Shown: piece by piece, positions 1 through 64,000 of the stretch | How positions within the stretch are numbered: the stretch's first letter is position 1 | Layout: the number at the start of each line of letters is the position of its first letter | From: Betaproteobacteria bacterium HGW-Betaproteobacteria-1 | GTDB taxonomy: Bacteria; Pseudomonadota; Gammaproteobacteria; Burkholderiales; Methylophilaceae | Direction: 5' to 3' | Assembly: GCA_002842435.1 (NCBI GenBank) | Contig: PHCX01000001.1 | Span: 62,001 to 126,000, forward strand | DNA length: 64,000 nucleotides | Notes under the pieces: generated by a model | Seen by the model: only the letters and a program-made list of their open reading frames with translations | The model's database searches: none | Told to the model about the DNA's origin: nothing | Program-made: the position numbers and the translations under genes

Positions 1-40
1 CAGCCACTGCGCCCAAGGCTAATCTTTGTATCGTTTTCAT
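1..40 (-). CDS. Exported protein, N-terminus only (runs off window)
   Basis: An ATG on the minus strand at 40-38 opens a frame reading MKTIQRLALGAVA before the window ends. A good ribosome binding site (AGAGGT) lies about six bases upstream. The lysine followed by a hydrophobic run is the start of a signal peptide, so the product is probably periplasmic or outer membrane. Nothing more can be said of its function. It diverges from the gene at 471. Confidence 0.55.
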   Translation of the reverse strand, partial: MKTIQRLALGAVA

Positions 41-470
41 GGGATTACCTCTTTCCAGAATATCGTACTTACAATGTATCCGGCATTTCGTGCCTCTTCG
101 AGTGCAGCTTGTAACTGGCCAAAACAGGCCTTCACCTGATTCAGGCAGTTATCCATGACGCCACTTTCAATCTTGCGCATTGCCGCGGTGCAGACATTGC
201 ACCCTCGTTGACTCGGATGGTTTCATTTTATGGTGATTGCTCCTCACTGTCGGTCTGCTGGCACACATAGGCGGAAACCTGCAGGACGAGCGGGGTGAGT
301 AGGCGAGTAGCCCAGACATCACCATGAACGCATCGCGCGGACTACTTTGTTTGGAATGATTACCCATCTTCGCTTGATCCGCGTCGGCCTTCAATCTGGC
401 TGGCGCATGCCTTGCACTTTAAGTGGGCTAACGCACAGACCCGCCATGATGGAAAAGGAAAATTGGCTGG
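41..470. other. 430-base intergenic region, no credible gene
   Basis: This stretch separates the divergent exported-protein gene from the REC-PAS-GGDEF pseudogene. Two short open frames exist on opposite strands but lack a convincing ribosome binding site, composition or recognisable domain. It presumably holds both promoters, but I see no strong sigma-70 pair and no clear operator. Confidence 0.5.
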
Positions 471-1923
471 ATGCCAAACCGAATTCTCATCATCACAGAT
501 GCCCCTGCAGATGCCAAAGCACTCAAAGCTGTGCTGAGCAGGTCAATAGAGGGGCCTTTCGCTGTCAAATGGGTGAGACGTCTTGCAACCGGGCTCAAAA
601 GCCTGCGCGCGGGCGGTTTCGAGGCCATCATCGTGGATTTGTCACTACCTGACGGTAGCGGCATCGCCGCCTTCGAACGCTTGTACGCTGCCGCGCAACA
701 TACGCCGATCGTGACGCTGAGCGCAGGGACCGATAACACGCTGGCGATAGAGGCGGTGCAGCGCGGCGCGCAAGGCTATCTGACGAAAGGCTATTTCGTC
801 AGCCACCTGGTGCCGCAAGTGCTGCGCAACATCATCCAGCGCAAGGCCATTGAACTCACCTACTACAATGATAAGGAACGCGCCGAAATCGCGCTCAACT
901 CGATCAGCGACGCCGTCATCTGCACTGACATCTCCGGCAACGTCGATTACCTGAACATCGCGGCAGAAACCATGACCGGCTGGTCGCGGGCGGAAGCACA
1001 CGGACGTCCGGTCGGTGAGGTGTTCAGGATCATCAATGGCGACACACTCGAGCTGGCGCCGAGTCCGGTCGACCTGGTGCTGCAGTCGAACGAGCCGATG
1101 GGATTGCATGCCGACACCGTCCTGATCCGGCGGGATGGCAGCGAAACCCCCATCGAGGATTCCGCTGCGCCTATCCATGACTGGGATGGCCGCCTGACCG
1201 GCGTAGTGATCGTATTTCATGATGTCAACGCGGCCAAAGCCATGACCATGAAAATGGCGCACCTGGCCCACCACGATTTCCTCACCGACTTGCCGAATCG
1301 CGTGCTATTGAACGACCGTATCGCGCAGGCTATTTCCTTGGCGAAACGCAACGGCACGCAACTCGCCGTGCTGTTCCTGGACCTGGACAATTTCAAGCTC
1401 ATCAACGATACGTTCGGGCATGCTGGCGGCGACAAACTGCTGCAATCGGTGGCGCAACGCTTGCATACCTGTGTGCGCAGCTCCGATACTGTCAGCCGTG
1501 CGGGGGGAGACGAATTCATCATCCTGCTGTCGGGCGGCATCTACGAGCAAGACGCGGCGCTGACCGCCGACAAGATACTCGCCGAACTGGCCCGGCCACA
1601 TCTTATCGACAACCGCGAATCTCAAATCACCACCAGCATCGGCATCAGCGTCTACCCGGCCGACGGCCAGGATGCGGAAACCCTGATCAGGAATGCGGAC
1701 ATCGCGATGTATACCGCCAAGGAAAAGGGCCACGCCAACTACCAGTTCTTTGGGTGGCGAAATGAATATCCGCACGCTCGAACGCCAAGTCATGGAAGCC
1801 AATCTACGGCGTGCGCTGGTCAGGAATAAGTTTGACCTGCATCACCAGCCCAAGGCCAATCTGGCGAATGGCAGGATCACCGGCCTAAACACTGTTGCAC
1901 TGAGGAGGCGACCGCTTGTCTGA
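471..1923 (+). pseudogene. Response regulator-PAS-GGDEF protein with frameshifted, truncated EAL domain
   Basis: The intact frame (471-1829) encodes a receiver domain (residues 1-120, phospho-acceptor Asp56 in VDLSLPDG), a PAS domain (about 140-255) and a diguanylate cyclase domain (about 268-430) with AGGDEF at 344-349 and an RSSD inhibitory site just before it. Near 1750 the frame breaks: the expected continuation MNIRTLERQ...LHHQPKANLANGRITGL is read in the +1 frame and stops at 1923 after a degraded EAL motif. The rest of the EAL domain is absent. The cyclase part could still be made with a short junk tail, but phosphodiesterase activity is lost. It precedes a CheB-CheR-PAS fusion on the same strand. 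The ATG at 471 has AAAAGGA upstream. Confidence 0.75.
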
Positions 1924-2122
1924 CAGCACGCCTACCGGGCATTGCGCGCTGCCTTTCTGCAACGACCACCGAATTTACGAGCTGGCGTCGCTGCTTGTTC
2001 ATGCGTTTGCACACACCTCGCCGACTTGCCTGATTGAGGCAGGATGTGCGAATTCTGGTGCTGCATAGCAGCGTACGCGGTATCATTCGGCTAGGGGGGG
2101 AAGTTCTATCGGGAGAATGCAG

Positions 2123-5071
2123 GTGACAGCCAAAAAAGCTGCGAAAAGTTTCGTTTCTGCCGCTAATGATTCAAGCGAGGCCGCGGCGGCTATCCGTATA
2201 GTCGGGATTGGCGCTTCCGCCGGCGGTCTGGAAGCTTTCGAGCAGTTTTTCCGGCATGCCCCGGCAGATAGCGGCATTGCATTCGTGCTGGTTTCGCATC
2301 TGTCTCCGGACCATGAAAGCATGCTGACTGAAATCCTGCAACGTACCACTGCCATGCCGGTAATCGAAGTGCAGGATCAGATGCAGGTTTCCGCCAACAG
2401 TGTCTACATCATCCCGCCCAACCGGGACATGACGATTTTTCATGGCAAGCTGCAACTGAACGTACCAGCGGAACCTCACGCGCAGCGTATGCCGATCGAT
2501 GTGTTTCTTCGTTCGTTGGCCGAAGATCAGGGTGAAAACGCCATCGGCATCATACTGTCCGGCACGGGAACCGACGGTACCCTGGGATTGCGCGCCATTG
2601 TTGGCGCCGGCGGGCTGTCGCTAGTACAGGAACCCACCACGGCGAAGTATGACGGCATGCCCTCCAGTGCCATTCAGGCAGGCTATGCCAGCCATATCCT
2701 GCCCGTTGAGCAGATGGCTGATGTGATCATTTCCGGCGCGCGCATCCAGGGCATGCATCAACAGGTGCATGAATCACCAGCCACCTCCAGCGGCATCACA
2801 CGCATTCTGATGCAGTTGCGCTCGGCCATCGGCCAGGACTTCTCCCATTATAAAAAAAGCACCATTAACCGCCGTATCGAACGCCGCATGGCGCAACACA
2901 ATATCGAAGATACCCTGGTCTATGCCCGCTATCTCAAGGAGAATCCGGCCGAGGTACAAATCCTGTTCAAGGAACTGTTGATCAATGTCACCAGCTTCTT
3001 CCGCGACCCGGAAGCCTTCGACTTCCTGCAAAACGATATCCTGCCGCGACTGTGCAAGGGCAAGCCGGAAGACTACGTATTCCGCGTCTGGGTTGCGGGC
3101 TGTTCCACGGGCGAAGAAGCCTACTCTATCGCCATCCTGCTGCGTGAATGGATGGAAAAGAACCAGCAGGAGTTCAAGGTGCAGATTTACGGCACCGATC
3201 TTGACGATGATGCCATCGCTATCGCCCGTGCCGGCGTCTACCCGCCCAATATCGTTCAGGATGTCACGGCGGAGCGTCTGCATCGCTTCTTCGTCAAGGA
3301 TGATGCCGGCTACCGGATCAGGAAGGAAATCCGCGAGATGGCGGTGTTCGCCATCCAGAACGTGATCAAGGACCCACCCTTCACCAGGCTTGACCTGCTC
3401 AGCTGCCGCAACCTGATGATCTATCTGGAGCCGGAGTTGCAGAACCGCCTGATTCCGGCTTTTCACTACTCACTGAAGCCGGGCGGGGTTCTGTTCCTGT
3501 CACCTTCAGAGAGCATAGGCAATCACACCGACCTCTTTACGCCCATCCAGCGCAAATGGAAGTTCTACAGCGCCACGCTCACCGCCAGATCCCCACGCAC
3601 GATGATGACCAGCCCATTGGGCTGGACCGCCGGCAGTGGCAGCAAATCCCCAGAGGAAAGCATGCAGAAAACCCACGAACCCAACTTTGCCGAACTTACC
3701 AGGCGCGCGCTGGTGCAATGCTTTGCACCAGCCTCGGTGGTAACCGACCTCAAGGGCAATACGCTCTATATCCATGGCGAAACCGGGAAATACCTGCGCC
3801 CGGCACCCGGGCAGGCCAGCCTCAACATCATGGAAATGGCGCGCGAGGGGCTGGAACTGCCACTGCATGTGGCGATTCGTACCGCCGCCAGCGAGAGCAC
3901 GCCTACTCTGAACCAGGAGGTGCAGGTCAAGACCAATGGTGGGTTCTCGGCGATTGGCTTGAGCGTACGGCCACTGGCCAATCCGAACGGCGGCGAGGGC
4001 TTGCTGCTTGTCAGTTTCGAGGATATTGCGACACCGGCCGTCAAACCGGGCCGCAAAAGCGCTGCCAAGCCCGCCGAAAAAGGACGCATCGAAGCACTCG
4101 AACGCGAACTGGCCTACAACAAGGAAAATTTGCAGGCCACCATCGATGCGCAACAGGCCGTCAACGAGGAACTCAAGTCCACCAACGAGGAGTTGCAATC
4201 GACCAACGAAGAGTTGCAATCAACCAATGAGGAACTGGAAACCTCCAAGGAAGAACTGCAATCGGTCAATGAGGAGCTGATCACGGTGAATGCCGAGCTG
4301 CAGAACAAGATCGAGCAACTGAGCGGCATGCAGAACGACATGAAGAACCTGCTCGACAACATCAATATCGGCACCGTGTTTCTAGACCAACACTTGGCGA
4401 TACGGCGCTTCACGCGCGAGGTAACCAAGATCTACCGGCTGGTACCCTCGGACATCGGCAGGCCGCTGGCCGACATCAAGTCCGACCTGGAAGGGGAAAA
4501 CCTGCTGCTGGATGCACAAGCCGTGCTGGAGACCTTGGTGCCAATCGAACGGGAACTTTGCACCAATAATGGCCTCTGGTACCTCATACGCATACAACCC
4601 TACCGCACCCTGGACAACGTCATCGAAGGCCTGGTGCTGACCTTTACCGACATCAGCCAGCGCATCAGAACTGAAGCCGCAGTACAACAGGCACGGGATC
4701 TGGCCGAGGGCATCGTCGAATCGATACGCGAACCGCTGCTGGTACTGGATGGCAACCTGCAGGTAGTGTCCGCCAACCGCGCCTTCTACCAGTATTTTCA
4801 GGCAGCGCTCGCGGACACAGTGGGTCGCAAGATTTACGACCTGGGCAATGGACAATGGAACATCGCAGCTTTGCGCGAGTTGCTGGAAGTCCTGTTGCCA
4901 CACAAGCAGAACTTTGAAGGGTATGTGATGGAACATGATTTTCCCGTCATCGGCCACCGCCAGATCAGACTCAATGCACGACGTATAGAGGGCAAGGCAG
5001 GTATACCATCTTTAATCCTGCTGGCGATGGACGAGATCGGCACGAATGTGGATAAGGAGCATGCAAAATGA
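2123..5071 (+). CDS. CheB-CheR-PAS fusion protein
   Basis: A hybrid receptor-modification and sensory protein of about 982 residues. Numbering from the GTG start, residues 27-205 form a CheB methylesterase domain with Ser32 in GASAGG, His59 in SHLSPD and Asp151 in GTGTDG, so the triad looks intact. A CheR methyltransferase domain follows (about 225-490; AGCSTGEEAY SAM-binding motif near 325). Then come a PAS-like linker, a coiled coil built of repeated S/T-NEEL heptads (about 660-725) and two PAS domains (about 740-850 and 860-975). There is no kinase output. GTG 2123 is preferred over ATG 2117 because GGGAG (2111-2115) is correctly spaced only for the GTG. No MCP, CheA or CheW genes are nearby, so its targets are unknown; such fusions are usually signalling proteins outside classical chemotaxis. 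Confidence 0.85.
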   Translation: MTAKKAAKSFVSAANDSSEAAAAIRIVGIGASAGGLEAFEQFFRHAPADSGIAFVLVSHLSPDHESMLTEILQRTTAMPVIEVQDQMQVSANSVYIIPPNRDMTIFHGKLQLNVPAEPHAQRMPIDVFLRSLAEDQGENAIGIILSGTGTDGTLGLRAIVGAGGLSLVQEPTTAKYDGMPSSAIQAGYASHILPVEQMADVIISGARIQGMHQQVHESPATSSGITRILMQLRSAIGQDFSHYKKSTINRRIERRMAQHNIEDTLVYARYLKENPAEVQILFKELLINVTSFFRDPEAFDFLQNDILPRLCKGKPEDYVFRVWVAGCSTGEEAYSIAILLREWMEKNQQEFKVQIYGTDLDDDAIAIARAGVYPPNIVQDVTAERLHRFFVKDDAGYRIRKEIREMAVFAIQNVIKDPPFTRLDLLSCRNLMIYLEPELQNRLIPAFHYSLKPGGVLFLSPSESIGNHTDLFTPIQRKWKFYSATLTARSPRTMMTSPLGWTAGSGSKSPEESMQKTHEPNFAELTRRALVQCFAPASVVTDLKGNTLYIHGETGKYLRPAPGQASLNIMEMAREGLELPLHVAIRTAASESTPTLNQEVQVKTNGGFSAIGLSVRPLANPNGGEGLLLVSFEDIATPAVKPGRKSAAKPAEKGRIEALERELAYNKENLQATIDAQQAVNEELKSTNEELQSTNEELQSTNEELETSKEELQSVNEELITVNAELQNKIEQLSGMQNDMKNLLDNINIGTVFLDQHLAIRRFTREVTKIYRLVPSDIGRPLADIKSDLEGENLLLDAQAVLETLVPIERELCTNNGLWYLIRIQPYRTLDNVIEGLVLTFTDISQRIRTEAAVQQARDLAEGIVESIREPLLVLDGNLQVVSANRAFYQYFQAALADTVGRKIYDLGNGQWNIAALRELLEVLLPHKQNFEGYVMEHDFPVIGHRQIRLNARRIEGKAGIPSLILLAMDEIGTNVDKEHAK

Positions 5072-5652
5072 AACAGAAACAGAAGCAGGATTGGATACAA
5101 AAGCGCACATTGTTGAGAACCGAAGCGGAGAGTTTGGTGACGCCCATCTCTCAGCCAGGCACCGAAGCTCAGCCTGTCCAGGAGCTTATGCACGAACTTC
5201 TGGTGCACAAGGTGGAACTGGAAATGCAGAACGAAGAGCTGCGCAGAGCCTATAGCGAGCTGGAAGAAGCCAGAGATCGTTATCTGGATCTCTACGAGTT
5301 TGCCCCGATCGGTTATCTCACCATCAGCCGTGAAGGCCTGATGAGTGAAATCAACCTGCGAGGTGCAGAACTGCTGGGCGTCGACCGCACGAAGCTTGCC
5401 AGTCGCCGTTTCTCGCAAATGGTCGCCCCTCAAGACATGGATCGCTGGCATCGTCTGTTCATGCACATAATGGAACACGCCGATGGCGGAAAACTGGCGT
5501 TCGAACTGCAGATGTTGCGCGCCGACGGCTCAACTTTCGATGCCCATCTCGACTGCCTGCGTCGTGAGTCTCCCAATGCACCGCCCGTGCTACGGGTAGC
5601 CATGGTCGATATCAGCAGTCTCAAGCTCGCCGAACGTGATGCGGAGGCATGA
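5068..5652 (+). CDS. PAS-domain protein without output domain
   Basis: A 194-residue protein whose ATG overlaps the stop of the CheB-CheR-PAS gene by four bases (ATGA), so the two are translationally coupled. Residues 40-70 form a coiled coil (HELLVHKVELEMQNEEL), followed by one PAS fold at about 75-190 (APIGYLTIS, then GVDRTKL and VAMVDIS). Related proteins usually carry a histidine kinase or GGDEF domain after such a PAS domain, but here the frame ends. It may work as a small sensory subunit of the upstream fusion, or be a truncated remnant. No heme or flavin ligand can be assigned by eye. Confidence 0.65.
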   Translation: MKQKQKQDWIQKRTLLRTEAESLVTPISQPGTEAQPVQELMHELLVHKVELEMQNEELRRAYSELEEARDRYLDLYEFAPIGYLTISREGLMSEINLRGAELLGVDRTKLASRRFSQMVAPQDMDRWHRLFMHIMEHADGGKLAFELQMLRADGSTFDAHLDCLRRESPNAPPVLRVAMVDISSLKLAERDAEA

Positions 5653-5780
5653 CCGGACCTGCCACGAGCACTCCTCCAGGCTAATACAGTGTCCAGCAAA
5701 TCATGGATAGCCCGGCACATGAGTTCACGACTTTGATCTCGATGAATAAAAAGTCAAAAAACTGATGAAACTTTTATGCG

Positions 5781-5807
5781 CTGGCACTCTCATATCGTGA
5801 GTGCTAA
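5781..5807 (+). promoter_or_regulatory. CIRCE operator (HrcA site) upstream of rpoH
   Basis: The sequence CTGGCACTC, nine spacer bases, GAGTGCTAA matches the CIRCE consensus TTAGCACTC-N9-GAGTGCTAA at 7/9 positions on the left and 9/9 on the right with the exact spacer length. It lies 30 bases before the rpoH start. HrcA is the known repressor of CIRCE, so this places sigma-32 synthesis under heat-shock repression. hrcA itself is not in the window. Confidence 0.85.
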
Positions 5808-5836
5808 AATGTTTTTCTAGGAGGAACATTCCCAAG

Positions 5837-6697
5837 ATGACCAATGCCATGACCTTGCCGACAATCAGCTCAACCGACGGACTGGACCAGTACATTCGAC
5901 TGGTGAAGTCCTTCCCGATGCTGAGTGCAGAGGACGAATTCGCGCTGGCAACCCGCTTGCAGAAAGATAACGATCTGGAAGCGGCCAAGCAGTTGATTCT
6001 TTCCCATATGCGTTTGGTAGTAAGCATTGCACGTGGGTATTCCGGCTACGGGTTGCCGCAGGCCGACCTGATTCAGGAAGGCAATATCGGGCTGATGAAA
6101 GCCGTCAGGAAATTCGACCCGGAGCGCGGCGTGCGCCTGGTCTCATTTGCCATGCACTGGATCAAGGCCGAGATTCACGAATATATCGTACGCAACTGGC
6201 GTCTGGTGAAGATCGCAACCACCAAGGCGCAGCGCAAGCTGTTCTTCAATCTGCGCAGCATGAAGCAAGGCTTGGGCACGCTGGACACCAAAGAGGTCAA
6301 GCACATCGCCGATGAGCTGAACGTGAAGCCGGAAGAAGTCCTGGAGATGGAAGCCCGCATGAACGGGCATGAAATCTCGCTGGAAGGCTACGGCGATGAC
6401 GATGGCGAAGAAGTTTACAGCCCGATTGCCTATCTGGAAGACCCGAACGCCGAACCTTCGGAGTTTCTGGCCGAAAGACAGGCCGAGCGACTCGAAATGT
6501 CCGGGCTGGCGCAAGCCATGGAAAGCCTGGATGAGCGCAGCCGCCGCATCGTGCAGGCACGCTGGCTGCAGGAGGAAAATTCAGCCACCTTGCACGATCT
6601 GGCCAATGAATTCGGTGTGTCTGCCGAAAGAATCCGGCAGATCGAACAGAAAGCGATGCAGAAGATGCGCTTGATGCTGAGCGAAAGCCAGGCGTAA
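5837..6697 (+). CDS. rpoH: RNA polymerase heat-shock sigma factor RpoH (sigma-32)
   Basis: This 286-residue alternative sigma factor directs RNA polymerase to heat-shock promoters. Region 2 shows the DLIQEGNIGLMKAV and RLVSFAMHWIK motifs, followed by the RpoH-specific box QRKLFFNLR, which distinguishes it from other sigma-70 members. Region 4 ends with a helix-turn-helix (VSAERIRQIEQKAMQKMR). The frame stays open upstream to 5801, but that would begin inside the CIRCE operator; ATG 5837, preceded by AGGAGG at 5819-5824 (a rather long 12-base spacing), is the plausible start. It is monocistronic, ended by a strong hairpin at 6721. The leader may also carry RNA thermosensor structure as in other rpoH genes, which I did not model. 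Confidence 0.93.
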   Translation: MTNAMTLPTISSTDGLDQYIRLVKSFPMLSAEDEFALATRLQKDNDLEAAKQLILSHMRLVVSIARGYSGYGLPQADLIQEGNIGLMKAVRKFDPERGVRLVSFAMHWIKAEIHEYIVRNWRLVKIATTKAQRKLFFNLRSMKQGLGTLDTKEVKHIADELNVKPEEVLEMEARMNGHEISLEGYGDDDGEEVYSPIAYLEDPNAEPSEFLAERQAERLEMSGLAQAMESLDERSRRIVQARWLQEENSATLHDLANEFGVSAERIRQIEQKAMQKMRLMLSESQA

Positions 6698-6720
6698 TTC
6701 AGGTATCTGCCATCACAAAT

Positions 6721-6748
6721 AAAAAAGGCTGCCAAGGCAGCCTTTTTT
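6721..6748. terminator. Bidirectional rho-independent terminator
   Basis: A run of A, the stem GGCTGCC/GGCAGCC and a run of T form a symmetrical hairpin. It serves rpoH on the plus strand and the ccoS/microprotein transcript arriving from the minus strand. Confidence 0.85.
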
Positions 6749-6775
6749 ATTGATTCATTTTATTGTTTCAGAGCA

Positions 6776-6877
6776 TTATCCGAACAGGATGACGGAGAAT
6801 ATGCTCAACCAGGACATGGTGATCAGTACGATCACAATCGTCAGCGGCAAGTTATAAAACGTAAAATAGTCTTTCAT
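6776..6877 (-). CDS. 33-residue single-pass membrane microprotein
   Basis: Reading the minus strand from ATG 6877 gives MKDYFTFYNLPLTI and continues to a TAA at 6776, ending VILFG. AGAGG lies eight bases upstream of the ATG, which is ideal spacing. Residues 11-32 form one hydrophobic helix with a short polar N-terminus. It sits 14 bases after the ccoS stop and before the shared terminator, so it is the last cistron of a dynamin-ccoS-microprotein transcript. It does not resemble CydX and I cannot name it; small subunits of heme-copper oxidases (CcoQ or CcoM type) are of similar size, and its place beside ccoS makes an oxidase role conceivable. That link is inference. Confidence 0.6.
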   Translation of the reverse strand: MKDYFTFYNLPLTIVIVLITMSWLSIFSVILFG

Positions 6878-6891
6878 CGCTACAACCTCTA

Positions 6892-7104
6892 TCATTTATT
6901 AGCGTCGATTTTATTCTGATTGTCGGTCTGTTTCAAGCGATTGAACGGAATCATCGGATCATCGTCATCCATCAATATCCTCTGCGCCGGACCATCCATA
7001 TCGTCATACTGCCCGTTTCTGATGGCCCACAGAATGCCAAACGCAGCCAAGGCCACGAAAACCACCGTCAACCCCAGCAGAAAGAGGATAGACGAAAGCG
7101 TCAT
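6892..7104 (-). CDS. ccoS: cbb3-type cytochrome oxidase assembly protein CcoS
   Basis: A 70-residue protein with one N-terminal transmembrane helix (about residues 5-28) followed by the family signature WAIRNGQYDDMDGPA and an acidic DDDD stretch. CcoS is needed for cofactor insertion into the CcoN subunit of cbb3 oxidase. Family members usually sit beside the copper P-ATPase ccoI or the ccoNOQP operon; here the start overlaps the stop of a dynamin-like gene by four bases, and no other cco gene is present in the window. The C-terminal tail after PMIPFNR is longer and more polar than the core. Confidence 0.82.
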   Translation of the reverse strand: MTLSSILFLLGLTVVFVALAAFGILWAIRNGQYDDMDGPAQRILMDDDDPMIPFNRLKQTDNQNKIDANK

Positions 7105-9062
7105 GCCACTTTGGCCTGCTCCGCATCAGCCTCGAAATTCAAGGCGTTCTTCATGTGCTGACGCAATATCTTCAATTCGGCCACCTGTGCCTGGATACTC
7201 TTCTCCATGCCTTCCAGTTCACCGATGCGGTCTTCCAGCGTATCCGTTGCCTTGTAGATACGCTTGATACTTTCCAGACGGCGGCGCAGCTGCAACTGAT
7301 GCTCGCGCACCTGTGACTCCATCGGAGCGATCACCGCTTTCAACCAGTTCTCCACATCGTGGTTAGCCACTTCATAAACATGGATCACGCGACTGGCCAG
7401 TGTTTCAAAGAACTTGGAGGTCAGGGTCATTTTCTCATTGGCGATCATGTTCAATGCGGTATTGAATTGTTCCTTGTATGCACGCTCAAGCTTCGCCAGT
7501 TCCTTCTGATAGCGCAGCGTGGAGAAAGAGGGCGCGTCGGCCTTGCGCAAGCCGTGCTCCTTGGAGAACTTCTCGTACATCGCATCCATCATGTTCTTGA
7601 TTTCTTCGATCTGCTTGTCGGACTGCACCATGCGATCCTTCAGATCAGCGAAGAAACCATCCATCGCTGCACGGATGCTCTTGGTGAAATTGGCCGCCAC
7701 CATGGTCTCGCGGGTTTTCACCACGGATTCGCGCACGGCCTTCATGCCAAGTAGCGTGAATAACTGATTGGTCTGTTGCGAGAAAATGCTGCGCAAGGCC
7801 TGGAAGCGCTGCAGGCCCTTCTCGAAGTTCTCCTTGTCGACCTTGACCTTGCTCATCATGTGCTCGACCACATCCTCGTTCTTGCCGCGCAATCCCTTGA
7901 GCTCACCCAGTTGCTCGGTCAGACCTTGCAGACGGGCATCCAGAATCAGATGTGAATTGTTGATGAGGTCTTCGATTTCATTCTGCGTGTTGTCCCGCAC
8001 GATCTCCTTCTTGGAAGGAATCAATTCCTCGGACAGCGCTTTCTCCAGTTCCGGCAGACGGCTCTTAATCAGCAAGGCATCATCGGAATTGACCTTGGCC
8101 AACAAGGCCTTCTGTGCGGAAATCGGGAATATCTGCTTGGCATCAAGGCCCAACAGCTCGGCACTGGTATTGACCTGTTTGGTCAGTTCCTTCTCAATCT
8201 GCACTTCGTCCTTCAACTCATCCCACAAACCATCGATCTTGTTGAGGACGGCCAGACGACCTTTCTGCTTCCAGCGTGTGCCGCTGATATATTGGCGCCA
8301 GACATCGATCTCGGATTTGGTGACGCCGGTATCGGCTGCCAGAATGAACAGCACGGCATGGGCATTGGGCAGCATGTTAAGCGTCAGTTCAGGCTCGGTA
8401 CCGATAGCGTTCAACCCCGGGGTATCCAGAATCACCAGCCCCTGCTCCAGCAATGGGTGCGGCACATTGATCATGGCATAGCGCCAGCAGGGCACATCGA
8501 TGCTGCCGTCACTGTTGAGGCTCATGGCATCATCGGAGTTGTTCGGGTCATAGAGCCCATAACGCTCGGCCTCTTCCACACTGACCTTTTTGGTCGTGCT
8601 GACCTGCTTGAATGCTTCAGCCATGCTATCGCTGGAATCGACATTAAACTCGAACACCTTCCACTCATCCGGATAGTTCTTGTATTCACTGGTGGTGACA
8701 TCCGAAGTACGTGTCTCGATCGGCAGCAGTTGCAGGCAGGTCGGTTTGGATGGGTCGTAAAGCAGCTCCGTCGGGCACATCGTGGTGCGACCGGCAGTGG
8801 AAGGCAAAAGACGTTGGCCGTAGTCGGCGAAGAAAATCGCATTGATCAGCTCGGATTTACCACGCGAAAACTCGGCAACGAATGCGACATTGAGCTTGTC
8901 ATCACGCAGGCGCTCGAGCAGATGCTGAATGCGCTGGTCGATTTGACCGTCATTGAGCTCCTGCTCATTGAGCCAGCTACGGTAATCACATATCGTGTCC
9001 ACCAATGCCTTACGCCACTCTGCGTAAGCAGCAAACTGGTGAGCAAGTTTGTTTTCAGCCAT
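7101..9062 (-). CDS. Dynamin-like GTPase
   Basis: A 653-residue large GTPase. The G1 loop reads AEFSRGKS (63-70), with alanine replacing the first glycine of the usual GxxxxGKS. G3 is DTPG at 213-216 and G4 is NKID at 274-277. The remaining 350 residues are predicted helical and form the long coiled stalk typical of bacterial dynamin-like proteins, without an obvious transmembrane paddle. Family members remodel or tether membranes. It is the first gene of a minus-strand operon with ccoS and a microprotein, so a connection to the membrane or respiratory chain is possible but unproven. Bacterial dynamins often occur in pairs; here only one is seen. Confidence 0.82.
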   Translation of the reverse strand: MAENKLAHQFAAYAEWRKALVDTICDYRSWLNEQELNDGQIDQRIQHLLERLRDDKLNVAFVAEFSRGKSELINAIFFADYGQRLLPSTAGRTTMCPTELLYDPSKPTCLQLLPIETRTSDVTTSEYKNYPDEWKVFEFNVDSSDSMAEAFKQVSTTKKVSVEEAERYGLYDPNNSDDAMSLNSDGSIDVPCWRYAMINVPHPLLEQGLVILDTPGLNAIGTEPELTLNMLPNAHAVLFILAADTGVTKSEIDVWRQYISGTRWKQKGRLAVLNKIDGLWDELKDEVQIEKELTKQVNTSAELLGLDAKQIFPISAQKALLAKVNSDDALLIKSRLPELEKALSEELIPSKKEIVRDNTQNEIEDLINNSHLILDARLQGLTEQLGELKGLRGKNEDVVEHMMSKVKVDKENFEKGLQRFQALRSIFSQQTNQLFTLLGMKAVRESVVKTRETMVAANFTKSIRAAMDGFFADLKDRMVQSDKQIEEIKNMMDAMYEKFSKEHGLRKADAPSFSTLRYQKELAKLERAYKEQFNTALNMIANEKMTLTSKFFETLASRVIHVYEVANHDVENWLKAVIAPMESQVREHQLQLRRRLESIKRIYKATDTLEDRIGELEGMEKSIQAQVAELKILRQHMKNALNFEADAEQAKVA

Positions 9063-9197
9063 GGTCTTCCCTGAATACTTTTTTAGTGGATATCACTTTA
9101 GCATGCCGCAAAAAATAGTCAAATTAATCAGCGCGCTAATGCGCACATTTCATCCATTTTTCAGATAAACGGAAGTCGTCTGCGGACAAACGGTATT

Positions 9198-9227
9198 TTG
9201 AAGCGATTTATCACATTCTGCTATCAT
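9198..9227 (+). promoter_or_regulatory. Candidate sigma-70 promoter for DUF971-ubiEJB
   Basis: TTGAAG, 18 bases, TATCAT, located 28 bases before the DUF971 start in the divergent region shared with the dynamin-like gene. The hexamers are only fair matches. Confidence 0.45.
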
Positions 9228-9254
9228 CTTGACTTTAAGCCACTGTAGCCCGAA

Positions 9255-9635
9255 ATGACCGGACTGACACCGAATTCTCCGCGCCCGACCGACATCCGCC
9301 TGCATCAGGCATCGCGATTGCTCGAGATTATTTTTGACGACGGCAAAAGCGCCCGGCTTTCCTGCGAATTTCTGCGCGTCTACTCCCCCTCTGCCGAGGT
9401 GCGTGGTCATGGCGCCGGCCAGGAAGTCCTGCAAACCGGCAAGGAGGATGTCGATATCACCGGCATAGAACCGGTCGGCAACTACGCCGTAAAATTGGTA
9501 TTTTCCGACGGGCACGACACCGGCCTTTACTCCTGGGATTACCTCTACGAACTTGCCGCAAATTACGAGGCCCTGTGGCTCGAATACCTTGGAAAACTGG
9601 CGATGGCCGGAATCAAACGCAAGGAAACACCATGA
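9255..9635 (+). CDS. DUF971 family protein
   Basis: A 126-residue protein matching the DUF971 fold, which is also the N-terminal domain of gamma-butyrobetaine hydroxylase. It has the typical blocks [25 protein letters not shown] and [19 protein letters not shown]. Its biochemical role is not established; related proteins are often found next to iron-sulfur or quinone genes. Here it overlaps the ubiE start by four bases (ATGA), so it is the leader gene of the ubiquinone operon in this region. Confidence 0.85.
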
Positions 9636-10372
9636 ACGAGAAAAACACCACGCACTTTGGCTTTCAAACCGTAGCCGAGGCTGAGAAGGCCAAAAAGGTC
9701 GGCGAGGTCTTCCATTCGGTCGCCCGCAAATACGACCTCATGAATGACGTCATGTCTTTCGGCATGCACAGGGGCTGGAAGCGTTTTGCGGTTGAAGTCA
9801 GCGGCGTCTCCAGAGGCGATCGCGTACTCGACATCGCCGGCGGTAGCGGCGACCTGTCACGACTGTTCGTCAAAAAAGTGGGCGACAGCGGTGAAGTTAT
9901 CCTGACCGACATCAATGCCTCAATGCTTGCCGTTGGCCGCGATCGCCTGATCGACGACGGAGTGACGGTACCGGCACTGCAGTGCGATGCCGAAAAACTG
10001 CCCTTCCCTGACCAGCATTTCGATTGCGTCATTGTCGCCTTCGGCCTGCGCAACATGACGCACAAGGAAACGGCACTGGCAGAAATGCAACGCGTACTGA
10101 AAGTTGGCGGCCGGCTGCTGGTGCTGGAGTTCTCACAGATCTGGAAGCCGCTGGCGCCGGTTTATGACGCCTACTCATTCAAACTGCTGCCATTGATGGG
10201 CAAGATCTTCGCCAGGGATGCAGACAGTTACCAGTATCTGGCGGAATCCATCCGCATGCATCCGGACCAGGAAACCCTGAAACAGATGATGCTGGGTGCC
10301 GGCTTCGCCAAGGTCGATTACTACAACCTCGCCGCTGGTGCTGTTGCACTGCACAAGGGCTGGAAGCTTTGA
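9632..10372 (+). CDS. ubiE: Ubiquinone/menaquinone C-methyltransferase UbiE
   Basis: A 246-residue SAM-dependent methyltransferase that methylates 2-polyprenyl-6-methoxybenzoquinol during ubiquinone synthesis and demethylmenaquinol where present. The SAM motif [12 protein letters not shown] and the UbiE C-terminal signature ([16 protein letters not shown]) are both present. The frame is open further upstream, but ATG 9632, overlapping the DUF971 stop, gives the family N-terminus ([13 protein letters not shown]). ubiJ begins four bases downstream of its stop. Confidence 0.95.
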
Positions 10373-10376
10373 GACC

Positions 10377-10967
10377 ATGTTCAAACCGCTACTCACCCGT
10401 CTACTGAATCACTTGATCAACCAGAATGTCTGGGCCAAGGAGCAATTGCAGCCGTTCGGCGGCAAAACCGTCAAATTCACCATCCCGCCATTCAGTGCAC
10501 ATCTGACCGTACTGGAAGATGGCGGACTGGCCATGGCAGGCGAATCCTCGACTGCCGATGCCAGCATCACCGTGCCACCATCGGTCGCACTCAGATTGCT
10601 GGCCAACGACGATGCCGCTTCCACGCTGGCGACACTGGAAGGCGACACCGAACTGGCGGCCACGCTGGCAAAAGTCCTGCGCGGCATGTCATGGGAATAT
10701 GAAGAGGACCTGAGCAAGGTCATCGGCGACATTCCGGCGCATCAACTGGCCGAATTCGGCCGCAAGGCCAGTCGTGAGATCAAAGGCCAGAGCCTGAATC
10801 TGATGCAGATGCTGGTCGAGTACTGGCAGGAAGAACAGCCGATGCTCGCCAAGAAGCGTCACGTGGAAGCCTTCAATCAGGAGGTCGATACGCTGCGTGA
10901 AGATACCGAGCGCCTGGAAAAACGGATTGAAAAACTGTCCGAGAAAATCAAACCCGATAATCACTGA
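10377..10967 (+). CDS. ubiJ: Ubiquinone biosynthesis accessory factor UbiJ (SCP2 domain)
   Basis: A 196-residue protein with an N-terminal SCP2 lipid-binding domain (about 20-120) and a C-terminal coiled coil (RLEKRIEKLSEKI). UbiJ binds ubiquinone intermediates in the soluble Ubi complex that performs the hydroxylation and methylation steps. ATG 10377 directly after ubiE is chosen; the frame is open 27 codons earlier but that part overlaps ubiE and is not homologous. The ubiE-ubiJ-ubiB order is the standard one. Confidence 0.92.
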   Translation: MFKPLLTRLLNHLINQNVWAKEQLQPFGGKTVKFTIPPFSAHLTVLEDGGLAMAGESSTADASITVPPSVALRLLANDDAASTLATLEGDTELAATLAKVLRGMSWEYEEDLSKVIGDIPAHQLAEFGRKASREIKGQSLNLMQMLVEYWQEEQPMLAKKRHVEAFNQEVDTLREDTERLEKRIEKLSEKIKPDNH

Positions 10968-11006
10968 CGGCCCACTTAACCTTCAAGTCAGCAAAGATCC
11001 GTTTTC

Positions 11007-12533
11007 ATGCGCCTGTTTCGTCTGATCAAAATCCTCGTTGTGACACTGCGCTTCGGCCTGGATGAACTGATCCTCAGCCATTCCAGACTACGCCCGTTAC
11101 AACAACTGATTCGCATACTGCTGTTCTGGCGCCGCCTGCATCAGTCACGCGGCGAACGCCTGCGCTTGGCACTCGAGGCACTGGGGCCGATCTTCGTCAA
11201 ATTCGGTCAGGTGCTATCCACCCGGCGCGATCTCATTCCACCAGATGTTGCCGAAGAACTTTCCAGGCTACAGGACAAGGTGCCCCCTTTCCCCTACGCC
11301 CAGGTCGAACAGATCATCGAGGCATCATTCGACAAACCCATCCACGAAGTCTTCGGACAATTCGAGAAAACGCCAGTCGCCAGCGCCTCTGTCGCCCAGG
11401 TGCATTTTGCCAACCTGCCTGATGGCCACCCGGTAGCGGTCAAGATCCTGCGTCCCAACATCGCCGAAGTAATCGAAAAGGATCTGCAGCTGCTGGATAC
11501 CGCCGCCTGGCTCATGCAAAACCTGTGGGATGAAGGCAAACGTCTGAAGCCGCGCGAAATCGTCGCCGAATTCGCCCGCCACACCCACTCCGAACTCGAC
11601 CTCATGCTGGAAGCTGCCAATTGCAGCCAGCTGAAGCGCAACTTCACCAAGAGCAAGCTGCTGCTGGTCCCTGAGGTCTACTGGGACTGGTGCCGCCAGC
11701 AGGTCATGGTGATGGAGCGCATGCAGGGCACACCCGTCAGCCAGGTCGGACATCTGCGCAATCTCGGCATCGATATCCCCAAGCTTGCCAGCGACGGCGT
11801 CGAAATCTTTTTCACCCAGGTTTTCCGCGACGGCTTCTTCCACGCCGACATGCATCCCGGTAACATCCTGGTCGCGGACGACGGACGTTATATCGCGCTG
11901 GATTTCGGCATCATGGGCACCCTGAACGATGTCGACAAGGAATACCTGGCGCGCAACTTCCTCGCCTTCTTTCGTCGCGATTACCGCGAGGTGGCCAAGG
12001 CCCATATCGAATCCGGCTGGGTGCCCAGGGATACGCCGATCGACGAATTCGAAACCGCGATCCGCGCTGTCTGCGAACCGATTTTCGACAAGCCGCTGAG
12101 AGAAATCTCCTTCGGCCGTACCCTGCTCAGCCTGTTCCAGATGGCACGCCGCTTTGGCGTCATCATCCAGCCGCAGCTGATCATGCTGCAAAAAACGCTG
12201 CTCAACATCGAAGGCCTCGGACGCGAACTCGATCCCGATCTCGATCTGTGGAAAACCGCACGCCCCTATCTGGAACGCTGGATGTCCGAGCAATTGGGAT
12301 GGCGCAGTGTGGTGCAGAACGTACAGGCCGAGTTGCCATACTGGGGCAAGATATTGCCGCAGGTACCGCGTCTGCTGCAGCAGCAACTGCAAAAAAGTCA
12401 CGACAATCCGCTCAATGAAGAGCTCCGTCTGCTCATCAAGGAGCAACAGAAACAGACGCGATGGCTGCGCATCATCGGCTTCACGCTGGCCGGCCTGCTG
12501 GCCTGGCAACTCGCTGCACATTTTCTGCTTTAG
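11007..12533 (+). CDS. ubiB: Ubiquinone biosynthesis regulatory kinase/ATPase UbiB
   Basis: A 508-residue member of the ABC1/ADCK/UbiB atypical kinase family, required for ubiquinone synthesis in proteobacteria. The family KxGQ motif appears as [11 protein letters not shown], followed by the VAVKIL lysine, the HADMHPGN catalytic loop and the DFG motif in ALDFGIMG. Two C-terminal hydrophobic helices ([15 protein letters not shown]) anchor it in the inner membrane. It starts 39 bases after ubiJ and closes the ubiquinone gene set. Confidence 0.96.
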
Positions 12534-12549
12534 GCAGCAAACCTGCACG

Positions 12550-12577
12550 TTGCACAAGGTATGGTATTTGCTAGAAT
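12550..12577 (+). promoter_or_regulatory. Sigma-70-like promoter for the sodium:solute symporter
   Basis: TTGCAC, 16 bases, TAGAAT, immediately after ubiB. It would give a leader of roughly 110 bases before the GTG start of the symporter. Confidence 0.6.
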
Positions 12578-12694
12578 CTAGCCGCCGAGTGGTGCGCGAC
12601 ATGGCTTCTGCGATTCAGTGATGAAAGCCGCAGCGGATCCGCCCGGATTTCGATTGCATATTTTCACGGCGACAGCGCCAGCAAAGGATCAAGC

Positions 12695-14122
12695 GTGCTA
12701 CTAGGCTTTGTGATTATTTACCTGGTCATATCCATCGGCATCGGCGTCTATGGCGCCACCAAAGTACACAATTCGCGAGATTATGTAACGGCCGGACGCA
12801 GTCTGCCGCTACCCATGATCATGGCCATGGTATTCGCCACCTGGTTCGGGGCGGAAACAGTCCTCGGCATCCCGGCCACTTTCCTCGACGAAGACATGGG
12901 CGGACTGATTTCCGACCCTTTCGGCGCTTCGCTCTGCCTGATCCTGTTCGGCCTGTTCTTCGCCCGCCCGCTCTACCGCATGAACCTGCTCACCATCGGC
13001 GACTTCTATCGTAGCAAATACAACCGCTTCGTCGAGGTCATGGTCGCCATCGCCATCGCGCTGTCCTATCTTGGCTGGGTCGCGGCGCAAGTCACGGCAT
13101 TGGGGCTGGTCTTCAGCGTACTTTCGGACGGCAGCATCACGCAGACCCAGGGCGTTATCATCGGCGCTTCGATTGTGCTGATCTATACGCTTTATGGCGG
13201 CATGTGGTCGGTAGCGCTGACCACCTTCGTGCAGATGATCGTCATCGTGCTCGGGCTGCTCTGGATCGGCTGGCTGGTTTCGGATATGACCGGCGGCATA
13301 GCACCGGTCATCAGCCATGCCCATGAAGCCGGCAAATTCAACTTCTGGCCGGAGTTGAACAGCATCGCCATGCTCGCCTTTATCGCCGGCCTGCTGACCA
13401 TGGGCTTCGGCTCTATCCCGCAACAGGACGTGTTTCAACGCGCCAATGCCTCGAAGAACGAGAACATCGCAGCATGGGGCTCGATCGGCGGCGGCATCGC
13501 CTACTTCCTGTTTGCCGCCATCCCCCTGTTTCTCGCCTACTCGGCCACGCTGATCGATCCACAAAAAGTCGCAGCGCTGCTCAGCAGCGGCAATGCGGAA
13601 CATATCCTGCCGAACCTCGTCATTGACCACCTGCCCATGTATGCCCAGGTCGTGTTCTATGGTGCCCTGCTCTCGGTCATCATGAGTACCGCTTCCGGCA
13701 CCTTGCTGGCACCCTCGGTCACCATTTCCGAGAACATCCTGAAAGGCATGTTCGGCCCAATGAGCGACGCCCATTTCCTGCGCATGATGCGTATTGTCGT
13801 CGTGCTGTTCTCTGTAGGTGTCACGGCTTACGCCCTGTGGGCGGTCGACAGGGAAACCGGCATCCATCACATGGTAGAGAACGCTTACAAGGTGACGCTG
13901 GTGATGGCCTTCACACCCCTGGTCGCCGGCATTTACTGGAAACGCGCCAACGGCCAGGGTGCCGTCTTTGCCATCCTGCTGGGTCTAGCAACCTGGATAC
14001 CGCTGGAGATTCTGGCACCGGAAGGCGACATCCCGCCACAATTCGCCGGTTTCATCATGAGCATCATCGGCATGGTGGCCGGCTCGCTGTTGCCGACCCT
14101 GAGCATTCTTAGAAAGAGATAG
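12695..14122 (+). CDS. Sodium:solute symporter family (SSS) transporter
   Basis: A 475-residue inner membrane protein with about 13 hydrophobic helices. It carries the SSS family hallmarks: the N-terminal sequence GATKVHNSRDYVTAGRSLP, the LYGGMWSVALTTFVQ block in mid-protein and the GFGSIPQQDVFQRANASK motif near the centre. The family couples sodium entry to uptake of a carboxylate, sugar, amino acid or other solute; the substrate cannot be told from sequence. The start is a GTG with AAAGGA six bases upstream. It has its own promoter and no partner genes. Confidence 0.88.
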   Translation: MLLGFVIIYLVISIGIGVYGATKVHNSRDYVTAGRSLPLPMIMAMVFATWFGAETVLGIPATFLDEDMGGLISDPFGASLCLILFGLFFARPLYRMNLLTIGDFYRSKYNRFVEVMVAIAIALSYLGWVAAQVTALGLVFSVLSDGSITQTQGVIIGASIVLIYTLYGGMWSVALTTFVQMIVIVLGLLWIGWLVSDMTGGIAPVISHAHEAGKFNFWPELNSIAMLAFIAGLLTMGFGSIPQQDVFQRANASKNENIAAWGSIGGGIAYFLFAAIPLFLAYSATLIDPQKVAALLSSGNAEHILPNLVIDHLPMYAQVVFYGALLSVIMSTASGTLLAPSVTISENILKGMFGPMSDAHFLRMMRIVVVLFSVGVTAYALWAVDRETGIHHMVENAYKVTLVMAFTPLVAGIYWKRANGQGAVFAILLGLATWIPLEILAPEGDIPPQFAGFIMSIIGMVAGSLLPTLSILRKR

Positions 14123-14126
14123 TGAT

Positions 14127-14939
14127 TCAGCGCTGGCAGCGCCGGCAGAAGAAGGTCGAGCGCTGCCCCAGCCGAATCGACTGGATCGGCAATCCGCAGA
14201 CCTTGCATGAAGCGTCCGTGCGACCGTAGACGAAATATTCCTGTTGAAAATAGCCCGGATTGCCGTCCGCGCCGAAGAAATCGCGCAAGCTGCTACCACC
14301 TGCTCGCAGGGCATCCCGCAAAGTCGCCTTGATCTCTTCCACCAGCTTGCCACAGCGCTTTCTACTGACCTTGTTCGCTGCGGTGCGCGGATCGACACCG
14401 GCGCGGAACAATGATTCGCTGGCATAGATATTACCTACGCCTACAACCAGATGACTATCCATGATGACGTTCTTGATCGGCGCAGTCTTGTTGCGCAACT
14501 GCTGATACAGCCAGTCGCCGTGAAAACTCTCATCCAGCGGTTCAGGACCCAGCACCTTGAGCAGCACATGCTCTTCCGGCACTTGGCCAGCCCACAGCAC
14601 CGCACCAAAGCGACGCGGATCGCGCAGGCGCAAAACATGGCCATCAGCAAAATGTAGATCGAAATGGTCATGTTTGGCAGGAGGCTCGTCCTTGGCCAGC
14701 AAACAGATTCGGCCGGACATGCCGAGATGCAACAACAGCGTGCCCGATTCGAAACGCGCCAGTATGTATTTGCCACGGCGGCTCAGTTCAAGCAGCGGCT
14801 GATGCTTCAGGGTTTCAGTGAGGTGCGCCGGGATCGGCCAGCGCAGGGAGGGATTTCTGATGACGACCTGACTGACCGTCTGCCCGAGCAACGGGAGCAG
14901 GCCCCGCCGCGTCGTTTCTACTTCGGGCAATTCAGGCAT
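14127..14939 (-). CDS. mutM: Formamidopyrimidine-DNA glycosylase MutM (Fpg)
   Basis: A 270-residue base-excision repair enzyme that removes 8-oxoguanine and formamidopyrimidines. The catalytic N-terminus PELPEVE (Pro after the initiator Met, then Glu) is intact, the conserved lysine lies in SRRGKYIL, and the C-terminal zinc finger has the CxxC (CKVC) and CRRC pairs. It converges on the symporter with only four bases between stops. In related genomes mutM commonly lies next to the TPR-lolB-ispE group; here a transporter operon lies between. Confidence 0.96.
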   Translation of the reverse strand: MPELPEVETTRRGLLPLLGQTVSQVVIRNPSLRWPIPAHLTETLKHQPLLELSRRGKYILARFESGTLLLHLGMSGRICLLAKDEPPAKHDHFDLHFADGHVLRLRDPRRFGAVLWAGQVPEEHVLLKVLGPEPLDESFHGDWLYQQLRNKTAPIKNVIMDSHLVVGVGNIYASESLFRAGVDPRTAANKVSRKRCGKLVEEIKATLRDALRAGGSSLRDFFGADGNPGYFQQEYFVYGRTDASCKVCGLPIQSIRLGQRSTFFCRRCQR

Positions 14940-15072
14940 GATGCCGGATTATCCAGGAAACCACAGTTGGACGTGCTCGAGTGTGCGCCGGGCGACCATC
15001 GTCAAAGGTACGCATCCAAGCATTTACGGGGCATTCAAGCGCAAGGCGAGCGGTCAACTGCGGTTTCCAGGA

Positions 15073-15957
15073 TTACTCTTCCTTCGGGATATGCACCGGC
15101 GGATTGAGCATGGCAAAGCCGATATCAGGCGCAAAGTGATAGATCAGCCCCTCGTCCGGACGGCCAAGCAACAGCTCGGGAGACTCCTGGATCTTGTCGA
15201 AATGCACCTTGCCGCCACCTTCCAGCTTGACCTCGAATGAAGGATAAGTGGTTTTATAGTCAGGCTTGTACGGCTCGACCGACTTGGCAGGCGACTGTAT
15301 CCAGGTCACCTCCAGCCACTCATTCATTTCATCCTGGATCGGCTTGGCATTCTCGGCCGACGCCTTCCACTTGCCGTCCTGCAGATCCACATTCAGGCGT
15401 ATATCTTCCCACTGCTCCAGCCAGGAAAAATCGAAACCGGCGATCTTTTCCGTAGGCTTCAATGGCTTCTTGTCTATCATTTCCAGCACTTGCGTACCTG
15501 CGGACTCGCTATAGGTTGGATCCAGCAGATAAACGGCATCCTGATAGGCGACATACTGCTCGCTGCTCACCGGGTTATAGGTACCGAACAGGAACTCGTG
15601 GTCATCCAGTCTGAGTTTCAGCTTGGGTTGGTCCAGGCCATACTTTTCCAGATCATCACCCGGAAACTTCTCTGTGCTGGCCGCTGCCACGATGGACAGG
15701 ATACGCTGCACCGATGGCTGGTCAGCACGAGCCTTGTACGGCTGGGTCAGATGCCAATAACCATCAACCTTCTCGAAGGTGACCGGTGCCTTGGCAGGGA
15801 ACTCGATACTCAAACGGGAGAAATCACCCAGCTTCAAGTCCGATATTTCATGGGCAGTCGGTCCGACCACTTCAGGCTGCGGACGCAGATAGAGAAAAGC
15901 GACGATACCTGCTATCAGCAATAGCAGCCCGAGATTTACCAGCCAGCGTTTAATCAT
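15073..15957 (-). CDS. DUF4340 protein, component of Gld-type ABC transporter
   Basis: A 294-residue protein with an N-terminal signal anchor (WLVNLGLLLLIAGIVAFLYL) and a periplasmic region of repeated DUF4340-like beta folds (FSRLSIEFP...VTFEKVDGYWHLTQPYKARAD). Its start overlaps the stop of the GldG-like gene by four bases. DUF4340 proteins accompany this class of ABC-2 exporter and are thought to be its extracytoplasmic partner, but their role is undefined. It is the last gene of the four-gene operon. Confidence 0.85.
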   Translation of the reverse strand: MIKRWLVNLGLLLLIAGIVAFLYLRPQPEVVGPTAHEISDLKLGDFSRLSIEFPAKAPVTFEKVDGYWHLTQPYKARADQPSVQRILSIVAAASTEKFPGDDLEKYGLDQPKLKLRLDDHEFLFGTYNPVSSEQYVAYQDAVYLLDPTYSESAGTQVLEMIDKKPLKPTEKIAGFDFSWLEQWEDIRLNVDLQDGKWKASAENAKPIQDEMNEWLEVTWIQSPAKSVEPYKPDYKTTYPSFEVKLEGGGKVHFDKIQESPELLLGRPDEGLIYHFAPDIGFAMLNPPVHIPKEE

Positions 15958-17324
15958 GCTTTACGACGTTTCCACCAGATTAATACACCTGCCACCAGCA
16001 ACACGATAGGCAGTACCAGACGGAATCCGAAGAAGATCAGCATGGTCAGGAACCTGTTCCATGGATCGCTCGGAATCACCACATTCACATCCTTCAGCGG
16101 CTTGGGCAGGATGGTGATCAGGTCATCATCGCCAGCCAGCCAGTTGACGATATTGATACCGAAGTCGAGGTTGCCGCCGTTACCGATAAAGGTATTCGCC
16201 AGGAAGTTGCCGTTACCGACAACGACGACGCGCTGGCCCTTTTTGCCATACTCGCGCTCCAGCGCCACGGCAATATTGATCGGGCCCGGGATATCGGTCT
16301 TGCTGTCAAAGCTGGCCTTGCTGTTCGCATCCATCTTGCCGGTTTCCAGCCAACCGTTCGGTGCCACTTCAACCAGACGGCTGACTTTCCAGCCGAACTC
16401 GAATGAGTCGGCCGCATCGATCATGCGCGCTTCAGGATAGAGGGTACGCAACATGAAGTTCTTGGTAATGGCATGCTCACCATAGGTATTGGCGAAAGCA
16501 ACCTTGGGATCGGCGCCATATTGCGAGGAGGAGAGGTCGATGACCATTCCCGGCGTGATCTGCAGGCCCAAATACTCGGCCAGCGGTTCCAGACCACGCA
16601 GGTTTTCATCATCCAGCAGCCACAGCAGGTTGCCACCCTTCTCGACGTAATCCTTGATCTTGACGACTTCGATCTCGCTGATATCGACCTGCGGGCTGGC
16701 GATCACCAGCATGGCGCCATTGCTCGGCACTTCCTGCACCAGCGTCAGGTCGGGGTTGGCGAGCTTGAAACCTTTCTTTTCCAGCTGCGCACCGAATTCA
16801 CCGATGTCGTGATTCTTCAGGCCGAGCAGATTGCGTTCACCATGGCCATCAAGGTACATCACGGCCCTGTCGCGGCTACGGGACAAGCGCACCAGCAGGT
16901 TGGTCATATCCTGTTCGACATAAGGTGGCACCAGGCGGTCTTCGCGCTGCTGATACTCGACGATCACTTCGCCCTCGGCACGGATACCGGCTTCCTGTGC
17001 CAGCTTAGGCTCTTCAGCAGGGTTGATGAACTCGAACTTGAGGTCGGGTTTCGCACGCTGATAGCGCACGATAAAGTCATTGATGGCCTTGCGGTAGGCG
17101 TCATCCTGGGAGACGAACACACGCATGTTGACCGGCCCATCCATCTGCTTGAGGACGTTGATACTACCCTCGGTCAGGGTATTGCGCGTACTTTGCGTCA
17201 CGTCGTGGGAATAGCTGTATTCACGGGACAAAAAGCCGACCAGAAAAATCAGGATGAGGAACAGCAAAACAAAGAAACTGTTTTGCACCATCAGCTGTAA
17301 ACGTAGTTTGCGGTTAGTTTTCAT
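15954..17324 (-). CDS. GldG-like ABC transporter auxiliary protein
   Basis: A protein of about 456 residues with an N-terminal transmembrane helix, a large periplasmic ABC_transp_aux domain (SREYSYSHDVTQSTRNTLTEGS, then LDGHGERNLLG and WLLDDENLRGLEPLAEYLGL) and a second helix near the C-terminus (LPIVLLVAGVLIWW). It belongs to the GldG family, the extracellular-face subunit paired with GldF-type permeases. The frame also opens with a TTG at 17339, touching the permease stop; ATG 17324 with GGAA upstream is preferred. The substrate of these exporters is not known. Confidence 0.85.
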   Translation of the reverse strand: MKTNRKLRLQLMVQNSFFVLLFLILIFLVGFLSREYSYSHDVTQSTRNTLTEGSINVLKQMDGPVNMRVFVSQDDAYRKAINDFIVRYQRAKPDLKFEFINPAEEPKLAQEAGIRAEGEVIVEYQQREDRLVPPYVEQDMTNLLVRLSRSRDRAVMYLDGHGERNLLGLKNHDIGEFGAQLEKKGFKLANPDLTLVQEVPSNGAMLVIASPQVDISEIEVVKIKDYVEKGGNLLWLLDDENLRGLEPLAEYLGLQITPGMVIDLSSSQYGADPKVAFANTYGEHAITKNFMLRTLYPEARMIDAADSFEFGWKVSRLVEVAPNGWLETGKMDANSKASFDSKTDIPGPINIAVALEREYGKKGQRVVVVGNGNFLANTFIGNGGNLDFGINIVNWLAGDDDLITILPKPLKDVNVVIPSDPWNRFLTMLIFFGFRLVLPIVLLVAGVLIWWKRRKA

Positions 17325-17339
17325 ATCAATCTGTTCCAA

Positions 17340-18095
17340 TTAGCCGCGTAGACGGTCTGCATCGAGACGACGGATCGTCAAAGTCAGGAAAGTAATAATA
17401 AAGAGGATGAAATAGGCGAAATCCCTGGTATCCAGCAGACCGCGCGAGAACGGCTCGAAATGGCGCATCAACGACAGATAGGCCATGGTGCTGGTCGGGT
17501 CGCCGGCAAGGAAGTGATCCAGGATCAGCAGTGCGAACAGCGCGACAAAAGTGATGATGCCGGCAACGACAGGCTGATGCGTCAGGCTGGAAACATAAAT
17601 CCCGAGCGCCGAGAAGCTGGCTACCAGCAACCACAATCCAAGCACATTGGACAGGATGTAACCGAAATCGACATTGGTCCACAGGTTCATGGAAGAGACC
17701 ATCGCCGCCATGAAGACGATGATGATGCTGAGGAAACCGACCAGGCCGAGGAATTTGCCGATGACGATCTCCGTAATCGACAGCGGCGCGCTGAACAGGA
17801 AAGTCAGCGTCTGCTGACGTCTTTCTTCACTGATCAGGCGCATGGAAAGCAAGGGCACGGCAAACAGCATGACAAAGGAAGCGATGCCAAACACATTCTG
17901 GCCGACGAAGGCGGTGATGCCGATACGCTGTTCAGGCCGCATGGCGCCGGACATGGTCTGGAAATACTGATCGACACCGATCAGGAAGAAGGTGCCGAAG
18001 ACGAATTGCAGCAAAGCCAGTATCACCCAGCCCATTGGGGAGGAGAACAGACTTTTCAGCTCTTTTCTAACAATATTGAAAATCATGGGGTGCAA
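17340..18095 (-). CDS. ABC-2 type permease (GldF-like)
   Basis: A 251-residue inner membrane protein with six hydrophobic helices. It shows the family N-terminus (IVRKELKSLFSSPMGWV) and the RLISEERRQQTLTFLFSAPLS motif on the first cytoplasmic loop. It forms the membrane channel with the ATPase encoded 22 bases upstream. Gld transporters were named in gliding Bacteroidetes, but the same gene set is widespread in non-gliding proteobacteria, so no motility role should be assumed. Confidence 0.88.
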   Translation of the reverse strand: MHPMIFNIVRKELKSLFSSPMGWVILALLQFVFGTFFLIGVDQYFQTMSGAMRPEQRIGITAFVGQNVFGIASFVMLFAVPLLSMRLISEERRQQTLTFLFSAPLSITEIVIGKFLGLVGFLSIIIVFMAAMVSSMNLWTNVDFGYILSNVLGLWLLVASFSALGIYVSSLTHQPVVAGIITFVALFALLILDHFLAGDPTSTMAYLSLMRHFEPFSRGLLDTRDFAYFILFIITFLTLTIRRLDADRLRG

Positions 18096-18117
18096 CCTCT
18101 ATTAAAGCGTCAGGTAA

Positions 18118-19059
18118 TCAGCTCGCCTGCTCGGCGGCTTCTTGATAGGTCAATTGGACAAAGACGTCTTCCAGGCTGGTCTGATCATGGTTGATCTGAT
18201 GCAAACCCCAGCCGTTGCTGACAGCAGCCTGTACCAAGGCCTCGGCCGGTGACTGTCCTTCGTTGTAGCGCACGCGCAAGAGGCCCGGGCTGACCTGCTC
18301 GACTGCAACCACGCCTTCGATCGCCAGCAAGGCCTCTGCCGCCGGTGGATTGTTCAGGCCGACCAGCAGACGATTGCCGCGGCGCTGCTGTTTCAGCACG
18401 TCAATACCGCCGCTGAATACCAGCTTGCCCAGATGAATGATCTGCACATGGTCGCAGACCATCTCGACTTCGGGCAGGATATGAGTAGAAAGAATCACGC
18501 TGTGTTCGCCACCCAGCTCCTTGATCAGCGCACGGATGTCACGGATCTGGATGGGGTCCAGACCGACGGTTGGCTCGTCCAGGATGACGACCATGGGGTT
18601 GTGAATGATTGCCTGCGCAATGCCGACACGCTGCTGGTAACCCTTGGACAGATTCTCGATCAGGCGCTTGCTCATCTCGGTCAAACCGCAACGTTCTTTC
18701 GCGCGCTCAATCGATTTCTTGACCTGAGCGCCCTTGACGCCATGCAGGCGTGCAGCCACAGCCAGATACTCGTCAACGGTAAGTTCGCGATACAGGGGCG
18801 GGGTTTCCGGCAGATAACCGATCAAGGCCTTGGCCTCTTTCGGATTCTCGATCATATCGATACCGCAAATCTTGATACTGCCCGCACTGGGTGCCAGATT
18901 GCCGGTGATCATCTTCATGGTGGTGGACTTGCCGGCACCATTCGGGCCGAGAAAGCCCAGGACCTCACCCTTGCTCAGATTGAAACTGACATCGCTGACC
19001 GCCTCGCGGCCACCATAGATGCGGGTCAGGTGACTTGCCTCAACAGTTACTGTACTCAT
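18118..19059 (-). CDS. ABC transporter ATP-binding protein (GldA-like)
   Basis: A 313-residue ATPase with Walker A GPNGAGKST, a signature loop LSKGYQQRVG, Walker B VVILDEPTVGLDP and the switch histidine in STHILPE. The C-terminal 90 residues form the extension usual in drug/NatA-type exporters. It is the first gene of a minus-strand operon with the permease, GldG-like and DUF4340 genes, driven by a near-consensus promoter at 19113-19141. Confidence 0.92.
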   Translation of the reverse strand: MSTVTVEASHLTRIYGGREAVSDVSFNLSKGEVLGFLGPNGAGKSTTMKMITGNLAPSAGSIKICGIDMIENPKEAKALIGYLPETPPLYRELTVDEYLAVAARLHGVKGAQVKKSIERAKERCGLTEMSKRLIENLSKGYQQRVGIAQAIIHNPMVVILDEPTVGLDPIQIRDIRALIKELGGEHSVILSTHILPEVEMVCDHVQIIHLGKLVFSGGIDVLKQQRRGNRLLVGLNNPPAAEALLAIEGVVAVEQVSPGLLRVRYNEGQSPAEALVQAAVSNGWGLHQINHDQTSLEDVFVQLTYQEAAEQAS

Positions 19060-19112
19060 ATGCTTGCTACATCCGGTTGGAGATAAATTGTGGCTAATGA
19101 TTTGAGGGCGCT

Positions 19113-19141
19113 AAATTAAGAAAACGCCTGACATGTGTCAA
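19113..19141 (-). promoter_or_regulatory. Sigma-70 promoter of the ABC transporter operon
   Basis: On the minus strand TTGACA (consensus), 17 bases, TAATTT. It lies about 54 bases upstream of the ATPase start codon. Confidence 0.7.
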
Positions 19142-19323
19142 GCGTTAGTCAAAATTCGTACATGCTATCCGTAGATTCTGGAGTCCAGCTGATATTAAAA
19201 GTTCCAGCTGGAAAAGTTCAGCCCAAAAAGCTATAGTCAAACCTCATTATGGATGAACTTGTAACCACTGTCACGGACAAACCATCAATCCCCACAATCC
19301 AGATTTAATCATCGAGCGACCCA

Positions 19324-21027
19324 ATGATTCTGACCCTGTCCATGCGCCAATTATTCACGCTGACCGCCTTTGCAGCCGGCATGGCGCTTATCAATCCTGT
19401 TGCTCAATCTGCGGACAGTTCCAGCACTCCCGCTACGGAAGATGCCTCACTAACCCCTGATTTCATTTACAAGTATCTGGTCGGCGAAGTCGCAGGCCAG
19501 CGTGGCGAACTTGGCCTGGCCAGCAACCTGTTTCTTGATCTGGCCAAAAGCAGCCGCGATGCCAGGCTCGCCGAACGCGCAACCAAGGCTGCCATCTACG
19601 GCAACAACCCGGCCGTTGCGGTACAAGCGGTAAGCCTGTGGTCTGAACTCGATCCCGACTCGGTAGACGCACAACAAACCACCGTTCAAATGCTGGTCAG
19701 CACCGGCCGACTGGCCGAAACCAAACCATACCTCGACAAATTGCTGGCAAAGGAAGATACCCGGGCCAACGGCTTTCTCTATTTGCACAGCCTGTTTTCC
19801 AGACAAACGGACAAACAGGCGGTACTTGAACTGGTTCAGGAACTGGCAGCCAAGTACCCGGCCCTGCCCGAATCACATTTCGCCATCGCACAGGCCGCCT
19901 GGGATGCCGGCAAGCGCGAACTGGCGCTGGAGCAACTTGCCCTTGCCGAAAAACTCCGCCCCGGCTGGGAAATGGTTGCACTGCTGCAAGGACAGATACT
20001 GTTCGCAGACTCGCCTGATCTGGCCGTCAATTACTACCAGGATTTTCTGAAGAAGCATCCCGATGCCAACGAAACCCGTCTTTCATTCGCACGCCTGCTC
20101 GTTAACCAGAAACGATTTGAAGAAGCGAAAAAAGAGTTCGTCAGACTGGCTTCCGCCTCGAAGGAAAACCCTGAAATTCTGGTTGTTGTAGGCCTGCTGT
20201 CCTTTCAGTCCGGCGCATACAAGGAGGCCGATGCCTACTTTCTCGACGCCCTGAACTCCGATTATGCCGACAAGGATCAGGTTTACCTCTACCTCGGCCA
20301 TAGCGCAGAAAAGCAAGGCCAGGATCAATTGGCGCTGGACTGGTACAGCAAGATTCAGCCGGGTGAACGCTATCTGGATGCAAAACTGAATATCGCCTAT
20401 GTACTCAGCCGCACCCAGGGTGTGGATGCCGGCATACAAACACTGAAATCGCTGGATGAATTGCACAGCACCCAGCAGGCCACTGTCAACCAGGCCATCG
20501 CCAGCTTGCTGACCCAGGCCAAACGCGATGCCGAGGCTTACGCCATCCTGCAGGAAACCGTCAGCAAGCTGCCCAACACACCCGACCTGATCTACGACCT
20601 CGCCATGGTAGCCGAGCGCCTGCAGAAACTGGACGTCATGGAGCGCGAGCTGCGCAAGCTGATCCAGCTGAAGCCGGATTATGCCGCTGCCTACAATGCC
20701 CTCGGCTACTCTTTCGCCGACCGCAACATCAACCTGCCTGAAGCCTACAGCCTGATTGAAAAAGCGCTGCTGTTGAGGCCAAACGACCATTACATCATGG
20801 ACAGCATGGGTTGGGTCCATTACCGCATGGGCAGCCTCGACAAGGCTTTGGATTACCTGCAAAAAGCCTACAGCACCCAGACCGACCCAGAGATCGCCGC
20901 CCACTTGGGCGAAGTGCTGTGGCAACGAGGCCAGCGCGATGAGGCCATCAAAACCTGGGAAGAGGCTTTGCAATCCCATCCAGACAATGAAATCTTGCTA
21001 AATACCAGCAAACGCTTCCTGCGCTAA
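19324..21027 (+). CDS. Exported tetratricopeptide-repeat protein
   Basis: A 567-residue protein with an N-terminal signal peptide (LFTLTAFAAGMALINPVAQSA) and TPR-like helical repeats through the whole mature part, clearest near the end (DYAAAYNALGYSFAD, YIMDSMGWVHYRMG and AHLGEVLWQRGQRDEAI). Such proteins are scaffolds in the periplasm. It lies four bases before lolB and transcription runs on into ispE, an order common in betaproteobacteria, so it is likely a cell-envelope housekeeping protein. ATG 19324 is taken as the start; ATG 19342 is possible because neither has a strong binding site. Confidence 0.82.
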   Translation: MILTLSMRQLFTLTAFAAGMALINPVAQSADSSSTPATEDASLTPDFIYKYLVGEVAGQRGELGLASNLFLDLAKSSRDARLAERATKAAIYGNNPAVAVQAVSLWSELDPDSVDAQQTTVQMLVSTGRLAETKPYLDKLLAKEDTRANGFLYLHSLFSRQTDKQAVLELVQELAAKYPALPESHFAIAQAAWDAGKRELALEQLALAEKLRPGWEMVALLQGQILFADSPDLAVNYYQDFLKKHPDANETRLSFARLLVNQKRFEEAKKEFVRLASASKENPEILVVVGLLSFQSGAYKEADAYFLDALNSDYADKDQVYLYLGHSAEKQGQDQLALDWYSKIQPGERYLDAKLNIAYVLSRTQGVDAGIQTLKSLDELHSTQQATVNQAIASLLTQAKRDAEAYAILQETVSKLPNTPDLIYDLAMVAERLQKLDVMERELRKLIQLKPDYAAAYNALGYSFADRNINLPEAYSLIEKALLLRPNDHYIMDSMGWVHYRMGSLDKALDYLQKAYSTQTDPEIAAHLGEVLWQRGQRDEAIKTWEEALQSHPDNEILLNTSKRFLR

Positions 21028-21030
21028 CTC

Positions 21031-21690
21031 ATGCGAATTCCTTATTCCAGCTGGCTGGGCATTTTCAGCCTGCTATTGCTCAGCGGTTGTGCCGGCCTGC
21101 AACCCGCAGTCGAAAGCCCGCTGCCGACCCCGGTGGGCAATCCTGCCGATCTCAATCGAGCCCACCTGGAACAACTGGCGACGATCGACCAGTTCTATCT
21201 GCAGGCGCGCATCGGCATTCAGGCCAACGGCAAGGGCTCTTCCGGCAGTACGCGCTGGCGCCACAACGTCGAAGGCAACGACATCTCCATGCTGTCTCCG
21301 GTCGGTGGCACGGTTGCCAAGATCATCACCAACAGCGATGGAGTGACCTTGACCACCAACGACGGCAAGATATTGCAAGCCAGCGATGCCGAAGCGCTGA
21401 CCGAAGAACACCTGGGCTGGCGGCTACCGCTGCAGGGGTTGCCTGACTGGGCACTGGGACGACCGACCAGGCATACCTTTGATGAAATGCAGTGGGACAG
21501 CATCGGCCGCATCACCCGGCTGAAGCAGGACGGATGGGATATCGAATATCCTGAGTACATGGAGGCCGGCGGCTATCGGCTACCGAAAAGGATCAACCTG
21601 CGCAGCCGCAATCTCACACTCAAACTCATCATTGAACGCTGGGACGATCTCGTCGCCACATCCACACTGCCCACTTCAGCCCAGAAATAA
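21031..21690 (+). CDS. lolB: Outer membrane lipoprotein insertion protein LolB
   Basis: A 219-residue lipoprotein that accepts lipoproteins from LolA and inserts them into the outer membrane. The lipobox is LLSGC, with the lipidated cysteine near residue 20, followed by the LolB core ([35 protein letters not shown]). It follows the TPR gene by three bases and precedes ispE by four, as is usual. Confidence 0.93.
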
Positions 21691-21694
21691 ACCC

Positions 21695-22585
21695 GTGTCC
21701 GATCATTCCGCATTCCAGTCCTTTGCTGCACCAGCCAAAATCAACCTGTTCCTGCACGTCACCGGCCGTCGCGCTGACGGCTATCACGAACTGCAGACCG
21801 TGTTCCGCCTATTGGATTTTCATGACACCCTGCATATCCGGGTCACAATGGATGGCAAAATTTCCCGCAGTTCCGGCAATTCAACGGTCGCGGAAGAAGA
21901 CGATCTGGTAATCCGTGCCGCCCGGCTACTGCAACAACACAGCCAATGCAGCCAGGGCGCCGAGATCGCCATTGAAAAGCGCATCCCCATGGGTGGCGGC
22001 CTCGGCGGCGGTAGTTCGGATGCAGCTTCAACGTTACTGGCCCTGAACCATCTGTGGCAGCTTGGCCTGCGACGTGACGAATTGCAGAAACTGGGCGTGC
22101 AGCTTGGTGCTGACGTGCCGGTTTTCATTTTCGGCAGGAACGCCTGGGCCGAAGGCATAGGTGACCAATTGCAGGCTGTAAGCCTGGAGCCGAAGCATTA
22201 TCTGGTCATCACACCAGCCGTGCATGTCTCCACTGCAGAAATTTTTACTAACAGGGAATTGACAAGAAACACGAATCCCACCACAATAGCGGCCTTTTCC
22301 AGAGAGGCATTTTCTGGTCGGTTGTACAGCGGCATGTTGCACAATGACCTTGAATCTGTCGTTTTCAGGCATTACCCTGCAGTAGCGGCGTGCATGACAT
22401 GGTTGAGCAGTTTTGCTCCCGCCCGCATGAGTGGCTCCGGTGCTTCGGTTTTTGCGGAATTCGCATCGCTGGACGAAGCAAAAGCTGCATATGACGCAAT
22501 GCCGGAGGAAATCGCTGGAACAAGCGTTGCAGGCTTTACAGCATCAAGTTTGGAACAGCATCCCTTATACGGGATGACATTTTGA
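21695..22585 (+). CDS. ispE: 4-diphosphocytidyl-2-C-methyl-D-erythritol kinase IspE
   Basis: A 296-residue GHMP kinase of the MEP isoprenoid pathway. The substrate lysine lies in the N-terminal [11 protein letters not shown] motif, and the ATP loop is [15 protein letters not shown]. The C-terminal GHMP motif is [15 protein letters not shown] 21695, four bases after the lolB stop, is chosen; the frame extends into lolB but that part has no homology. No good Shine-Dalgarno precedes it, suggesting translational coupling. Confidence 0.95.
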
Positions 22586-22630
22586 ACATTTGAAGTTTGT
22601 GAAGACAGGAACAGAGTAATACAGATTAAT

Positions 22631-22707
22631 TGGGGAGTCGCCAAGCTGGTTAAGGCACCGGATTTTGATTCCGGCATGCGAAGGTTCGAATCCTTCCTCC
22701 CCAGCCA
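22631..22707 (+). tRNA. tRNA-Gln (anticodon TTG)
   Basis: A complete cloverleaf: acceptor TGGGGAG pairs with CTCCCCA, the anticodon stem CCGGA/TCCGG encloses loop TTTTGAT with anticodon TTG at 22665-22667, the T arm contains GGTTCGAATCC, and CCA is encoded at 22705-22707. It lies between ispE and prs, its usual place in this class. Confidence 0.97.
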
Positions 22708-22715
22708 AAAAACTT

Positions 22716-22749
22716 AAGCGTGTAATTGTTTTACACGCTTTTATTTTTT
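22716..22749 (+). terminator. Terminator after tRNA-Gln / attenuator before prs
   Basis: A perfect 10-bp stem (AAGCGTGTAA with TTACACGCTT) around a five-base loop is followed by a T-rich tract. It ends just 19 bases before the prs start, so it either terminates the tRNA transcript or attenuates read-through into prs. Confidence 0.85.
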
Positions 22750-22767
22750 ATTAAAAGGGAATCCACT

Positions 22768-23718
22768 GTGGCCAATGGCGACATGATGGTATTTACCGGC
22801 AACGCCAATCCCCGGCTTGCCGCAGAAGTTGTCAGCCACCTTGGCATCGGCCTTGGCCGTGCGACCGTAGACCGCTTCAGTGACGGCGAGGTCATGGTTG
22901 AGCTGATGGACAATGTGCGTGGCAAGGATGTCTTTGTCCTGCAATCCACCTGCATGCCGACCAATGACAACCTGATGGAAGTCATGGTCATGGTCGATGC
23001 GCTGCGCCGCTCCTCTGCCGGCCGCATCACCGCAGCGATCCCCTATTTCGGCTATTCCCGTCAGGACAGACGCCCACGCTCCGCACGTGTGGCCATTACC
23101 GCCAAGGTCGTCGCCAACATGCTGACCATCGTCGGTGTCAACCGCGTGCTGACCATGGACCTGCACTCCGACCAGATTCAGGGTTTCTTTGATATTCCCG
23201 TTGACAACATTTATGCCACACCTCTGCTGTTGAGCGATCTGTGGCGTTGCAATTACGACAACCTGGTTGTCGTTTCCCCTGACGTTGGCGGTGTGGTGCG
23301 TGCCCGTGCCGCTGCCAAGCAACTGAATTCCGATCTGGCGATCATCGACAAGCGTCGTCCGAAACCCAATGTCGCCAAGGTCATGAACATCATCGGCGAT
23401 GTGGCCGACCGCACCTGCGTCATCATGGATGACATGGTCGATACCGCCAACACCCTGTGCGAAGCCGCCTCTGCCCTGAAGGCGCAAGGCGCGGTGAAAG
23501 TGGTCGCTTACTGCACGCACCCGGTGCTGTCCGGTGCCGCGATTGAACGCATCACCAATTCCGAGCTGGATGAGCTGGTCGTGACCAACACCATCCCGCT
23601 GCGTGCAGATGCTGCCGCCTGCAGCAAGATTCGCCAGATCAGCGCTGCCGAACTGCTGGCAGAAACGATACGCCGAATCAGCAATGAGGATTCCGTCAGC
23701 TCCTTATTCATGGAGTAA
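22768..23718 (+). CDS. prs: Ribose-phosphate pyrophosphokinase (PRPP synthetase)
   Basis: A 316-residue class I PRPP synthetase making phosphoribosyl pyrophosphate for nucleotides, histidine and tryptophan. It contains [11 protein letters not shown], the flexible-loop region [10 protein letters not shown], and the PRPP-binding loop [13 protein letters not shown], where asparagine replaces the usual glycine. GTG 22768 with AAAAGGGA seven bases upstream is the start; earlier codons fall in the terminator hairpin. Confidence 0.96.
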
Positions 23719-23763
23719 TGACACAAGTTTCGACCGGATACCAAAAGTAAAACGGTCACAACC

Positions 23764-23787
23764 CTGCTATCTGGTCGCGGATAGCAG
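23764..23787 (+). promoter_or_regulatory. Hairpin in the rplY leader
   Basis: A perfect 8-bp inverted repeat, CTGCTATC and GATAGCAG with an eight-base loop, ends 18 bases before the rplY ATG and just ahead of its TAGGAG binding site. It could be a prs terminator lacking a strong T tract, an RNA-processing site or a control element. Confidence 0.5.
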
Positions 23788-23805
23788 TAATTTAGGAGTA
23801 GTAAA

Positions 23806-24438
23806 ATGGAAATTATCGTTCAAGCAAAGAAACGCGAAAGCAAAGGTACGAGTGCGAGCCGCCGCCTGCGTCGCGCTGGCACAGTGCCAGGTATCGTTTA
23901 TGGTGGTGACAAGGATGCAGTCAGCCTTGAGTTCGATCACAAGAACCTGTTCCTGGAATTCCGTCACGAAGCATTCCATGCGTCCATCCTGACGCTGGAC
24001 GTAGAAGGCAAGAAGGAATCCGTATTGTTGCGCGATTACCAACTGCACCCAGTTCGCAACACCATTCAGCACATCGACTTCCAACGCGTCAGCGCCACTG
24101 AGAAGATCCACGTGAAGGTACCATTGCACTTCGTTAACGAAGAAATCGCTCCTGGCGTCAAGCTCGGTGGCGGCCTGGTAACCCACATCCTGACCGAAGC
24201 TGATATCAGCTGCCTGGCCAAGGATCTGCCCGAGTTCATCGAAGTGGATCTGGCAAACCTGGAAGCCGGTCACTCCATCCACCTGTCCGAAATCAAGCTG
24301 CCCAAGGGCGTTGAATTCGTTCAACTGGTACACGGTGAAGACACTGCAGTTGTTTCCATCGCCAAGCCACGTGGCGGCAGCGCTGCGGATGAAGAAGAAA
24401 CCGCAGCTGAAGCCCCAGAAGCTCCAGCAGCCGAGTAA
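23806..24438 (+). CDS. rplY: 50S ribosomal protein L25 / Ctc
   Basis: A 210-residue long-form L25 (Ctc/TL5 type). Residues 1-95 are the 5S-rRNA-binding L25 domain ([17 protein letters not shown], then PGIVYG); residues 100-190 are the TL5-type C-terminal domain ([18 protein letters not shown]). The acidic, Ala-Pro-rich tail after residue 190 is typical. TAGGAG at 23793-23798 supports ATG 23806. Confidence 0.95.
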
Positions 24439-24460
24439 TCTCTGCCAGGTGACTGAAAAG

Positions 24461-24488
24461 CGCGCGTTTTGGGCAACCAAAACGCGCG
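24461..24488 (+). promoter_or_regulatory. GCAA-tetraloop hairpin just upstream of pth
   Basis: A perfect 12-bp stem, CGCGCGTTTTGG with CCAAAACGCGCG, is capped by GCAA, a GNRA tetraloop. It ends nine bases before the pth ATG, has no T tract, and occupies the place where a Shine-Dalgarno sequence would be expected. Confidence 0.6.
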
Positions 24489-24497
24489 TAATCATTT

Positions 24498-25085
24498 ATG
24501 GCTAATCATTCCGGTATTCAATTATTCGTCGGTCTGGGCAACCCGGGTGCCCAGTATGCGGCTACGCGTCATAACGCCGGTTTCTGGTGGGTAGACCAGA
24601 TTGCCGCGGAAAACGCCTGCCGGCTCAACCACGAATCCAAATTCTTCGGTGATGCGGGGCGTTTCAAATCCGCAGACCGTGAAGCCTGGCTGCTGAAGCC
24701 AGCAACCTTCATGAACAAGAGCGGCCGCGCCGTTGCGGCACTGGCCAATTTCTACAAAATCCCGCCTGAAGCCATCCTGGTCATCCATGATGAACTGGAT
24801 CTGCCGGCCGGCAGCATCAAGCTGAAAAAAGGCGGCGGCCATGGCGGTCACAATGGCCTCAAGGATATCGTCGCCTGCCTCGGCACCAACGACTTCTGGC
24901 GTCTGCGCATCGGCATCGACCATCCGGGCGACCGTAACGCCGTGGTCAACTACGTGCTGAATGCACCCATGAAGGAAGAGCAACGTGCAATCGATGAAGC
25001 CATCGATGCCAGCACCACCGTCCTGCCTGCCCTGCTGGAAGGGAATATGGAAGCGGCCATGCTGAAATTGCACACCAAGGCCTGA
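24498..25085 (+). CDS. pth: Peptidyl-tRNA hydrolase
   Basis: A 195-residue enzyme that frees tRNA from peptidyl-tRNA dropped by stalled ribosomes. The family motifs are intact: [18 protein letters not shown] with the catalytic histidine, [19 protein letters not shown] and [12 protein letters not shown]. It follows rplY as usual. The start lacks a clear ribosome binding site because a hairpin fills the preceding 28 bases. Confidence 0.96.
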
Positions 25086-25161
25086 TAATAAATATTGCCA
25101 ATCAGTCTGATGAAATACCAAGGCCGGTCAAACGGCCCTAATTAATGAATCGAGAGAAATA

Positions 25162-26247
25162 ATGAAGTGTGGAATCGTCGGTTTGCCAAACGTGGGTAAA
25201 TCCACCCTGTTCAATGCCATCACCCGTGCCGGTATTGCGGCTGAAAACTATCCGTTCTGTACCATCGAGCCAAATGTCGGCATCGTTGAAGTGCCGGACC
25301 CGCGCATGCAGGCGCTGATCGACATCGTCAAGCCGCAACGCGTGCAACCCGCCATTGTCGAATTCGTCGACATCGCCGGCCTGGTGGCAGGTGCCTCCAA
25401 GGGCGAAGGCCTGGGCAACAAGTTCCTCGCCAACATCCGCGAAACCGACGCCATCGCCCACGTCGTGCGCTGCTTTGAAGACGGCAACGTCGTCCACGTT
25501 GCCGGCAAGGTAGACCCGATCTCCGACATCGAAGTCATCAACACCGAACTGGCGCTGGCCGACATGGAAACGGTGGAAAAGACCCTGCAGCGCGAAGGCA
25601 AGAAAGCCAAATCCGGCGACAAGGACGCCATCGCCCTCTGCAACCTGCTGGAAACCATCCAGAAGCATCTGGACCAAGGCAACCCGGTCCGCACGCTGAA
25701 CCTCGATGCCGACCAGCTCGCCCTCATCAAGCCGCTGTGCCTGATTACCGTCAAGCCGGTGATGTACCTCGCCAATGTCAATGAAGACGGCTTTGGCGAC
25801 AACCCGCTGCTGGCAAAGGTAGAAGAACTGGGCAAGAAGGAAAACGCCCCGGTCGTTGCCATCTGCGCCAAGATCGAAAGCGAAATCGCCGACCTGGAAG
25901 ATGAAGACAAGACCCTGTTCCTCGAAGAAATGGGCCTGACCGAAGCCGGTCTGGATCGCGTGATCCGCGCCGCCTACAAACTGCTGGGGCTGGAAACCTA
26001 CTTCACCGCAGGCGTGAAGGAAGTGCGTGCCTGGACCATCCACCACGGCTCCACCGCCCCTCAGGCCGCCGGCGTCATCCACACCGATTTCGAACGCGGC
26101 TTCATCCGCGCCGAAGTTATCGCCTATGACGACTTCGTCAAATACAAAGGCGAACAAGGTGCCAAGGAAGCCGGCAAGATGCGCGTCGAAGGCAAGGCCT
26201 ACGTCGTGCATGATGGCGATGTGATGCACTTCCTGTTCAACGTCTAA
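25162..26247 (+). CDS. ychF: Redox-regulated ATPase YchF (OLA1 family)
   Basis: A 361-residue Obg-related ATPase that binds the ribosome. The P-loop is GLPNVGKST, the switch region contains [10 protein letters not shown], and the nucleotide-specificity motif is the non-canonical NVNE, which explains ATP preference. A TGS-type domain closes the protein ([18 protein letters not shown]). GAGAGAAATA lies upstream of ATG 25162. It ends the prs-rplY-pth-ychF group. Confidence 0.96.
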
Positions 26248-26270
26248 GCCAAAAAAATCGGTTTTTGGCT
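26247..26270 (+). terminator. Weak terminator after ychF
   Basis: The stem AGCCAAAAA/TTTTTGGCT with a six-base loop directly follows the ychF stop. The T tract after it is short because the tRNA-Met promoter begins at once. Confidence 0.5.
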
Positions 26271-26299
26271 TTGACTTAAAGCCCGTGAAAAACTAAAAT
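26271..26299 (+). promoter_or_regulatory. Strong sigma-70 promoter of tRNA-Met
   Basis: TTGACT, 17 bases, TAAAAT, followed by a GC-rich discriminator (GCGGGC), which is typical of stringently controlled stable-RNA promoters. The tRNA begins 31 bases after the -10 box. Confidence 0.85.
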
Positions 26300-26330
26300 A
26301 GCGGGCTTCGTAGAAATACCGATTTCACCC

Positions 26331-26407
26331 GGTGATGTAGCTCAGCTGGTTAGAGCGATGGATTCATAATCCATAGGTCGAGGGTTCAAGTCCCCCCATC
26401 ACCACCA
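26331..26407 (+). tRNA. tRNA-Met (anticodon CAT)
   Basis: Acceptor GGTGATG pairs with CATCACC, the anticodon stem ATGGA/TCCAT holds loop TTCATAA with anticodon CAT, the T arm has GGGTTCAAGTCCC, and CCA is encoded. It looks like an elongator tRNA-Met; a lysidine-modified tRNA-Ile2 has the same anticodon and cannot be fully excluded. Its last ten bases plus terminator are duplicated at 27119. Confidence 0.93.
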
Positions 26408-26440
26408 TCAAAAAGGCCTCCAGAATCTGGAGGCCTTTTT
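26398..26440 (+). repeat. Direct repeat copy 1 (attL-like): tRNA 3' end plus terminator
   Basis: This copy comprises the last ten bases of tRNA-Met (ATCACCACCA) and the adjoining terminator. It matches 27119-27160 for 28 bases without mismatch, then has one T/A difference in the hairpin loop and 13 more identical bases. A run of C precedes both copies. Confidence 0.85.
26410..26440 (+). terminator. Terminator of tRNA-Met
   Basis: AAAAAGGCCTCCAG, a short AAT loop and CTGGAGGCCTTTTT form a strong symmetrical hairpin three bases after the encoded CCA. Confidence 0.9.
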
Positions 26441-26581
26441 CATTTAGCAGCCTGAAAGAGGGATTAATTTACTCCGACCCCATTCCCCCCCCCCCGGAGC
26501 AGCACTGAGGCCAGAGGCTATTTCTCAGCCCCCTGATTGGGCTGTGGGCACAGAGCTGTACTATGTCCAAAATTAAATAAG

Positions 26582-27055
26582 TCATAATCCATTACTTATT
26601 AACGACCTGATTAAAAGCCATATCGTTACAAAGAAACTCAATATCATTATGGAATTAAACATTCCTTCGAGTGTTTCTTTTTCATTCGCTTTTTTCAATT
26701 CGCTTTCCACCTCGCCCCCGCCTGCGTATGCCTTCATTACCGTTTCACGATCGAAATGTTTCCGAAGTTCATCCAGACGCATTCTCCCTTTCTTCAAAGG
26801 CACTGACATCTCGCATATCAGATACATCCCGACAACAAGAACAAAAATAGAAATAAGCATTAGCGCAACATATTCCCAATTTGCAAGTTTCGGTTCAGCT
26901 AATCTGGGTATTGCTATGATTGCTGCAAACAATAAAAGCGCATAGTTGCAAATACGCCATTGCTGTTGCTTGTAAAAAGCTATATCGGCAACCACTAAAT
27001 TCTGAAGCTCAAGAAGTGCCATATGCATCTGGTCATCAATTTTTTTGAATTCCAT
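26582..27055 (-). CDS. Three-helix membrane protein of unknown function (insert cargo)
   Basis: A 157-residue protein whose codon use is AT-rich compared with neighbours. It has an amphipathic N-terminal helix, two adjacent transmembrane helices (about 35-51 and 60-83), a charged cytoplasmic stretch (KKGRMRLDELRKHFDRETV) and a third helix near the C-terminus (about 132-153). I do not recognise the family. The paired helices followed by a helical cytoplasmic segment recall the topology of small membrane effectors such as SLATT proteins, but no motif proves this. It is the only gene between the two tRNA-derived repeats. No clear ribosome binding site is visible at ATG 27055. Confidence 0.6.
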   Translation of the reverse strand: MEFKKIDDQMHMALLELQNLVVADIAFYKQQQWRICNYALLLFAAIIAIPRLAEPKLANWEYVALMLISIFVLVVGMYLICEMSVPLKKGRMRLDELRKHFDRETVMKAYAGGGEVESELKKANEKETLEGMFNSIMILSFFVTIWLLIRSLISNGL

Positions 27056-27118
27056 ATCAATAACCCTTAATTTTTTTCCAACCTACATTATTACCCTAAA
27101 TCCAGATATACCCCCCCA

Positions 27119-27160
27119 ATCACCACCATCAAAAAGGCCTCCAGAAACTGGAGGCCTTTT
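27119..27160. repeat. Direct repeat copy 2 (attR-like), also a terminator
   Basis: Second copy of the tRNA 3' end and terminator. The hairpin GGCCTCCAG/CTGGAGGCC with A and T runs on its two sides now ends transcription of the minus-strand OMP gene that stops at 27184. Before insertion one hairpin would have served both the tRNA and the OMP gene. Confidence 0.85.
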
Positions 27161-27183
27161 GTTTTTCTCAATCAACTGAATAA

Positions 27184-27855
27184 TCAGAAGTGATACATCA
27201 CCCCGACCCGGATCGACTGTTCATCCTCCAGGCTTTGACGGTATCGGCCATAGCCGGGCAAATCGATATTCGATTTTTCATTGCCGTAATCCGCGTAGCG
27301 ATATTCCGCCCTCGCTGCAATGTTATCTGTGAAGAAGTGCTCGGCACCCGCTCCCAGTACCCAGCCATCGTGCCATTTCGTATTGGAATCCGTAACATTA
27401 AAGAAATCTTTATAGGTGGTTTTGACTTTGGCCGTGGCATAGCCGGCCGTGACATAAGCCAGCGTTTTGTTGTCGTTAAAGATATAACCCAGGCGCGCTC
27501 TCAAAGTTGCCGCATCTTCCAGTCTGGCTTTTGAGGTGAAATTATTGTCGGTAACACCGTTGAATTTTTCTGCGTTTTTGTCAGTGGCATCGCGGAATTC
27601 ATAGTCGGCTTCAATGCCCAACAGCACATTGTTCTCGAGCACCTTGTTGAAGCCAAGAAAACCACCAATCAGGCCGCCATCCGGTGAGAGTTTATGCGCC
27701 CAGCCTGAAGGCGTGCCGTTGATGTATTCCTTGCCATCGGCATCGACGTCCACATAGCCTGCGTGGATACCGGCATATAATCCGGAAAACCCGTCTGCAG
27801 CCAGTGCACTACTTATTGGCGCCAAAGCCAGACAGAACAATGCGATCTTTTTCAT
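27184..27855 (-). CDS. Outer membrane beta-barrel protein (OmpA-like/Omp25 type)
   Basis: A 223-residue protein with a signal peptide (IALFCLALAPISSALA) and a mature part that reads as an eight-stranded barrel: GLYAGIHAGYV, GGFLGFNKVLENNVLLGIEADYE, LRARLGYIF, YVTAGYA, WVLGAGAEHFF and RAEYRYADYG, ending in IRVGVMYHF with the C-terminal Phe used by the Bam machinery. Small barrels of this kind are structural or porin-like; no ligand is evident. It stands alone, ended by the repeat-derived hairpin. Confidence 0.82.
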   Translation of the reverse strand: MKKIALFCLALAPISSALAADGFSGLYAGIHAGYVDVDADGKEYINGTPSGWAHKLSPDGGLIGGFLGFNKVLENNVLLGIEADYEFRDATDKNAEKFNGVTDNNFTSKARLEDAATLRARLGYIFNDNKTLAYVTAGYATAKVKTTYKDFFNVTDSNTKWHDGWVLGAGAEHFFTDNIAARAEYRYADYGNEKSNIDLPGYGRYRQSLEDEQSIRVGVMYHF

Positions 27856-27965
27856 TTGATAGCCCCTATGTTTTTTAGCATCTACGAATTACAAATGGCT
27901 GATGAGGTTATCCTACACTTTATTTCTCACAAATGAGCCCCCCTGAAATCAGGCACCATCGAACC

Positions 27966-28445
27966 ATGAAATTCCGTTCCCTCGTTTTTATATTACTCCT
28001 GCTGCCCGCCTGCGTTCTGGCGGATGAGCTGGCCGGCAAGGTCGTCCATGTTTCTGACGGCGATTCGATCATCGTGCTGGCGGACAACACGCAACACAAG
28101 GTGCGGCTGGGGGCGATTGATGCGCCGGAGAGGTTTCAGGCTTACGGCAATAAATCGAAGAAATCGCTGACGGCGCTGATTGCCGGCAAGCACGTCACCG
28201 TCAGCTACAACAAGCGCGACAAATACGACCGCATCGTCGGCAAGGTATTTTTGCAGGATATGGATGTCGGGCTGGAGCAGGTGAAACGGGGCATGGCGTG
28301 GTTTTACCGTTTTTATCAGGAGGAACTCGAACCGGAAGACCGCGCCGCCTACGCACAGGCGGAGGACTTGGCGCGACGCGACCGGGTCGGCTTGTGGGCG
28401 GACACGAAGCCGGTGCCGCCTTGGGAGTTCAGAAGGCGGCAATAG
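27966..28445 (+). CDS. Thermonuclease family (SNase-like) exported nuclease
   Basis: A 159-residue protein with a signal peptide (FRSLVFILLLLPACVLA) and one staphylococcal-nuclease OB fold. The catalytic landmarks are VSDGDSIIV, VRLGAIDAPE (Arg and Asp) and KYDRIVGKVF, followed by LEQVKRGMAWFY and the C-terminal GLWADTKPVPPWEFR seen in proteobacterial members. ATG 27966 is chosen because it gives the signal peptide; the upstream extension is not conserved-looking. It is probably a periplasmic or secreted Ca-dependent nuclease. Confidence 0.88.
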   Translation: MKFRSLVFILLLLPACVLADELAGKVVHVSDGDSIIVLADNTQHKVRLGAIDAPERFQAYGNKSKKSLTALIAGKHVTVSYNKRDKYDRIVGKVFLQDMDVGLEQVKRGMAWFYRFYQEELEPEDRAAYAQAEDLARRDRVGLWADTKPVPPWEFRRRQ

Positions 28446-28496
28446 GGCGGCACTCATTAAATGGCTGCGCAGGGGAATTTGGTACAGAATTAAACC

Positions 28497-28898
28497 ATGG
28501 ACACGAGCCTTCCCTATCAACTGCTGGCCGACCTGGTGCTGGCCCTGCATAGCGGGGTTGTCATCTTCATCGTTCTCGGCACCGTCTTTATCATCGTCGG
28601 CAATCTGCGCCGCTGGCGCTGGGTCAACCATTTCTGGCTGCGGTTCGTGCATTTGGCCGGCATGCTGTCAGTGGCGATCGGCACCTGGCTGGACATCACC
28701 TGCCCGCTGACCGATCTGGAAAGATGGCTGCGCATTCGCGCGGATGCGGAAACCTACAGTGGTAGCTTCATTGAGTACTGGCTGCAGCAGCTTTTGTTTT
28801 ACGATTTTGCCCCTTGGATGTTTGTGCTCACTTACACCCTGTTCGGCTTGTTGATTCTGGCGCTGTGGTGGATTTTTCCGCCGAACAAAAAACGCTGA
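28497..28898 (+). CDS. DUF2784 family membrane protein
   Basis: A 133-residue protein with four hydrophobic helices and the DUF2784 pattern: YQLLADLVLALH at the N-terminus, a WLDITCPLTDLERWLR block containing one conserved cysteine, then GSFIEYWLQQLLFYD. Function is unknown. It lies 51 bases after the nuclease gene and may be co-transcribed. Confidence 0.88.
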   Translation: MDTSLPYQLLADLVLALHSGVVIFIVLGTVFIIVGNLRRWRWVNHFWLRFVHLAGMLSVAIGTWLDITCPLTDLERWLRIRADAETYSGSFIEYWLQQLLFYDFAPWMFVLTYTLFGLLILALWWIFPPNKKR

Positions 28899-29012
28899 TA
28901 CGTGCATTTAGCCAATTGATTTGCACCTGAAATCAACCCATGCTGGCTTCCGTCACATACAGGCTCTTGTTGTCTCTAGAGTGAGACTTATAGCATGATG
29001 ACTTATCAAGTT

Positions 29013-30062
29013 TCATGATTGCCAAAGTTCACTGACTGCCAACTCTGGCGCAAGCTTTAACAATGCTGTCTTACCTTCCATTGCACGGCTTTGCCAGCCC
29101 TTGCCGCGTGAAATGGCATCTTGCCATGCCGCGTTAAACACGGCACTTTCGCCATGATCGAGAAAATAGCTGATCAAGCTCGCTGCTTGCAGAATGTCTT
29201 TTAATGACTTGGTACGTTCTGCCGCTGGCCGCTCACCATACACAATCAATTTATGGACGGCATAACGCTCGGGCGCTGGCACATTGACGACACAGGCGCC
29301 ATTACGACTGATCACACATGACTGCGTTGTGTTTTGCAGCGAATATTCCATGAATTTCAGCGGCTGTAGTGCAAGGTTCAGATTAGCCATTTGCACAGGT
29401 TTGCCGCTACGGGTTGCACTTGTCAGAAAATCGAGCCGTAACTCCTGATCTTCCGGGTTGCGGTACTGCGCTCCGGCTTTACCATTGAATTGCGAAATCG
29501 GTAGCAAGCCCATTTCCAGTGACTCCAATGCGGCATGCACATCAATACGCATATCCGCAGGCAAAGCGACCGAGACATTTCTGCCTGCATGCGCAAAATC
29601 GACATCCAATGTTGCGGCGCCATCGCGCCAGCGCACACCTAACAGGTTTCCCATCGCCAAAAATGCGTGAGTGCCGATCAACACGCCACCAGCACGGTAA
29701 AAGCCATATTCCGACAAACGCTTGATCATTCTAAAATGCTTGGGCACGGTGAGCGCACAACCCAACGCAATGGCTGCTTGTGAAGCTGGTACCAGCGGTT
29801 TCTTGTCACGTACCTGTTCAAACCGCTGAACCAGTGCCCGCACTCGATCATCATCCGGGCCAACGTACACCATCCGTACTTGCTGATCCAAATCCCGATA
29901 GGCAAAGTACCAATAGCCCTGCTTCTTGCGCGTCAATTTTTGAAAGCTTCCGACCAACCCGGACAAAGCATTTGTCATCTCAAATGCGCGTGCCTGGTCA
30001 AACAGCTCGGCATAAGCTGTTTGGGCGGCAAGTGAAAGTTCGATGTAGCGTTCGGTAGCCAT
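29013..30062 (-). CDS. Nucleotidyltransferase-fold protein (GSU2403/NTP_transf_8 type)
   Basis: A 349-residue protein whose central part (residues about 125-215) matches the predicted nucleotidyltransferase family of GSU2403: YRAGGVLIGTHAFLAMGN and the LDVDFAH acidic motif. The N-terminal half carries a YWYFAYRD block. The biochemical activity is unproven; related folds include toxin and minimal nucleotidyltransferases. No antitoxin-like partner lies on either side. It is preceded by a promoter whose -10 box is bracketed by a palindrome, so it is tightly repressed. An acquired gene is plausible. Confidence 0.75.
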   Translation of the reverse strand: MATERYIELSLAAQTAYAELFDQARAFEMTNALSGLVGSFQKLTRKKQGYWYFAYRDLDQQVRMVYVGPDDDRVRALVQRFEQVRDKKPLVPASQAAIALGCALTVPKHFRMIKRLSEYGFYRAGGVLIGTHAFLAMGNLLGVRWRDGAATLDVDFAHAGRNVSVALPADMRIDVHAALESLEMGLLPISQFNGKAGAQYRNPEDQELRLDFLTSATRSGKPVQMANLNLALQPLKFMEYSLQNTTQSCVISRNGACVVNVPAPERYAVHKLIVYGERPAAERTKSLKDILQAASLISYFLDHGESAVFNAAWQDAISRGKGWQSRAMEGKTALLKLAPELAVSELWQS

Positions 30063-30081
30063 TTATCAACCACAGGTTAGG

Positions 30082-30119
30082 TTGCTAAACAATATAGCAA
30101 AATGTTTAGCAACAAACAA
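30082..30119 (-). promoter_or_regulatory. Promoter with palindromic operator for the nucleotidyltransferase-fold gene
   Basis: On the minus strand TTGTTT, 17 bases, TATATT (-10 at 30091-30096). The 10-bp inverted repeat TTGCTAAACA (30082-30091) and TGTTTAGCAA (30103-30112) flanks the -10 box, and a further GCTAAAC half-site lies at 30122. This is a classical repressor layout. Confidence 0.7.
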
Positions 30120-30327
30120 CCGCTAAACTAAAACAGCATTGATTAAAAAGCGGGTTATTTATTATCAGTCTCGATGTATGCAGTTGGCACTCATAATAAA
30201 CTCCTCTATGGCAGTGAATTCAAGCCCCATCCAATCTCACCCGCACCCTTGCCAGAGTGGCTTTTTGCTTTATAGAACAACTCATCTGGGCGATACTATG
30301 CCTGCTCAACATATCCAGTAAACACCA

Positions 30328-32154
30328 TTGAACCCCGATAAAAATCCCCACAGTATTCTGCAAGAAGTTTTCGGTTATGCCGCCTTTCGCGGGGCACAGC
30401 AGGCCATCGTCGAGCATGTGGCCGCTGGGGGCGATGCGCTGGTGCTGATGCCGACCGGCGGCGGCAAGTCGCTTTGCTACCAGATTCCGGCGCTGCTGCG
30501 CGATGGTGTCGGCATCGTGGTTTCACCGCTGATCGCGCTGATGCAGGATCAGGTCGATGCCTTGCAGCAACTTGGCGTCAAGGCTGCGTTTCTCAACTCC
30601 AGCCTTGATGCCGAGGCGGCGCGCGGCGTGCTCAGACAGATACACAAGGGTGAGCTGGATATTCTTTATGTGGCTCCGGAAAGACTGCTGATGAACAGCT
30701 TTCTATCCATGCTGGAACAAGTTGCATCCGGCCCCGGCATTGCACTGTTTGCCATTGACGAGGCGCACTGCGTTTCGCAATGGGGGCATGATTTCCGCCC
30801 GGAATATCGCGGGCTGACTGCACTGCACGAGCGCTTTCCGCAGGTGCCGCGCATCGCCTTGACTGCCACGGCGGATGCCCCGACCCGCGCCGAGATCGTC
30901 GAACGGCTGGCGCTGGAAGATGCCCGGCAGTTCGTCTCCAGTTTTGACCGGCCCAACATCCGTTACCGCGTGACGCAAAAAGCCAACGCCCGCCAGCAAC
31001 TGGAAGCCTTTCTCGAAAGCGAACACCCGAATGATGCGGGCATCGTTTATTGCCTCTCGCGCCGCAAGGTGGACGAAACTGCCGAATGGCTCAAGGCCCG
31101 CGGCTGGGATGCGCTGCCCTACCACGCAGGCCTAGACGCGGCGACACGCAATACGAACCAGCGCCGCTTTCTGCGCGAGGAAGGTGTCATCATGGTGGCG
31201 ACAGTGGCTTTCGGCATGGGTATCGACAAGCCCAACGTGCGCTTTGTCGCGCACCTCGATTTACCAAAAAGCATGGAAGGTTATTATCAGGAAACCGGCC
31301 GCGCCGGGCGCGACGGCCTGCCGGCGAATGCCTGGATGACCTACGGTCTGGGCGATGTGGTCAGCATGCGCCAGATGCTGGATTCCGGCGATGCGCCGGA
31401 AGAACGCAAGCGCGTGGAGCGACAGAAACTGGATGCCCTGCTGGGCTTCTGCGAATCCACCGCCTGCCGCCACCAGACCATATTGCGCTATTTTGGCGAA
31501 GCCCACCCCGGCAACTGCGGCCAGTGCGACAACTGCCTGCATCCGGTCGATACCTGGGACGCGACCCAGGCAGCGCAGATGGCGCTTTCGTGCATCTACC
31601 GCACCGGGCAATGTTTCGGTGTCGCCCACCTGATCGACGTGCTGCTGGGCAAAAAAACCGAGCGAATCGCGCAATTCAATCACCACACGCTTTCTACCTA
31701 CGGCATCGGCCAGGCACTGGGCCAAGGGCAATGGAGCAGCGTGTTCCGCCAGTTGGTGGCAGCCGGATTTGCGGAAAGCGACATGGCGGCCTATGGCGGC
31801 TTGAAACTGACCGAGACCGCGCGGCCGGTGCTGCGTGGCGAGGCAGAAGTCTGGCTACGAAGAGATGCAGAACCTGCACGGCGCAAGACCAGCAAGGCCG
31901 AGCGCAGCGCCAATGCGCGCGAGGCCTATGCCGGTGCCAGTGACGACCCGCTATGGCAGGCATTGAAGGACAAGCGGCTGGAGCTGGCACGCGAACAGGG
32001 TGTGCCGCCCTACGTCATCTTTCATGACAGCACCCTGCTCGAGATACTCAACCGCAAGCCGCAGACGCTGGACGAAATGGCTGTCATCAGCGGCGTCGGC
32101 CAGGCCAAATTGCAGCGCTACGGAGATGCCTTTCTGGAAGTGCTGGAAGGCTGA
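30328..32154 (+). CDS. recQ: ATP-dependent DNA helicase RecQ
   Basis: A 608-residue superfamily 2 helicase for recombination and fork repair. Walker A is [13 protein letters not shown], motif II is [17 protein letters not shown] with the RecQ aromatic loop, the RecQ-Ct zinc site has cysteines in CESTACRHQ and GNCGQCDNC, and a C-terminal HRDC domain follows (about 535-605). The start is probably TTG 30328, which gives the family N-terminus but has no good ribosome binding site. The gene stands alone. Confidence 0.96.
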
Positions 32155-32162
32155 CGCCGGAC

Positions 32163-32190
32163 AAAAAAAGCCGCCAGACCAGCTGGCGGC
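32163..32190 (-). terminator. Terminator of the OprC-like receptor gene
   Basis: The stem GCCGCCAG/CTGGCGGC with loop ACCAG, preceded by seven A on the plus strand, reads as a hairpin plus T tract on the minus strand, just past the receptor stop at 32212. Confidence 0.8.
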
Positions 32191-32211
32191 GAGTCGGGGT
32201 AGTGCAAATCT

Positions 32212-34476
32212 TTAGAACATGACGGTCAACGTCGTGTTAATGGAACGGCCCATGCCGGGAACGGCGGTGCCATAAAGCACGCCACTGCCCATGGTGGCAC
32301 CCTGACCAAGGTAGGAACCACCGAGTGGATCGTCGTAATCCTTGTCCAGCAGGTTTTCGAGGCCGACATCCAGACGTGCATGCTTCCATTCATAACTGCT
32401 GTAGAAATTGAGCAGGCCGTAACCAGAAGTTTCCAGCTCCTTGCGTACATCCTGCACGCGATCCTTGGCATCGACCAGCTTCAGTTCCAGCGTGTTGCTC
32501 CATTGACCGAAACGATGGTCCAGCGCCAGCTTCATGTTGAGCGGCATGATGTGATAGAGATCATCGCCGGAAGAGAGGTTTCTGCCACGCGTGTAGCTGA
32601 CCAGACCCTTGGCCTGCAGACTGCCGAAGCTGCCGCCCTTGATTAGTGACAATTTGCCGGACATATCCACACCGTAGATACGGGCGCGCTGGTTATCCAG
32701 GCTCAGGTTGAGGAAACCGTCGGTACGTACCGGACATACCTTGCCGACTTCATCACAGGCGACAGCATCGATGTAGTCATTGATATAGGTGTAGTAAGGC
32801 GTGAGCTTGAGACTCCAGTTATCCTGTGCCGCATCGTGCCAGTTGCCGGAAACGCTCAGGGTATGCGCGACTTCCGGATCAAGGTCGAGGTTGCCGACAT
32901 AACCGTTGCCATCGCCATACCAGTTGTTCATGTTCATGACCATGCTGTTGTTGCTGGACCAGGTATAACGCTCGTAAAGGTTGGGCGAGCGGGACTTCAT
33001 GGCATAACCGGCTTCATAGGTTTGGCGTTCATCCGGCGTAAAGCGCGCGATGGCAGTCAAATCCAGATTCTGGTCGGTTTCGCTGCGGTCGGCAGCATTG
33101 AAGGCGCCCGGGATGCTGGTTGGATCAGTGGGATCACCATAACTCATCATGCCGATAGTGCTGTAACCCTGCACAGTGCCCGCATCCATTTTCACGGTCT
33201 CATGACGCAGGCCGAGTTGCGTCATCCATTGGGAATTCCAGCGTGCTTCCCATTCGCCAAACACGGCATAACGGTCGCGTTCGCCGTTGTTGATGTTGTA
33301 GAAGGTGCCGGGACCCATCATGTTGCCGGAATTGGCTACAGGATCCCACCAGTCATCCAGGCGATAACGCTGGAATTCGGTACCGACGCGCAGGAGATCG
33401 CGCTCGGAGAGGATGACGTCGCCCTGCAGCTTGAAACCGGTATTGCTGCCCCTGGTTTCCATTGGCATGCCGGCGACCGGAGCGCCCATCATACTGGCAT
33501 AGAAGAACAACTTGTCGTCGCCGAAGTTCATATTGTGGCGCGTACTCTCATGATAAGCGCTGGCTTGCAGCTTGCCCCAATCGTAATCGCCGGTGTAACG
33601 CAGGTTGTAGCTCTCACTGTCGTTGCCGGTCATGTCCATGCGCTGGTTAGGGAAGTTCTGGTATGGGATGTTCTGCACCGCGACCTTGAGTTCAAGCAGG
33701 TGGTTTTCATGGCGCAAGCCGATATCCAGAGCGTGATTCTCTGTTTTATAAGCGGTGGAGCCGACTTCATCGCTAGCCAGCCAACCACGATTACCGCCCG
33801 CAATCGCACTGGTCGCAGCCAAACCAGCCGGCTTGAAACCGCTGCCGGCCTTGTAGTTGTTGGCCTCGGCGGTTGCACCGGTATAGCGCACAGACAAGAT
33901 ATCACTGGCGATAGTGGCGGAGAGGTTGATGCCGCGTGCATCGTTGTTGCTGCGATAAAAAGTGGAAGCTTTGCCTTTCATCAGCAGTTCATCGGCAGAT
34001 GAGGCAAATTCCGGCGCGGCCGAATCCACGGCGATGGTGCCGGCAATACTGTCGCCGCCCATACTGACCGGCGTGATACCGGCGAATACCTTGATCTTCT
34101 CGACGTTGCTCGGGTCGATGTAGGAAAGCGGCGAATTCATGTGGTTGGCACAGGCGGAAATCAGGTCCATGCCGTCGACCTTGATGCGGATACGATCATC
34201 AGCCAGACCATGGATGGATGGCAGGCTGGAAACGCCGCCGGCGCGATAGAGGCTGATGCCCGGTTGCCCTTCGAGCAGCGAGGCGGTGTCGCTCGTATTG
34301 GCACGCAGGCGCTGCAAGTCTTCCTGTGAAGGGCTGGAATCGGTCAGTGTCGGCAGCGGCTGCAGCTGCTCCTCATGTACGGAAACTTCAGGTGTTTGGA
34401 TAGGATGCTCGGCGAATGCGACAGGTACAGCAGCAAAACAACCAGCGACGACAAGGGCGATTTTCTTCAACTTCAC
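32212..34476 (-). CDS. OprC/NosA-like TonB-dependent receptor, likely copper
   Basis: A receptor of about 754 residues. A signal peptide (KIALVVAGCFAAVPVAFA) is followed by the plug domain and a 22-strand barrel ending in LTVMF. The key feature is CANHM (C109, M113) in the plug and HNM (H314, M316) in the barrel; Pseudomonas OprC binds copper through a CxxxM plus HxM site, so this receptor probably binds copper too. Extracellular loops are methionine-rich (ASMMGAPVAGMPM, NSMVMNMNNW). GTG 34476 is preferred to TTG 34482 because GGAG is eight bases upstream. It has its own promoter with a RegA-like box and is the last gene of a minus-strand block of six. Confidence 0.85.
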   Translation of the reverse strand: MKLKKIALVVAGCFAAVPVAFAEHPIQTPEVSVHEEQLQPLPTLTDSSPSQEDLQRLRANTSDTASLLEGQPGISLYRAGGVSSLPSIHGLADDRIRIKVDGMDLISACANHMNSPLSYIDPSNVEKIKVFAGITPVSMGGDSIAGTIAVDSAAPEFASSADELLMKGKASTFYRSNNDARGINLSATIASDILSVRYTGATAEANNYKAGSGFKPAGLAATSAIAGGNRGWLASDEVGSTAYKTENHALDIGLRHENHLLELKVAVQNIPYQNFPNQRMDMTGNDSESYNLRYTGDYDWGKLQASAYHESTRHNMNFGDDKLFFYASMMGAPVAGMPMETRGSNTGFKLQGDVILSERDLLRVGTEFQRYRLDDWWDPVANSGNMMGPGTFYNINNGERDRYAVFGEWEARWNSQWMTQLGLRHETVKMDAGTVQGYSTIGMMSYGDPTDPTSIPGAFNAADRSETDQNLDLTAIARFTPDERQTYEAGYAMKSRSPNLYERYTWSSNNSMVMNMNNWYGDGNGYVGNLDLDPEVAHTLSVSGNWHDAAQDNWSLKLTPYYTYINDYIDAVACDEVGKVCPVRTDGFLNLSLDNQRARIYGVDMSGKLSLIKGGSFGSLQAKGLVSYTRGRNLSSGDDLYHIMPLNMKLALDHRFGQWSNTLELKLVDAKDRVQDVRKELETSGYGLLNFYSSYEWKHARLDVGLENLLDKDYDDPLGGSYLGQGATMGSGVLYGTAVPGMGRSINTTLTVMF

Positions 34477-34507
34477 AATCAATGCTCCAGAGTGGCGAAT
34501 GCCATGA

Positions 34508-34553
34508 ATTATAGGAAGCTACGACCTGCCGAGGAATGCGACATGTTGTCGCA
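34508..34553 (-). promoter_or_regulatory. Promoter and RegA/RegR-like box of the OprC-like gene
   Basis: A perfect inverted repeat TGCGACA-TGT-TGTCGCA (34537-34553) lies 23 bases upstream of a consensus TATAAT (34508-34513), with no good -35 hexamer. Read as GCGACATGTTGTCGC it fits the RegR box GNGRCRTTNNGNCGC at all but one defined position. The layout suits an activator touching the -35 region. Confidence 0.65.
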
Positions 34554-34567
34554 GGCAGGGTTACAAC

Positions 34568-34963
34568 TCAGCCAAATTCAGCTTGCGGCACCATAAGATC
34601 CTGCCATGTCTCATGCCCTGCCCGGATGATGTCGCGCAGACCCCATGGCACGATGACGAGGATCGCCAGGCCCCAGACTGTCAACCACATGGTCAGATTG
34701 CTGCCCAGCAAGTGGCTCAATTGCTCCGTGAAGTTGAGTGCTGCCACCAGCGAACCGACCAGGCCGTAAAAACGATAGCCGGCTGGCACAAGATAGTCCG
34801 CGATGCGAGGGTTGGGATGATGGATCAGGGAGGCGTAAACAAAAATCGAAGCCGCGATCCACAGCATGAGCAGCGGCGGAATCAACACGGCCACGATGGA
34901 GGCGATATTGAAGACTTGCGCCGACAGCCGCTGCTGCCGCACACTTAGCACGAATCCACTCAT
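34568..34963 (-). CDS. Small inner membrane protein of the metal-uptake block
   Basis: A 131-residue protein with three hydrophobic segments (about 20-45, 65-85 and 95-115) and a short charged C-terminus. GGAGG eight bases upstream of ATG 34963 fixes the start. I do not recognise the family and see no metal-binding motif beyond single histidines (LIHHPN). It follows the CcdA/TauE-like gene at 54 bases and precedes the OprC-like receptor, so it probably works with them. Confidence 0.65.
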   Translation of the reverse strand: MSGFVLSVRQQRLSAQVFNIASIVAVLIPPLLMLWIAASIFVYASLIHHPNPRIADYLVPAGYRFYGLVGSLVAALNFTEQLSHLLGSNLTMWLTVWGLAILVIVPWGLRDIIRAGHETWQDLMVPQAEFG

Positions 34964-35017
34964 TCCCTCTTCCTCCGGCAATTCAATTCGTTCAATAAAT
35001 CCACAGTGGCCAATAAC

Positions 35018-35665
35018 TCAAGCCAGCAACATCAGCCGCCTGAGGCCGATGGCGATCAACACCAGCGCCGCACCGCGCCGCGCCCACAAGCCTAGCCAAG
35101 GCCTTCCCTCGCGCAGACGCTGGCCGAAGCTACCAAGCAATGGCAACAGAATCAGCATGGGCGTCACCGCAGCACCAAAGCCAAAGGCTAGACCGTAGCC
35201 TGCTCCCTGTGTCGTGCTGCCTGCCTGTGCGCACACTGCCAGCAGTGTGGCCAGCGGCACGCATGGCGTCATGCTGAGAGCAAAGCCCATGGCGTATGGC
35301 GGCGCTTCGGCGAACGCGCGCCTGGTGCCGCACGAGCGATGTGTTTCGTCCGAGTGCAGCAACCACGCACCTGCAGCGATGCCCGCCAGGCCGATGACAG
35401 CGTGTCCAATGCCGCCAGCCAGGGTGTCGGCCAGCCACTTACCGGCAGCCCCGGCCACTGCCCCCAGCAGGCTGTAGGCTGTAACGCGGCCGGCAAGAAA
35501 AGCGCTGGTATCGCGCAGGGCCAGCCTGGCGCCGGAGCCGCGACCGATCATCCATGTCCCCATGAAGGGCAGGCAGGTGGCGGTGCAGGCGGTAAGGCCC
35601 ATGGACAGGCCCAGCATCCATACCGTCATGACGCTGACGGTATGCAGGGTGATGGCATCAGACAT
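35018..35665 (-). CDS. CcdA/DsbD-like membrane protein (TauE/SafE, UreH type)
   Basis: A 215-residue protein with six hydrophobic helices. Two cysteine-containing motifs sit at symmetrical places: TACTATCLPF in the first helix and MTPCVPL in the fourth, as in CcdA/DsbD thiol transporters and the related UreH-like family. It may carry electrons or metal across the membrane. ATG 35665, with GGAAAG upstream and an 8-base overlap with the ferredoxin gene, is favoured over 35689. Its coupling to a ferredoxin-type membrane protein suggests a redox role. Confidence 0.75.
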   Translation of the reverse strand: MSDAITLHTVSVMTVWMLGLSMGLTACTATCLPFMGTWMIGRGSGARLALRDTSAFLAGRVTAYSLLGAVAGAAGKWLADTLAGGIGHAVIGLAGIAAGAWLLHSDETHRSCGTRRAFAEAPPYAMGFALSMTPCVPLATLLAVCAQAGSTTQGAGYGLAFGFGAAVTPMLILLPLLGSFGQRLREGRPWLGLWARRGAALVLIAIGLRRLMLLA

Positions 35666-36713
35666 GGTCTTTCCGCCCTTTCCGGTCATGCCAGACGATC
35701 GTCTTCATCTCGCCGTGCGGCGACTCGCGCCTGATGCGTCGCTTATAGTATTCACGCGCCGAGCGGAACAGGGTGAGCGGCCCCAGTTTGATGGAGATCA
35801 CGCCGTCGTCCGGACAAAACTCGGCACAGCGCCCGCACAGGGTGCAGTCCTCGTGGAAGGCCCCGCGACCATGCGACTGCCAGATCTCGTGAATGTCCAT
35901 CGGGCATGCCTCGTGACAGATGCCGCACTTGGCGCAGCGATCGTGCTGCTGCTTGACCAGCCGCATGGGAGAAGTACGCTGGAAAAATGCGTTGAAAGCG
36001 AGCAGCGGGCAAATGCGGCAGAATGGCTGGCGCAGCGCCAGCGCACCCACCAGGACGAAGCCGAAGAGGGTGTTGGCGACAGCGCCAAAGGCGAAGCCCA
36101 GCCCGCCGGTGTGGATCGCGGCCTGCTCGGCGTCGCCGGTCAGCAGCGTGGTCGCCAATCGCGACGGGCACACCTGGCAGAACGCATCACCCGTCTCATG
36201 AGGAGTCACACCCAGCCCGGCCGCCAATGGCAGGGCAAGCACCAGCAACACTAACAACAGCCACTTCACCGGCCGCGCCTTGGCAGTGTGCCGCTCCTCC
36301 AGCCGCCTAGTGTCGAGCCGGAACAGGCGACCCAGCCGGTAGACAAGTTCCTGCAACGTACCCAGCGGACAGATCCAGCCGCAGAACATCTTGTTCAGCA
36401 GCACGAAGAACACGAAGAAGCTCAGCACGGTAAAGCCCAGCGGCAAAAGCATCTTCAGCGCCACCTCCTGCCCCTGCGCGATAGCCTCACCGATGCGGTG
36501 GTGCAAAATGTGCTGGGTGGGGATCAGTACGCAGTAATCGCCGTCGCGCTTGTCATAGGCGCACGACAACGCCGGCAGCGTCCCGCTGATCTTCTCTGCG
36601 GCGTAGTATCCGACTACGCTGCTACCGTACACCAGCAGCCACAGCATGAAGAGCTGTACGAGCAGGCGCATCCTGCCAAGAGTGGGTACGATACGGCTCA
36701 GAATTTCACGCAT
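35658..36713 (-). CDS. NapH/NosR/CcoG-like membrane ferredoxin (two 4Fe-4S)
   Basis: A 351-residue inner membrane protein with about five transmembrane helices. It carries the NapH-family CxxxCP motifs (FCGWICPLGTLQE and FCRICPLLAF), a third (FCQVCPS), and a cytoplasmic pair of complete 4Fe-4S motifs, CAKCGICHEACP and CTLCGRCAEFCP. Family members move electrons between quinol and periplasmic proteins; CcoG of this superfamily is a cupric reductase, and FtrD works in iron uptake. AAGGAG seven bases upstream supports ATG 36713. It overlaps both neighbours by eight bases, so the three are translationally coupled. Confidence 0.82.
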   Translation of the reverse strand: MREILSRIVPTLGRMRLLVQLFMLWLLVYGSSVVGYYAAEKISGTLPALSCAYDKRDGDYCVLIPTQHILHHRIGEAIAQGQEVALKMLLPLGFTVLSFFVFFVLLNKMFCGWICPLGTLQELVYRLGRLFRLDTRRLEERHTAKARPVKWLLLVLLVLALPLAAGLGVTPHETGDAFCQVCPSRLATTLLTGDAEQAAIHTGGLGFAFGAVANTLFGFVLVGALALRQPFCRICPLLAFNAFFQRTSPMRLVKQQHDRCAKCGICHEACPMDIHEIWQSHGRGAFHEDCTLCGRCAEFCPDDGVISIKLGPLTLFRSAREYYKRRIRRESPHGEMKTIVWHDRKGRKDHV

Positions 36714-37611
36714 TCAGCTTCTCCTTCTTTCCGCGTCCGGTACGACGCAGCAGAGGCGTGGCAAGCAGGCCTCCCAGCAGCATGAAGATCGTCCCCGCCA
36801 TCAGGCTCCTGTCGCGCATGGCCGAAGGAATGTAGTGATAGTTGAAGGTGGTCACGTAATGCTTTTGCGCCTTGTCATGTGATGTCACCAAGACGAATCT
36901 CGCTTTCTGACGGGTGTGATGGCCGGCATTTGCGCCCCCCGTTGGCAATGGCAGATCCTGCGGGATGGTCACCTCGGCGACGCCGTTGCGGTCGGCCACG
37001 AACTGGACCCGACTGCCCTGCTCAGTAATCAAGCGAAGGGTGGCGCCGGCCTGAGGACTGCCCTGGAAACGCACCAGGAACTTCCAGCTCTCACCTTCGC
37101 GGTAATGCCAGTGCTCGCGCGGCAGCGGCATAGGCACGATTTCCAGTTCGTGCTTGGGTTGTGCCAGCATTGCAGTCGGGGCCGGCCCCGGATTGCTGAA
37201 ATAACGCACGGAGCTAGCCACGCGTACCTCACCGTCAACCTCGGCACGCGCAGTGATCCAGTGATAGTTCCCCTTGCGGCCTGGGGTAAGTGCGAAGCGC
37301 CCATTTTGCAGCAGCGACTCGTACGGGGCATCCCCACCCTGCACCGCGAATCTCTCAGGGAACTTGCCCTGCCCCGTCGGCGGGTAGACCTGCACACTAA
37401 GCGCCGGCAGGTTCCTCACGTCGAATACCGCCCGGTTGCGCATGGAGGCAGAAGTTTCCTCTATCAGCGGGTACGTAGTCCAGGGCTGCGCAACATCCGC
37501 AGCCGGTTGATGTGTCTGCCCGGCATGCTGGCCATGCCCCTCTCCGCCGTATGCCACGCCATCAGCCACCGCCAGTAGCATGCAGCCAGCCAGCATCACT
37601 CTAGCGACCAT
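36706..37611 (-). CDS. His-rich periplasmic protein, DUF4198/NikM-like, C-terminal anchor
   Basis: A 301-residue protein with a signal peptide, a histidine-rich mature N-terminus (GEGHGQHAGQTHQ), a beta-rich region with the pattern WKFLVRFQGSPQAGATLRLI...DRNGVAEVTIP, further histidines (ANAGHHTRQKA), and a C-terminal transmembrane helix followed by a basic tail. The beta region resembles DUF4198 proteins, which accompany nickel/cobalt and TonB-linked metal uptake. It probably binds metal in the periplasm between the receptor and the inner membrane. AGGAG eight bases upstream fixes the start; the gene follows the TonB receptor by 11 bases. Confidence 0.6.
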   Translation of the reverse strand: MVARVMLAGCMLLAVADGVAYGGEGHGQHAGQTHQPAADVAQPWTTYPLIEETSASMRNRAVFDVRNLPALSVQVYPPTGQGKFPERFAVQGGDAPYESLLQNGRFALTPGRKGNYHWITARAEVDGEVRVASSVRYFSNPGPAPTAMLAQPKHELEIVPMPLPREHWHYREGESWKFLVRFQGSPQAGATLRLITEQGSRVQFVADRNGVAEVTIPQDLPLPTGGANAGHHTRQKARFVLVTSHDKAQKHYVTTFNYHYIPSAMRDRSLMAGTIFMLLGGLLATPLLRRTGRGKKEKLNA

Positions 37612-37622
37612 GGACAGGTCTC

Positions 37623-39743
37623 CTAAAAGTCATAGCGATAAGTCAGCATCATCAGGCGCGGACTGGCTGTCGTGTAGGTCACCCGCCCGCTTGTATCCTT
37701 CTTCGCTTCCACGGCATAGCGCTTGTTGGTCAGGTTCTCCACATTGAACGCCAGGCTGTGGTGACCGAAGTCGTAGCCCAGCATGAGTGTCGTGACCAGG
37801 TCGTAACCGTCGTATTTCTCGCTATTGGCGTTGTCCATCCAGTACTCACCCCATGAATTAGCCTGCAGACGGCCCTTGAACCCTGAAGGATGGTGGTAGT
37901 TGGCGAACACGGAGTACTGGTGGCGAGGCACGAAAGGAAGGTGATTACCGGAACGGTCGACGTTGGTGGTCACGAACCCGGTGCGCACCGGCTCACTGAA
38001 CTGATCGAAGGTATAGTCACTGTAAGCATAGCTGCCGCCGACATGCACTCGGTCGAACAGACGCAGCGAGCCGGACAGTTCCACACCCTTCTTGTCGGTT
38101 TCTCCGGCATTGCGGAATTCGCTCTCGCCACTGGGTTGGCGCACGGTGACGATTTCCTTCTCCACCGGGCTGACGTAGGCCGAAGCGTCGAAGCTCCAAT
38201 CGGCATGGCGACCCTTGATCCCGATTTCATAACTCCGAGTGCGCGACGGTTCCAGCGCCGGGTTGGAGGTCACCTCGCTGTCGGAAGGCACCTGGTCAGC
38301 CTGCGCCACCGAGGCGAACAGGTTAACCGCGGGCGTCAGGCGGAAGCTCACTCCCAGCTTGGGAGAGAACAGCTTGAAGTTCTTGCGCGTGACCAGTAGC
38401 CCGTCACCGGCCACGTACTCGCCACTGGTGTAGTCGAAGCGGGTGAGCTCATTCTGGTCAATTTCCAGTCGGGAGCGGTCATAGCGAAAACCGGCATCCA
38501 CCAGCACGCGCTCCCCTAACTGCAGCGACTCCTGCATGAACACGCCGTAGAGCAGGTTGCTCTGATCCTGGGTCTCGGCCATCGCGCCCTTTTTGTCAGA
38601 GAGCGTGGCGGTGATGCGGCCGGCCTGTGGCCCGAACGGAATTCGAGTGACATCCCGGTACTGGTATTTGCGCACGTCCTCGTTCCATGTACGCTTCACG
38701 GTCACCCCAGCCACCAAACTGGCGTCGATCGTTCCCAAGCGGTGCCGGAAAACATTCTCGATATCGGTGCCCAGGGTCTGCGTCCAGTCGCCGGACTCGT
38801 TGATGATGCCAGTGACCGGATGATAATGCTTCCAAGCGTTGTAATAGACACGCGGACGGAAACTCCAGTCGCCGAAATCACGCTCATAACGCGAATTGAA
38901 GAACCAGATTCTCGAGTAGCGGCCAGAATGCTTCCATGGTTCCGAGGTCTCCTTCTGCTCCCCGCTGCGCTTGTATTCGTCGAACAGGGCTTCATCCACC
39001 GCACCGGGCAGCTGCAGGTCGGCTTCTGAATACGACAGTTCGCTTTCCAGAGTGGCATCCTCGCCCAACAGCACACCATGCTTGACCCCCAGCATGGTGG
39101 TGTCGAATTCGTTCCAATCGCGCCAGTGGTTTTCCTGTTCACGGTGGGAGAAGGTCACGGCAAGTGCGTGACTGTCGTTCACCATGCCACCATAGCGCAG
39201 GTGGGCGTTGCGCGCGCCTTCCTCGCCAGCACCCAGCCTCATATTGTTGGCATTGGCGTCAAACACGGAACGCGAGATGATCTGTATCGCACCTCCCGCG
39301 CTGCCCGGACTGAACAGGTTGCCTGGCCCCTTGGTCACCTCGATGCGCTCGATATCCTGGGTATCAATGAAATCCAGCCGGGTGAAGCTATCCGGATCGG
39401 TCATCGGAACGCCGTCGCGGATCACCATGATCTCGCGAATACCGAACGGCGCCTTCAGCCCGGCGCCGCGGATGATGAGACGGGCGTCATAGCCACCGTT
39501 CTTGCTGTCTATCAGCACCCCAGGGGTACCTTGTAGCGCATCCTTGATATTGAACATGCGCGCTGCTTCAATTTCCTCCTTGCCGATCACGTTGATGGCC
39601 TGCGGCACATCCTTGGTGACTCGTGCCTCGCGTGTCGCCGTCACGCTGACATCATCCACCTTGATGACCTCGTTCTCCGCCGCCAGCGCCACCGCCCCGT
39701 AAACGAACAGGCCAAGCGCCAACGGAAACCCGCCTCTCGACAT
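37623..39743 (-). CDS. TonB-dependent outer membrane receptor
   Basis: A 706-residue receptor with a signal peptide, a TonB-box-like N-terminus (DDVSVTAT), a plug domain (LQGTPGVLIDS, LIIRGAG, IERIEVTKGPG) and a barrel ending in LTYRYDF. It resembles ferric-siderophore and related receptors, not the OprC branch, and lacks the CxxxM site of the second receptor. GGGAG five bases upstream supports the ATG. It is the first gene of the minus-strand block and diverges from regB across a 127-base region with two RegA-like boxes. The ligand is unknown. Confidence 0.85.
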   Translation of the reverse strand: MSRGGFPLALGLFVYGAVALAAENEVIKVDDVSVTATREARVTKDVPQAINVIGKEEIEAARMFNIKDALQGTPGVLIDSKNGGYDARLIIRGAGLKAPFGIREIMVIRDGVPMTDPDSFTRLDFIDTQDIERIEVTKGPGNLFSPGSAGGAIQIISRSVFDANANNMRLGAGEEGARNAHLRYGGMVNDSHALAVTFSHREQENHWRDWNEFDTTMLGVKHGVLLGEDATLESELSYSEADLQLPGAVDEALFDEYKRSGEQKETSEPWKHSGRYSRIWFFNSRYERDFGDWSFRPRVYYNAWKHYHPVTGIINESGDWTQTLGTDIENVFRHRLGTIDASLVAGVTVKRTWNEDVRKYQYRDVTRIPFGPQAGRITATLSDKKGAMAETQDQSNLLYGVFMQESLQLGERVLVDAGFRYDRSRLEIDQNELTRFDYTSGEYVAGDGLLVTRKNFKLFSPKLGVSFRLTPAVNLFASVAQADQVPSDSEVTSNPALEPSRTRSYEIGIKGRHADWSFDASAYVSPVEKEIVTVRQPSGESEFRNAGETDKKGVELSGSLRLFDRVHVGGSYAYSDYTFDQFSEPVRTGFVTTNVDRSGNHLPFVPRHQYSVFANYHHPSGFKGRLQANSWGEYWMDNANSEKYDGYDLVTTLMLGYDFGHHSLAFNVENLTNKRYAVEAKKDTSGRVTYTTASPRLMMLTYRYDF

Positions 39744-39805
39744 GCAAACTCCCTTTTTAATTTTTTAGTGCCGGAAGTTTAATCAAGATAGAAATACCCT
39801 TGAAT

Positions 39806-39836
39806 GTGACACGTTGTCGCGCGACAATTCGTCGCA
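39806..39836. promoter_or_regulatory. Tandem RegA/RegR-like boxes between the TonB operon and regB
   Basis: GTGACACGTTGTCGC (39806-39820) and GCGACAATTCGTCGC (39821-39835) are adjacent matches to GNGRCRTTNNGNCGC with two and one mismatches. Their junction forms the perfect 14-bp palindrome TTGTCGCGCGACAA. A TAAAAT -10-like box for regB lies 22-23 bases downstream (39859-39864), the same distance as at the OprC-like gene. Confidence 0.6.
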
Positions 39837-39870
39837 ACATAGTTCATGCATTGCGCGCTAAAATCGGAAC

Positions 39871-41145
39871 ATGTTCGCCAGACATTTCCATCCGCATACC
39901 GCCGCGACCAAAAACCTGCGCCGCCTGTTCTGGGTACGCAATGTCGTCATCGGCTTCCTGGCGTCAATTGCACTGCTACTGCATTACCTCAATATCCCAT
40001 TGAGCCCCTGGCCGATAGCTGTGGCTCTGGGCGCCATGCTGTTGCTGAATGTCATGACCTGGTGGCGCCTGCGCGATCCGGTCGGCGTCAGCGAAGCCGA
40101 GTTGCTGGTGCAATTGCTGGGGGATATCGTCGCGCTGACGACGCTGTTCTATTTCACCGGCGGCTACAGCAATCCTTTCGTCTGGATGTATCTGCTACCG
40201 CTGGCGATCGCAGCTGTTGCCCTCAATACGCTTTATGTCTGGCTGATCGCCATGCTGGCCGTATTCAGTTATTCCATGCTGGTGTTCTTCCACATCCCCT
40301 TATCCCACCTGCATGTGCATGCCGGGGTCGGCATGGATCTCGATATTCATCTTGTCGGCATGTGGCTGGGCTTTGTGGTCAGCGCCGGCATCTTTGCCTT
40401 CTTCGTCACCCGTATCGGGCAAAACCTGCGTGAGTACGACCGCATCACGGCAGAAGCACGGGAATCGGCGCTGGAGAGTGAGCGCATGCTCGCACTGGGC
40501 GCACTGGCAACGGCGGCGGCGCACGAGTTGGGCACGCCGCTGGCAACCATGGCGGTGCTGACTCGGGAAATGAGCGAAGAATATGCCCATATTCCGCAGC
40601 TGCAACAGGATCTCGGCCTGCTGCGTAAGCAGGTGGACCGCTGCAAGGATATCCTGACATCGCTGACATCTTCGGCCGGAGATGCCCGTGCTGTCGACGC
40701 CAACGGCATCGCGCTCGATGATTTCCTGGAAAACACCATCCAGCGCTGGCGTGACATTCGCCCTGCCGTGCAATTGAGCTGTGCCATCAAGGGCAGTACC
40801 CCGGCACCGAAGATCATCACCGACCTGACGCTGGGTATGGCTCTGATCAACCTGTTGGACAATGCAGCCGATGCCTCGCCCGAGCGCGTGGACATTGAAG
40901 GCGAATGGGACCACTCGCTGCTGACGCTGAATATTCGCGACTACGGTGCCGGCATGACAGAAGAAGCAGCCCGGCATGCAGGCACACCGTTCTTTACCAC
41001 CAAACGCGAAGAAGGCATGGGGCTGGGTCTCTATCTTTCCCGCATCATCCTCGGGCGCTTCAATGGCAGCGTGAAACTGGACAAGCATCCGGACAGCGGC
41101 ACCATCACCTGCATCCGCCTGCCGCTGACCGGACTGGCAGCATAA
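39871..41145 (+). CDS. regB: Redox sensor histidine kinase RegB/PrrB
   Basis: A 424-residue membrane kinase that senses the quinone pool and redox state. Six transmembrane helices occupy residues 20-185; the ubiquinone-site heptapeptide GGYSNPF is at 97-103. The H-box AAAHELGTPLATM has His218, and the redox-active cysteine of the family is present as Cys258 in DRCKDIL. The ATPase domain has NLLDNAADAS, RDYGAGM and GMGLGLYLS. It is followed by cytochrome bd genes and then its partner regA. The -10 box lies so close to the ATG that the mRNA may be nearly leaderless. Confidence 0.93.
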   Translation: MFARHFHPHTAATKNLRRLFWVRNVVIGFLASIALLLHYLNIPLSPWPIAVALGAMLLLNVMTWWRLRDPVGVSEAELLVQLLGDIVALTTLFYFTGGYSNPFVWMYLLPLAIAAVALNTLYVWLIAMLAVFSYSMLVFFHIPLSHLHVHAGVGMDLDIHLVGMWLGFVVSAGIFAFFVTRIGQNLREYDRITAEARESALESERMLALGALATAAAHELGTPLATMAVLTREMSEEYAHIPQLQQDLGLLRKQVDRCKDILTSLTSSAGDARAVDANGIALDDFLENTIQRWRDIRPAVQLSCAIKGSTPAPKIITDLTLGMALINLLDNAADASPERVDIEGEWDHSLLTLNIRDYGAGMTEEAARHAGTPFFTTKREEGMGLGLYLSRIILGRFNGSVKLDKHPDSGTITCIRLPLTGLAA

Positions 41146-41276
41146 GGTCAACATGCATAATCCCTTGCTGAACACCATGGCCTTTACCCAATACACCGCG
41201 GCTCCGTTCATGCTGCAATCGGCTCAACATCTGCAGCGAACTACACACCAGCTATTAACGGGACTAAACTGAGGCC

Positions 41277-41456
41277 ATGCCGAAAACCTGGTTCCCCCGC
41301 CGCAAACGCCCTTTCCCGCTCAAATGGGAAATCACGCTGGCCCTGATCATCAAGGTCTTGCTGCTCTACGTGATCTGGGCACTGTTTTTCGACCAGCCCA
41401 TGCCCAGGGAAGACCGTAGCGAAAACACCAGCCGTATCATTTTGAATAAACCCTGA
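41277..41456 (+). CDS. cydP: Cytochrome bd oxidase small subunit CydP
   Basis: A 59-residue single-pass membrane protein with a basic N-terminus ([17 protein letters not shown]), one hydrophobic helix ([19 protein letters not shown]) and the DQPM segment after it, the pattern of CydP. It ends ten bases before cydA, in the position CydP occupies in other proteobacterial cyd operons. GAGG directly before the ATG is closer than ideal. Confidence 0.8.
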
Positions 41457-41466
41457 AGGAATAGCC

Positions 41467-43017
41467 ATGCTACCCACCACAGAAGTCGTCGATCTCAGCC
41501 GCCTGCAATTCGGGGCCACTGCGCTGTACCACTTCCTGTTTGTTCCCCTGACGCTTGGGCTGTCCTGGCTGCTGGTGATCATGGAATCGGTCTATGTCAT
41601 GACCGGCAAGGAAATCTACCGCGACATGACCAAGTTCTGGGGCAAGCTGTTTGGCATCAACTTCGCCATGGGTGTCACCACCGGCATCACGCTGGAATTC
41701 CAGTTCGGCACCAACTGGGCCTACTACTCGCACTACGTCGGCGACATCTTCGGCGCGCCGCTGGCGATTGAGGGCCTGATGGCTTTCTTCCTCGAATCAA
41801 CCTTCGTCGGCCTGTTCTTCTTTGGCTGGAACCGGCTTTCCAAGGAAAAACACCTGATGGTGACTTTCCTCGTTGCCATCGGCTCCAACCTTTCCGCGCT
41901 GTGGATCCTGATCGCCAACGGCTGGATGCAGAACCCGGTCGGCGCGGCTTTCAATATCGAAACCATGCGCATGGAAATGACCAATTTCTCCGAGCTGATC
42001 TTCAACCCGGTGGCGCAGGTCAAGTTCGTGCACACGGTAGCGGCGGGCTACGTCACCGCTTCCATGTTCGTGCTGGGCATCTCATCCTGGTACCTGCTGA
42101 AAAAGCGCGATACCGGCTTTGCCCTGCGATCGGTTGCCATCGCCTGTAGTTTCGGCCTGGCCTCCATCCTGTCGGTCATCGTGCTGGGTGACGAATCCGG
42201 CTACGCCACCGGCGAAGTGCAGAAGGTCAAACTGGCTGCCATCGAGGCCGAGTGGCACACCGAAAAACCACCCGCCGCCTTCACGCTTATCGGTTGGCCC
42301 AACCAGGAAGAGGAACGCACCGATTACGCAATAAAAATCCCTTATGCACTGGGATTGATTGCCACCCGCTCGATCGATGAACCGGTGATCGGTATCAGCG
42401 ACCTCAAGGCAGAAAACGAACAGCGTATCCGCAACGGCATGCTGGCCTATGACGCTTTGAGCCGCCTGAAAGCAGGTGAAGAAGGTGCGCGTACGGAGTT
42501 CGAGCAACATCAGGATGACCTCGGCTATGGCCTGCTGCTGAAAAAATACACACCAGACGTGACGGACGCCACTGAAGAACAGATCAAGTCCGCCACCAAC
42601 GACACCATCCCCAAAGTTGCCCCTCTGTTCTGGAGCTTCCGCATCATGGTCGGCCTCGGCTTCCTGTTCCTGTTCATCTTCGGTGCCGCTTTCTACTACA
42701 CCGCCAAACGCCAGATCGAAGAAAAGACCTGGCTATTGAGGCTGTGCCTGTATGCCATTCCGCTGCCCTGGATCGCAGCAGAACTGGGCTGGATCGTTGC
42801 CGAATATGGTCGCCAGCCGTGGACCATCTCCGGCATATTGCCGACGCATCTTTCCACCTCATCGCTGTCGGCGGGCGATCTGTATTTCAGCCTGGCCGGC
42901 TTCATCGGTTTCTACACGCTGCTGTTGATCGTGGAACTGTTCCTGATGTTCAAGTACGCGCGACTGGGCCCTTCCAGCCTTCACACCGGCAAATACCACT
43001 TCGAACAAGCGGCATAA
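41467..43017 (+). CDS. cydA: Cytochrome bd ubiquinol oxidase subunit I
   Basis: A 516-residue integral membrane subunit carrying hemes b558, b595 and d. The heme-ligand histidine of the N-terminal helix is in [15 protein letters not shown], and the [12 protein letters not shown] motif is present. A long Q-loop (about residues 240-390) places it in the L subfamily, like the Escherichia coli enzyme. It oxidises ubiquinol with high oxygen affinity and needs no copper. AAGGA lies six bases before the ATG. Confidence 0.97.
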
Positions 43018-43027
43018 GGAGAACGTC

Positions 43028-44170
43028 ATGATTCTGGACTATGAAAGCCTGAAGCTGATCTGGTGGTTGTTCATCGGCGTACTACTGATCGGTTTCGCCA
43101 TTACCGATGGCTTCGACATGGGGGTCACTGCATGGCTGCCCTTCCTCGGCAAGAACGACGACGAACGCCGCGTCATCATCAACACGGTCGGCGCCGTGTG
43201 GGAAGGCAACCAGGTCTGGTTCATCACTGCCGGCGGTGCCATCTTCGCAGCCTGGCCGTTCGTCTACGCTGCCGCCTTCTCCGGCCTTTACATCGCATTA
43301 TTGCTGGTGCTGTTCGCCATGTTCTTTCGCCCGGTCGGTTTCGACTATCGCAGCAAACTCGCGGACCCGCGCTGGCGCAACTTCTGGGATTGGGGCCTGT
43401 TCGTCGGTGGCGCAGTGCCCGCACTGATCTTCGGCGTCGCCTTCGGCAACCTGCTGCTGGGCCTGCCCTTCCATCTGGATGACACCATGCGCTCCTATTA
43501 CACCGGCAGTTTCTGGGGCCTGCTCAATCCTTTCGCCCTGCTGGCCGGTGTGGTCAGCCTGTCCATGCTGATGATGCATGGCGCCATCTATCTTGAACTG
43601 CGCACTGACGGCACCGTGCAAGCACGTGCACGCAAGGCGGCACTGGCTGCCGGCACCGTTTGCGCCTCGGCCTTTGCACTGGCCGGCATCTGGCTGGCGT
43701 TCGGCATAGAAGGCTATCGCATCGTCTCCATGCCGGATGCCAACTCCGTCTTCAACCCGCTGGCGAAGACGGTTGAAATCTCGGCTGGCGCGTGGCTCAG
43801 CAACTATCAGACCTGGCCCTGGATGATGGCTGCACCGGTAGCAGGATTCCTCGGCATTGCACTGGCGCTATGGCAAGGACGTGTCGGTCGCCAGGGACTG
43901 GCTTTTTTCTTCAGTTCGCTGGCCCTGAGCGGCATCATCCTGACCGCCGGCTTCTCCATGTTCCCCTTCGTCATGCCGTCATCGACCGACCCAAACAGCA
44001 GCCTGACGCTATGGGATGCGGCTTCCAGCCAGAAGACACTGGGCATCATGTTTATCGTTACCATCATATTCCTGCCGCTGATCCTGATTTATACCTCATG
44101 GGTATATCGCGTACTCAGGGGCAAGGTTACGGTTCAATCCATTCATGACAACACACACACTGCCTATTAG
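43028..44170 (+). CDS. cydB: Cytochrome bd ubiquinol oxidase subunit II
   Basis: A 380-residue integral membrane partner of CydA with about nine transmembrane helices. It has the conserved start (WWLFIGVLLIGFAITDGFDMG), the NEVWFLAAGG-like segment EGNQVWFITAGGA and the TLWDAASSQKTL block near the end. It begins ten bases after cydA, with AAGGAGA upstream. Confidence 0.97.
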   Translation: MILDYESLKLIWWLFIGVLLIGFAITDGFDMGVTAWLPFLGKNDDERRVIINTVGAVWEGNQVWFITAGGAIFAAWPFVYAAAFSGLYIALLLVLFAMFFRPVGFDYRSKLADPRWRNFWDWGLFVGGAVPALIFGVAFGNLLLGLPFHLDDTMRSYYTGSFWGLLNPFALLAGVVSLSMLMMHGAIYLELRTDGTVQARARKAALAAGTVCASAFALAGIWLAFGIEGYRIVSMPDANSVFNPLAKTVEISAGAWLSNYQTWPWMMAAPVAGFLGIALALWQGRVGRQGLAFFFSSLALSGIILTAGFSMFPFVMPSSTDPNSSLTLWDAASSQKTLGIMFIVTIIFLPLILIYTSWVYRVLRGKVTVQSIHDNTHTAY

Positions 44171-44179
44171 GAGCTCATC

Positions 44180-44281
44180 ATGTGGTATTTCGCCTGGGTA
44201 CTCGGTATCGGCCTCGCAGTCGGATTCGCCATCATCAATGCCATGTGGCTGGAAGCAGAACAGCCTTATGAAGAACAGTAA
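44180..44281 (+). CDS. cydX: Cytochrome bd oxidase small subunit CydX
   Basis: A 33-residue single-pass protein beginning MWYFAWVLG and containing NAMWLEAE, the classic CydX pattern. AGGAG lies seven bases upstream of ATG 44180. CydX stabilises the hemes of the CydAB complex. It follows cydB by nine bases and is too short for ordinary ORF calling. Confidence 0.93.
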   Translation: MWYFAWVLGIGLAVGFAIINAMWLEAEQPYEEQ

Positions 44282-44332
44282 CTGCAAGATTCTCTCTCGC
44301 GGCAATTCTGCTACAGACGGTCGCAGCTGGAT

Positions 44333-44884
44333 ATGAAAATGCCGGCAGAAAATCTGCCCAGCCTGCTGCTGGTGGACGACGACGAGACCTTCTGCGCTGT
44401 CATGAGCAAGGCGCTCAGGCGTCGCGGCTATGAAGTGGCCGTCGCGCATGATGTCGAAAACGCCACGCGCATGGCAGAAGAAGAACCGCCGGAATACGCT
44501 GTCGTCGATTTGAAAATGCCGGGAGACTCCGGCCTGGTGCTGGTACGGCGTCTCAACGCCATTGATCCCACCACGCGCATTGTGGTCCTGACTGGCTATG
44601 CCAGCATCACCACGGCGATTGAAGCGGTCAAACTAGGGGCCACACATTATCTGGCCAAACCGGTTGATGCCGACGAAGTGATCGCCGCCTTTCACAAGGC
44701 CGATGGCGACGACAGTATCTCGGTCGCCAGCAACCCGCTGTCGGTAGATCGGCTGGAATGGGAACACATCCAGCGTGTGCTGACCGAACATGACGGCAAC
44801 ATCTCCGCCACCGCACGCGCACTCAATATGCATCGTCGCACGTTGCAAAGAAAACTCGCCAAAAACGCACCCAAAAGCGTTTAA
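44333..44884 (+). CDS. regA: Redox response regulator RegA/PrrA/ActR
   Basis: A 183-residue regulator. The receiver domain has the acidic pair in LLVDDDE, phospho-acceptor Asp59 in VVDLKMPGDSG and the GYASITTAIEAVKLGA block. The C-terminal Fis-type helix-turn-helix, NISATARALNMHRRTLQRKLAK, is nearly invariant in this family, so DNA targets should resemble RegA/RegR boxes. It is encoded 51 bases after cydX and pairs with RegB. Confidence 0.95.
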   Translation: MKMPAENLPSLLLVDDDETFCAVMSKALRRRGYEVAVAHDVENATRMAEEEPPEYAVVDLKMPGDSGLVLVRRLNAIDPTTRIVVLTGYASITTAIEAVKLGATHYLAKPVDADEVIAAFHKADGDDSISVASNPLSVDRLEWEHIQRVLTEHDGNISATARALNMHRRTLQRKLAKNAPKSV

Positions 44885-45125
44885 AAAAACACCAAACCAG
44901 TTGTACACATCCCGACCGAATTGGTCGCAATGCATGCCTGATTCAGAAGGTGCGCGCTATCTCGTTAGCAGATTTCGGGCTGTACCGTAGAAAATACGGC
45001 ATAATTAGAAAAAAAAGAAAGATTGGTAATGAGCGCATACCAAAACCTTATGCCGAATCCGCCGTTCAGTCCCCTCACTCCCGCACCCGGGAAATGATGC
45101 GTTTGCCCGGCAATTACCCAGCCCC

Positions 45126-48100
45126 ATGACAAATACAAAACATGTTTTATTCCCGGTCCTCGGAGTAGGCGCAACTGCGAGCGATTCGGAGTCGCTTTAT
45201 CAATTTTTACGGCTTCTGCCCAAGACCAGCGGCATAGCGGTCGTAGTCTTTCTCAAACATGCGCAAGCCAGTGACAATTACCTCAAAAAGCTGAAACACA
45301 GGCTTATCGAAATTATTGATGGCATGAGTATCCTGCCGAACCAGATTTTCATTACCCCCGCAGGATACGAACTCAGCATGACCGATGGCATATTCCGGCT
45401 ACAAGCCAGGACTTCGGATGAAACGACAAAGAACCAATTGCAGTTCGATGCTTTTTTCAGCGCACTTGCCAAAGACATGCAGGATAGGACCGTCGGCGTA
45501 TTGCTCTCGGGCAACAGTGCTGACGGTGCGGCCGGATTGAAAACCGTACACGAACGAGCTGGCCTGGTAGCCTTGCAGGGTCAGTCATCTGCATCAATGC
45601 ACGAAACATTGCAGCACATCATTGACTCGGGGCTTGCAGATATCGTCGAAGAAGCAAAAAAACTTCCTTCAAAAATTCTGGCCACCCTGAAGAAATTCCA
45701 GCTGCATTACGGCAGTTATCTTGAAAAATCCGACAACAATCATGAAGAGATTTCCCGCATATTCAAGCTACTACTGGAGAAAACCGGCCAGGACTTCTCA
45801 TCCTACAAAAAAAGCACCTTTTACCGTCGCATCAGTCGCCGGATCGGCCTTTGTCACGCCGCCAGCATGGCTGAGTACCTGCAAATTCTCGAGAATTCGC
45901 CTGCAGAAACCAAAGCTCTGTTCAACGAGATGCTGATTGGCGTTACCAGATTTTTTCGTGAGCCTGAGGTCTGGGAGGTACTGAGCCAGAACATCAAAAA
46001 CCGTCTGTTATCCGCACCTCCAACCGGCCTGTCGCTACGCGCATGGTGTGCCGCATGTTCAACCGGGGAGGAAGCCTACACCATTGCAATCATCTTCCGT
46101 GAAGCGCTCCATGCCCATCTGGCGGAACATCCGTCCGACGCAGGAAAAGAATTCAGCCTGCAGATTTTTGCTACCGACCTGAACACGGCTTTTATTGAAC
46201 GTGCCCGCAAAGGTATTTACCCGCCGGGCATAGCGCTGGATGTCCCTGCAGAGCGGCTGTCAAAATTTTTTACGCTTCACGATCAGGGTTACCAGATCAA
46301 CAAGGATATCCGGGAAACAATAGTTTTCGCCCCGCACAATCTTATCAATGACCCACCTTTCAGCAAGATCGACATTCTCTCCTGCCGCAATCTGCTCATC
46401 TACCTTTCGCCAGAGATACATGAAGTACTGCTCTCACGCTTTCATCATAGCCTGAATACCAACGGCACACTGATCCTCGGCAGCTCGGAATCGATAGGCA
46501 AGGCGACCGATCTTTTTGAAGCAACTTCAGCTCCGCTCCAAATCTACTTGCGCCGCAAGATAACGTTGCATAAAAAGCAGGTTGAGCTTCTATCGACAAT
46601 CTCCTTAAACTTGTCAAACCAGACGCCGCGCCCGGAGTTCAAACTTCCCATGAAGTCGAAGAAAACTTCTGATTACCAGTCACTCCTGGATCAACTTCTG
46701 ACCCAGTACTTTGCCCGCGCTGCAGTACTGGTAAATACCACGGGGGACATTCTCTACATCAGCGGCAAGACCGGAAACTATCTGGAACCCAGCTCAGGCA
46801 AGGCCAGCCTGAACATTCTGGCGATGGCGCGCGAAGGTTTGAGCAGCAACCTCAATGAAGCCTTTCATGATGCGCTGCTGAAACAACAAACTGCCAGAAT
46901 CGTTGCAAGACAAGAGCGCACCCAAGGCAACTTCAATTACGTTGATATCATCGTCCAGCCGCTACCTAACAGCCATGGCACGCTAGAAAACATGGTCGTC
47001 ATCTTTACCGAAACGGTTGCGCCGTCCATCTGTGATTCAACCAAGGCGCCTGCGCAAAAGGTTCTGGAAAACGCCCGCATCAAGACCATAGAGCAAAAGC
47101 TGCAGGCAGCCAGAACCGAATTACAGGCTTCACGCGAAGCACTGCAAAGCTTACGTGAAGAAATGCAGACATCGCATGAAGAACTGATGTCGACCAATGA
47201 GGAACTGCAATCCACCAATGAAGAACTGACAACCTCTACCGAAGAGTTGCGAACCATGAATGAAGAACTGGTGCGCTCGCGGCATGAGGCAGAAGAAAGC
47301 CTGAAACGGTACACCGACCTGTTCGATTCTGCGCCGGTTGGCTATTTCATCCTGAAGAAAAACACCATCATTGCACAAGCCAATCATGCGGCTGTTGAGC
47401 TGCTCGGCATGGAGCAGGATCAATTGCTAGGCGGCCACCTGAGCATGTTTGTCACTGAAGCCGACCGGGCAAGCTTTACCAGCTGTCTTGATCTGGCATT
47501 CAACAGCATGGAAGCCCAGGAATGTGAGGTATCAATCTGGCGAAATTCCAGTGAACTGCGCGAGGTGCATGTACTTGCAATATCGCTTGCAGACAGCGAC
47601 ACCTGCCGCGTAGTGATCGGTGACATCACCCAACGCAAGCAGGCCGAACGCGCACTAGCCGTTAACGAACAATTGCTGCAGGAAATGAGCGCCATTGCCA
47701 AAGTTGGCGGTTGGGAATTTGACATTGCTACCGGCACCGGCCACTGGACGGACGAGGTGTCCAGAATTTTCGATCTGGAAAATGCCAGTCAATTCAGTAT
47801 CGAATTTGCCCTCTGCTTCTTCAATGGAGAATCACGCAAGAAGATCGAGTCTGCCATCAGCGATGCCATCACACATGGCATACCCTATGACCTCGAACTC
47901 GAAATAACCTCGGCAAAAGGCAACAGGAAATGGATACGCACTGTCTGCATGCCGGAAAAGAGTCAGAAAAATCGCACCAAACTCAGAGGTGCAATACAGG
48001 AAATCACGGAATACAAACTGATCCAGCTTTATGATAAGACCCGCAATCATATTCTGGAATTGCTTACCCATGATGCTCCGCTAAGTGAAATCCTGGAGAC

Positions 48101-50225
48101 ACTGGTGCTGGGTACCGAGGCACAGAATTCTGCTTCCATTTGCAGCATCCTGCTAATGGACAAGGATGACCGGCATCTGCTGAACGGTGCGGCTCCCAAT
48201 CTTCCCGATTTCTATAACCAGTCTATCAATGGCATGGCCATCGGCCCAGATGCTGGATCATGCGGTGCGGCCTCTTTTACCGGAGAACGCGTTGTAGTCG
48301 AGGATATCCAGTCTCACCCCAACTGGCAGGACTTCAAGGAACTGGCCGCCAGGGCAAACCTGGCAGCGTGCTGGTCTGAACCAATCAAGGACATATCCGG
48401 CAAAGTACTCGGCAGCTTTGCGGTTTATCACAAGGACATTTGTTCGCCCACGGAATCAGACATTGACCTGATTGAGAAAGCTGCAAAGCTCGCGAGCATC
48501 GCCATTGAAAAAAGCCAGGCCAAGGATGAACTCGAACTCTTCACCATGGTTTTCCAAAACAGTACAGAAGCCATGATGGTCACCGATGAACGTGGCATTA
48601 TCTTGACTACCAACCCGGCATTTACCCAAATTACCGGTTACACCGCCAACGAAGCGAAAGGTCGCTTATCGGCAGTTCTGGATGCGGCCGCAAGATACGA
48701 TTCACCTTTCCAGTCCATGTGGCAGGAGATCGAGCACTCTGGGAGATGGCAGGGTGAAAAATGGAACACCCGGAAAAACGGTGAAACCTACCTTGAATGG
48801 CTAAGCATCAACACCATTTACAAGTCTGACCACTCAGCCCACCGCTACGTTGTGCTGTTCTCGGATATTACCCAGAAGAAGAAATCCGAAGACCTCATCT
48901 GGCAACAAGCCAATTTCGACCCGCTCACCAGCCTGCCCAACCGGCGCATGTTCCTTGAAAGGATGGAGCACGAAATCAGGAAGAACAAGCGCAGCGACCT
49001 GATAATGGCGATCCTGTTCATTGACCTGGATCGTTTCAAGGAAATCAACGATACCATGGGGCACGACATGGGGGACGTGCTGCTGATCCAGACAGCGGAA
49101 CGTATCAAGGAATGCGTACGGGAATCCGATACCGTCGCCCGCCTCGGTGGCGACGAATTCACCATCATACTAAGTGGCATGAAAGAACATGGCGATGTGG
49201 AACGTGTTACGCGCAACATACTGCGCAGGCTGGCCGAACCCTTTGCCCTTGGTGCAGATATCGCCTATGTCACAGCCAGCATCGGTATCACCTTATATCC
49301 ACATGATGGTAGAAATATCGACGAATTACTGAGAAATGCCGATCAGGCCATGTATTCGGCAAAAGATCATGGTCGCAACCGCTACCAGTACTTCACCCCA
49401 TCGATGCAGCAGGCGGCACAAGTCAGAATGCGTCTTGCAGGCGACCTCCGACAGGCACTCGCCAACAACGAGTTCCTGCTGCATTATCAACCCATCGTTG
49501 ATCTCAATACCGGAGAAATCTACAAAGCCGAGGCTTTGATCCGCTGGCAACATCCGCACGAGGGAATTGTCAGCCCGGAAAAATTCATTCCGATTGCGGA
49601 AGATACCGGCTTGATCCTCGAAATCGGCAACTGGGTTTTCCAACAGGCAGCCATTGAGGTCGCAAGACTGCGCAACTCCCACCATCCGGCTTTCCAGATC
49701 AGCATCAACAAATCACCTGTACAGTTCCTTAACTCACACAGCAAGAGCCATATCAGCTGGCTGGAGTTTCTTGATGAAACCGGGCTACCGGGCGACAGCA
49801 TCACGATAGAAATCACGGAAAACCTGCTGCTGGATATGGATGGGACAGTTACCGACAAACTTTATGCGTTCAGGGATGCAGGCATTCAGGTAGCGATCGA
49901 TGATTTTGGCACTGGCTACTCGTCACTGGCTTATCTAAAGAAATTTGATATTGATTATCTGAAAATTGATCGTATGTATATCAGCAATCTGCTGCCCGAT
50001 TCAAATGACCTGGCACTATGCGAAGCAATTATCGTCATGGCCCACAAACTCGGCCTCAAGGTTATCGCAGAGGGTGTGGAGACCCCCATGCAAAGGAATA
50101 TGCTGATAGAGGCCGGATGCGATTATGCCCAGGGTTACCTTTTCTCGAAACCTTTACCCATCGACAAATTCAAAAAATTAATCAGTAACCCGGAAAGCGA
50201 CATACTCAGAATATCCAGTAACTGA
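45126..50225 (+). CDS. CheB*-CheR-PAS-GAF-PAS-GGDEF-EAL fusion protein
   Basis: A 1699-residue soluble signalling protein. Residues 1-190 are a CheB-like domain in which the nucleophile Ser is Thr17 (GATASD instead of GASxGG) although His45 and Asp133 remain, so esterase activity is doubtful. A CheR domain follows (about 205-490; AACSTGEEAY). Next come a PAS-like linker, an NEEL coiled coil (about 655-720), PAS domains (about 725-845 and 850-960), a GAF domain (about 965-1130), another PAS (about 1137-1255), a GGDEF domain with RLGGDEF near 1340 and an RESD inhibitory site, and an EAL domain with EALIRW near 1469, DDFGTGYSS and EGVET. Both cyclase and phosphodiesterase motifs look intact. It abuts the next convergent gene with no gap. 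Confidence 0.9.
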   Translation: MTNTKHVLFPVLGVGATASDSESLYQFLRLLPKTSGIAVVVFLKHAQASDNYLKKLKHRLIEIIDGMSILPNQIFITPAGYELSMTDGIFRLQARTSDETTKNQLQFDAFFSALAKDMQDRTVGVLLSGNSADGAAGLKTVHERAGLVALQGQSSASMHETLQHIIDSGLADIVEEAKKLPSKILATLKKFQLHYGSYLEKSDNNHEEISRIFKLLLEKTGQDFSSYKKSTFYRRISRRIGLCHAASMAEYLQILENSPAETKALFNEMLIGVTRFFREPEVWEVLSQNIKNRLLSAPPTGLSLRAWCAACSTGEEAYTIAIIFREALHAHLAEHPSDAGKEFSLQIFATDLNTAFIERARKGIYPPGIALDVPAERLSKFFTLHDQGYQINKDIRETIVFAPHNLINDPPFSKIDILSCRNLLIYLSPEIHEVLLSRFHHSLNTNGTLILGSSESIGKATDLFEATSAPLQIYLRRKITLHKKQVELLSTISLNLSNQTPRPEFKLPMKSKKTSDYQSLLDQLLTQYFARAAVLVNTTGDILYISGKTGNYLEPSSGKASLNILAMAREGLSSNLNEAFHDALLKQQTARIVARQERTQGNFNYVDIIVQPLPNSHGTLENMVVIFTETVAPSICDSTKAPAQKVLENARIKTIEQKLQAARTELQASREALQSLREEMQTSHEELMSTNEELQSTNEELTTSTEELRTMNEELVRSRHEAEESLKRYTDLFDSAPVGYFILKKNTIIAQANHAAVELLGMEQDQLLGGHLSMFVTEADRASFTSCLDLAFNSMEAQECEVSIWRNSSELREVHVLAISLADSDTCRVVIGDITQRKQAERALAVNEQLLQEMSAIAKVGGWEFDIATGTGHWTDEVSRIFDLENASQFSIEFALCFFNGESRKKIESAISDAITHGIPYDLELEITSAKGNRKWIRTVCMPEKSQKNRTKLRGAIQEITEYKLIQLYDKTRNHILELLTHDAPLSEILETLVLGTEAQNSASICSILLMDKDDRHLLNGAAPNLPDFYNQSINGMAIGPDAGSCGAASFTGERVVVEDIQSHPNWQDFKELAARANLAACWSEPIKDISGKVLGSFAVYHKDICSPTESDIDLIEKAAKLASIAIEKSQAKDELELFTMVFQNSTEAMMVTDERGIILTTNPAFTQITGYTANEAKGRLSAVLDAAARYDSPFQSMWQEIEHSGRWQGEKWNTRKNGETYLEWLSINTIYKSDHSAHRYVVLFSDITQKKKSEDLIWQQANFDPLTSLPNRRMFLERMEHEIRKNKRSDLIMAILFIDLDRFKEINDTMGHDMGDVLLIQTAERIKECVRESDTVARLGGDEFTIILSGMKEHGDVERVTRNILRRLAEPFALGADIAYVTASIGITLYPHDGRNIDELLRNADQAMYSAKDHGRNRYQYFTPSMQQAAQVRMRLAGDLRQALANNEFLLHYQPIVDLNTGEIYKAEALIRWQHPHEGIVSPEKFIPIAEDTGLILEIGNWVFQQAAIEVARLRNSHHPAFQISINKSPVQFLNSHSKSHISWLEFLDETGLPGDSITIEITENLLLDMDGTVTDKLYAFRDAGIQVAIDDFGTGYSSLAYLKKFDIDYLKIDRMYISNLLPDSNDLALCEAIIVMAHKLGLKVIAEGVETPMQRNMLIEAGCDYAQGYLFSKPLPIDKFKKLISNPESDILRISSN

Positions 50226-51362
50226 TTAACGCCTGAACGGCGCCCTTTCCTCAAGTTCACTCTGATAAAGCTCCATCATTTCAGCTTCACGGTCAAGCAC
50301 CTGCGCGATGGAATAGGCGAAGTCAGGGTGGGCAATCCTGTGGAATGAACAGGTAGGGCGCGGCCTGAACCCGCGTGCCAGTTTGTGCTCACCCTGCGCC
50401 CCGCCTTCAAAGTAGCGGATTCCCTGTTCAATGCAAAACTCCTGCGCCTGGTAGTAACAAAGCTCAAAGTGCAGGCCGGGTACATATTGCAGCGCACCCC
50501 AGTAACGACCATAAAGACAGCTGACGCCACCACGACTCTGGCCGTAAATATTCAAGGCGGTGGCAATTCTCTCGCCGTCACGCTCAGCTACTACCAGCAG
50601 GATATTCTGCGGCATGGCCAGGGCAAGCTCATGGAAGAACGCTTTGGTCAGATAGGGAGATGATCGGTGCTGATGATAAGTGTTGACATAACATTGATAG
50701 AACAGCTCCCAGTCTTCCTTGCTGATATTTTCAGCCGTCAGTCGCCTGCACACAATGCCGGATATTGCGACTCTCTTCCGTTCCTGGCGAATTTTCTTGC
50801 GCTTGTCATGGGTCAGCGTAGCGAGAAACGCTTCAAAACTCTCGAAACTCTCGTTTTCCCAGCGGAATTGCACGCCGTTTCTTCGCAGCCAACCGGCATT
50901 TTGCAGTGATTCGACTGACTCATCTTCCGGAAACAGAACATGTGCTGAAGACAACTTTAGACCGTGCAACTGTTGACTCAGCACCTCGGCCATCAATTTT
51001 CGAATCGCCGGATCCGGGCTAAGCAACCGAGGCCCTGTAATCGGCGTAAAAGGAATGGCACAGATCAACTTGGGATAATAATCGAGGCCATGCTGTTCAA
51101 AGGCATTGGCCCAGGACCAGTCAAAGACATACTCACCATAGGAATGACTCTTGACATAGAGCGGCATGGCGCCCAGCAGAAGACTTCCATCCTTCACCAG
51201 CAGGGGGCAGGCTTGCCAGCCGGTACCGGGGCCGACACAACCGGTCTTTTCCAGCGCGCTCAAGAAAGCATGGCTCAATAAAGGCGAACCGTCAGTGAGT
51301 GCATCCCACGAGACGGGATCAAGATCACAAATACCGGCGGTTATTTCGACTTGCAGGCTCAT
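50226..51362 (-). CDS. FemAB/GNAT-like acyltransferase (COG3146, DUF482 type)
   Basis: A 378-residue protein of the family once called peptidogalycan biosynthesis/recognition, now placed among GNAT-like N-acyltransferases. Visible family blocks are LSHAFLSALE, the FTPITGPRLL loop, HDKRKKIRQERK and RYFEGGAQGEHKLARGF. The substrate is unknown. Its stop codon directly abuts the stop of the 1699-residue fusion on the other strand. Confidence 0.82.
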   Translation of the reverse strand: MSLQVEITAGICDLDPVSWDALTDGSPLLSHAFLSALEKTGCVGPGTGWQACPLLVKDGSLLLGAMPLYVKSHSYGEYVFDWSWANAFEQHGLDYYPKLICAIPFTPITGPRLLSPDPAIRKLMAEVLSQQLHGLKLSSAHVLFPEDESVESLQNAGWLRRNGVQFRWENESFESFEAFLATLTHDKRKKIRQERKRVAISGIVCRRLTAENISKEDWELFYQCYVNTYHQHRSSPYLTKAFFHELALAMPQNILLVVAERDGERIATALNIYGQSRGGVSCLYGRYWGALQYVPGLHFELCYYQAQEFCIEQGIRYFEGGAQGEHKLARGFRPRPTCSFHRIAHPDFAYSIAQVLDREAEMMELYQSELEERAPFRR

Positions 51363-51476
51363 GCTTCAATTATGCATGAGCAGGATGTGGATACGCGATG
51401 AATTGGAAAAATGAAGTGCAGGGGAATGTTATGCTGAGCTACCAGATGAATCCAGGAGCCTGGATTGGCGCCAGAT

Positions 51477-52100
51477 TTATAGTGCCGGCTTGCCTTCGAT
51501 CTCGGCCTGCTTGCTTTTCAATTTTGGACGCTTGGTCTGCTTGCTCTGCGCCTCTTCCTCTTCCGCAGCCTTTGCCTCCATCAACTCGGCCTCCCTCGCC
51601 TGTTGAATACGCAGCTCTGCGGCGCGTTGGCGCTCTATCAGCTTGTTCTGATACTCCATCAGTTCCGTGATGGAAATAAAGCCGTCTGCATCGAGATCAA
51701 CCTGATTGTAGTGCCTGGCGACCTGGGGCAGGCTATCTACAACTTCCTGACGCGACAGCAGATTGTCATTATCCCTGTCTGCACGGAAAAAACGCTCCTG
51801 TATGCCCTTGCTCATGGTACGTCGACGATCCTGGATCTGGCTATGAATCGGGTCACTGGTACGGGAGTAGTGGTTGAGGTCCATACGCAGGCGCATACGC
51901 TCTTCCGGGCTGACGCCACCCAGACTCTGCATCTGCTCGGAATTGGACTCATCACCGGACTGAATCACCTTGTCGTCCGGATTTTCCTGTAGCCCGAGGG
52001 CCTCACGCGGACCTGCGATACCGGATTGAGACAAACCGAGACAAACGCACATCATGATTAATGTATGTTTGGGGGCTGCTGATTGATGTGAAAAAAACAT
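51477..52100 (-). CDS. Exported EF-hand calcium-binding protein
   Basis: A 207-residue protein with an N-terminal hydrophobic stretch ending near QSGIAG, which looks like a signal peptide. Two canonical EF-hand loops follow: DRDNDNLLSRQE (about 118-129) and DLDADGFISITE (about 144-155). The C-terminal 50 residues are a charged Glu/Lys/Gln-rich helix (ERQRAAELRIQQAREAELMEAKAAEEEE). Bacterial proteins of this kind bind calcium outside the cytoplasm; a partner is not evident. A downstream ATG near residue 16 could be the true start. Confidence 0.72.
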   Translation of the reverse strand: MFFSHQSAAPKHTLIMMCVCLGLSQSGIAGPREALGLQENPDDKVIQSGDESNSEQMQSLGGVSPEERMRLRMDLNHYSRTSDPIHSQIQDRRRTMSKGIQERFFRADRDNDNLLSRQEVVDSLPQVARHYNQVDLDADGFISITELMEYQNKLIERQRAAELRIQQAREAELMEAKAAEEEEAQSKQTKRPKLKSKQAEIEGKPAL

Positions 52101-52472
52101 CAGTAGTCTTACACCATGAAATACACTTTGGAATGGCTAAATGGGTATTGCATCACTTACGCTCTCCTCATCACATGCTGCCGCTTTTGTCTGTAATGAC
52201 TAATATTGTGATTCTTGGGCGTGCTAAAAGTTTTCACTGCTACCGGGCGATCCGGTTGAAAAACTCAGAACTCGCTTTGGAACTGTATACGCGGCTTATT
52301 TGAGCTTCAGCTCATTTAAGAGCGGTTATAATGACGTAAGAATGTAAATTGAATGTTTCCCTTACCCTGCTGATTGTAAAAAATTGTAACAAATATAGAT
52401 ATCAACAGGATTTTTGCCGCTTTATACTCGTGAAGTCTTTCAATCAAAAGAATTTATGCCCAAAATAGCACC
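52101..52472. promoter_or_regulatory. Regulatory region upstream of ompR with phased direct repeats
   Basis: A 372-base region with no convincing gene. ATTGTAA occurs at 52373-52379 and again at 52383-52389, a 10-base period typical of OmpR-family binding sites, so autoregulation is likely. A consensus TATAAT lies at 52327-52332 but lacks a well-spaced -35. An 80-codon open frame across 52061-52303 overlaps the EF-hand gene start and has no support. Confidence 0.5.
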
Positions 52473-53201
52473 ATGCAAACAAATATGAAGAAAATATTGC
52501 TGGTCGATGACGATCTGCGCATGCGGGAACTGCTGCAACGCTATCTTGGCGAGCAGGGATTCAGTGTCAAGGCCGTTTCAGATTCCACCGAAATGGATGC
52601 CGCACTGGCGCATGAACACCCGGATCTGCTGGTACTGGATCTCATGTTGCCGGGAGAAGACGGACTTGCCATCTGCCGACGTCTGCGCGGTAGTAACAGT
52701 CGCATTCCCATCATCATGCTGACCGCACGTGGCGACGAAGTGGACAGGATCATCGGCCTGGAAATGGGCGCTGACGACTACCTGCCCAAGCCATTCAACC
52801 CACGTGAACTGCTGGCACGGATCAATGCCGTCATGCGCCGTCAGGAACAGCGCATCCCCAGCGCACCCACCATGGATACGACCACTGTCAATTTCGGCGA
52901 CTTCGTGTTCGACCCTTCCACACGCAGCCTGACGCGCAATGGAGAACCCGTCACCATCACCAGCGGCGAGTTCGCCCTGCTCAAGGTGTTTGTCGACCAC
53001 CCGCGTCAGCCGCTGTCACGCGATCGCCTGATGCAACTGGCACGCGGACGCGAACTGGATGTTTTCGATCGCAGCATTGATGTACAGGTTTCGCGCCTGA
53101 GAAGGTTGATTGAACCGGATCCCGCCCACCCGAGACATCTGCAAACCATGTGGGGCTTCGGCTATGTTTTTGTACCGGATGGCGAAATCCAGAAGAGCTA
53201 A
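52473..53201 (+). CDS. ompR: OmpR-family response regulator
   Basis: A 242-residue regulator. The receiver domain has LLVDDDLRMREL, phospho-acceptor Asp56 in VLDLMLPGEDG, the Thr in MLTARG and Lys in LPKPFN. The C-terminal winged helix (about 140-237) includes EFALLKVFVDHP, RSIDVQVSRLRRLIE and the wing TMWGFGYVFVP. The MWGFGYVFVPDG end and the paired kinase make it an OmpR/RisA orthologue controlling envelope and osmotic functions. The start could also be ATG 52485. Confidence 0.93.
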   Translation: MQTNMKKILLVDDDLRMRELLQRYLGEQGFSVKAVSDSTEMDAALAHEHPDLLVLDLMLPGEDGLAICRRLRGSNSRIPIIMLTARGDEVDRIIGLEMGADDYLPKPFNPRELLARINAVMRRQEQRIPSAPTMDTTTVNFGDFVFDPSTRSLTRNGEPVTITSGEFALLKVFVDHPRQPLSRDRLMQLARGRELDVFDRSIDVQVSRLRRLIEPDPAHPRHLQTMWGFGYVFVPDGEIQKS

Positions 53202-53239
53202 GCTCCTGACCACCCCCATCCCAATATGCCTGCATATCA

Positions 53240-54541
53240 TTGAGACTCTTCCCGCGTACCCTACTTGCCCGCATCATGGTACTCATCGCGCTATTACTGG
53301 CGATAGGCCAGTTCAGCGCACTCCAGATCTTCGATTACTTCGAGCGTGAACCTCGCGCACAGGCTGCCGCACTACAAGCAGTGACGGTCGTCAATTACAC
53401 GCGCGCATCCCTACTGGCATCCCATGAAAACCGCCGCATCGCGCTGCTTTCAGAACTGTCCGGACGCGAAGGCGTACGCATCTATGCTGCGGATTTACTG
53501 GAGATTGTCGAGCCGTTACCAGACGACCCGTTTATCCGCTTGGTCGCAGACAAGATTCGCGAGAATCTGGGCCAGGAGACACTGGTTGCAATCAATCACC
53601 TGGGCGTACCCGGTCTCTGGATCAGTTTCAGCATCGAGCAGGATGACTACTGGGTCGTCATCCCGCGTTTTCTTGCCGAACGCCCCTTCCCCTGGCAATG
53701 GTTCGGCTGGGCCGCTCTGGTCGCATTGCTTTCACTAGGCGGCGCCTACGTGATTGCCGCCCGCATCAACCGCCCCCTGCGCTTCCTGGTCAAGGCTGCC
53801 GGCCGCATCAGCCATGGCGAACAACCGCCCAGACTGCCTGAAGAAGGCGCGGAAGAAATGCGTGAAGTACAGCGCACATTTAATGAAATGTCGGAAGCCC
53901 TGGCAAGACTGGATAGCGAGAGAACGCTGCTGCTGGCGGGCATTTCGCATGATCTGCGCACACCGCTGGCCAGATTGAGGCTAGCCGTTGAAATGCTGCC
54001 GGATGAAGTCGGCGAAGGCACTCGCAACGGTATGATCCAGGATATTTCCGACATGGATAACATCATCAACCAGTTCCTGGATTTCGTGCGCGGCGTGGAA
54101 GGCGAACCGCCACAGATGGTCGACATCAACGCCCTCATCCAGTCCGTCGCGGATCGTCACGCCAGAGCCGGTCGCCACGTGGAACTGAAGCTCTCCTCCA
54201 ATTACAAGGTTCAACTGCGTCCATTGGCGATCCACCGGCTGATTGGCAATCTAATCGACAACGCCTTTGCCTATAGCAAGGGCAAAGTGGCAGTCAGCAC
54301 CCGTATCACCGCGGGTTATATCGTCGTCAGCGTCATGGATAACGGGCCGGGGATTCCGGCCAGCCAGATGAGTCGCCTGTTGCGACCTTTTGAACGCATG
54401 GATTCCGCCCGGGGCAATGAAGGTGGGAGCGGCCTTGGCCTGGCGATCGCCGACCGTATCGCCAAGTTGCACAAGGGCAAGCTGGAATTGCTCAATCGGC
54501 CGGAAGGTGGCCTTGAGGCACGCCTAAGTCTGCCGCTTTAA
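53240..54541 (+). CDS. envZ: EnvZ-family sensor histidine kinase
   Basis: A 433-residue membrane kinase. Two transmembrane helices (about 8-28 and 155-175) flank a periplasmic domain of about 125 residues; a HAMP domain follows (NRPLRFLVKAAGRIS), then the H-box AGISHDLRTPLARLRL. The ATPase domain shows the N-box LIGNLIDNAFAYS, DNGPGIP and GGSGLGLAIADRI. It phosphorylates the OmpR encoded 38 bases upstream. The start is TTG 53240. Its stop overlaps the convergent cysG stop by four bases. Confidence 0.92.
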   Translation: MRLFPRTLLARIMVLIALLLAIGQFSALQIFDYFEREPRAQAAALQAVTVVNYTRASLLASHENRRIALLSELSGREGVRIYAADLLEIVEPLPDDPFIRLVADKIRENLGQETLVAINHLGVPGLWISFSIEQDDYWVVIPRFLAERPFPWQWFGWAALVALLSLGGAYVIAARINRPLRFLVKAAGRISHGEQPPRLPEEGAEEMREVQRTFNEMSEALARLDSERTLLLAGISHDLRTPLARLRLAVEMLPDEVGEGTRNGMIQDISDMDNIINQFLDFVRGVEGEPPQMVDINALIQSVADRHARAGRHVELKLSSNYKVQLRPLAIHRLIGNLIDNAFAYSKGKVAVSTRITAGYIVVSVMDNGPGIPASQMSRLLRPFERMDSARGNEGGSGLGLAIADRIAKLHKGKLELLNRPEGGLEARLSLPL

Positions 54542-55950
54542 GCACCACTGCCTGGCCGGAACCAGGCCAGCTTTTCGTGCAGCGTAACGACGCCGCCGAC
54601 GATAATCAGGCACGGCGGCTTCAGCTCTGCAGCGCTGACCTTTTCCGCCAGCGTCGCCAGATCGGCCACCACCACCCGCTGCCGTACGGTGGTTCCCTGT
54701 TGCACGACAGCAGCGGGCGTTTCTGCCGGTAAGCCGTGCAGCACCAGTTTGCGGCAGATTTCCGCAAGACCCACTAACCCCATGTAAATGACCACGGTCT
54801 GATTCGGGCGTGTCAGGGCCGGCCAATCCAGCTCAACGCTGTCAATCTCGCCATTTGAGCTGGCTTTCAAATGCCCTGTAGTGAACAGGCAGGATTGTGC
54901 ATAGTCGCGATGCGTCAAGGGAATGCCGGCATAGGTCGATACACCGTTTGCCGCCGTAATGCCCGGCACCACCTGAAACGGTATTCCTTGTTCCATCAGT
55001 GTCTCGATTTCCTCGCCACCACGGCCGAAGATGAAGGGGTCGCCGCCTTTCAGCCGGAGCACGCGCTTGCCTTCCCTGGCGAGTCGCACCAGCAGCTGAT
55101 TGATCTCTTCCTGCGGCAGGGTGTGCCGGTCACGCGCCTTGCCGACATAAATCAGCTCAGCGTCTCGCCGCACCAACTCCATGACTTCCTTGCTCACCAG
55201 TTTGTCATGGACGCAGACATCCGCCTGCTGCATCAGGCGCAAGGCCCGGAATGTCAGCAGGTCAGGATCTCCCGGCCCGCCCCCGACCAGATAGACTTCG
55301 CCATATGAACCTTGTCCCGCCGGACTTGCAAGACTCTCGGCCAAAGCGGCCCTGGCGGCATCCTCCCGGCCGGAGAACACCATTTCCGCCACCGGGCCAG
55401 CCAGCGTGTTTTCCCAGAAAATACGTCTTTCCTGGGTCGTCGCGAAGCGCTGCTTGACTGCTTCGCGAAAATCGGCCGCCAGGCTTGCCAAACGGCCATA
55501 TGTCGCGGGGATCAGGGTCTCCAGTCTGCTACGCAGCAGGCGTGCCAGTACGGGCGCAGTACCGCTGCTGCTGATGGCGATCACCAGCGGTGAACGGTCA
55601 ACGATGGAAGGCATGGTGAACGTGCATAAGTCCGGCGCATCGACCACATTGACCGGGATGTTACGTGCCCTGGCTTCCATTGAAACCGCCTGATTCACCG
55701 CCTCATCATCGGTTGCCGCAACCACCAGACAAGCGCCATCCAGCTGACCGGCAGCAAAGGTCGCGGGCAAATGACGGATACTACCGGCTGTCAGCAGGTC
55801 GACCAGTTCGTGATGCAGGGCGGGTGCGACGACTTCTACTTCAGCATCGGCCTTCAGCAGCATCGTCACCTTGCGCGACGCCACTTCGCCGCCGCCGATG
55901 ACAACGCAGCGGCGGCCTCTCAGCTTCATAAAAATCGGTAACGCTTCCAT
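54538..55950 (-). CDS. cysG: Siroheme synthase CysG
   Basis: A trifunctional enzyme of about 470 residues making siroheme for sulfite and nitrite reductases. The N-terminal third is the NAD-dependent precorrin-2 dehydrogenase/ferrochelatase (VIGGGEVASRKV, then AISSSGTAPVLAR); the C-terminal half is uroporphyrinogen-III methyltransferase (VYLVGGGPGDPDLLT, RLKGGDPFIFGRGGEE, GITAANG). ATG 55950 (MEALPIF) matches the family N-terminus; an ATG three codons earlier is possible. Confidence 0.95.
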   Translation of the reverse strand: MEALPIFMKLRGRRCVVIGGGEVASRKVTMLLKADAEVEVVAPALHHELVDLLTAGSIRHLPATFAAGQLDGACLVVAATDDEAVNQAVSMEARARNIPVNVVDAPDLCTFTMPSIVDRSPLVIAISSSGTAPVLARLLRSRLETLIPATYGRLASLAADFREAVKQRFATTQERRIFWENTLAGPVAEMVFSGREDAARAALAESLASPAGQGSYGEVYLVGGGPGDPDLLTFRALRLMQQADVCVHDKLVSKEVMELVRRDAELIYVGKARDRHTLPQEEINQLLVRLAREGKRVLRLKGGDPFIFGRGGEEIETLMEQGIPFQVVPGITAANGVSTYAGIPLTHRDYAQSCLFTTGHLKASSNGEIDSVELDWPALTRPNQTVVIYMGLVGLAEICRKLVLHGLPAETPAAVVQQGTTVRQRVVVADLATLAEKVSAAELKPPCLIIVGGVVTLHEKLAWFRPGSGA

Positions 55951-56064
55951 GCCGCACATTTTACCCGCAGATTCGCTTTTAACCTGAGCTTGGAGTAGAA
56001 TTTCGGCTTACTAATTGTTTTGCCTGACTAATTTGCACCCCTCACCTGCAGTGACACTCCCCAC

Positions 56065-57459
56065 ATGACGCCGCCAGACAAAGAAACGCTGACGGACATC
56101 AGCCGGAGCAAAAACCGGCAAGACCCAGCCCAGCCTAAAAAAGTATTCATCAAGACCTTCGGTTGCCAGATGAATGAGTACGACTCTTCACGCATGGCGG
56201 ACCTGCTCAGTGTCGACAATGGCATGATAACGACGGACAACCCGGAAGATGCCGATGTCATCCTGCTCAACACCTGCTCGGTGCGCGAAAAGGCGGAGGA
56301 CAAGGTCTACAGCCATTTGGGCCGCTTCATTCCGATGAAGGAGAAAAACCCCGGCCTCGTCATCGGCGTCGGCGGCTGCGTGGCGAGCCAGGAAGGCGAC
56401 AACATCGTCAAGCGTGCACCCTACGTCGATATCGTCTTCGGTCCGCAAACCCTGCATCGCCTGCCGGCAATGATCGAAGCCAAACGGCTGAGCGGGATTT
56501 CACAGGTGGATATCAGTTTTCCGGAAATCGAAAAATTCGATCGTCTGCCGCCGCCGCGGGTTGAAGGGGCGGCCGCCTTCCTGTCGATAATGGAAGGCTG
56601 CAGCAAATACTGCAGTTTCTGCGTCGTGCCCTACACACGTGGTGAAGAAGTATCGCGCCCGTTTGAGGATGTACTGACAGAGGCAGCAACGCTGGCAGGG
56701 CAAGGCGTCAAGGAAATCACGCTACTCGGCCAGAACGTCAACGCCTATCGCGCAGAGGACAGCAATGGCGAAAAAGTCGATCTCGCCATGCTGATCGAAT
56801 ATATCGCCGAGATTCCGCAGATCGAACGCATCCGTTTCACCACTTCGCACCCGAATGAGATGAGCCCGGCACTGATCGAGTGCTTTGCCCGCATACCCAA
56901 GCTGGTCTCGCACATCCACCTGCCGGTGCAGGCCGGTTCGGACAGAATCCTGATGGCTATGAAGCGCAACCACACGGTACTGCAATACAAATCCATCATC
57001 CGCAAACTGCGCGCCGCACGGCCGGATATCTGCATCAGCTCGGACTTCATCATCGGCTTCCCCGGCGAAACCGAGGCGGATTTTGAGGCGACCATGCAAC
57101 TGATGCGCGATGTTGGCTTCGACTACTGCTTCAGCTTTGCCTACAGCCCGCGTCCAGGCACACCGGCTACTTACCTGGTCGATGACACTGCTGCAGAAAC
57201 CAAGCAGGAACGCCTCGCCAGGCTCCAGTTATTCAACGAGGCACAAGGCAAGGCCATCAGCGAGGCCATGGTTGGCAGCGTACAGCGCGTACTGGTCGAG
57301 GGCATCTCCAAAAAGGATGGCAAGGAGCTTGCCGGCCGCACCGATAACAACCGTATTGTCAATTTCCCCGCCGGCCGCGAACTGATCAACCAGTTTGTGA
57401 ACGTCAGAATCACGCAAGCCGTCGCCCATACCTTGCGCGGCGAATTACTGAAAGACTGA
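56065..57459 (+). CDS. miaB: tRNA-2-methylthio-N6-dimethylallyladenosine synthase MiaB
   Basis: A 464-residue radical-SAM methylthiotransferase acting on A37 of tRNAs that read UNN codons. The N-terminal domain binds one 4Fe-4S cluster through cysteines in FGCQMN, LNTCSVR and GVGGCVAS; the radical-SAM motif CxxxCxxC is CSKYCSFC; a TRAM domain closes the protein. It starts the miaB-phoH-ybeY-corC operon, with only two bases before phoH. Confidence 0.97.
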
Positions 57460-57461
57460 GT

Positions 57462-58445
57462 TTGGACATCACATTAAAACCTGAAGACAACATCCGCCTG
57501 GCCAACCTCTGTGGCACACTGGATGAAAACATCAAGCAGATCGAGGATGCCCTGGACGTTGGCATTGCCCGTCGCGGCGCGCATTTCAAGATCAGTGGCG
57601 ACAAGCAGAACATGGAGCTCGCGGCACAACTGCTGGAAAGCTTCTATCTGCGCGCGAAAAAGCCGATCGAACTGGAAGAAATCCAGCTCGGCCTGGTCGA
57701 ACTCGACAAACTGAGTCCGGAAGCCATCACCGCCTCCAGCATGCCAACCCTGATGACACGCCGTCCCGACCTGCACGGCCGCACACCGCGCCAAGTAGAG
57801 TATCTGCAACAGATTCAGGATTTCGACATTACTTTCGGCATCGGCCCGGCCGGTACCGGCAAGACCTATCTGGCCGTTGCCAGCGCGATCGACGCGCTGA
57901 GCCGCGACCGGGTCAAACGTATCATCCTGGTCCGCCCTGCGGTGGAGGCCGGCGAGCGCCTCGGCTTTCTGCCCGGCGACCTGGCACAAAAGGTCGACCC
58001 TTACCTGCGCCCGCTCTATGATGCACTCTACGACCTGGCCGGTTACGACAGCGTCAACAAGATGTTCGAGCGCGGCGCCATCGAAGTCGCACCGCTGGCT
58101 TACATGCGCGGCCGCACGCTGAACCAGAGTTTCATCATTCTGGATGAGGCACAGAACACCACACCGGAACAGATGAAGATGTTCCTGACTCGCATCGGCT
58201 TCGGCACCAAGGCCGTGATTACCGGCGACGTCACGCAGATCGACTTGGCACGCCACCAGAAGAGCGGCCTGGTCGAAGCCAAACAGGTGCTGAAGGATGT
58301 ACGCGGCATTGCCATGACGCATTTCCTTTCAGAGGATGTGGTGCGCCACCCCTTGGTGCAAAAAATCATCAACGCCTATGAGAAATATGACCAGACGCGC
58401 GAAGACCAGGATCAGAAAACCGCGCAGAAGGAATCACCGAAATAA
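57462..58445 (+). CDS. phoH: PhoH-like ATPase (YbeZ)
   Basis: A 327-residue cytoplasmic ATPase with an N-terminal KH-like part and a PhoH domain: Walker A GPAGTGKTYLA, then VRPAVEAGERLGFLPGD and Walker B FIILDEAQNTTPEQ. It works with the YbeY endoribonuclease in ribosome maturation. The start is TTG 57462, two bases after the miaB stop. It overlaps the ybeY start by one base. Confidence 0.95.
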   Translation: MDITLKPEDNIRLANLCGTLDENIKQIEDALDVGIARRGAHFKISGDKQNMELAAQLLESFYLRAKKPIELEEIQLGLVELDKLSPEAITASSMPTLMTRRPDLHGRTPRQVEYLQQIQDFDITFGIGPAGTGKTYLAVASAIDALSRDRVKRIILVRPAVEAGERLGFLPGDLAQKVDPYLRPLYDALYDLAGYDSVNKMFERGAIEVAPLAYMRGRTLNQSFIILDEAQNTTPEQMKMFLTRIGFGTKAVITGDVTQIDLARHQKSGLVEAKQVLKDVRGIAMTHFLSEDVVRHPLVQKIINAYEKYDQTREDQDQKTAQKESPK

Positions 58446-58891
58446 TGCCCGGCCTGTCCATGAATGTGCAATACGCATCAGCGCTTGAAGGCCTGCCCAC
58501 GCCAGCGCAGTTCAAACGCTGGGCAAGAAAGACGCTGCGTGTCGATGCTGAAATCGCCCTGCGTATCGTTGATGAAGACGAAGGCCGCATGCTGAACCGC
58601 GAGTATCGTGGCAAGGATTATGCTACGAATGTACTAAGCTTTCCGCTGACCGAAGAACCGCAGCTGATGGGCGACATCGTTTTGTGCGCGCCAGTCGTCC
58701 TGCGGGAAGCAAAAGAGCAGCACAAGAGCGTTGAGGCCCACTTTGCGCACCTGACCGTGCACGGTGTCCTGCATCTGCATGGCTATGATCACGAAACCGA
58801 ACCTCAGGCAGAATTAATGGAAACCCTGGAAACCGGGATTGTCATGAATCTTGGCTACCCCGACCCTTATAAGGAAAATGCTCAACCATGA
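58445..58891 (+). CDS. ybeY: Endoribonuclease YbeY
   Basis: A 148-residue single-strand-specific metal-dependent RNase for 16S rRNA 3'-end maturation and ribosome quality control. The zinc site is HGVLHLHGYDHE, with the three conserved histidines. Other family blocks are LNREYRGKDYATNVLSFP and GDIVLCAPVV. ATG 58445 abuts phoH; ATG 58460 is an alternative. Confidence 0.95.
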   Translation: MPGLSMNVQYASALEGLPTPAQFKRWARKTLRVDAEIALRIVDEDEGRMLNREYRGKDYATNVLSFPLTEEPQLMGDIVLCAPVVLREAKEQHKSVEAHFAHLTVHGVLHLHGYDHETEPQAELMETLETGIVMNLGYPDPYKENAQP

Positions 58892-59754
58892 GTGAAGATG
58901 ACAAACAGAATGCCCATGAAAAGCCGCGATGGCTGGAACGGCTAAGCAATTTTCTGTTGCGCGAACCGGAAGACCGCGAACAGCTGATAGAACTGCTGCA
59001 TACGGCTTATGAAAACAACCTGCTTGATGCCGATGCGCTGTCGATGATCGAGGGCGTGCTGCAGGTCTCCGAGATGCAGGTGCGCGATGTCATGATTCCG
59101 CGCTCGCAAATGGATGTCATCGACATCACCGACCCACCGGAAAAATTCATCCCTTTCGTCATCGAAACAGCACACTCGCGCTTCCCGGTAATTGAGGAAA
59201 ACAAGGATGATGTCATCGGCATCCTGCTGGCCAAGGACTTGCTGCGCTATTACGCCGGCGAGGATTTCGAAGTGCGCGACATGCTGCGTCCTGCAGTATT
59301 CATTCCTGAATCAAAACGCCTCAACGTCCTGCTGAAGGAGTTCCGCAGCAATCGCAACCATATCGCTATCGTCGTTGATGAGTACGGCGGCGTAGCCGGT
59401 ATGGTAACGATTGAGGACGTACTGGAACAAATCGTCGGCGACATTGAGGACGAATACGATTTCGACGAAACCGAGGACAACATCATCCGCGATGCCAACG
59501 GCCGTTATCGCGTCAAGGCACTGACCGAGATCGCCGATTTCAATGAGGCGCTGGGGACCGACTTCAGCGACGAGGAATACTCCACTATCGGCGGCCTGGT
59601 CGTCAGCAAGTTCGGCCACCTGCCGAAGCGCGGTGAACAGGTCACTTTCGACAATCTCAGCTTCACCGCCCTGCGCGCAGACAGCCGCCGCTTGCATTCA
59701 ATGAGTGTAGAGATTCTTGCAATGCCTGAGTCAGGGACTGGAACTGCCGGATAA
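58888..59754 (+). CDS. corC: HlyC/CorC family CBS-domain protein
   Basis: A 288-residue cytosolic protein with paired CBS domains (about 65-185) and a C-terminal CorC_HlyC domain (about 200-280). It has the family entry motif VRDVMIPRSQMDVI and the second-CBS stretch DEYGGVAGMVTIEDVLEQIVGDIEDE. CorC-type proteins are linked to magnesium/cobalt efflux. It overlaps the ybeY stop by four bases and usually precedes lnt; here a small exported protein and mscL intervene. Confidence 0.93.
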   Translation: MSEDDKQNAHEKPRWLERLSNFLLREPEDREQLIELLHTAYENNLLDADALSMIEGVLQVSEMQVRDVMIPRSQMDVIDITDPPEKFIPFVIETAHSRFPVIEENKDDVIGILLAKDLLRYYAGEDFEVRDMLRPAVFIPESKRLNVLLKEFRSNRNHIAIVVDEYGGVAGMVTIEDVLEQIVGDIEDEYDFDETEDNIIRDANGRYRVKALTEIADFNEALGTDFSDEEYSTIGGLVVSKFGHLPKRGEQVTFDNLSFTALRADSRRLHSMSVEILAMPESGTGTAG

Positions 59755-59869
59755 CCCTTCGGCCGCACGCCACCCTCCAACTCCGCTTTCCAGACTCTGC
59801 AGACGGGAACTTATCCCGGCTGCGCAAGTTCATAAGTAGGTGATTTCATTAACATTCAGGAGCTCCGGC

Positions 59870-60274
59870 ATGCGCGCATTATTACTGACAATGTTTCTGG
59901 CTTTTTCCGGTGCCGCATTGGCCGGCAACACTGAAGAAGCCCCACCAGCCAGCGAGATCCCGACTGTTGAGCAGGAGTTCGTTGCCGTAATCAATCAATA
60001 CAACAAGGCCGAGATCATCGCGCAGTTTGGCGAACCGGCCCAAGTTGAAAACATGAAAGTCGCCTCCACCGGCGAAATCATTGCCTCCATCTGGCAATAC
60101 CACTTCATCAATACCGACACCGAAGGGGAATATTATGAAACCACAGAGCTGGACTTCCTCGGCGACAAGGTGGTGATGGTGGTGTTCATGAATCACGACG
60201 GCCAGGAAAAGATATCCATCGAACCTCCCGCCTCATCGGAGACACAGGAATCACTGCCGGAAATACCGTTGTAA
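59870..60274 (+). CDS. Small exported protein of unknown function
   Basis: A 134-residue protein with a signal peptide (RALLLTMFLAFSGAALAG) and a mature part with a GEPAQVENMKVASTGEII...WQYHF block, resembling small lipoprotein-like SmpA/BamE-fold sequences in its pattern of one helix pair and a sheet, though I cannot assign it. AGGAG nine bases upstream supports ATG 59870; a frame start at 59840 has no binding site and spoils the signal peptide. It is ended by a strong hairpin. Confidence 0.7.
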   Translation: MRALLLTMFLAFSGAALAGNTEEAPPASEIPTVEQEFVAVINQYNKAEIIAQFGEPAQVENMKVASTGEIIASIWQYHFINTDTEGEYYETTELDFLGDKVVMVVFMNHDGQEKISIEPPASSETQESLPEIPL

Positions 60275-60303
60275 GCAACGCCTGACAATTGAATCAAGAC
60301 AGC

Positions 60304-60331
60304 AAAAAAGGGCGAATTGATCGCCCTTTTT
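60304..60331. terminator. Bidirectional terminator between exported-protein gene and mscL
   Basis: AAAAGGGCGA, loop ATTGA and TCGCCCTTTT form a 10-bp symmetrical stem with A and T runs, serving both convergent genes. Confidence 0.9.
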
Positions 60332-60354
60332 CATTTCATCTTTATCGCCGACCT

Positions 60355-60771
60355 TTATTTTTTCAAGGCGTCTCGAATCTCGCGCAACAGCAATACTTCC
60401 TCCGGTATGGCAGGAGGTGCAGCAGGCTCTTCTCTTTTTAATCGATTGATCGTGCGCACCAGCAGAAATACGGCAAAAGCGACGATGATGAAGCTGACCA
60501 GGGCATTGACAAACAGGCCGTAATTCAAGGTCACGGCGCCAGCTTCCTTCGCGGCGACCACCGTGGCGTAAGGTGCCGCAGTTGCGCCATCCTTCAGCAC
60601 AAAGAACAGTTCACTGAAATCGACATTGCCCAGCAGCAAACCCACCGGCGGCATGATCACATCATCGACAAGAGATTTCACTATGGAACCGAACGCAGCC
60701 CCGATGATGATACCGACTGCCATATCGACCACATTGCCACGCATGGCAAAGGCTTTGAATTCTTTTAACAT
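60355..60771 (-). CDS. mscL: Large-conductance mechanosensitive channel MscL
   Basis: A 138-residue channel that opens under membrane tension to release solutes on osmotic downshock. It has the family N-terminus ([27 protein letters not shown]), the periplasmic loop, the second helix ([17 protein letters not shown]) and the C-terminal helix ending [15 protein letters not shown] five bases upstream fixes ATG 60771; the frame is open ten codons earlier without support. It diverges from lnt. Confidence 0.96.
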
Positions 60772-60809
60772 TTCATCTCCTCTTGAATAAAGTAACCACA
60801 CCTAACCGC

Positions 60810-60815
60810 TATAAT
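60810..60815 (+). promoter_or_regulatory. Consensus -10 box (TATAAT) before lnt
   Basis: TATAAT lies 33 bases before the proposed TTG start of lnt, with TTGAAT upstream at a wide 21-base spacing. It argues that the longer frame from 60783 is not translated. Confidence 0.5.
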
Positions 60816-60848
60816 GCAAAAAGATTCATTCATCGTCTAGGATTTCCA

Positions 60849-62324
60849 TTGGCATCACTTTTACACTCGGCAAAACTCAGGCTGTTACTGGCCGCAATAC
60901 TTGGCAGCCTTGCCGTCCTCGGCTTCGCGCCTTTCTATCTCTACCCAAGCACCATTTTCAGTATCGCCGGGCTGTTTTACCTGTGGCATCACGCAGACGA
61001 TAGCAGACAGGCGGCATGGCTGGGCTTTTTTTACGGGCTTGGCCTATTCATCACCGGCATCTACTGGATCTACATCAGTCTGCACGATTTTGGCGGCATG
61101 CCCTGGTGGATGGCGGCTTTCTCGACCTTCTGCCTGTGCGCCTTTCTCTCGCTGTTCCCGGCCCTGGTTGGCTGGCTGAGCAAACGTTCGACTCTGGTGC
61201 TACTGAGCGCGCCATTACTCTGGGCGCTGGCAGAATGGGTCCGCAGCTGGATATTCACCGGCTTCCCCTGGCTGACCATAGGTTACTCGCAAACTCCCGG
61301 CAGCCCGCTCGCCGGCTTCATGCCCATCATCGGCGTCTATGGCGTTTCATTGCTCACCGCCATCACTGCGGTACTGCTGGTCTTTATCCTGCTGAAAACA
61401 CGCAGAAGAATCATGTTCGCGGCGCTGATCGCACTCTGGATGAGCGGCGCACTGCTAAAAATGGTGCCGTGGACTTCCCCGATTGGAGAGCAAATTTCCG
61501 TTGCTCTATTGCAGGGCAATATCGCCCAGGATCTCAAATGGCAGGAAGGCGAAGTGCAGCGCACGCTGGACAAGTACCTGCAACTGACGACGGACACCAC
61601 TGCAAGACTGATCGTACTGCCGGAAACCGCCCTGCCCATGCTGCTGCAATATGTGCCTGAGGACTATCTGGCCGCATTCAAGGCCCATGCCCTGCAACAT
61701 GAGAGCGATATCCTGTTCGGCGTGGTCGAATACGAAGATAAAGCTTTCTACAACAGCATGTTGAGCATAGGCATGTCGCCGACACAGGCATATCGCAAAA
61801 CCCATCTGGTGCCGTTCGGCGAATTCATCCCGCTCAAGACCGTGTTCGGCTGGATCTATAAGGACTGGCTCAATATCCCGCTGACCGACCTGGCCAGAGG
61901 CGGCTTCGACCAGAGGCCGCTGGCCATCGCCGGCCAAAAAGTCGCCGTCAACATCTGCTACGAGGATGTGTTCGGGGAAGAGATCATTTACCAGCTGCCG
62001 GAGGCGACGATACTGGTCAACACCAGCAACGATGCCTGGTACGGTGAATCTCCCGCGGCCTACCAGCACCTGCAGATATCGCAGGCACGCGCACTGGAAA
62101 CTGGACGCATGATGCTGCGCGCCACCAATACCGGGGCTACGGCCATCATCGAGAAGGACGGTGAAGTGCGGGCGCACCTGCCGCATTTCCGCACCGGCAT
62201 CCTCGAAGGCGAGGCACAGGGCTACAGCGGCAGCACGCCTTACATCCGCTTCGGCAACTGGCTGTTCCTGCTCATCACTGCTGCCGGCCTGGTTTGCCTT
62301 TTGTGGCTGCGTAAAAAGAAGTAA
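60849..62324 (+). CDS. lnt: Apolipoprotein N-acyltransferase Lnt
   Basis: An inner membrane enzyme of about 491 residues that adds the third acyl chain to lipoproteins. Six or seven transmembrane helices (residues 5-200) precede a nitrilase-like domain with catalytic Glu259 (VLPETALPM), Lys317 ([14 protein letters not shown]) and Cys370 (NICYEDVFG). A last helix lies near the C-terminus. The start is set at TTG 60849, with TAGGA at the right spacing; the frame extends to 60783 but that would place the -10 box inside the gene. Confidence 0.93.
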
Positions 62325-62368
62325 AATCAACCCTTTCGCCCAACACAAAAAAAACGGCTCACATACAG

Positions 62369-63295
62369 ATGTCACTCACATTTCAAGAGATCATTCTCAC
62401 ACTACAACAATACTGGGATAAACAAGGCTGCACGCTATTGCAGCCTTACGACATGGAAGTCGGTGCCGGCACCTCTCACACTGCGACCTTTCTGCGCGCA
62501 CTCGGCCCGGAACCCTGGAAAGCCGCCTATGTGCAACCAAGCCGCCGCCCCAAGGATGGCCGCTATGGCGAAAACCCCAACCGACTGCAGCATTACTACC
62601 AGTATCAGGTCGTGCTGAAACCGGCACCGGCCAATATCCTGGAACTCTATCTGGGTTCGCTCGAGGCATTGGGTTTCAACCTGAAGGAGAATGACATCCG
62701 CTTCGTTGAGGACGACTGGGAAAACCCGACACTGGGCGCCTGGGGCCTGGGCTGGGAAGTCTGGCTCAACGGCATGGAAGTGACGCAGTTCACCTACTTC
62801 CAGCAGGTCGGCGGTATCGACTGCAAACCGATCACCGGTGAGATCACCTACGGCCTGGAGCGCCTGGCCATGTATCTGCAGGGCGTGGAGAACGTCTATG
62901 ACCTGACCTATTCGCCCGGCGTCAGCTACGGCGACGTTTTCCTGCAGAACGAAAAGGAACAGTCCGTCTATAACTTCGAGCACAGCGATGTCGACTTCCT
63001 GCTGAACGCATTCACAGCCCATGAAAAACAGGCCAAACACCTGATGGAAAACCAGCTGGCACTGCCCGCCTATGAACAGGTGCTGAAGGCTGCGCACACA
63101 TTCAATCTGCTGGATGCGCGCGGTGCGATTTCCGTCACCGAGCGTGCCGCCTATATCGGCCGCATCCGCAACCTCGCGCGCAGTGTCGCCGCCAGCTATC
63201 TGGACAGCCGCGCCCGCCTCGGCTTCCCGATGGCGCCCAAGGCCTGGGCAGATGAAATTTTGGCCAAACTGGAAAAAGAAAAGAAGGCCGCCTGA
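62369..63295 (+). CDS. glyQ: Glycyl-tRNA synthetase alpha subunit
   Basis: A 308-residue catalytic class II subunit of the bacterial heterotetrameric enzyme. It contains the start [55 protein letters not shown] and [17 protein letters not shown]. It precedes glyS by two bases. Confidence 0.97.
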
Positions 63296-63297
63296 AT

Positions 63298-64000
63298 ATG
63301 AGTAGCAAAAATCTGTTAGTTGAATTGTTTGTAGAAGAACTGCCGCCCAAGGCGCTGAAAAAACTCGGTGAAGCATTCTCCTCGGCATTGGCCGAATCGC
63401 TGCAAGCACAAGGCCTGACCGCAGAAAACTCCGTGGTAAGCGGTTTTGCATCACCACGCCGGCTGGCTGCTCACATCACCAATGTCGCGGCCAATGCTGC
63501 CGACAAGCAGGTCGCGCAAAAGCTCATGCCGGTCAGCGTAGGTCTCGATGCCAACGGCAATGCTACCCCGGCCTTGCTGAAGAGATTGGCTGCACTCGGT
63601 GCGGACGAAACGGCTGTTCCCAGCCTCAGAAAAGAAAATGACGGCAAGGCCGATATCCTGTTCCTGGATGCGATCCAGACCGGTGTCTATCTGGCAGACG
63701 GCTTACAAAAGGCGATTGAAGACGCCATCGCCAAACTGCCCATCCCCAAGGTCATGACCTACCAGTTGCAGGAAAACTGCGAACAGCCCGGCTGGGACAG
63801 CGTCAACTTCGTCCGTCCGGCGCATGGCCTGGTTGCCCTGCATGGCAGCGACATCGTTCCCGTCAGTGTGCTCGGCCTGAAATCCGGCAACATCACATAC
63901 GGCCACCGTTTTGAAGCCAAGTCCGACTCTATCAAACTCAGCAACGCTGACAGTTACGCCCGGCAACTAAAGGACGAAGGTGCGGTGATTGCCAGCTTCG
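63298..64000 (+). CDS. glyS: Glycyl-tRNA synthetase beta subunit, N-terminal part (runs off window)
   Basis: The frame from ATG 63298 stays open for 234 codons to the window end. It starts SSKNLLVELFVEELPPKALKKL, the family N-terminus, and continues with FASPRRLAAHI and TYQLQENCEQPGWDSVNFVRP. The beta subunit helps bind tRNA-Gly. It follows glyQ by two bases. Confidence 0.95.
   Translation, partial: MSSKNLLVELFVEELPPKALKKLGEAFSSALAESLQAQGLTAENSVVSGFASPRRLAAHITNVAANAADKQVAQKLMPVSVGLDANGNATPALLKRLAALGADETAVPSLRKENDGKADILFLDAIQTGVYLADGLQKAIEDAIAKLPIPKVMTYQLQENCEQPGWDSVNFVRPAHGLVALHGSDIVPVSVLGLKSGNITYGHRFEAKSDSIKLSNADSYARQLKDEGAVIASF

Follow-up and report, generated by a model that had tools for sequence, protein, structure and literature searches.

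Oxidases of the cbb3 type support respiration at very low oxygen in many bacteria. The CydX-type small subunits of cytochrome bd are single-helix accessory subunits of a terminal oxidase, and CcoQ is a small single-helix protein of the cbb3 enzyme itself. CcoM, from the cbb3 oxidase of Pseudomonas stutzeri, is described in the portions of the literature available to us as a protein of 36 aa with a single membrane helix (PMC8267372, PMC10433244, PMC9264385). For the assembly factor CcoS, the accessible part of PMC8267372 reports that Campylobacter without it nearly loses oxidase activity, which copper partly rescues. Bacterial dynamin-like proteins are the counterparts of the GTPase treated here; most of them are said, in an excerpt of PMC6104087, to be paired in operons.

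We analysed a window of 64,000 nucleotides (contig C1, positions 62001-126000) from a Methylophilaceae genome of 2.5 Mb. An earlier note on this DNA had described genes for a dynamin-like GTPase, CcoS and a 33-residue membrane protein, and all three were borne out, on the minus strand (Table 1); so was the ribosome binding site of the third, which has an ATG start with AGAGG upstream. The ATGA overlap by which the dynamin and ccoS genes had been said to be coupled is present, and is conserved in 16 of the 17 intact pairs scored. The exception is L011, with a spacing of +11; in this scoring L030 is a broken dynamin, and L015 lies outside the scored set yet has the same -4 junction. We refer to the third product as the microprotein.

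Table 1. The trio and its flanking genes, in coordinates of the window
Feature	Coordinates	Strand	Remarks
Dynamin-like GTPase	9062..7101	minus	653 aa; Pfam Dynamin_N PF00350, 1.6e-17
ccoS (FixS family; cbb3 oxidase assembly factor)	7104..6892	minus	70 aa; PF03597, 2.6e-18; TIGR00847
CcoS-associated microprotein (name used here), single-helix membrane protein (predicted)	6877..6776	minus	33 aa
rpoH (sigma-32), convergent neighbour, usual end marker of the cbb3 operon	5801..6697	plus	TIGR02392, 5.3e-123
Gene for a GBBH-like_N protein, last in the ubiE-ubiB block	9255..9635	plus	PF06155; gene order in L122

CcoS scores 65.9 bits against Pfam FixS (cut-off 23.1) and 47.1 bits against the NCBIfam ccoS model (cut-off 28.35, E 1.3e-12), and the GTPase domain of the dynamin scores 64.5 bits against its Pfam model (cut-off 27). 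The window's ccoS belongs with a cbb3 gene set, in that the type-1 cluster of the same genome carries no ccoS and ccoI and ccoS are linked in relatives; by type-1 we mean the cbb3 oxidase whose operon carries a long FixH. From sequence comparison we consider it probable that the trio is the tail of a split cbb3 operon joined by an incoming dynamin gene, and that the microprotein works with the type-1 cbb3 oxidase.

A conserved family of microproteins

The frame of the microprotein is common to the window's relatives, a few of which carry short N-terminal additions; a 39-aa form starting at 6895 was rejected, its start not being common to them. Conservation of this frame, which the earlier note had proposed as a check, is upheld: across 29 Methylophilaceae sequences the mean pairwise differences at the three codon positions are 0.28/0.14/0.60 and the pooled pN/pS is 0.28, and the frame is under protein-level constraint. 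The microprotein can moreover be aligned as a protein across orders. Its predicted model is a single helix over residues 7-32, and a charge falls within the hydrophobic core in only one of 68 sequences. The suggestion that the frame is untranslated, its conservation coming from an RNA element or from chance, is set against the codon-position pattern, the alignment across orders and the near-absence of core charge, and we regard it as extremely improbable.

Scanned singly, 34 members gave no Pfam or NCBIfam family, with best E values of 0.14 and 0.064, respectively, each of these scores being seen in one or two of the 34. Matches of microprotein profiles to the mineralocorticoid receptor in the PDB (E 0.003 with profile A1, 0.06 with A3) fall on a short part of a hormone-receptor domain that is soluble, and were judged to be chance. 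The microprotein belongs to a conserved family to which we found nothing similar in Pfam, NCBIfam or the PDB, and the accessible portions of the literature on small cbb3 proteins yielded no published description of it.

Lysine and arginine are more numerous before the helix than after it in 47 of the 68 sequences and less numerous in none. By the positive-inside rule, our basis for topology, positive residues mark the cytoplasmic side, and their clustering before the helix suggests that the microprotein is probably oriented N-in. One locus (L135:1260-1632) carries two tandem microprotein genes beside rpoH.

Gene neighbourhood and co-occurrence with the type-1 oxidase

Loci from other families and orders usually read ccoN-ccoO-ccoP-ccoG-fixH-ccoI-ccoS-microprotein, convergent with rpoH (only some of these loci were checked for ccoQ). 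This order supports a link to the type-1 oxidase. We counted neighbours in 160 loci drawn from searches for the microprotein, the dynamin or the surrounding stretches, which is not a random sample; merging identical microprotein sites left 130 distinct sites. With a limit of 700 bp, 103 of these have a ccoS upstream on their own strand, 87 have a convergent rpoH, and 75 have both. At four sites the microprotein stands directly before ccoN, and at the remaining 23 neither ccoS nor ccoN adjoins, 12 of these being beside rpoH and 11 stand-alone. At two of these 12 sites, moreover, the microprotein directly follows ccoI, the arrangement of L080 and L081, where no ccoS was recognised.

The four sites adjoining ccoN (L171, L172, L177, L180; three in Halothiobacillus genomes, the fourth in another proteobacterial genome) have the microprotein 313-347 bp upstream of ccoN and not near ccoS; they are 4 of the 40 named loci. 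We call this ccoN an orphan because the next gene is uvrD (L171, L172) or, in the other two, is not recognised as a cbb3 gene by our reference set. Adjacency to such an orphan ccoN favours an association with the oxidase. The 11 stand-alone sites (L076, L077, L079, L082, L083, L087, L090, L096, L105, L119, L120) count against it: no cbb3 gene or rpoH was recognised in the stretch examined, and the neighbours include greB and, in L119, a Crp-type regulator. Also on the contrary side, one other family has four genomes with the microprotein, at rpoH in three and elsewhere in one, in which a search for ccoS alone gave a single match, within a type-2 cluster.

A possible objection is that the microprotein serves rpoH or general membrane stress, and that it sits beside ccoS merely because the chromosomal junction there is conserved. 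The convergent rpoH at 87 of the 130 sites, including 12 with no recognised ccoS, agrees with this objection. However, rpoH is missing within 700 bp from 28 of the 103 ccoS-linked sites (some at a contig end) and from the vicinity of the four orphan-ccoN sites, Methylophilaceae that lost the microprotein lost it together with ccoS while rpoH was retained, and the two genes share no promoter because they converge. We therefore find a service to rpoH unlikely.

In the order sample the microprotein profile matched 39 of 250 genomes; with two matches that look spurious removed (G118 and G135, E 0.004-0.008), all 37 credible genomes have ccoS, as against 180 of the 250 overall. In the class sample it matched 57 of 369 genomes, and ccoS is present in all 52 genomes matched at E<1e-4, against 205 of the 369. 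Five class genomes above that line were dropped (G408, G409, G424, G544, G674); G408, G424 and G544 have ccoS, adjoining the microprotein match in G544, and G409 and G674, without ccoS, have matches that look spurious. Scored by eye, the microprotein is adjacent to ccoS in 43 of the 52 class genomes and not adjacent in seven, with two not listed, and these 7 of 50 scored genomes are a further point against the association. In the phylum sample of 249 genomes there were 5 matches: one in the window's genome, one in another genome of its order, and three weak matches in frames of 1396, 70 and 99 aa, which lie outside the class and were judged to be chance.

Within Methylophilaceae we counted as type-1 ccoN any match of at least 82% identity to the window genome's copy, including partial matches in G285 and G314. 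The microprotein occurs in 39 of the 41 genomes with type-1 ccoN and in none of the 69 without it (n = 110), and the two exceptions are incomplete genomes (G017, 76%; G285, 85%). Such statistics ignore descent, and on a tree built from 30 loci, those without ccoS-microprotein (five) form one clade, that is, a single loss. Because the absence maps to one loss, the family test is weaker than its p-value, and we give more weight to the breadth across orders.

Possible roles of the microprotein

Gene order and co-occurrence, together with the excess of positive residues before the helix, suggest that the microprotein most likely serves the type-1 cbb3 oxidase, as a small accessory subunit or as a partner in its assembly. 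Inserted in the membrane as a single helix, it would pack against CcoN, and would be either a stable small subunit or an aid to CcoS/CcoI-dependent cofactor insertion. It is the phenotype of CcoS loss, as given in the accessible part of PMC8267372, that leads us to think that it may stabilise CcoN or help cofactor insertion. In one branch of this reading the microprotein would serve assembly alone, alongside CcoS and CcoI, and would form no part of the finished enzyme. Its place after ccoS, among assembly genes, at 103 sites favours such a helper, whereas the Halothiobacillus-type microprotein lies beside an orphan ccoN instead, which is not decisive; we put the helper role at somewhat less than an even chance. 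We likewise entertain, tentatively, the broader idea that the microprotein is a widespread unrecognised cbb3 subunit, the last gene of ccoNOQPGHIS in gamma- and betaproteobacteria, which could bind CcoN, including orphan CcoN, and tune stability, oxygen affinity or isoform choice. A conserved small protein tied to one oxidase type would, if true, be a new part of a well-studied enzyme.

Among described small proteins, CcoM as portrayed in the excerpts cited above is similar in length (36 aa against 33 aa), in its single helix, in its link to cbb3 and in having been missed by annotation. No CcoM chain, however, was among the PDB matches to two microprotein profiles at E up to 10, in a library that may not contain that chain; the microprotein is near CcoM in size and, by these profile searches, not detectably related to it. 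A role as replacement for CcoQ was rejected: the hhalign probability is 2.3%, and a ccoQ-like gene is present between ccoO and ccoP of the type-1 cluster. CcoS/FixS resembles the microprotein as a small membrane protein with an adjoining gene and a shared fate, but the microprotein has no FixS match in Pfam or NCBIfam. The CydX-type subunits offer a parallel in size and in the idea of a single-helix accessory subunit, but they show no family match and belong to another enzyme.

The dynamin-like GTPase and the origin of the trio

The predicted model of the dynamin has a mean pLDDT of 83.4, and its best fold matches are BDLP, IniA, Cj-DLP and mitofusin, the closest solved fold being BDLP (2j69, E 4.7e-19). 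BDLP, Cj-DLP, IniA and LeoA have the fold and the GTPase domain in common with it, but identity to bacterial dynamin-like proteins is 13-17% in the fold search. In contrast to the operon pairs that the excerpt of PMC6104087 presents as usual in bacteria, it is single at its locus; the second dynamin-like gene of the genome (L111:5480-7435) is 37% identical and has an unrelated neighbourhood.

The earlier note had proposed a membrane-remodelling step in oxidase assembly, in which the dynamin would take part in cbb3 assembly or membrane arrangement and be coupled through the ATGA overlap for that reason. The conservation of that overlap is in keeping with such a role, as is the pairing of dynamin and ccoS, which is widespread in Methylophilaceae; the trio, whose conservation had also been put forward for checking, has an intact dynamin followed by ccoS in 18 of 24 dynamin loci, plus L030. 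However, in L030 the dynamin is broken with ccoS and the microprotein intact, in five of the 24 loci (L009, L013, L016, L018, L026) the dynamin directly faces rpoH without ccoS and the microprotein, and ccoS was not found after the dynamin in six dynamin loci from other families. A dynamin orthologue occurs in 65 of the 110 Methylophilaceae genomes (the presence list includes partial copies), 26 of them with the microprotein, which amounts to no association (Fisher p = 0.31); 13 of the 39 microprotein genomes have the microprotein and ccoS without a dynamin orthologue. Titles and opening lines of abstracts, moreover, yielded no literature on a dynamin together with a cbb3 oxidase.

The co-occurrence data and the loci with one gene and without the other rule against the dynamin as an oxidase partner, and we hold a role for it in cbb3 assembly to be very unlikely. 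We judge it a later neighbour that is not part of the oxidase module and has no indicated assembly role; all that ccoS would gain from it is transcription and translational coupling. The earlier alternative of chance neighbours thus fits the dynamin and fails for the pair of ccoS and microprotein. The trio is a caution against taking operon neighbours as partners; comparison across relatives separates them.

Of the genome's two cbb3 clusters, the type-1 one (C1, ~130-138 kb) carries ccoN, O, Q, P and G together with a long FixH and ccoI, with no ccoS, and the type-2 one (C2) has the order ccoI-ccoS-N-O-Q-P-G-H. The type-1 FixH (L108:4414-5208) has a long N-terminal extension, with the FixH match spanning residues 147-260 of 264. 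The type-1 cluster starts ~59 kb upstream of the trio, just past the window, so that the earlier remark that cbb3 genes are not nearby holds within the window and breaks down ~4 kb past its right end, where this matching cluster begins. Among the 20 genomes with ccoN and ccoS on one contig, 18 (counted by eye) carry the two on a common strand in the old order, separated by 22-124 kb, the exceptions being G007 and G025. L122 has a block of ~15 kb between ccoI and ccoS that ends with ubiB...ubiE-GBBH and is followed by ccoS-microprotein-rpoH, with no dynamin; in the window the dynamin stands between GBBH and ccoS.

Because the window genome's type-1 cluster lacks ccoS and the ccoI and ccoS of L122 are ~15 kb apart, we infer that a cbb3 operon was split and the dynamin placed upstream. 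Insertion of a block would have split the operon, leaving a ccoS-microprotein tail beside rpoH; the dynamin gene would then have arrived in front of ccoS, to be lost later in some lineages. Block insertion, dynamin arrival and lineage losses appear to be the simplest account, the order of events being itself our reconstruction.

FNR-like sites, exact or with one mismatch, occur before the window genome's type-2 cluster and before some relatives' genes, and none was found before the window's dynamin or the genome's own ccoN1. In L109 an exact FNR-like palindrome lies 48 bp before ccoI2.

Follow-up and report, generated by a model that had tools for sequence, protein, structure and literature searches.

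An OprC-type TonB-dependent receptor with a putative copper site at the end of a probable six-gene operon in a Methylophilaceae genome

The window analyzed here, a stretch of 64,000 nucleotides from contig PHCX01000001.1 of Betaproteobacteria bacterium HGW-Betaproteobacteria-1, carries six minus-strand genes from 39743 to 32212, with -32 to +91 bases between neighboring genes and a strong terminator at the end. They encode, in order, a PqqU-like receptor, a DUF4198-like protein, a NapH-like polyferredoxin, a DsbD_2 protein, a 137-aa membrane protein and an OprC-type receptor, and probably form one operon in which the OprC-type receptor gene is the last. The genes and the terminator, together with a divergent kinase gene, were assigned as follows (window positions).

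39871..41145, plus strand: sensor kinase of the RegB/PrrB type, scoring under the equivalog cut-off and oriented divergently to the operon
37623..39743, minus strand: first TonB-dependent receptor, without Cys; closest solved structure PqqU/YncD
36706..37611, minus strand: DUF4198-like exported protein, below the Pfam cut-off
35658..36713, minus strand: NapH-like membrane polyferredoxin, below the NapH/MauN cut-off, not CcoG
35018..35689, minus strand: DsbD_2 family membrane protein (Pfam PF13386)
34568..34981, minus strand: 137-aa membrane protein without a Pfam match, whose homologues adjoin the receptor in several other genomes
32212..34476, minus strand: OprC-type TonB-dependent receptor of 754 aa, signal peptide at about residues 1-22 (open reading frame with Plug and barrel domains; best PDB match OprC)
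32170..32190, minus strand: intrinsic terminator after the receptor gene (8-pair stem, T7 tail)

The last receptor gene starts with a GTG codon at 34476, and a TTG lies two codons further upstream. The initial annotation had ascribed to its product the copper-site motif pair of OprC, together with Met clusters in predicted loops, and had regarded the first TonB receptor as lacking these features. Both motifs were indeed found with the numbering given there, CANHM in the plug at residues 109-113 and HNM in the barrel at 314-316, and the receptor at 37623-39743 was confirmed to lack Cys residues as well as the CxxxM and HxM motifs. The relevant elements are listed below.

34138..34152, minus strand: plug motif C109-A-N-H-M113, corresponding to OprC C143/M147 (phmmer alignment)
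34141..34143, minus strand: H112, family-specific His beside the site (102/105 members)
33637..33639, minus strand: M280, corresponding to OprC track residue M286 (alignments)
33529..33537, minus strand: barrel motif H314-N-M316, corresponding to OprC H323/M325, at the top of a predicted strand (profile alignment; model)
33460..33492, minus strand: MMGAPVAGMPM loop, residues 329-339, with M337/M339 over OprC track residues M341/M343 (alignment; model loop)
32923..32943, minus strand: MVMNMNN loop, residues 512-518, with M512/M516 lacking an OprC counterpart (alignment; model loop)

The bare motif pair constitutes weak evidence, since CxxxM and HxM occurred jointly in 4.5% of shuffles of the mature receptor sequence based on composition alone. 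A second HxM, HIM at residues 642-644, is also present, but conservation there is confined to the Met. The signal resides in the position of the motifs on the OprC ligands and in their near-invariance. A phmmer search of the PDB with the receptor matched only OprC (E 4e-22) and the haem receptor PhuR, and the alignment paired C109 with OprC C143 and M113 with M147 (OprC numbering after PMC8610252). With a profile of 30 relatives, OprC was the best match over most of its length (E 1.7e-37), and H314/M316 were paired with H323/M325, M280 with M286, and the MPM at 337-339 with the MPM at 341-343 of OprC. A joint MAFFT alignment with TIGR01778 members gave the same pairing of ligands and track. 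Thus M280, M337 and M339 correspond to the Met track of OprC, which counts M286 and M343 among its Ag(I) ligands, whereas the remaining track positions differ and new Met residues are added.

Relatives were drawn from 100 genomes plus a scan of GTDB genomes, in which at least 588 stretches of the family were confirmed; the hosts comprise Methylophilaceae, Gallionella, Thiobacillus, Accumulibacter, Rhodoferax, Methylophaga and others. Among the 105 members with the region present (43-97% identity), C109 and M316 were retained in all, M113 in 102 and H314 in 101. The mature receptor has three Cys residues, of which C109 is the sole conserved one; C109 and eight Met residues were conserved at 98% or more, with M113 as the ninth Met. 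That C109 never changes is in keeping with OprC, where Cu(II) requires the Cys ligand but not the His (PMC8610252). Residue 112 was His in 102 of the 105 family members, in contrast to OprC, where it is Arg in nearly all sequences and otherwise Lys. When OprC homologues were added (109 rows), 13 columns were still invariant, M280 and M316 among them. Enrichment of Met among the conserved positions was not significant by itself (p 0.07).

The proposed Met clusters stood in part: M337, M339, M512 and M516 were invariant in the family, as was M280, and the two clusters fell in loops of the model, whereas M329/M330 were shared by only 8 of 106 relatives. The whole MMGAPVAGMPM cluster was therefore rejected as a functional unit, only its last two Met residues being conserved. 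As for exceptions at the site, three near-identical members from 1.3-Mb genomes (L024, L025 and L026) carry CTSHT as the plug motif and TxM as the barrel motif, so that the Cys and one Met are kept while the plug Met and barrel His are replaced by Thr; one further member has QNM in place of HxM.

AlphaFold2 models were built from 30 sequences of the family itself (pLDDT 78, pTM 0.82) and from 109 sequences including OprC homologues (pLDDT 92.9, pTM 0.92, the values for the plug and motif blocks exceeding 90). For both models, Foldseek ranks 1-28 were all OprC chains, followed by PhuR, FrpB and ZnuD, and with the 109-sequence model the TM scores of these 28 best chains were 0.83-0.89 when normalized by OprC. 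In the model, the HxM tops a barrel strand and the Met loop follows it. C109, M113, H314 and M316 would accordingly be expected to converge as they do in the crystal structures of the aligned OprC, with which the model agrees in fold.

Despite these likenesses, the protein is not an OprC/NosA equivalog: it scored 122.5 bits against TIGR01778, far below the curated cut-off of 472.45, and fell in a clade of its own. Likewise, the whole source genome held no TIGR01778 match above the cut-off. Phylogenetic analysis of 54 proteins recovered the family as a single clade (support 100/100) outside the OprC clade; it was sister to a five-sequence group, and both together were sister to the 24 OprC sequences, in a tree built without ZnuD and CrtA sequences and with few, long-branched outgroups, so that the deeper order may shift. 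In the sister group, L064 and L065 keep all four ligands, and L066, L067 and L068 have Gly for the Cys with HxM kept. The simplest reading is that the copper site was ancestral to the family, the sister group and OprC. The receptor thus apparently belongs to a large, OprC-type sister subfamily of OprC, of which no description was found in the literature searched. Compared with OprC/NosA of Pseudomonas (TIGR01778; 6FOK, 6Z8Q and others; PMC8610252), it shares the four ligands, the equivalent of M286, the MPM of the track, the fold and the plug sequence flanking the site; it differs in its identity of about 20%, its separate clade, the His in place of Arg before the plug Met, and the extra invariant Met residues of the MVMNMNN loop and at M644.

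Gene context in the relatives provided independent support for the OprC-type reading. With a home-made model, CruR (DUF2946) was detected in 24 of 108 loci, or 22 of 100 once duplicates were removed; all 29 copies lay on the receptor strand, 25 of them upstream of the receptor, and they carried CxxC and mostly an APP or GPP C-terminus. Pfam assignment of 106 operon neighbors, trimmed by hand of antisense-like ORFs and with three proteins added by hand (one DUF2946, two DsbD_2), yielded DUF2946 (14), TonB (6), PCuAC (5), ExbD (4) and PepSY_TM (3). PCuAC is a copper chaperone for oxidases. CruR has been shown by experiment to be a copper-sensing leader, and the family loci thereby resemble the known CruR-headed copper operons (PMC9426467), whereas the source genome is devoid of CruR and has a palindromic promoter box instead. 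No CruR ORF was found in the window or elsewhere in the source genome, which encodes two ccoN, an aa3 oxidase operon and PCuAC. In Methylophilus rhizosphaerae (L158:5992-12396), CruR, the OprC-type receptor, a second TonB receptor, PepSY_TM and PCuAC are arrayed in a row, so that this named strain offers a compact operon for copper uptake.

Taken together, four separately obtained lines of evidence (sequence alignment, conservation within the family, the predicted fold and the gene context) supported the proposed OprC copper-site pair, and the receptor very probably imports copper through this site in the manner of OprC. What the data show directly is homology of the four ligands and of part of the track, the fold, the conservation, an operon-like gene order and copper-linked neighbors in relatives; that the receptor binds and transports copper, in which oxidation state and for what use, is inferred. 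Copper would enter via an external opening lined with M280, M337 and M339, plus M512/M516 in this branch only, and would come to rest between C109 and M113 of the plug and H314 and M316 of the barrel wall; movement of the plug by TonB would then release it into the periplasm, where it would most likely feed haem-copper oxidases. Counted against this reading were the absence of CruR from the source genome, which leaves copper control of the copy in the window merely putative; the low TIGR01778 score and remote identity to OprC; and the DUF4198-type neighbors, which are linked to iron (PMC11870441).

The alternative that survives best, albeit an unlikely one, is that the receptor imports a copper chelate, such as a chalkophore or small carboxylate complex, like Bordetella CrtA, with the Cys/Met/His site stripping or checking the metal. 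CrtA/BfrG of Bordetella and P. aeruginosa (9RVQ; PMC12914433) is likewise TonB-dependent, and the CruR, PepSY_TM and PCuAC genes in part of our loci match the neighbors reported for CrtA, whose operons are also marked by PepSY_TM and CruR; the loops of the receptor are, in addition, longer than those of mature OprC. Nevertheless, CrtA was absent from the PDB matches of both the receptor and the family profile at E 0.001, and this importer of chelated Cu(II) has no conserved Cys or Met (PMC12914433), residues that are conserved in the present family. A zinc receptor of the ZnuD type is highly improbable. Neisseria ZnuD (4RDR), a distant match to the receptor at 13-14% identity, shares the fold and places its metal site at nearly the same position (PMC8610252), but no Cys/Met site is known in it, such ligands suit copper over zinc, the neighboring genes are those of copper, and ZnuD ranked under every OprC chain in both sequence and fold. 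An equally slim chance attaches to a haem or haemoglobin receptor, as the nearest NCBIfam models would have it: TIGR01785/01786 gave 149-153 bits and PhuR was the next fold match behind OprC, yet neither score reaches half of its curated cut-off, and this assignment would leave the conservation of soft-metal ligands and the copper context unexplained. Chance resemblance of the motif pair on an ordinary siderophore receptor, for which its frequency in shuffled sequences might speak, can practically be dismissed, being already contradicted by the exact alignment with the OprC ligands and the near-invariance in 105 relatives.

Returning to the OprC-type reading, copper uptake across the outer membrane of Gram-negative bacteria is poorly known, and the family supplies a sequence signature for copper import, CxNHM in the plug with HxM and GMPM in the barrel, that reaches many water and soil bacteria well past the annotated OprC set. 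The natural site variants, namely the Thr/Thr clade and the sister-group members with Gly for the Cys, represent ready-made mutants for addressing the ligands in relation to the metal and its oxidation state.

As regards regulation, the following elements were identified.

39806..39835, no strand assigned: two tandem box copies between the operon head and regB
34538..34552, no strand assigned: palindromic box GCGACATGTTGTCGC (TGCGACA-N3-TGTCGCA), 62 bases upstream of the receptor start codon (pattern search)
34508..34513, minus strand: possible -10 element TATAAT of a private promoter, between box and start (read from sequence)

The pattern GYGRC-N5-GTCGC occurred upstream of 39 of 99 family genes versus 40 of 850 other ORFs, in most cases at a distance of 40-120 bases from the start; within the first 150 bases, the box preceded 32 of 99 family genes as against 8 of 284 others having a real upstream gap (p 3e-14). 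It agrees with the published RegR box GNGRCRTTNNGNCGC (PMC5506826) in the outer halves only. In 11 of 33 loci, regB is no more than seven genes away from the receptor gene. Weaker box copies in the source genome are found upstream of the aa3 oxidase operon (L224:3146) and of a copper P-type ATPase (L227:2555) adjoining cbb3/CcoG genes; further weak copies fall inside unrelated genes. We propose RegA as the protein that binds the box, which may, with less certainty, tie expression to respiration. Box and CruR were nearly exclusive (both in one gene, box alone in 38, CruR alone in 21; p 1e-4), a distribution that may reflect clade structure.

Of the remaining operon products, the polyferredoxin was considered as CcoG and rejected, because the best model was NapH/MauN, below its cut-off, and a true CcoG is encoded elsewhere in the genome. 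The first receptor was similarly rejected as CrtA, PqqU/YncD being far closer (5e-34 versus 4e-15). The suggestion that the two receptors differ in ligand or oxidation-state preference was thus borne out by half, in that the first is of a different type. The DUF4198-like/NapH-like polyferredoxin/DsbD_2 cassette (35018-37611 in the window) recurs with a TonB receptor in several families, where it adjoins the OprC-type gene and tonB-exbB-exbD (L082, L085, L202-L214). A metal-reducing role is plausible given that CcoG, a relative of the polyferredoxin, is a cupric reductase and that DUF4198 proteins have been linked to iron and ferric reduction (PMC11870441); the cassette may hence reduce a metal or its chelate, possibly acting on iron instead of copper. 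The polyferredoxin was found in 19 of 300 genomes of the order, spread over eight taxonomic families, and the OprC-type receptor accompanied it in 15 of these 19 genomes versus 35 of the 281 others (Fisher p 7e-10, uncorrected for kinship).

A more far-reaching reading, which we regard as tentative and rather doubtful, is that the family constitutes a distinct importer class with altered site chemistry (the extra His112; the Thr/Thr clade), a dedicated metal-reducing cassette and a CruR-or-box switch, the box being shared with haem-copper oxidase genes and probably read by RegB/RegA. The Thr/Thr variants invoked here are those of one streamlined methylotroph clade in which the Cys is retained.

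The polyferredoxin and the receptor are encoded by adjacent genes or by genes no more than about 9 kb apart in about ten of these genomes, and these paired loci usually contain tonB-exbB-exbD and sometimes genes for a BNR-repeat protein and a thioredoxin-like protein. As a separate observation, the trio of TonB receptor, BNR-repeat protein and thioredoxin-like protein recurs near the loci (L094:4509-8099, L096 and L202-L206), and several of its BNR-repeat proteins possess a His-rich N-terminus such as HEGHDHG.
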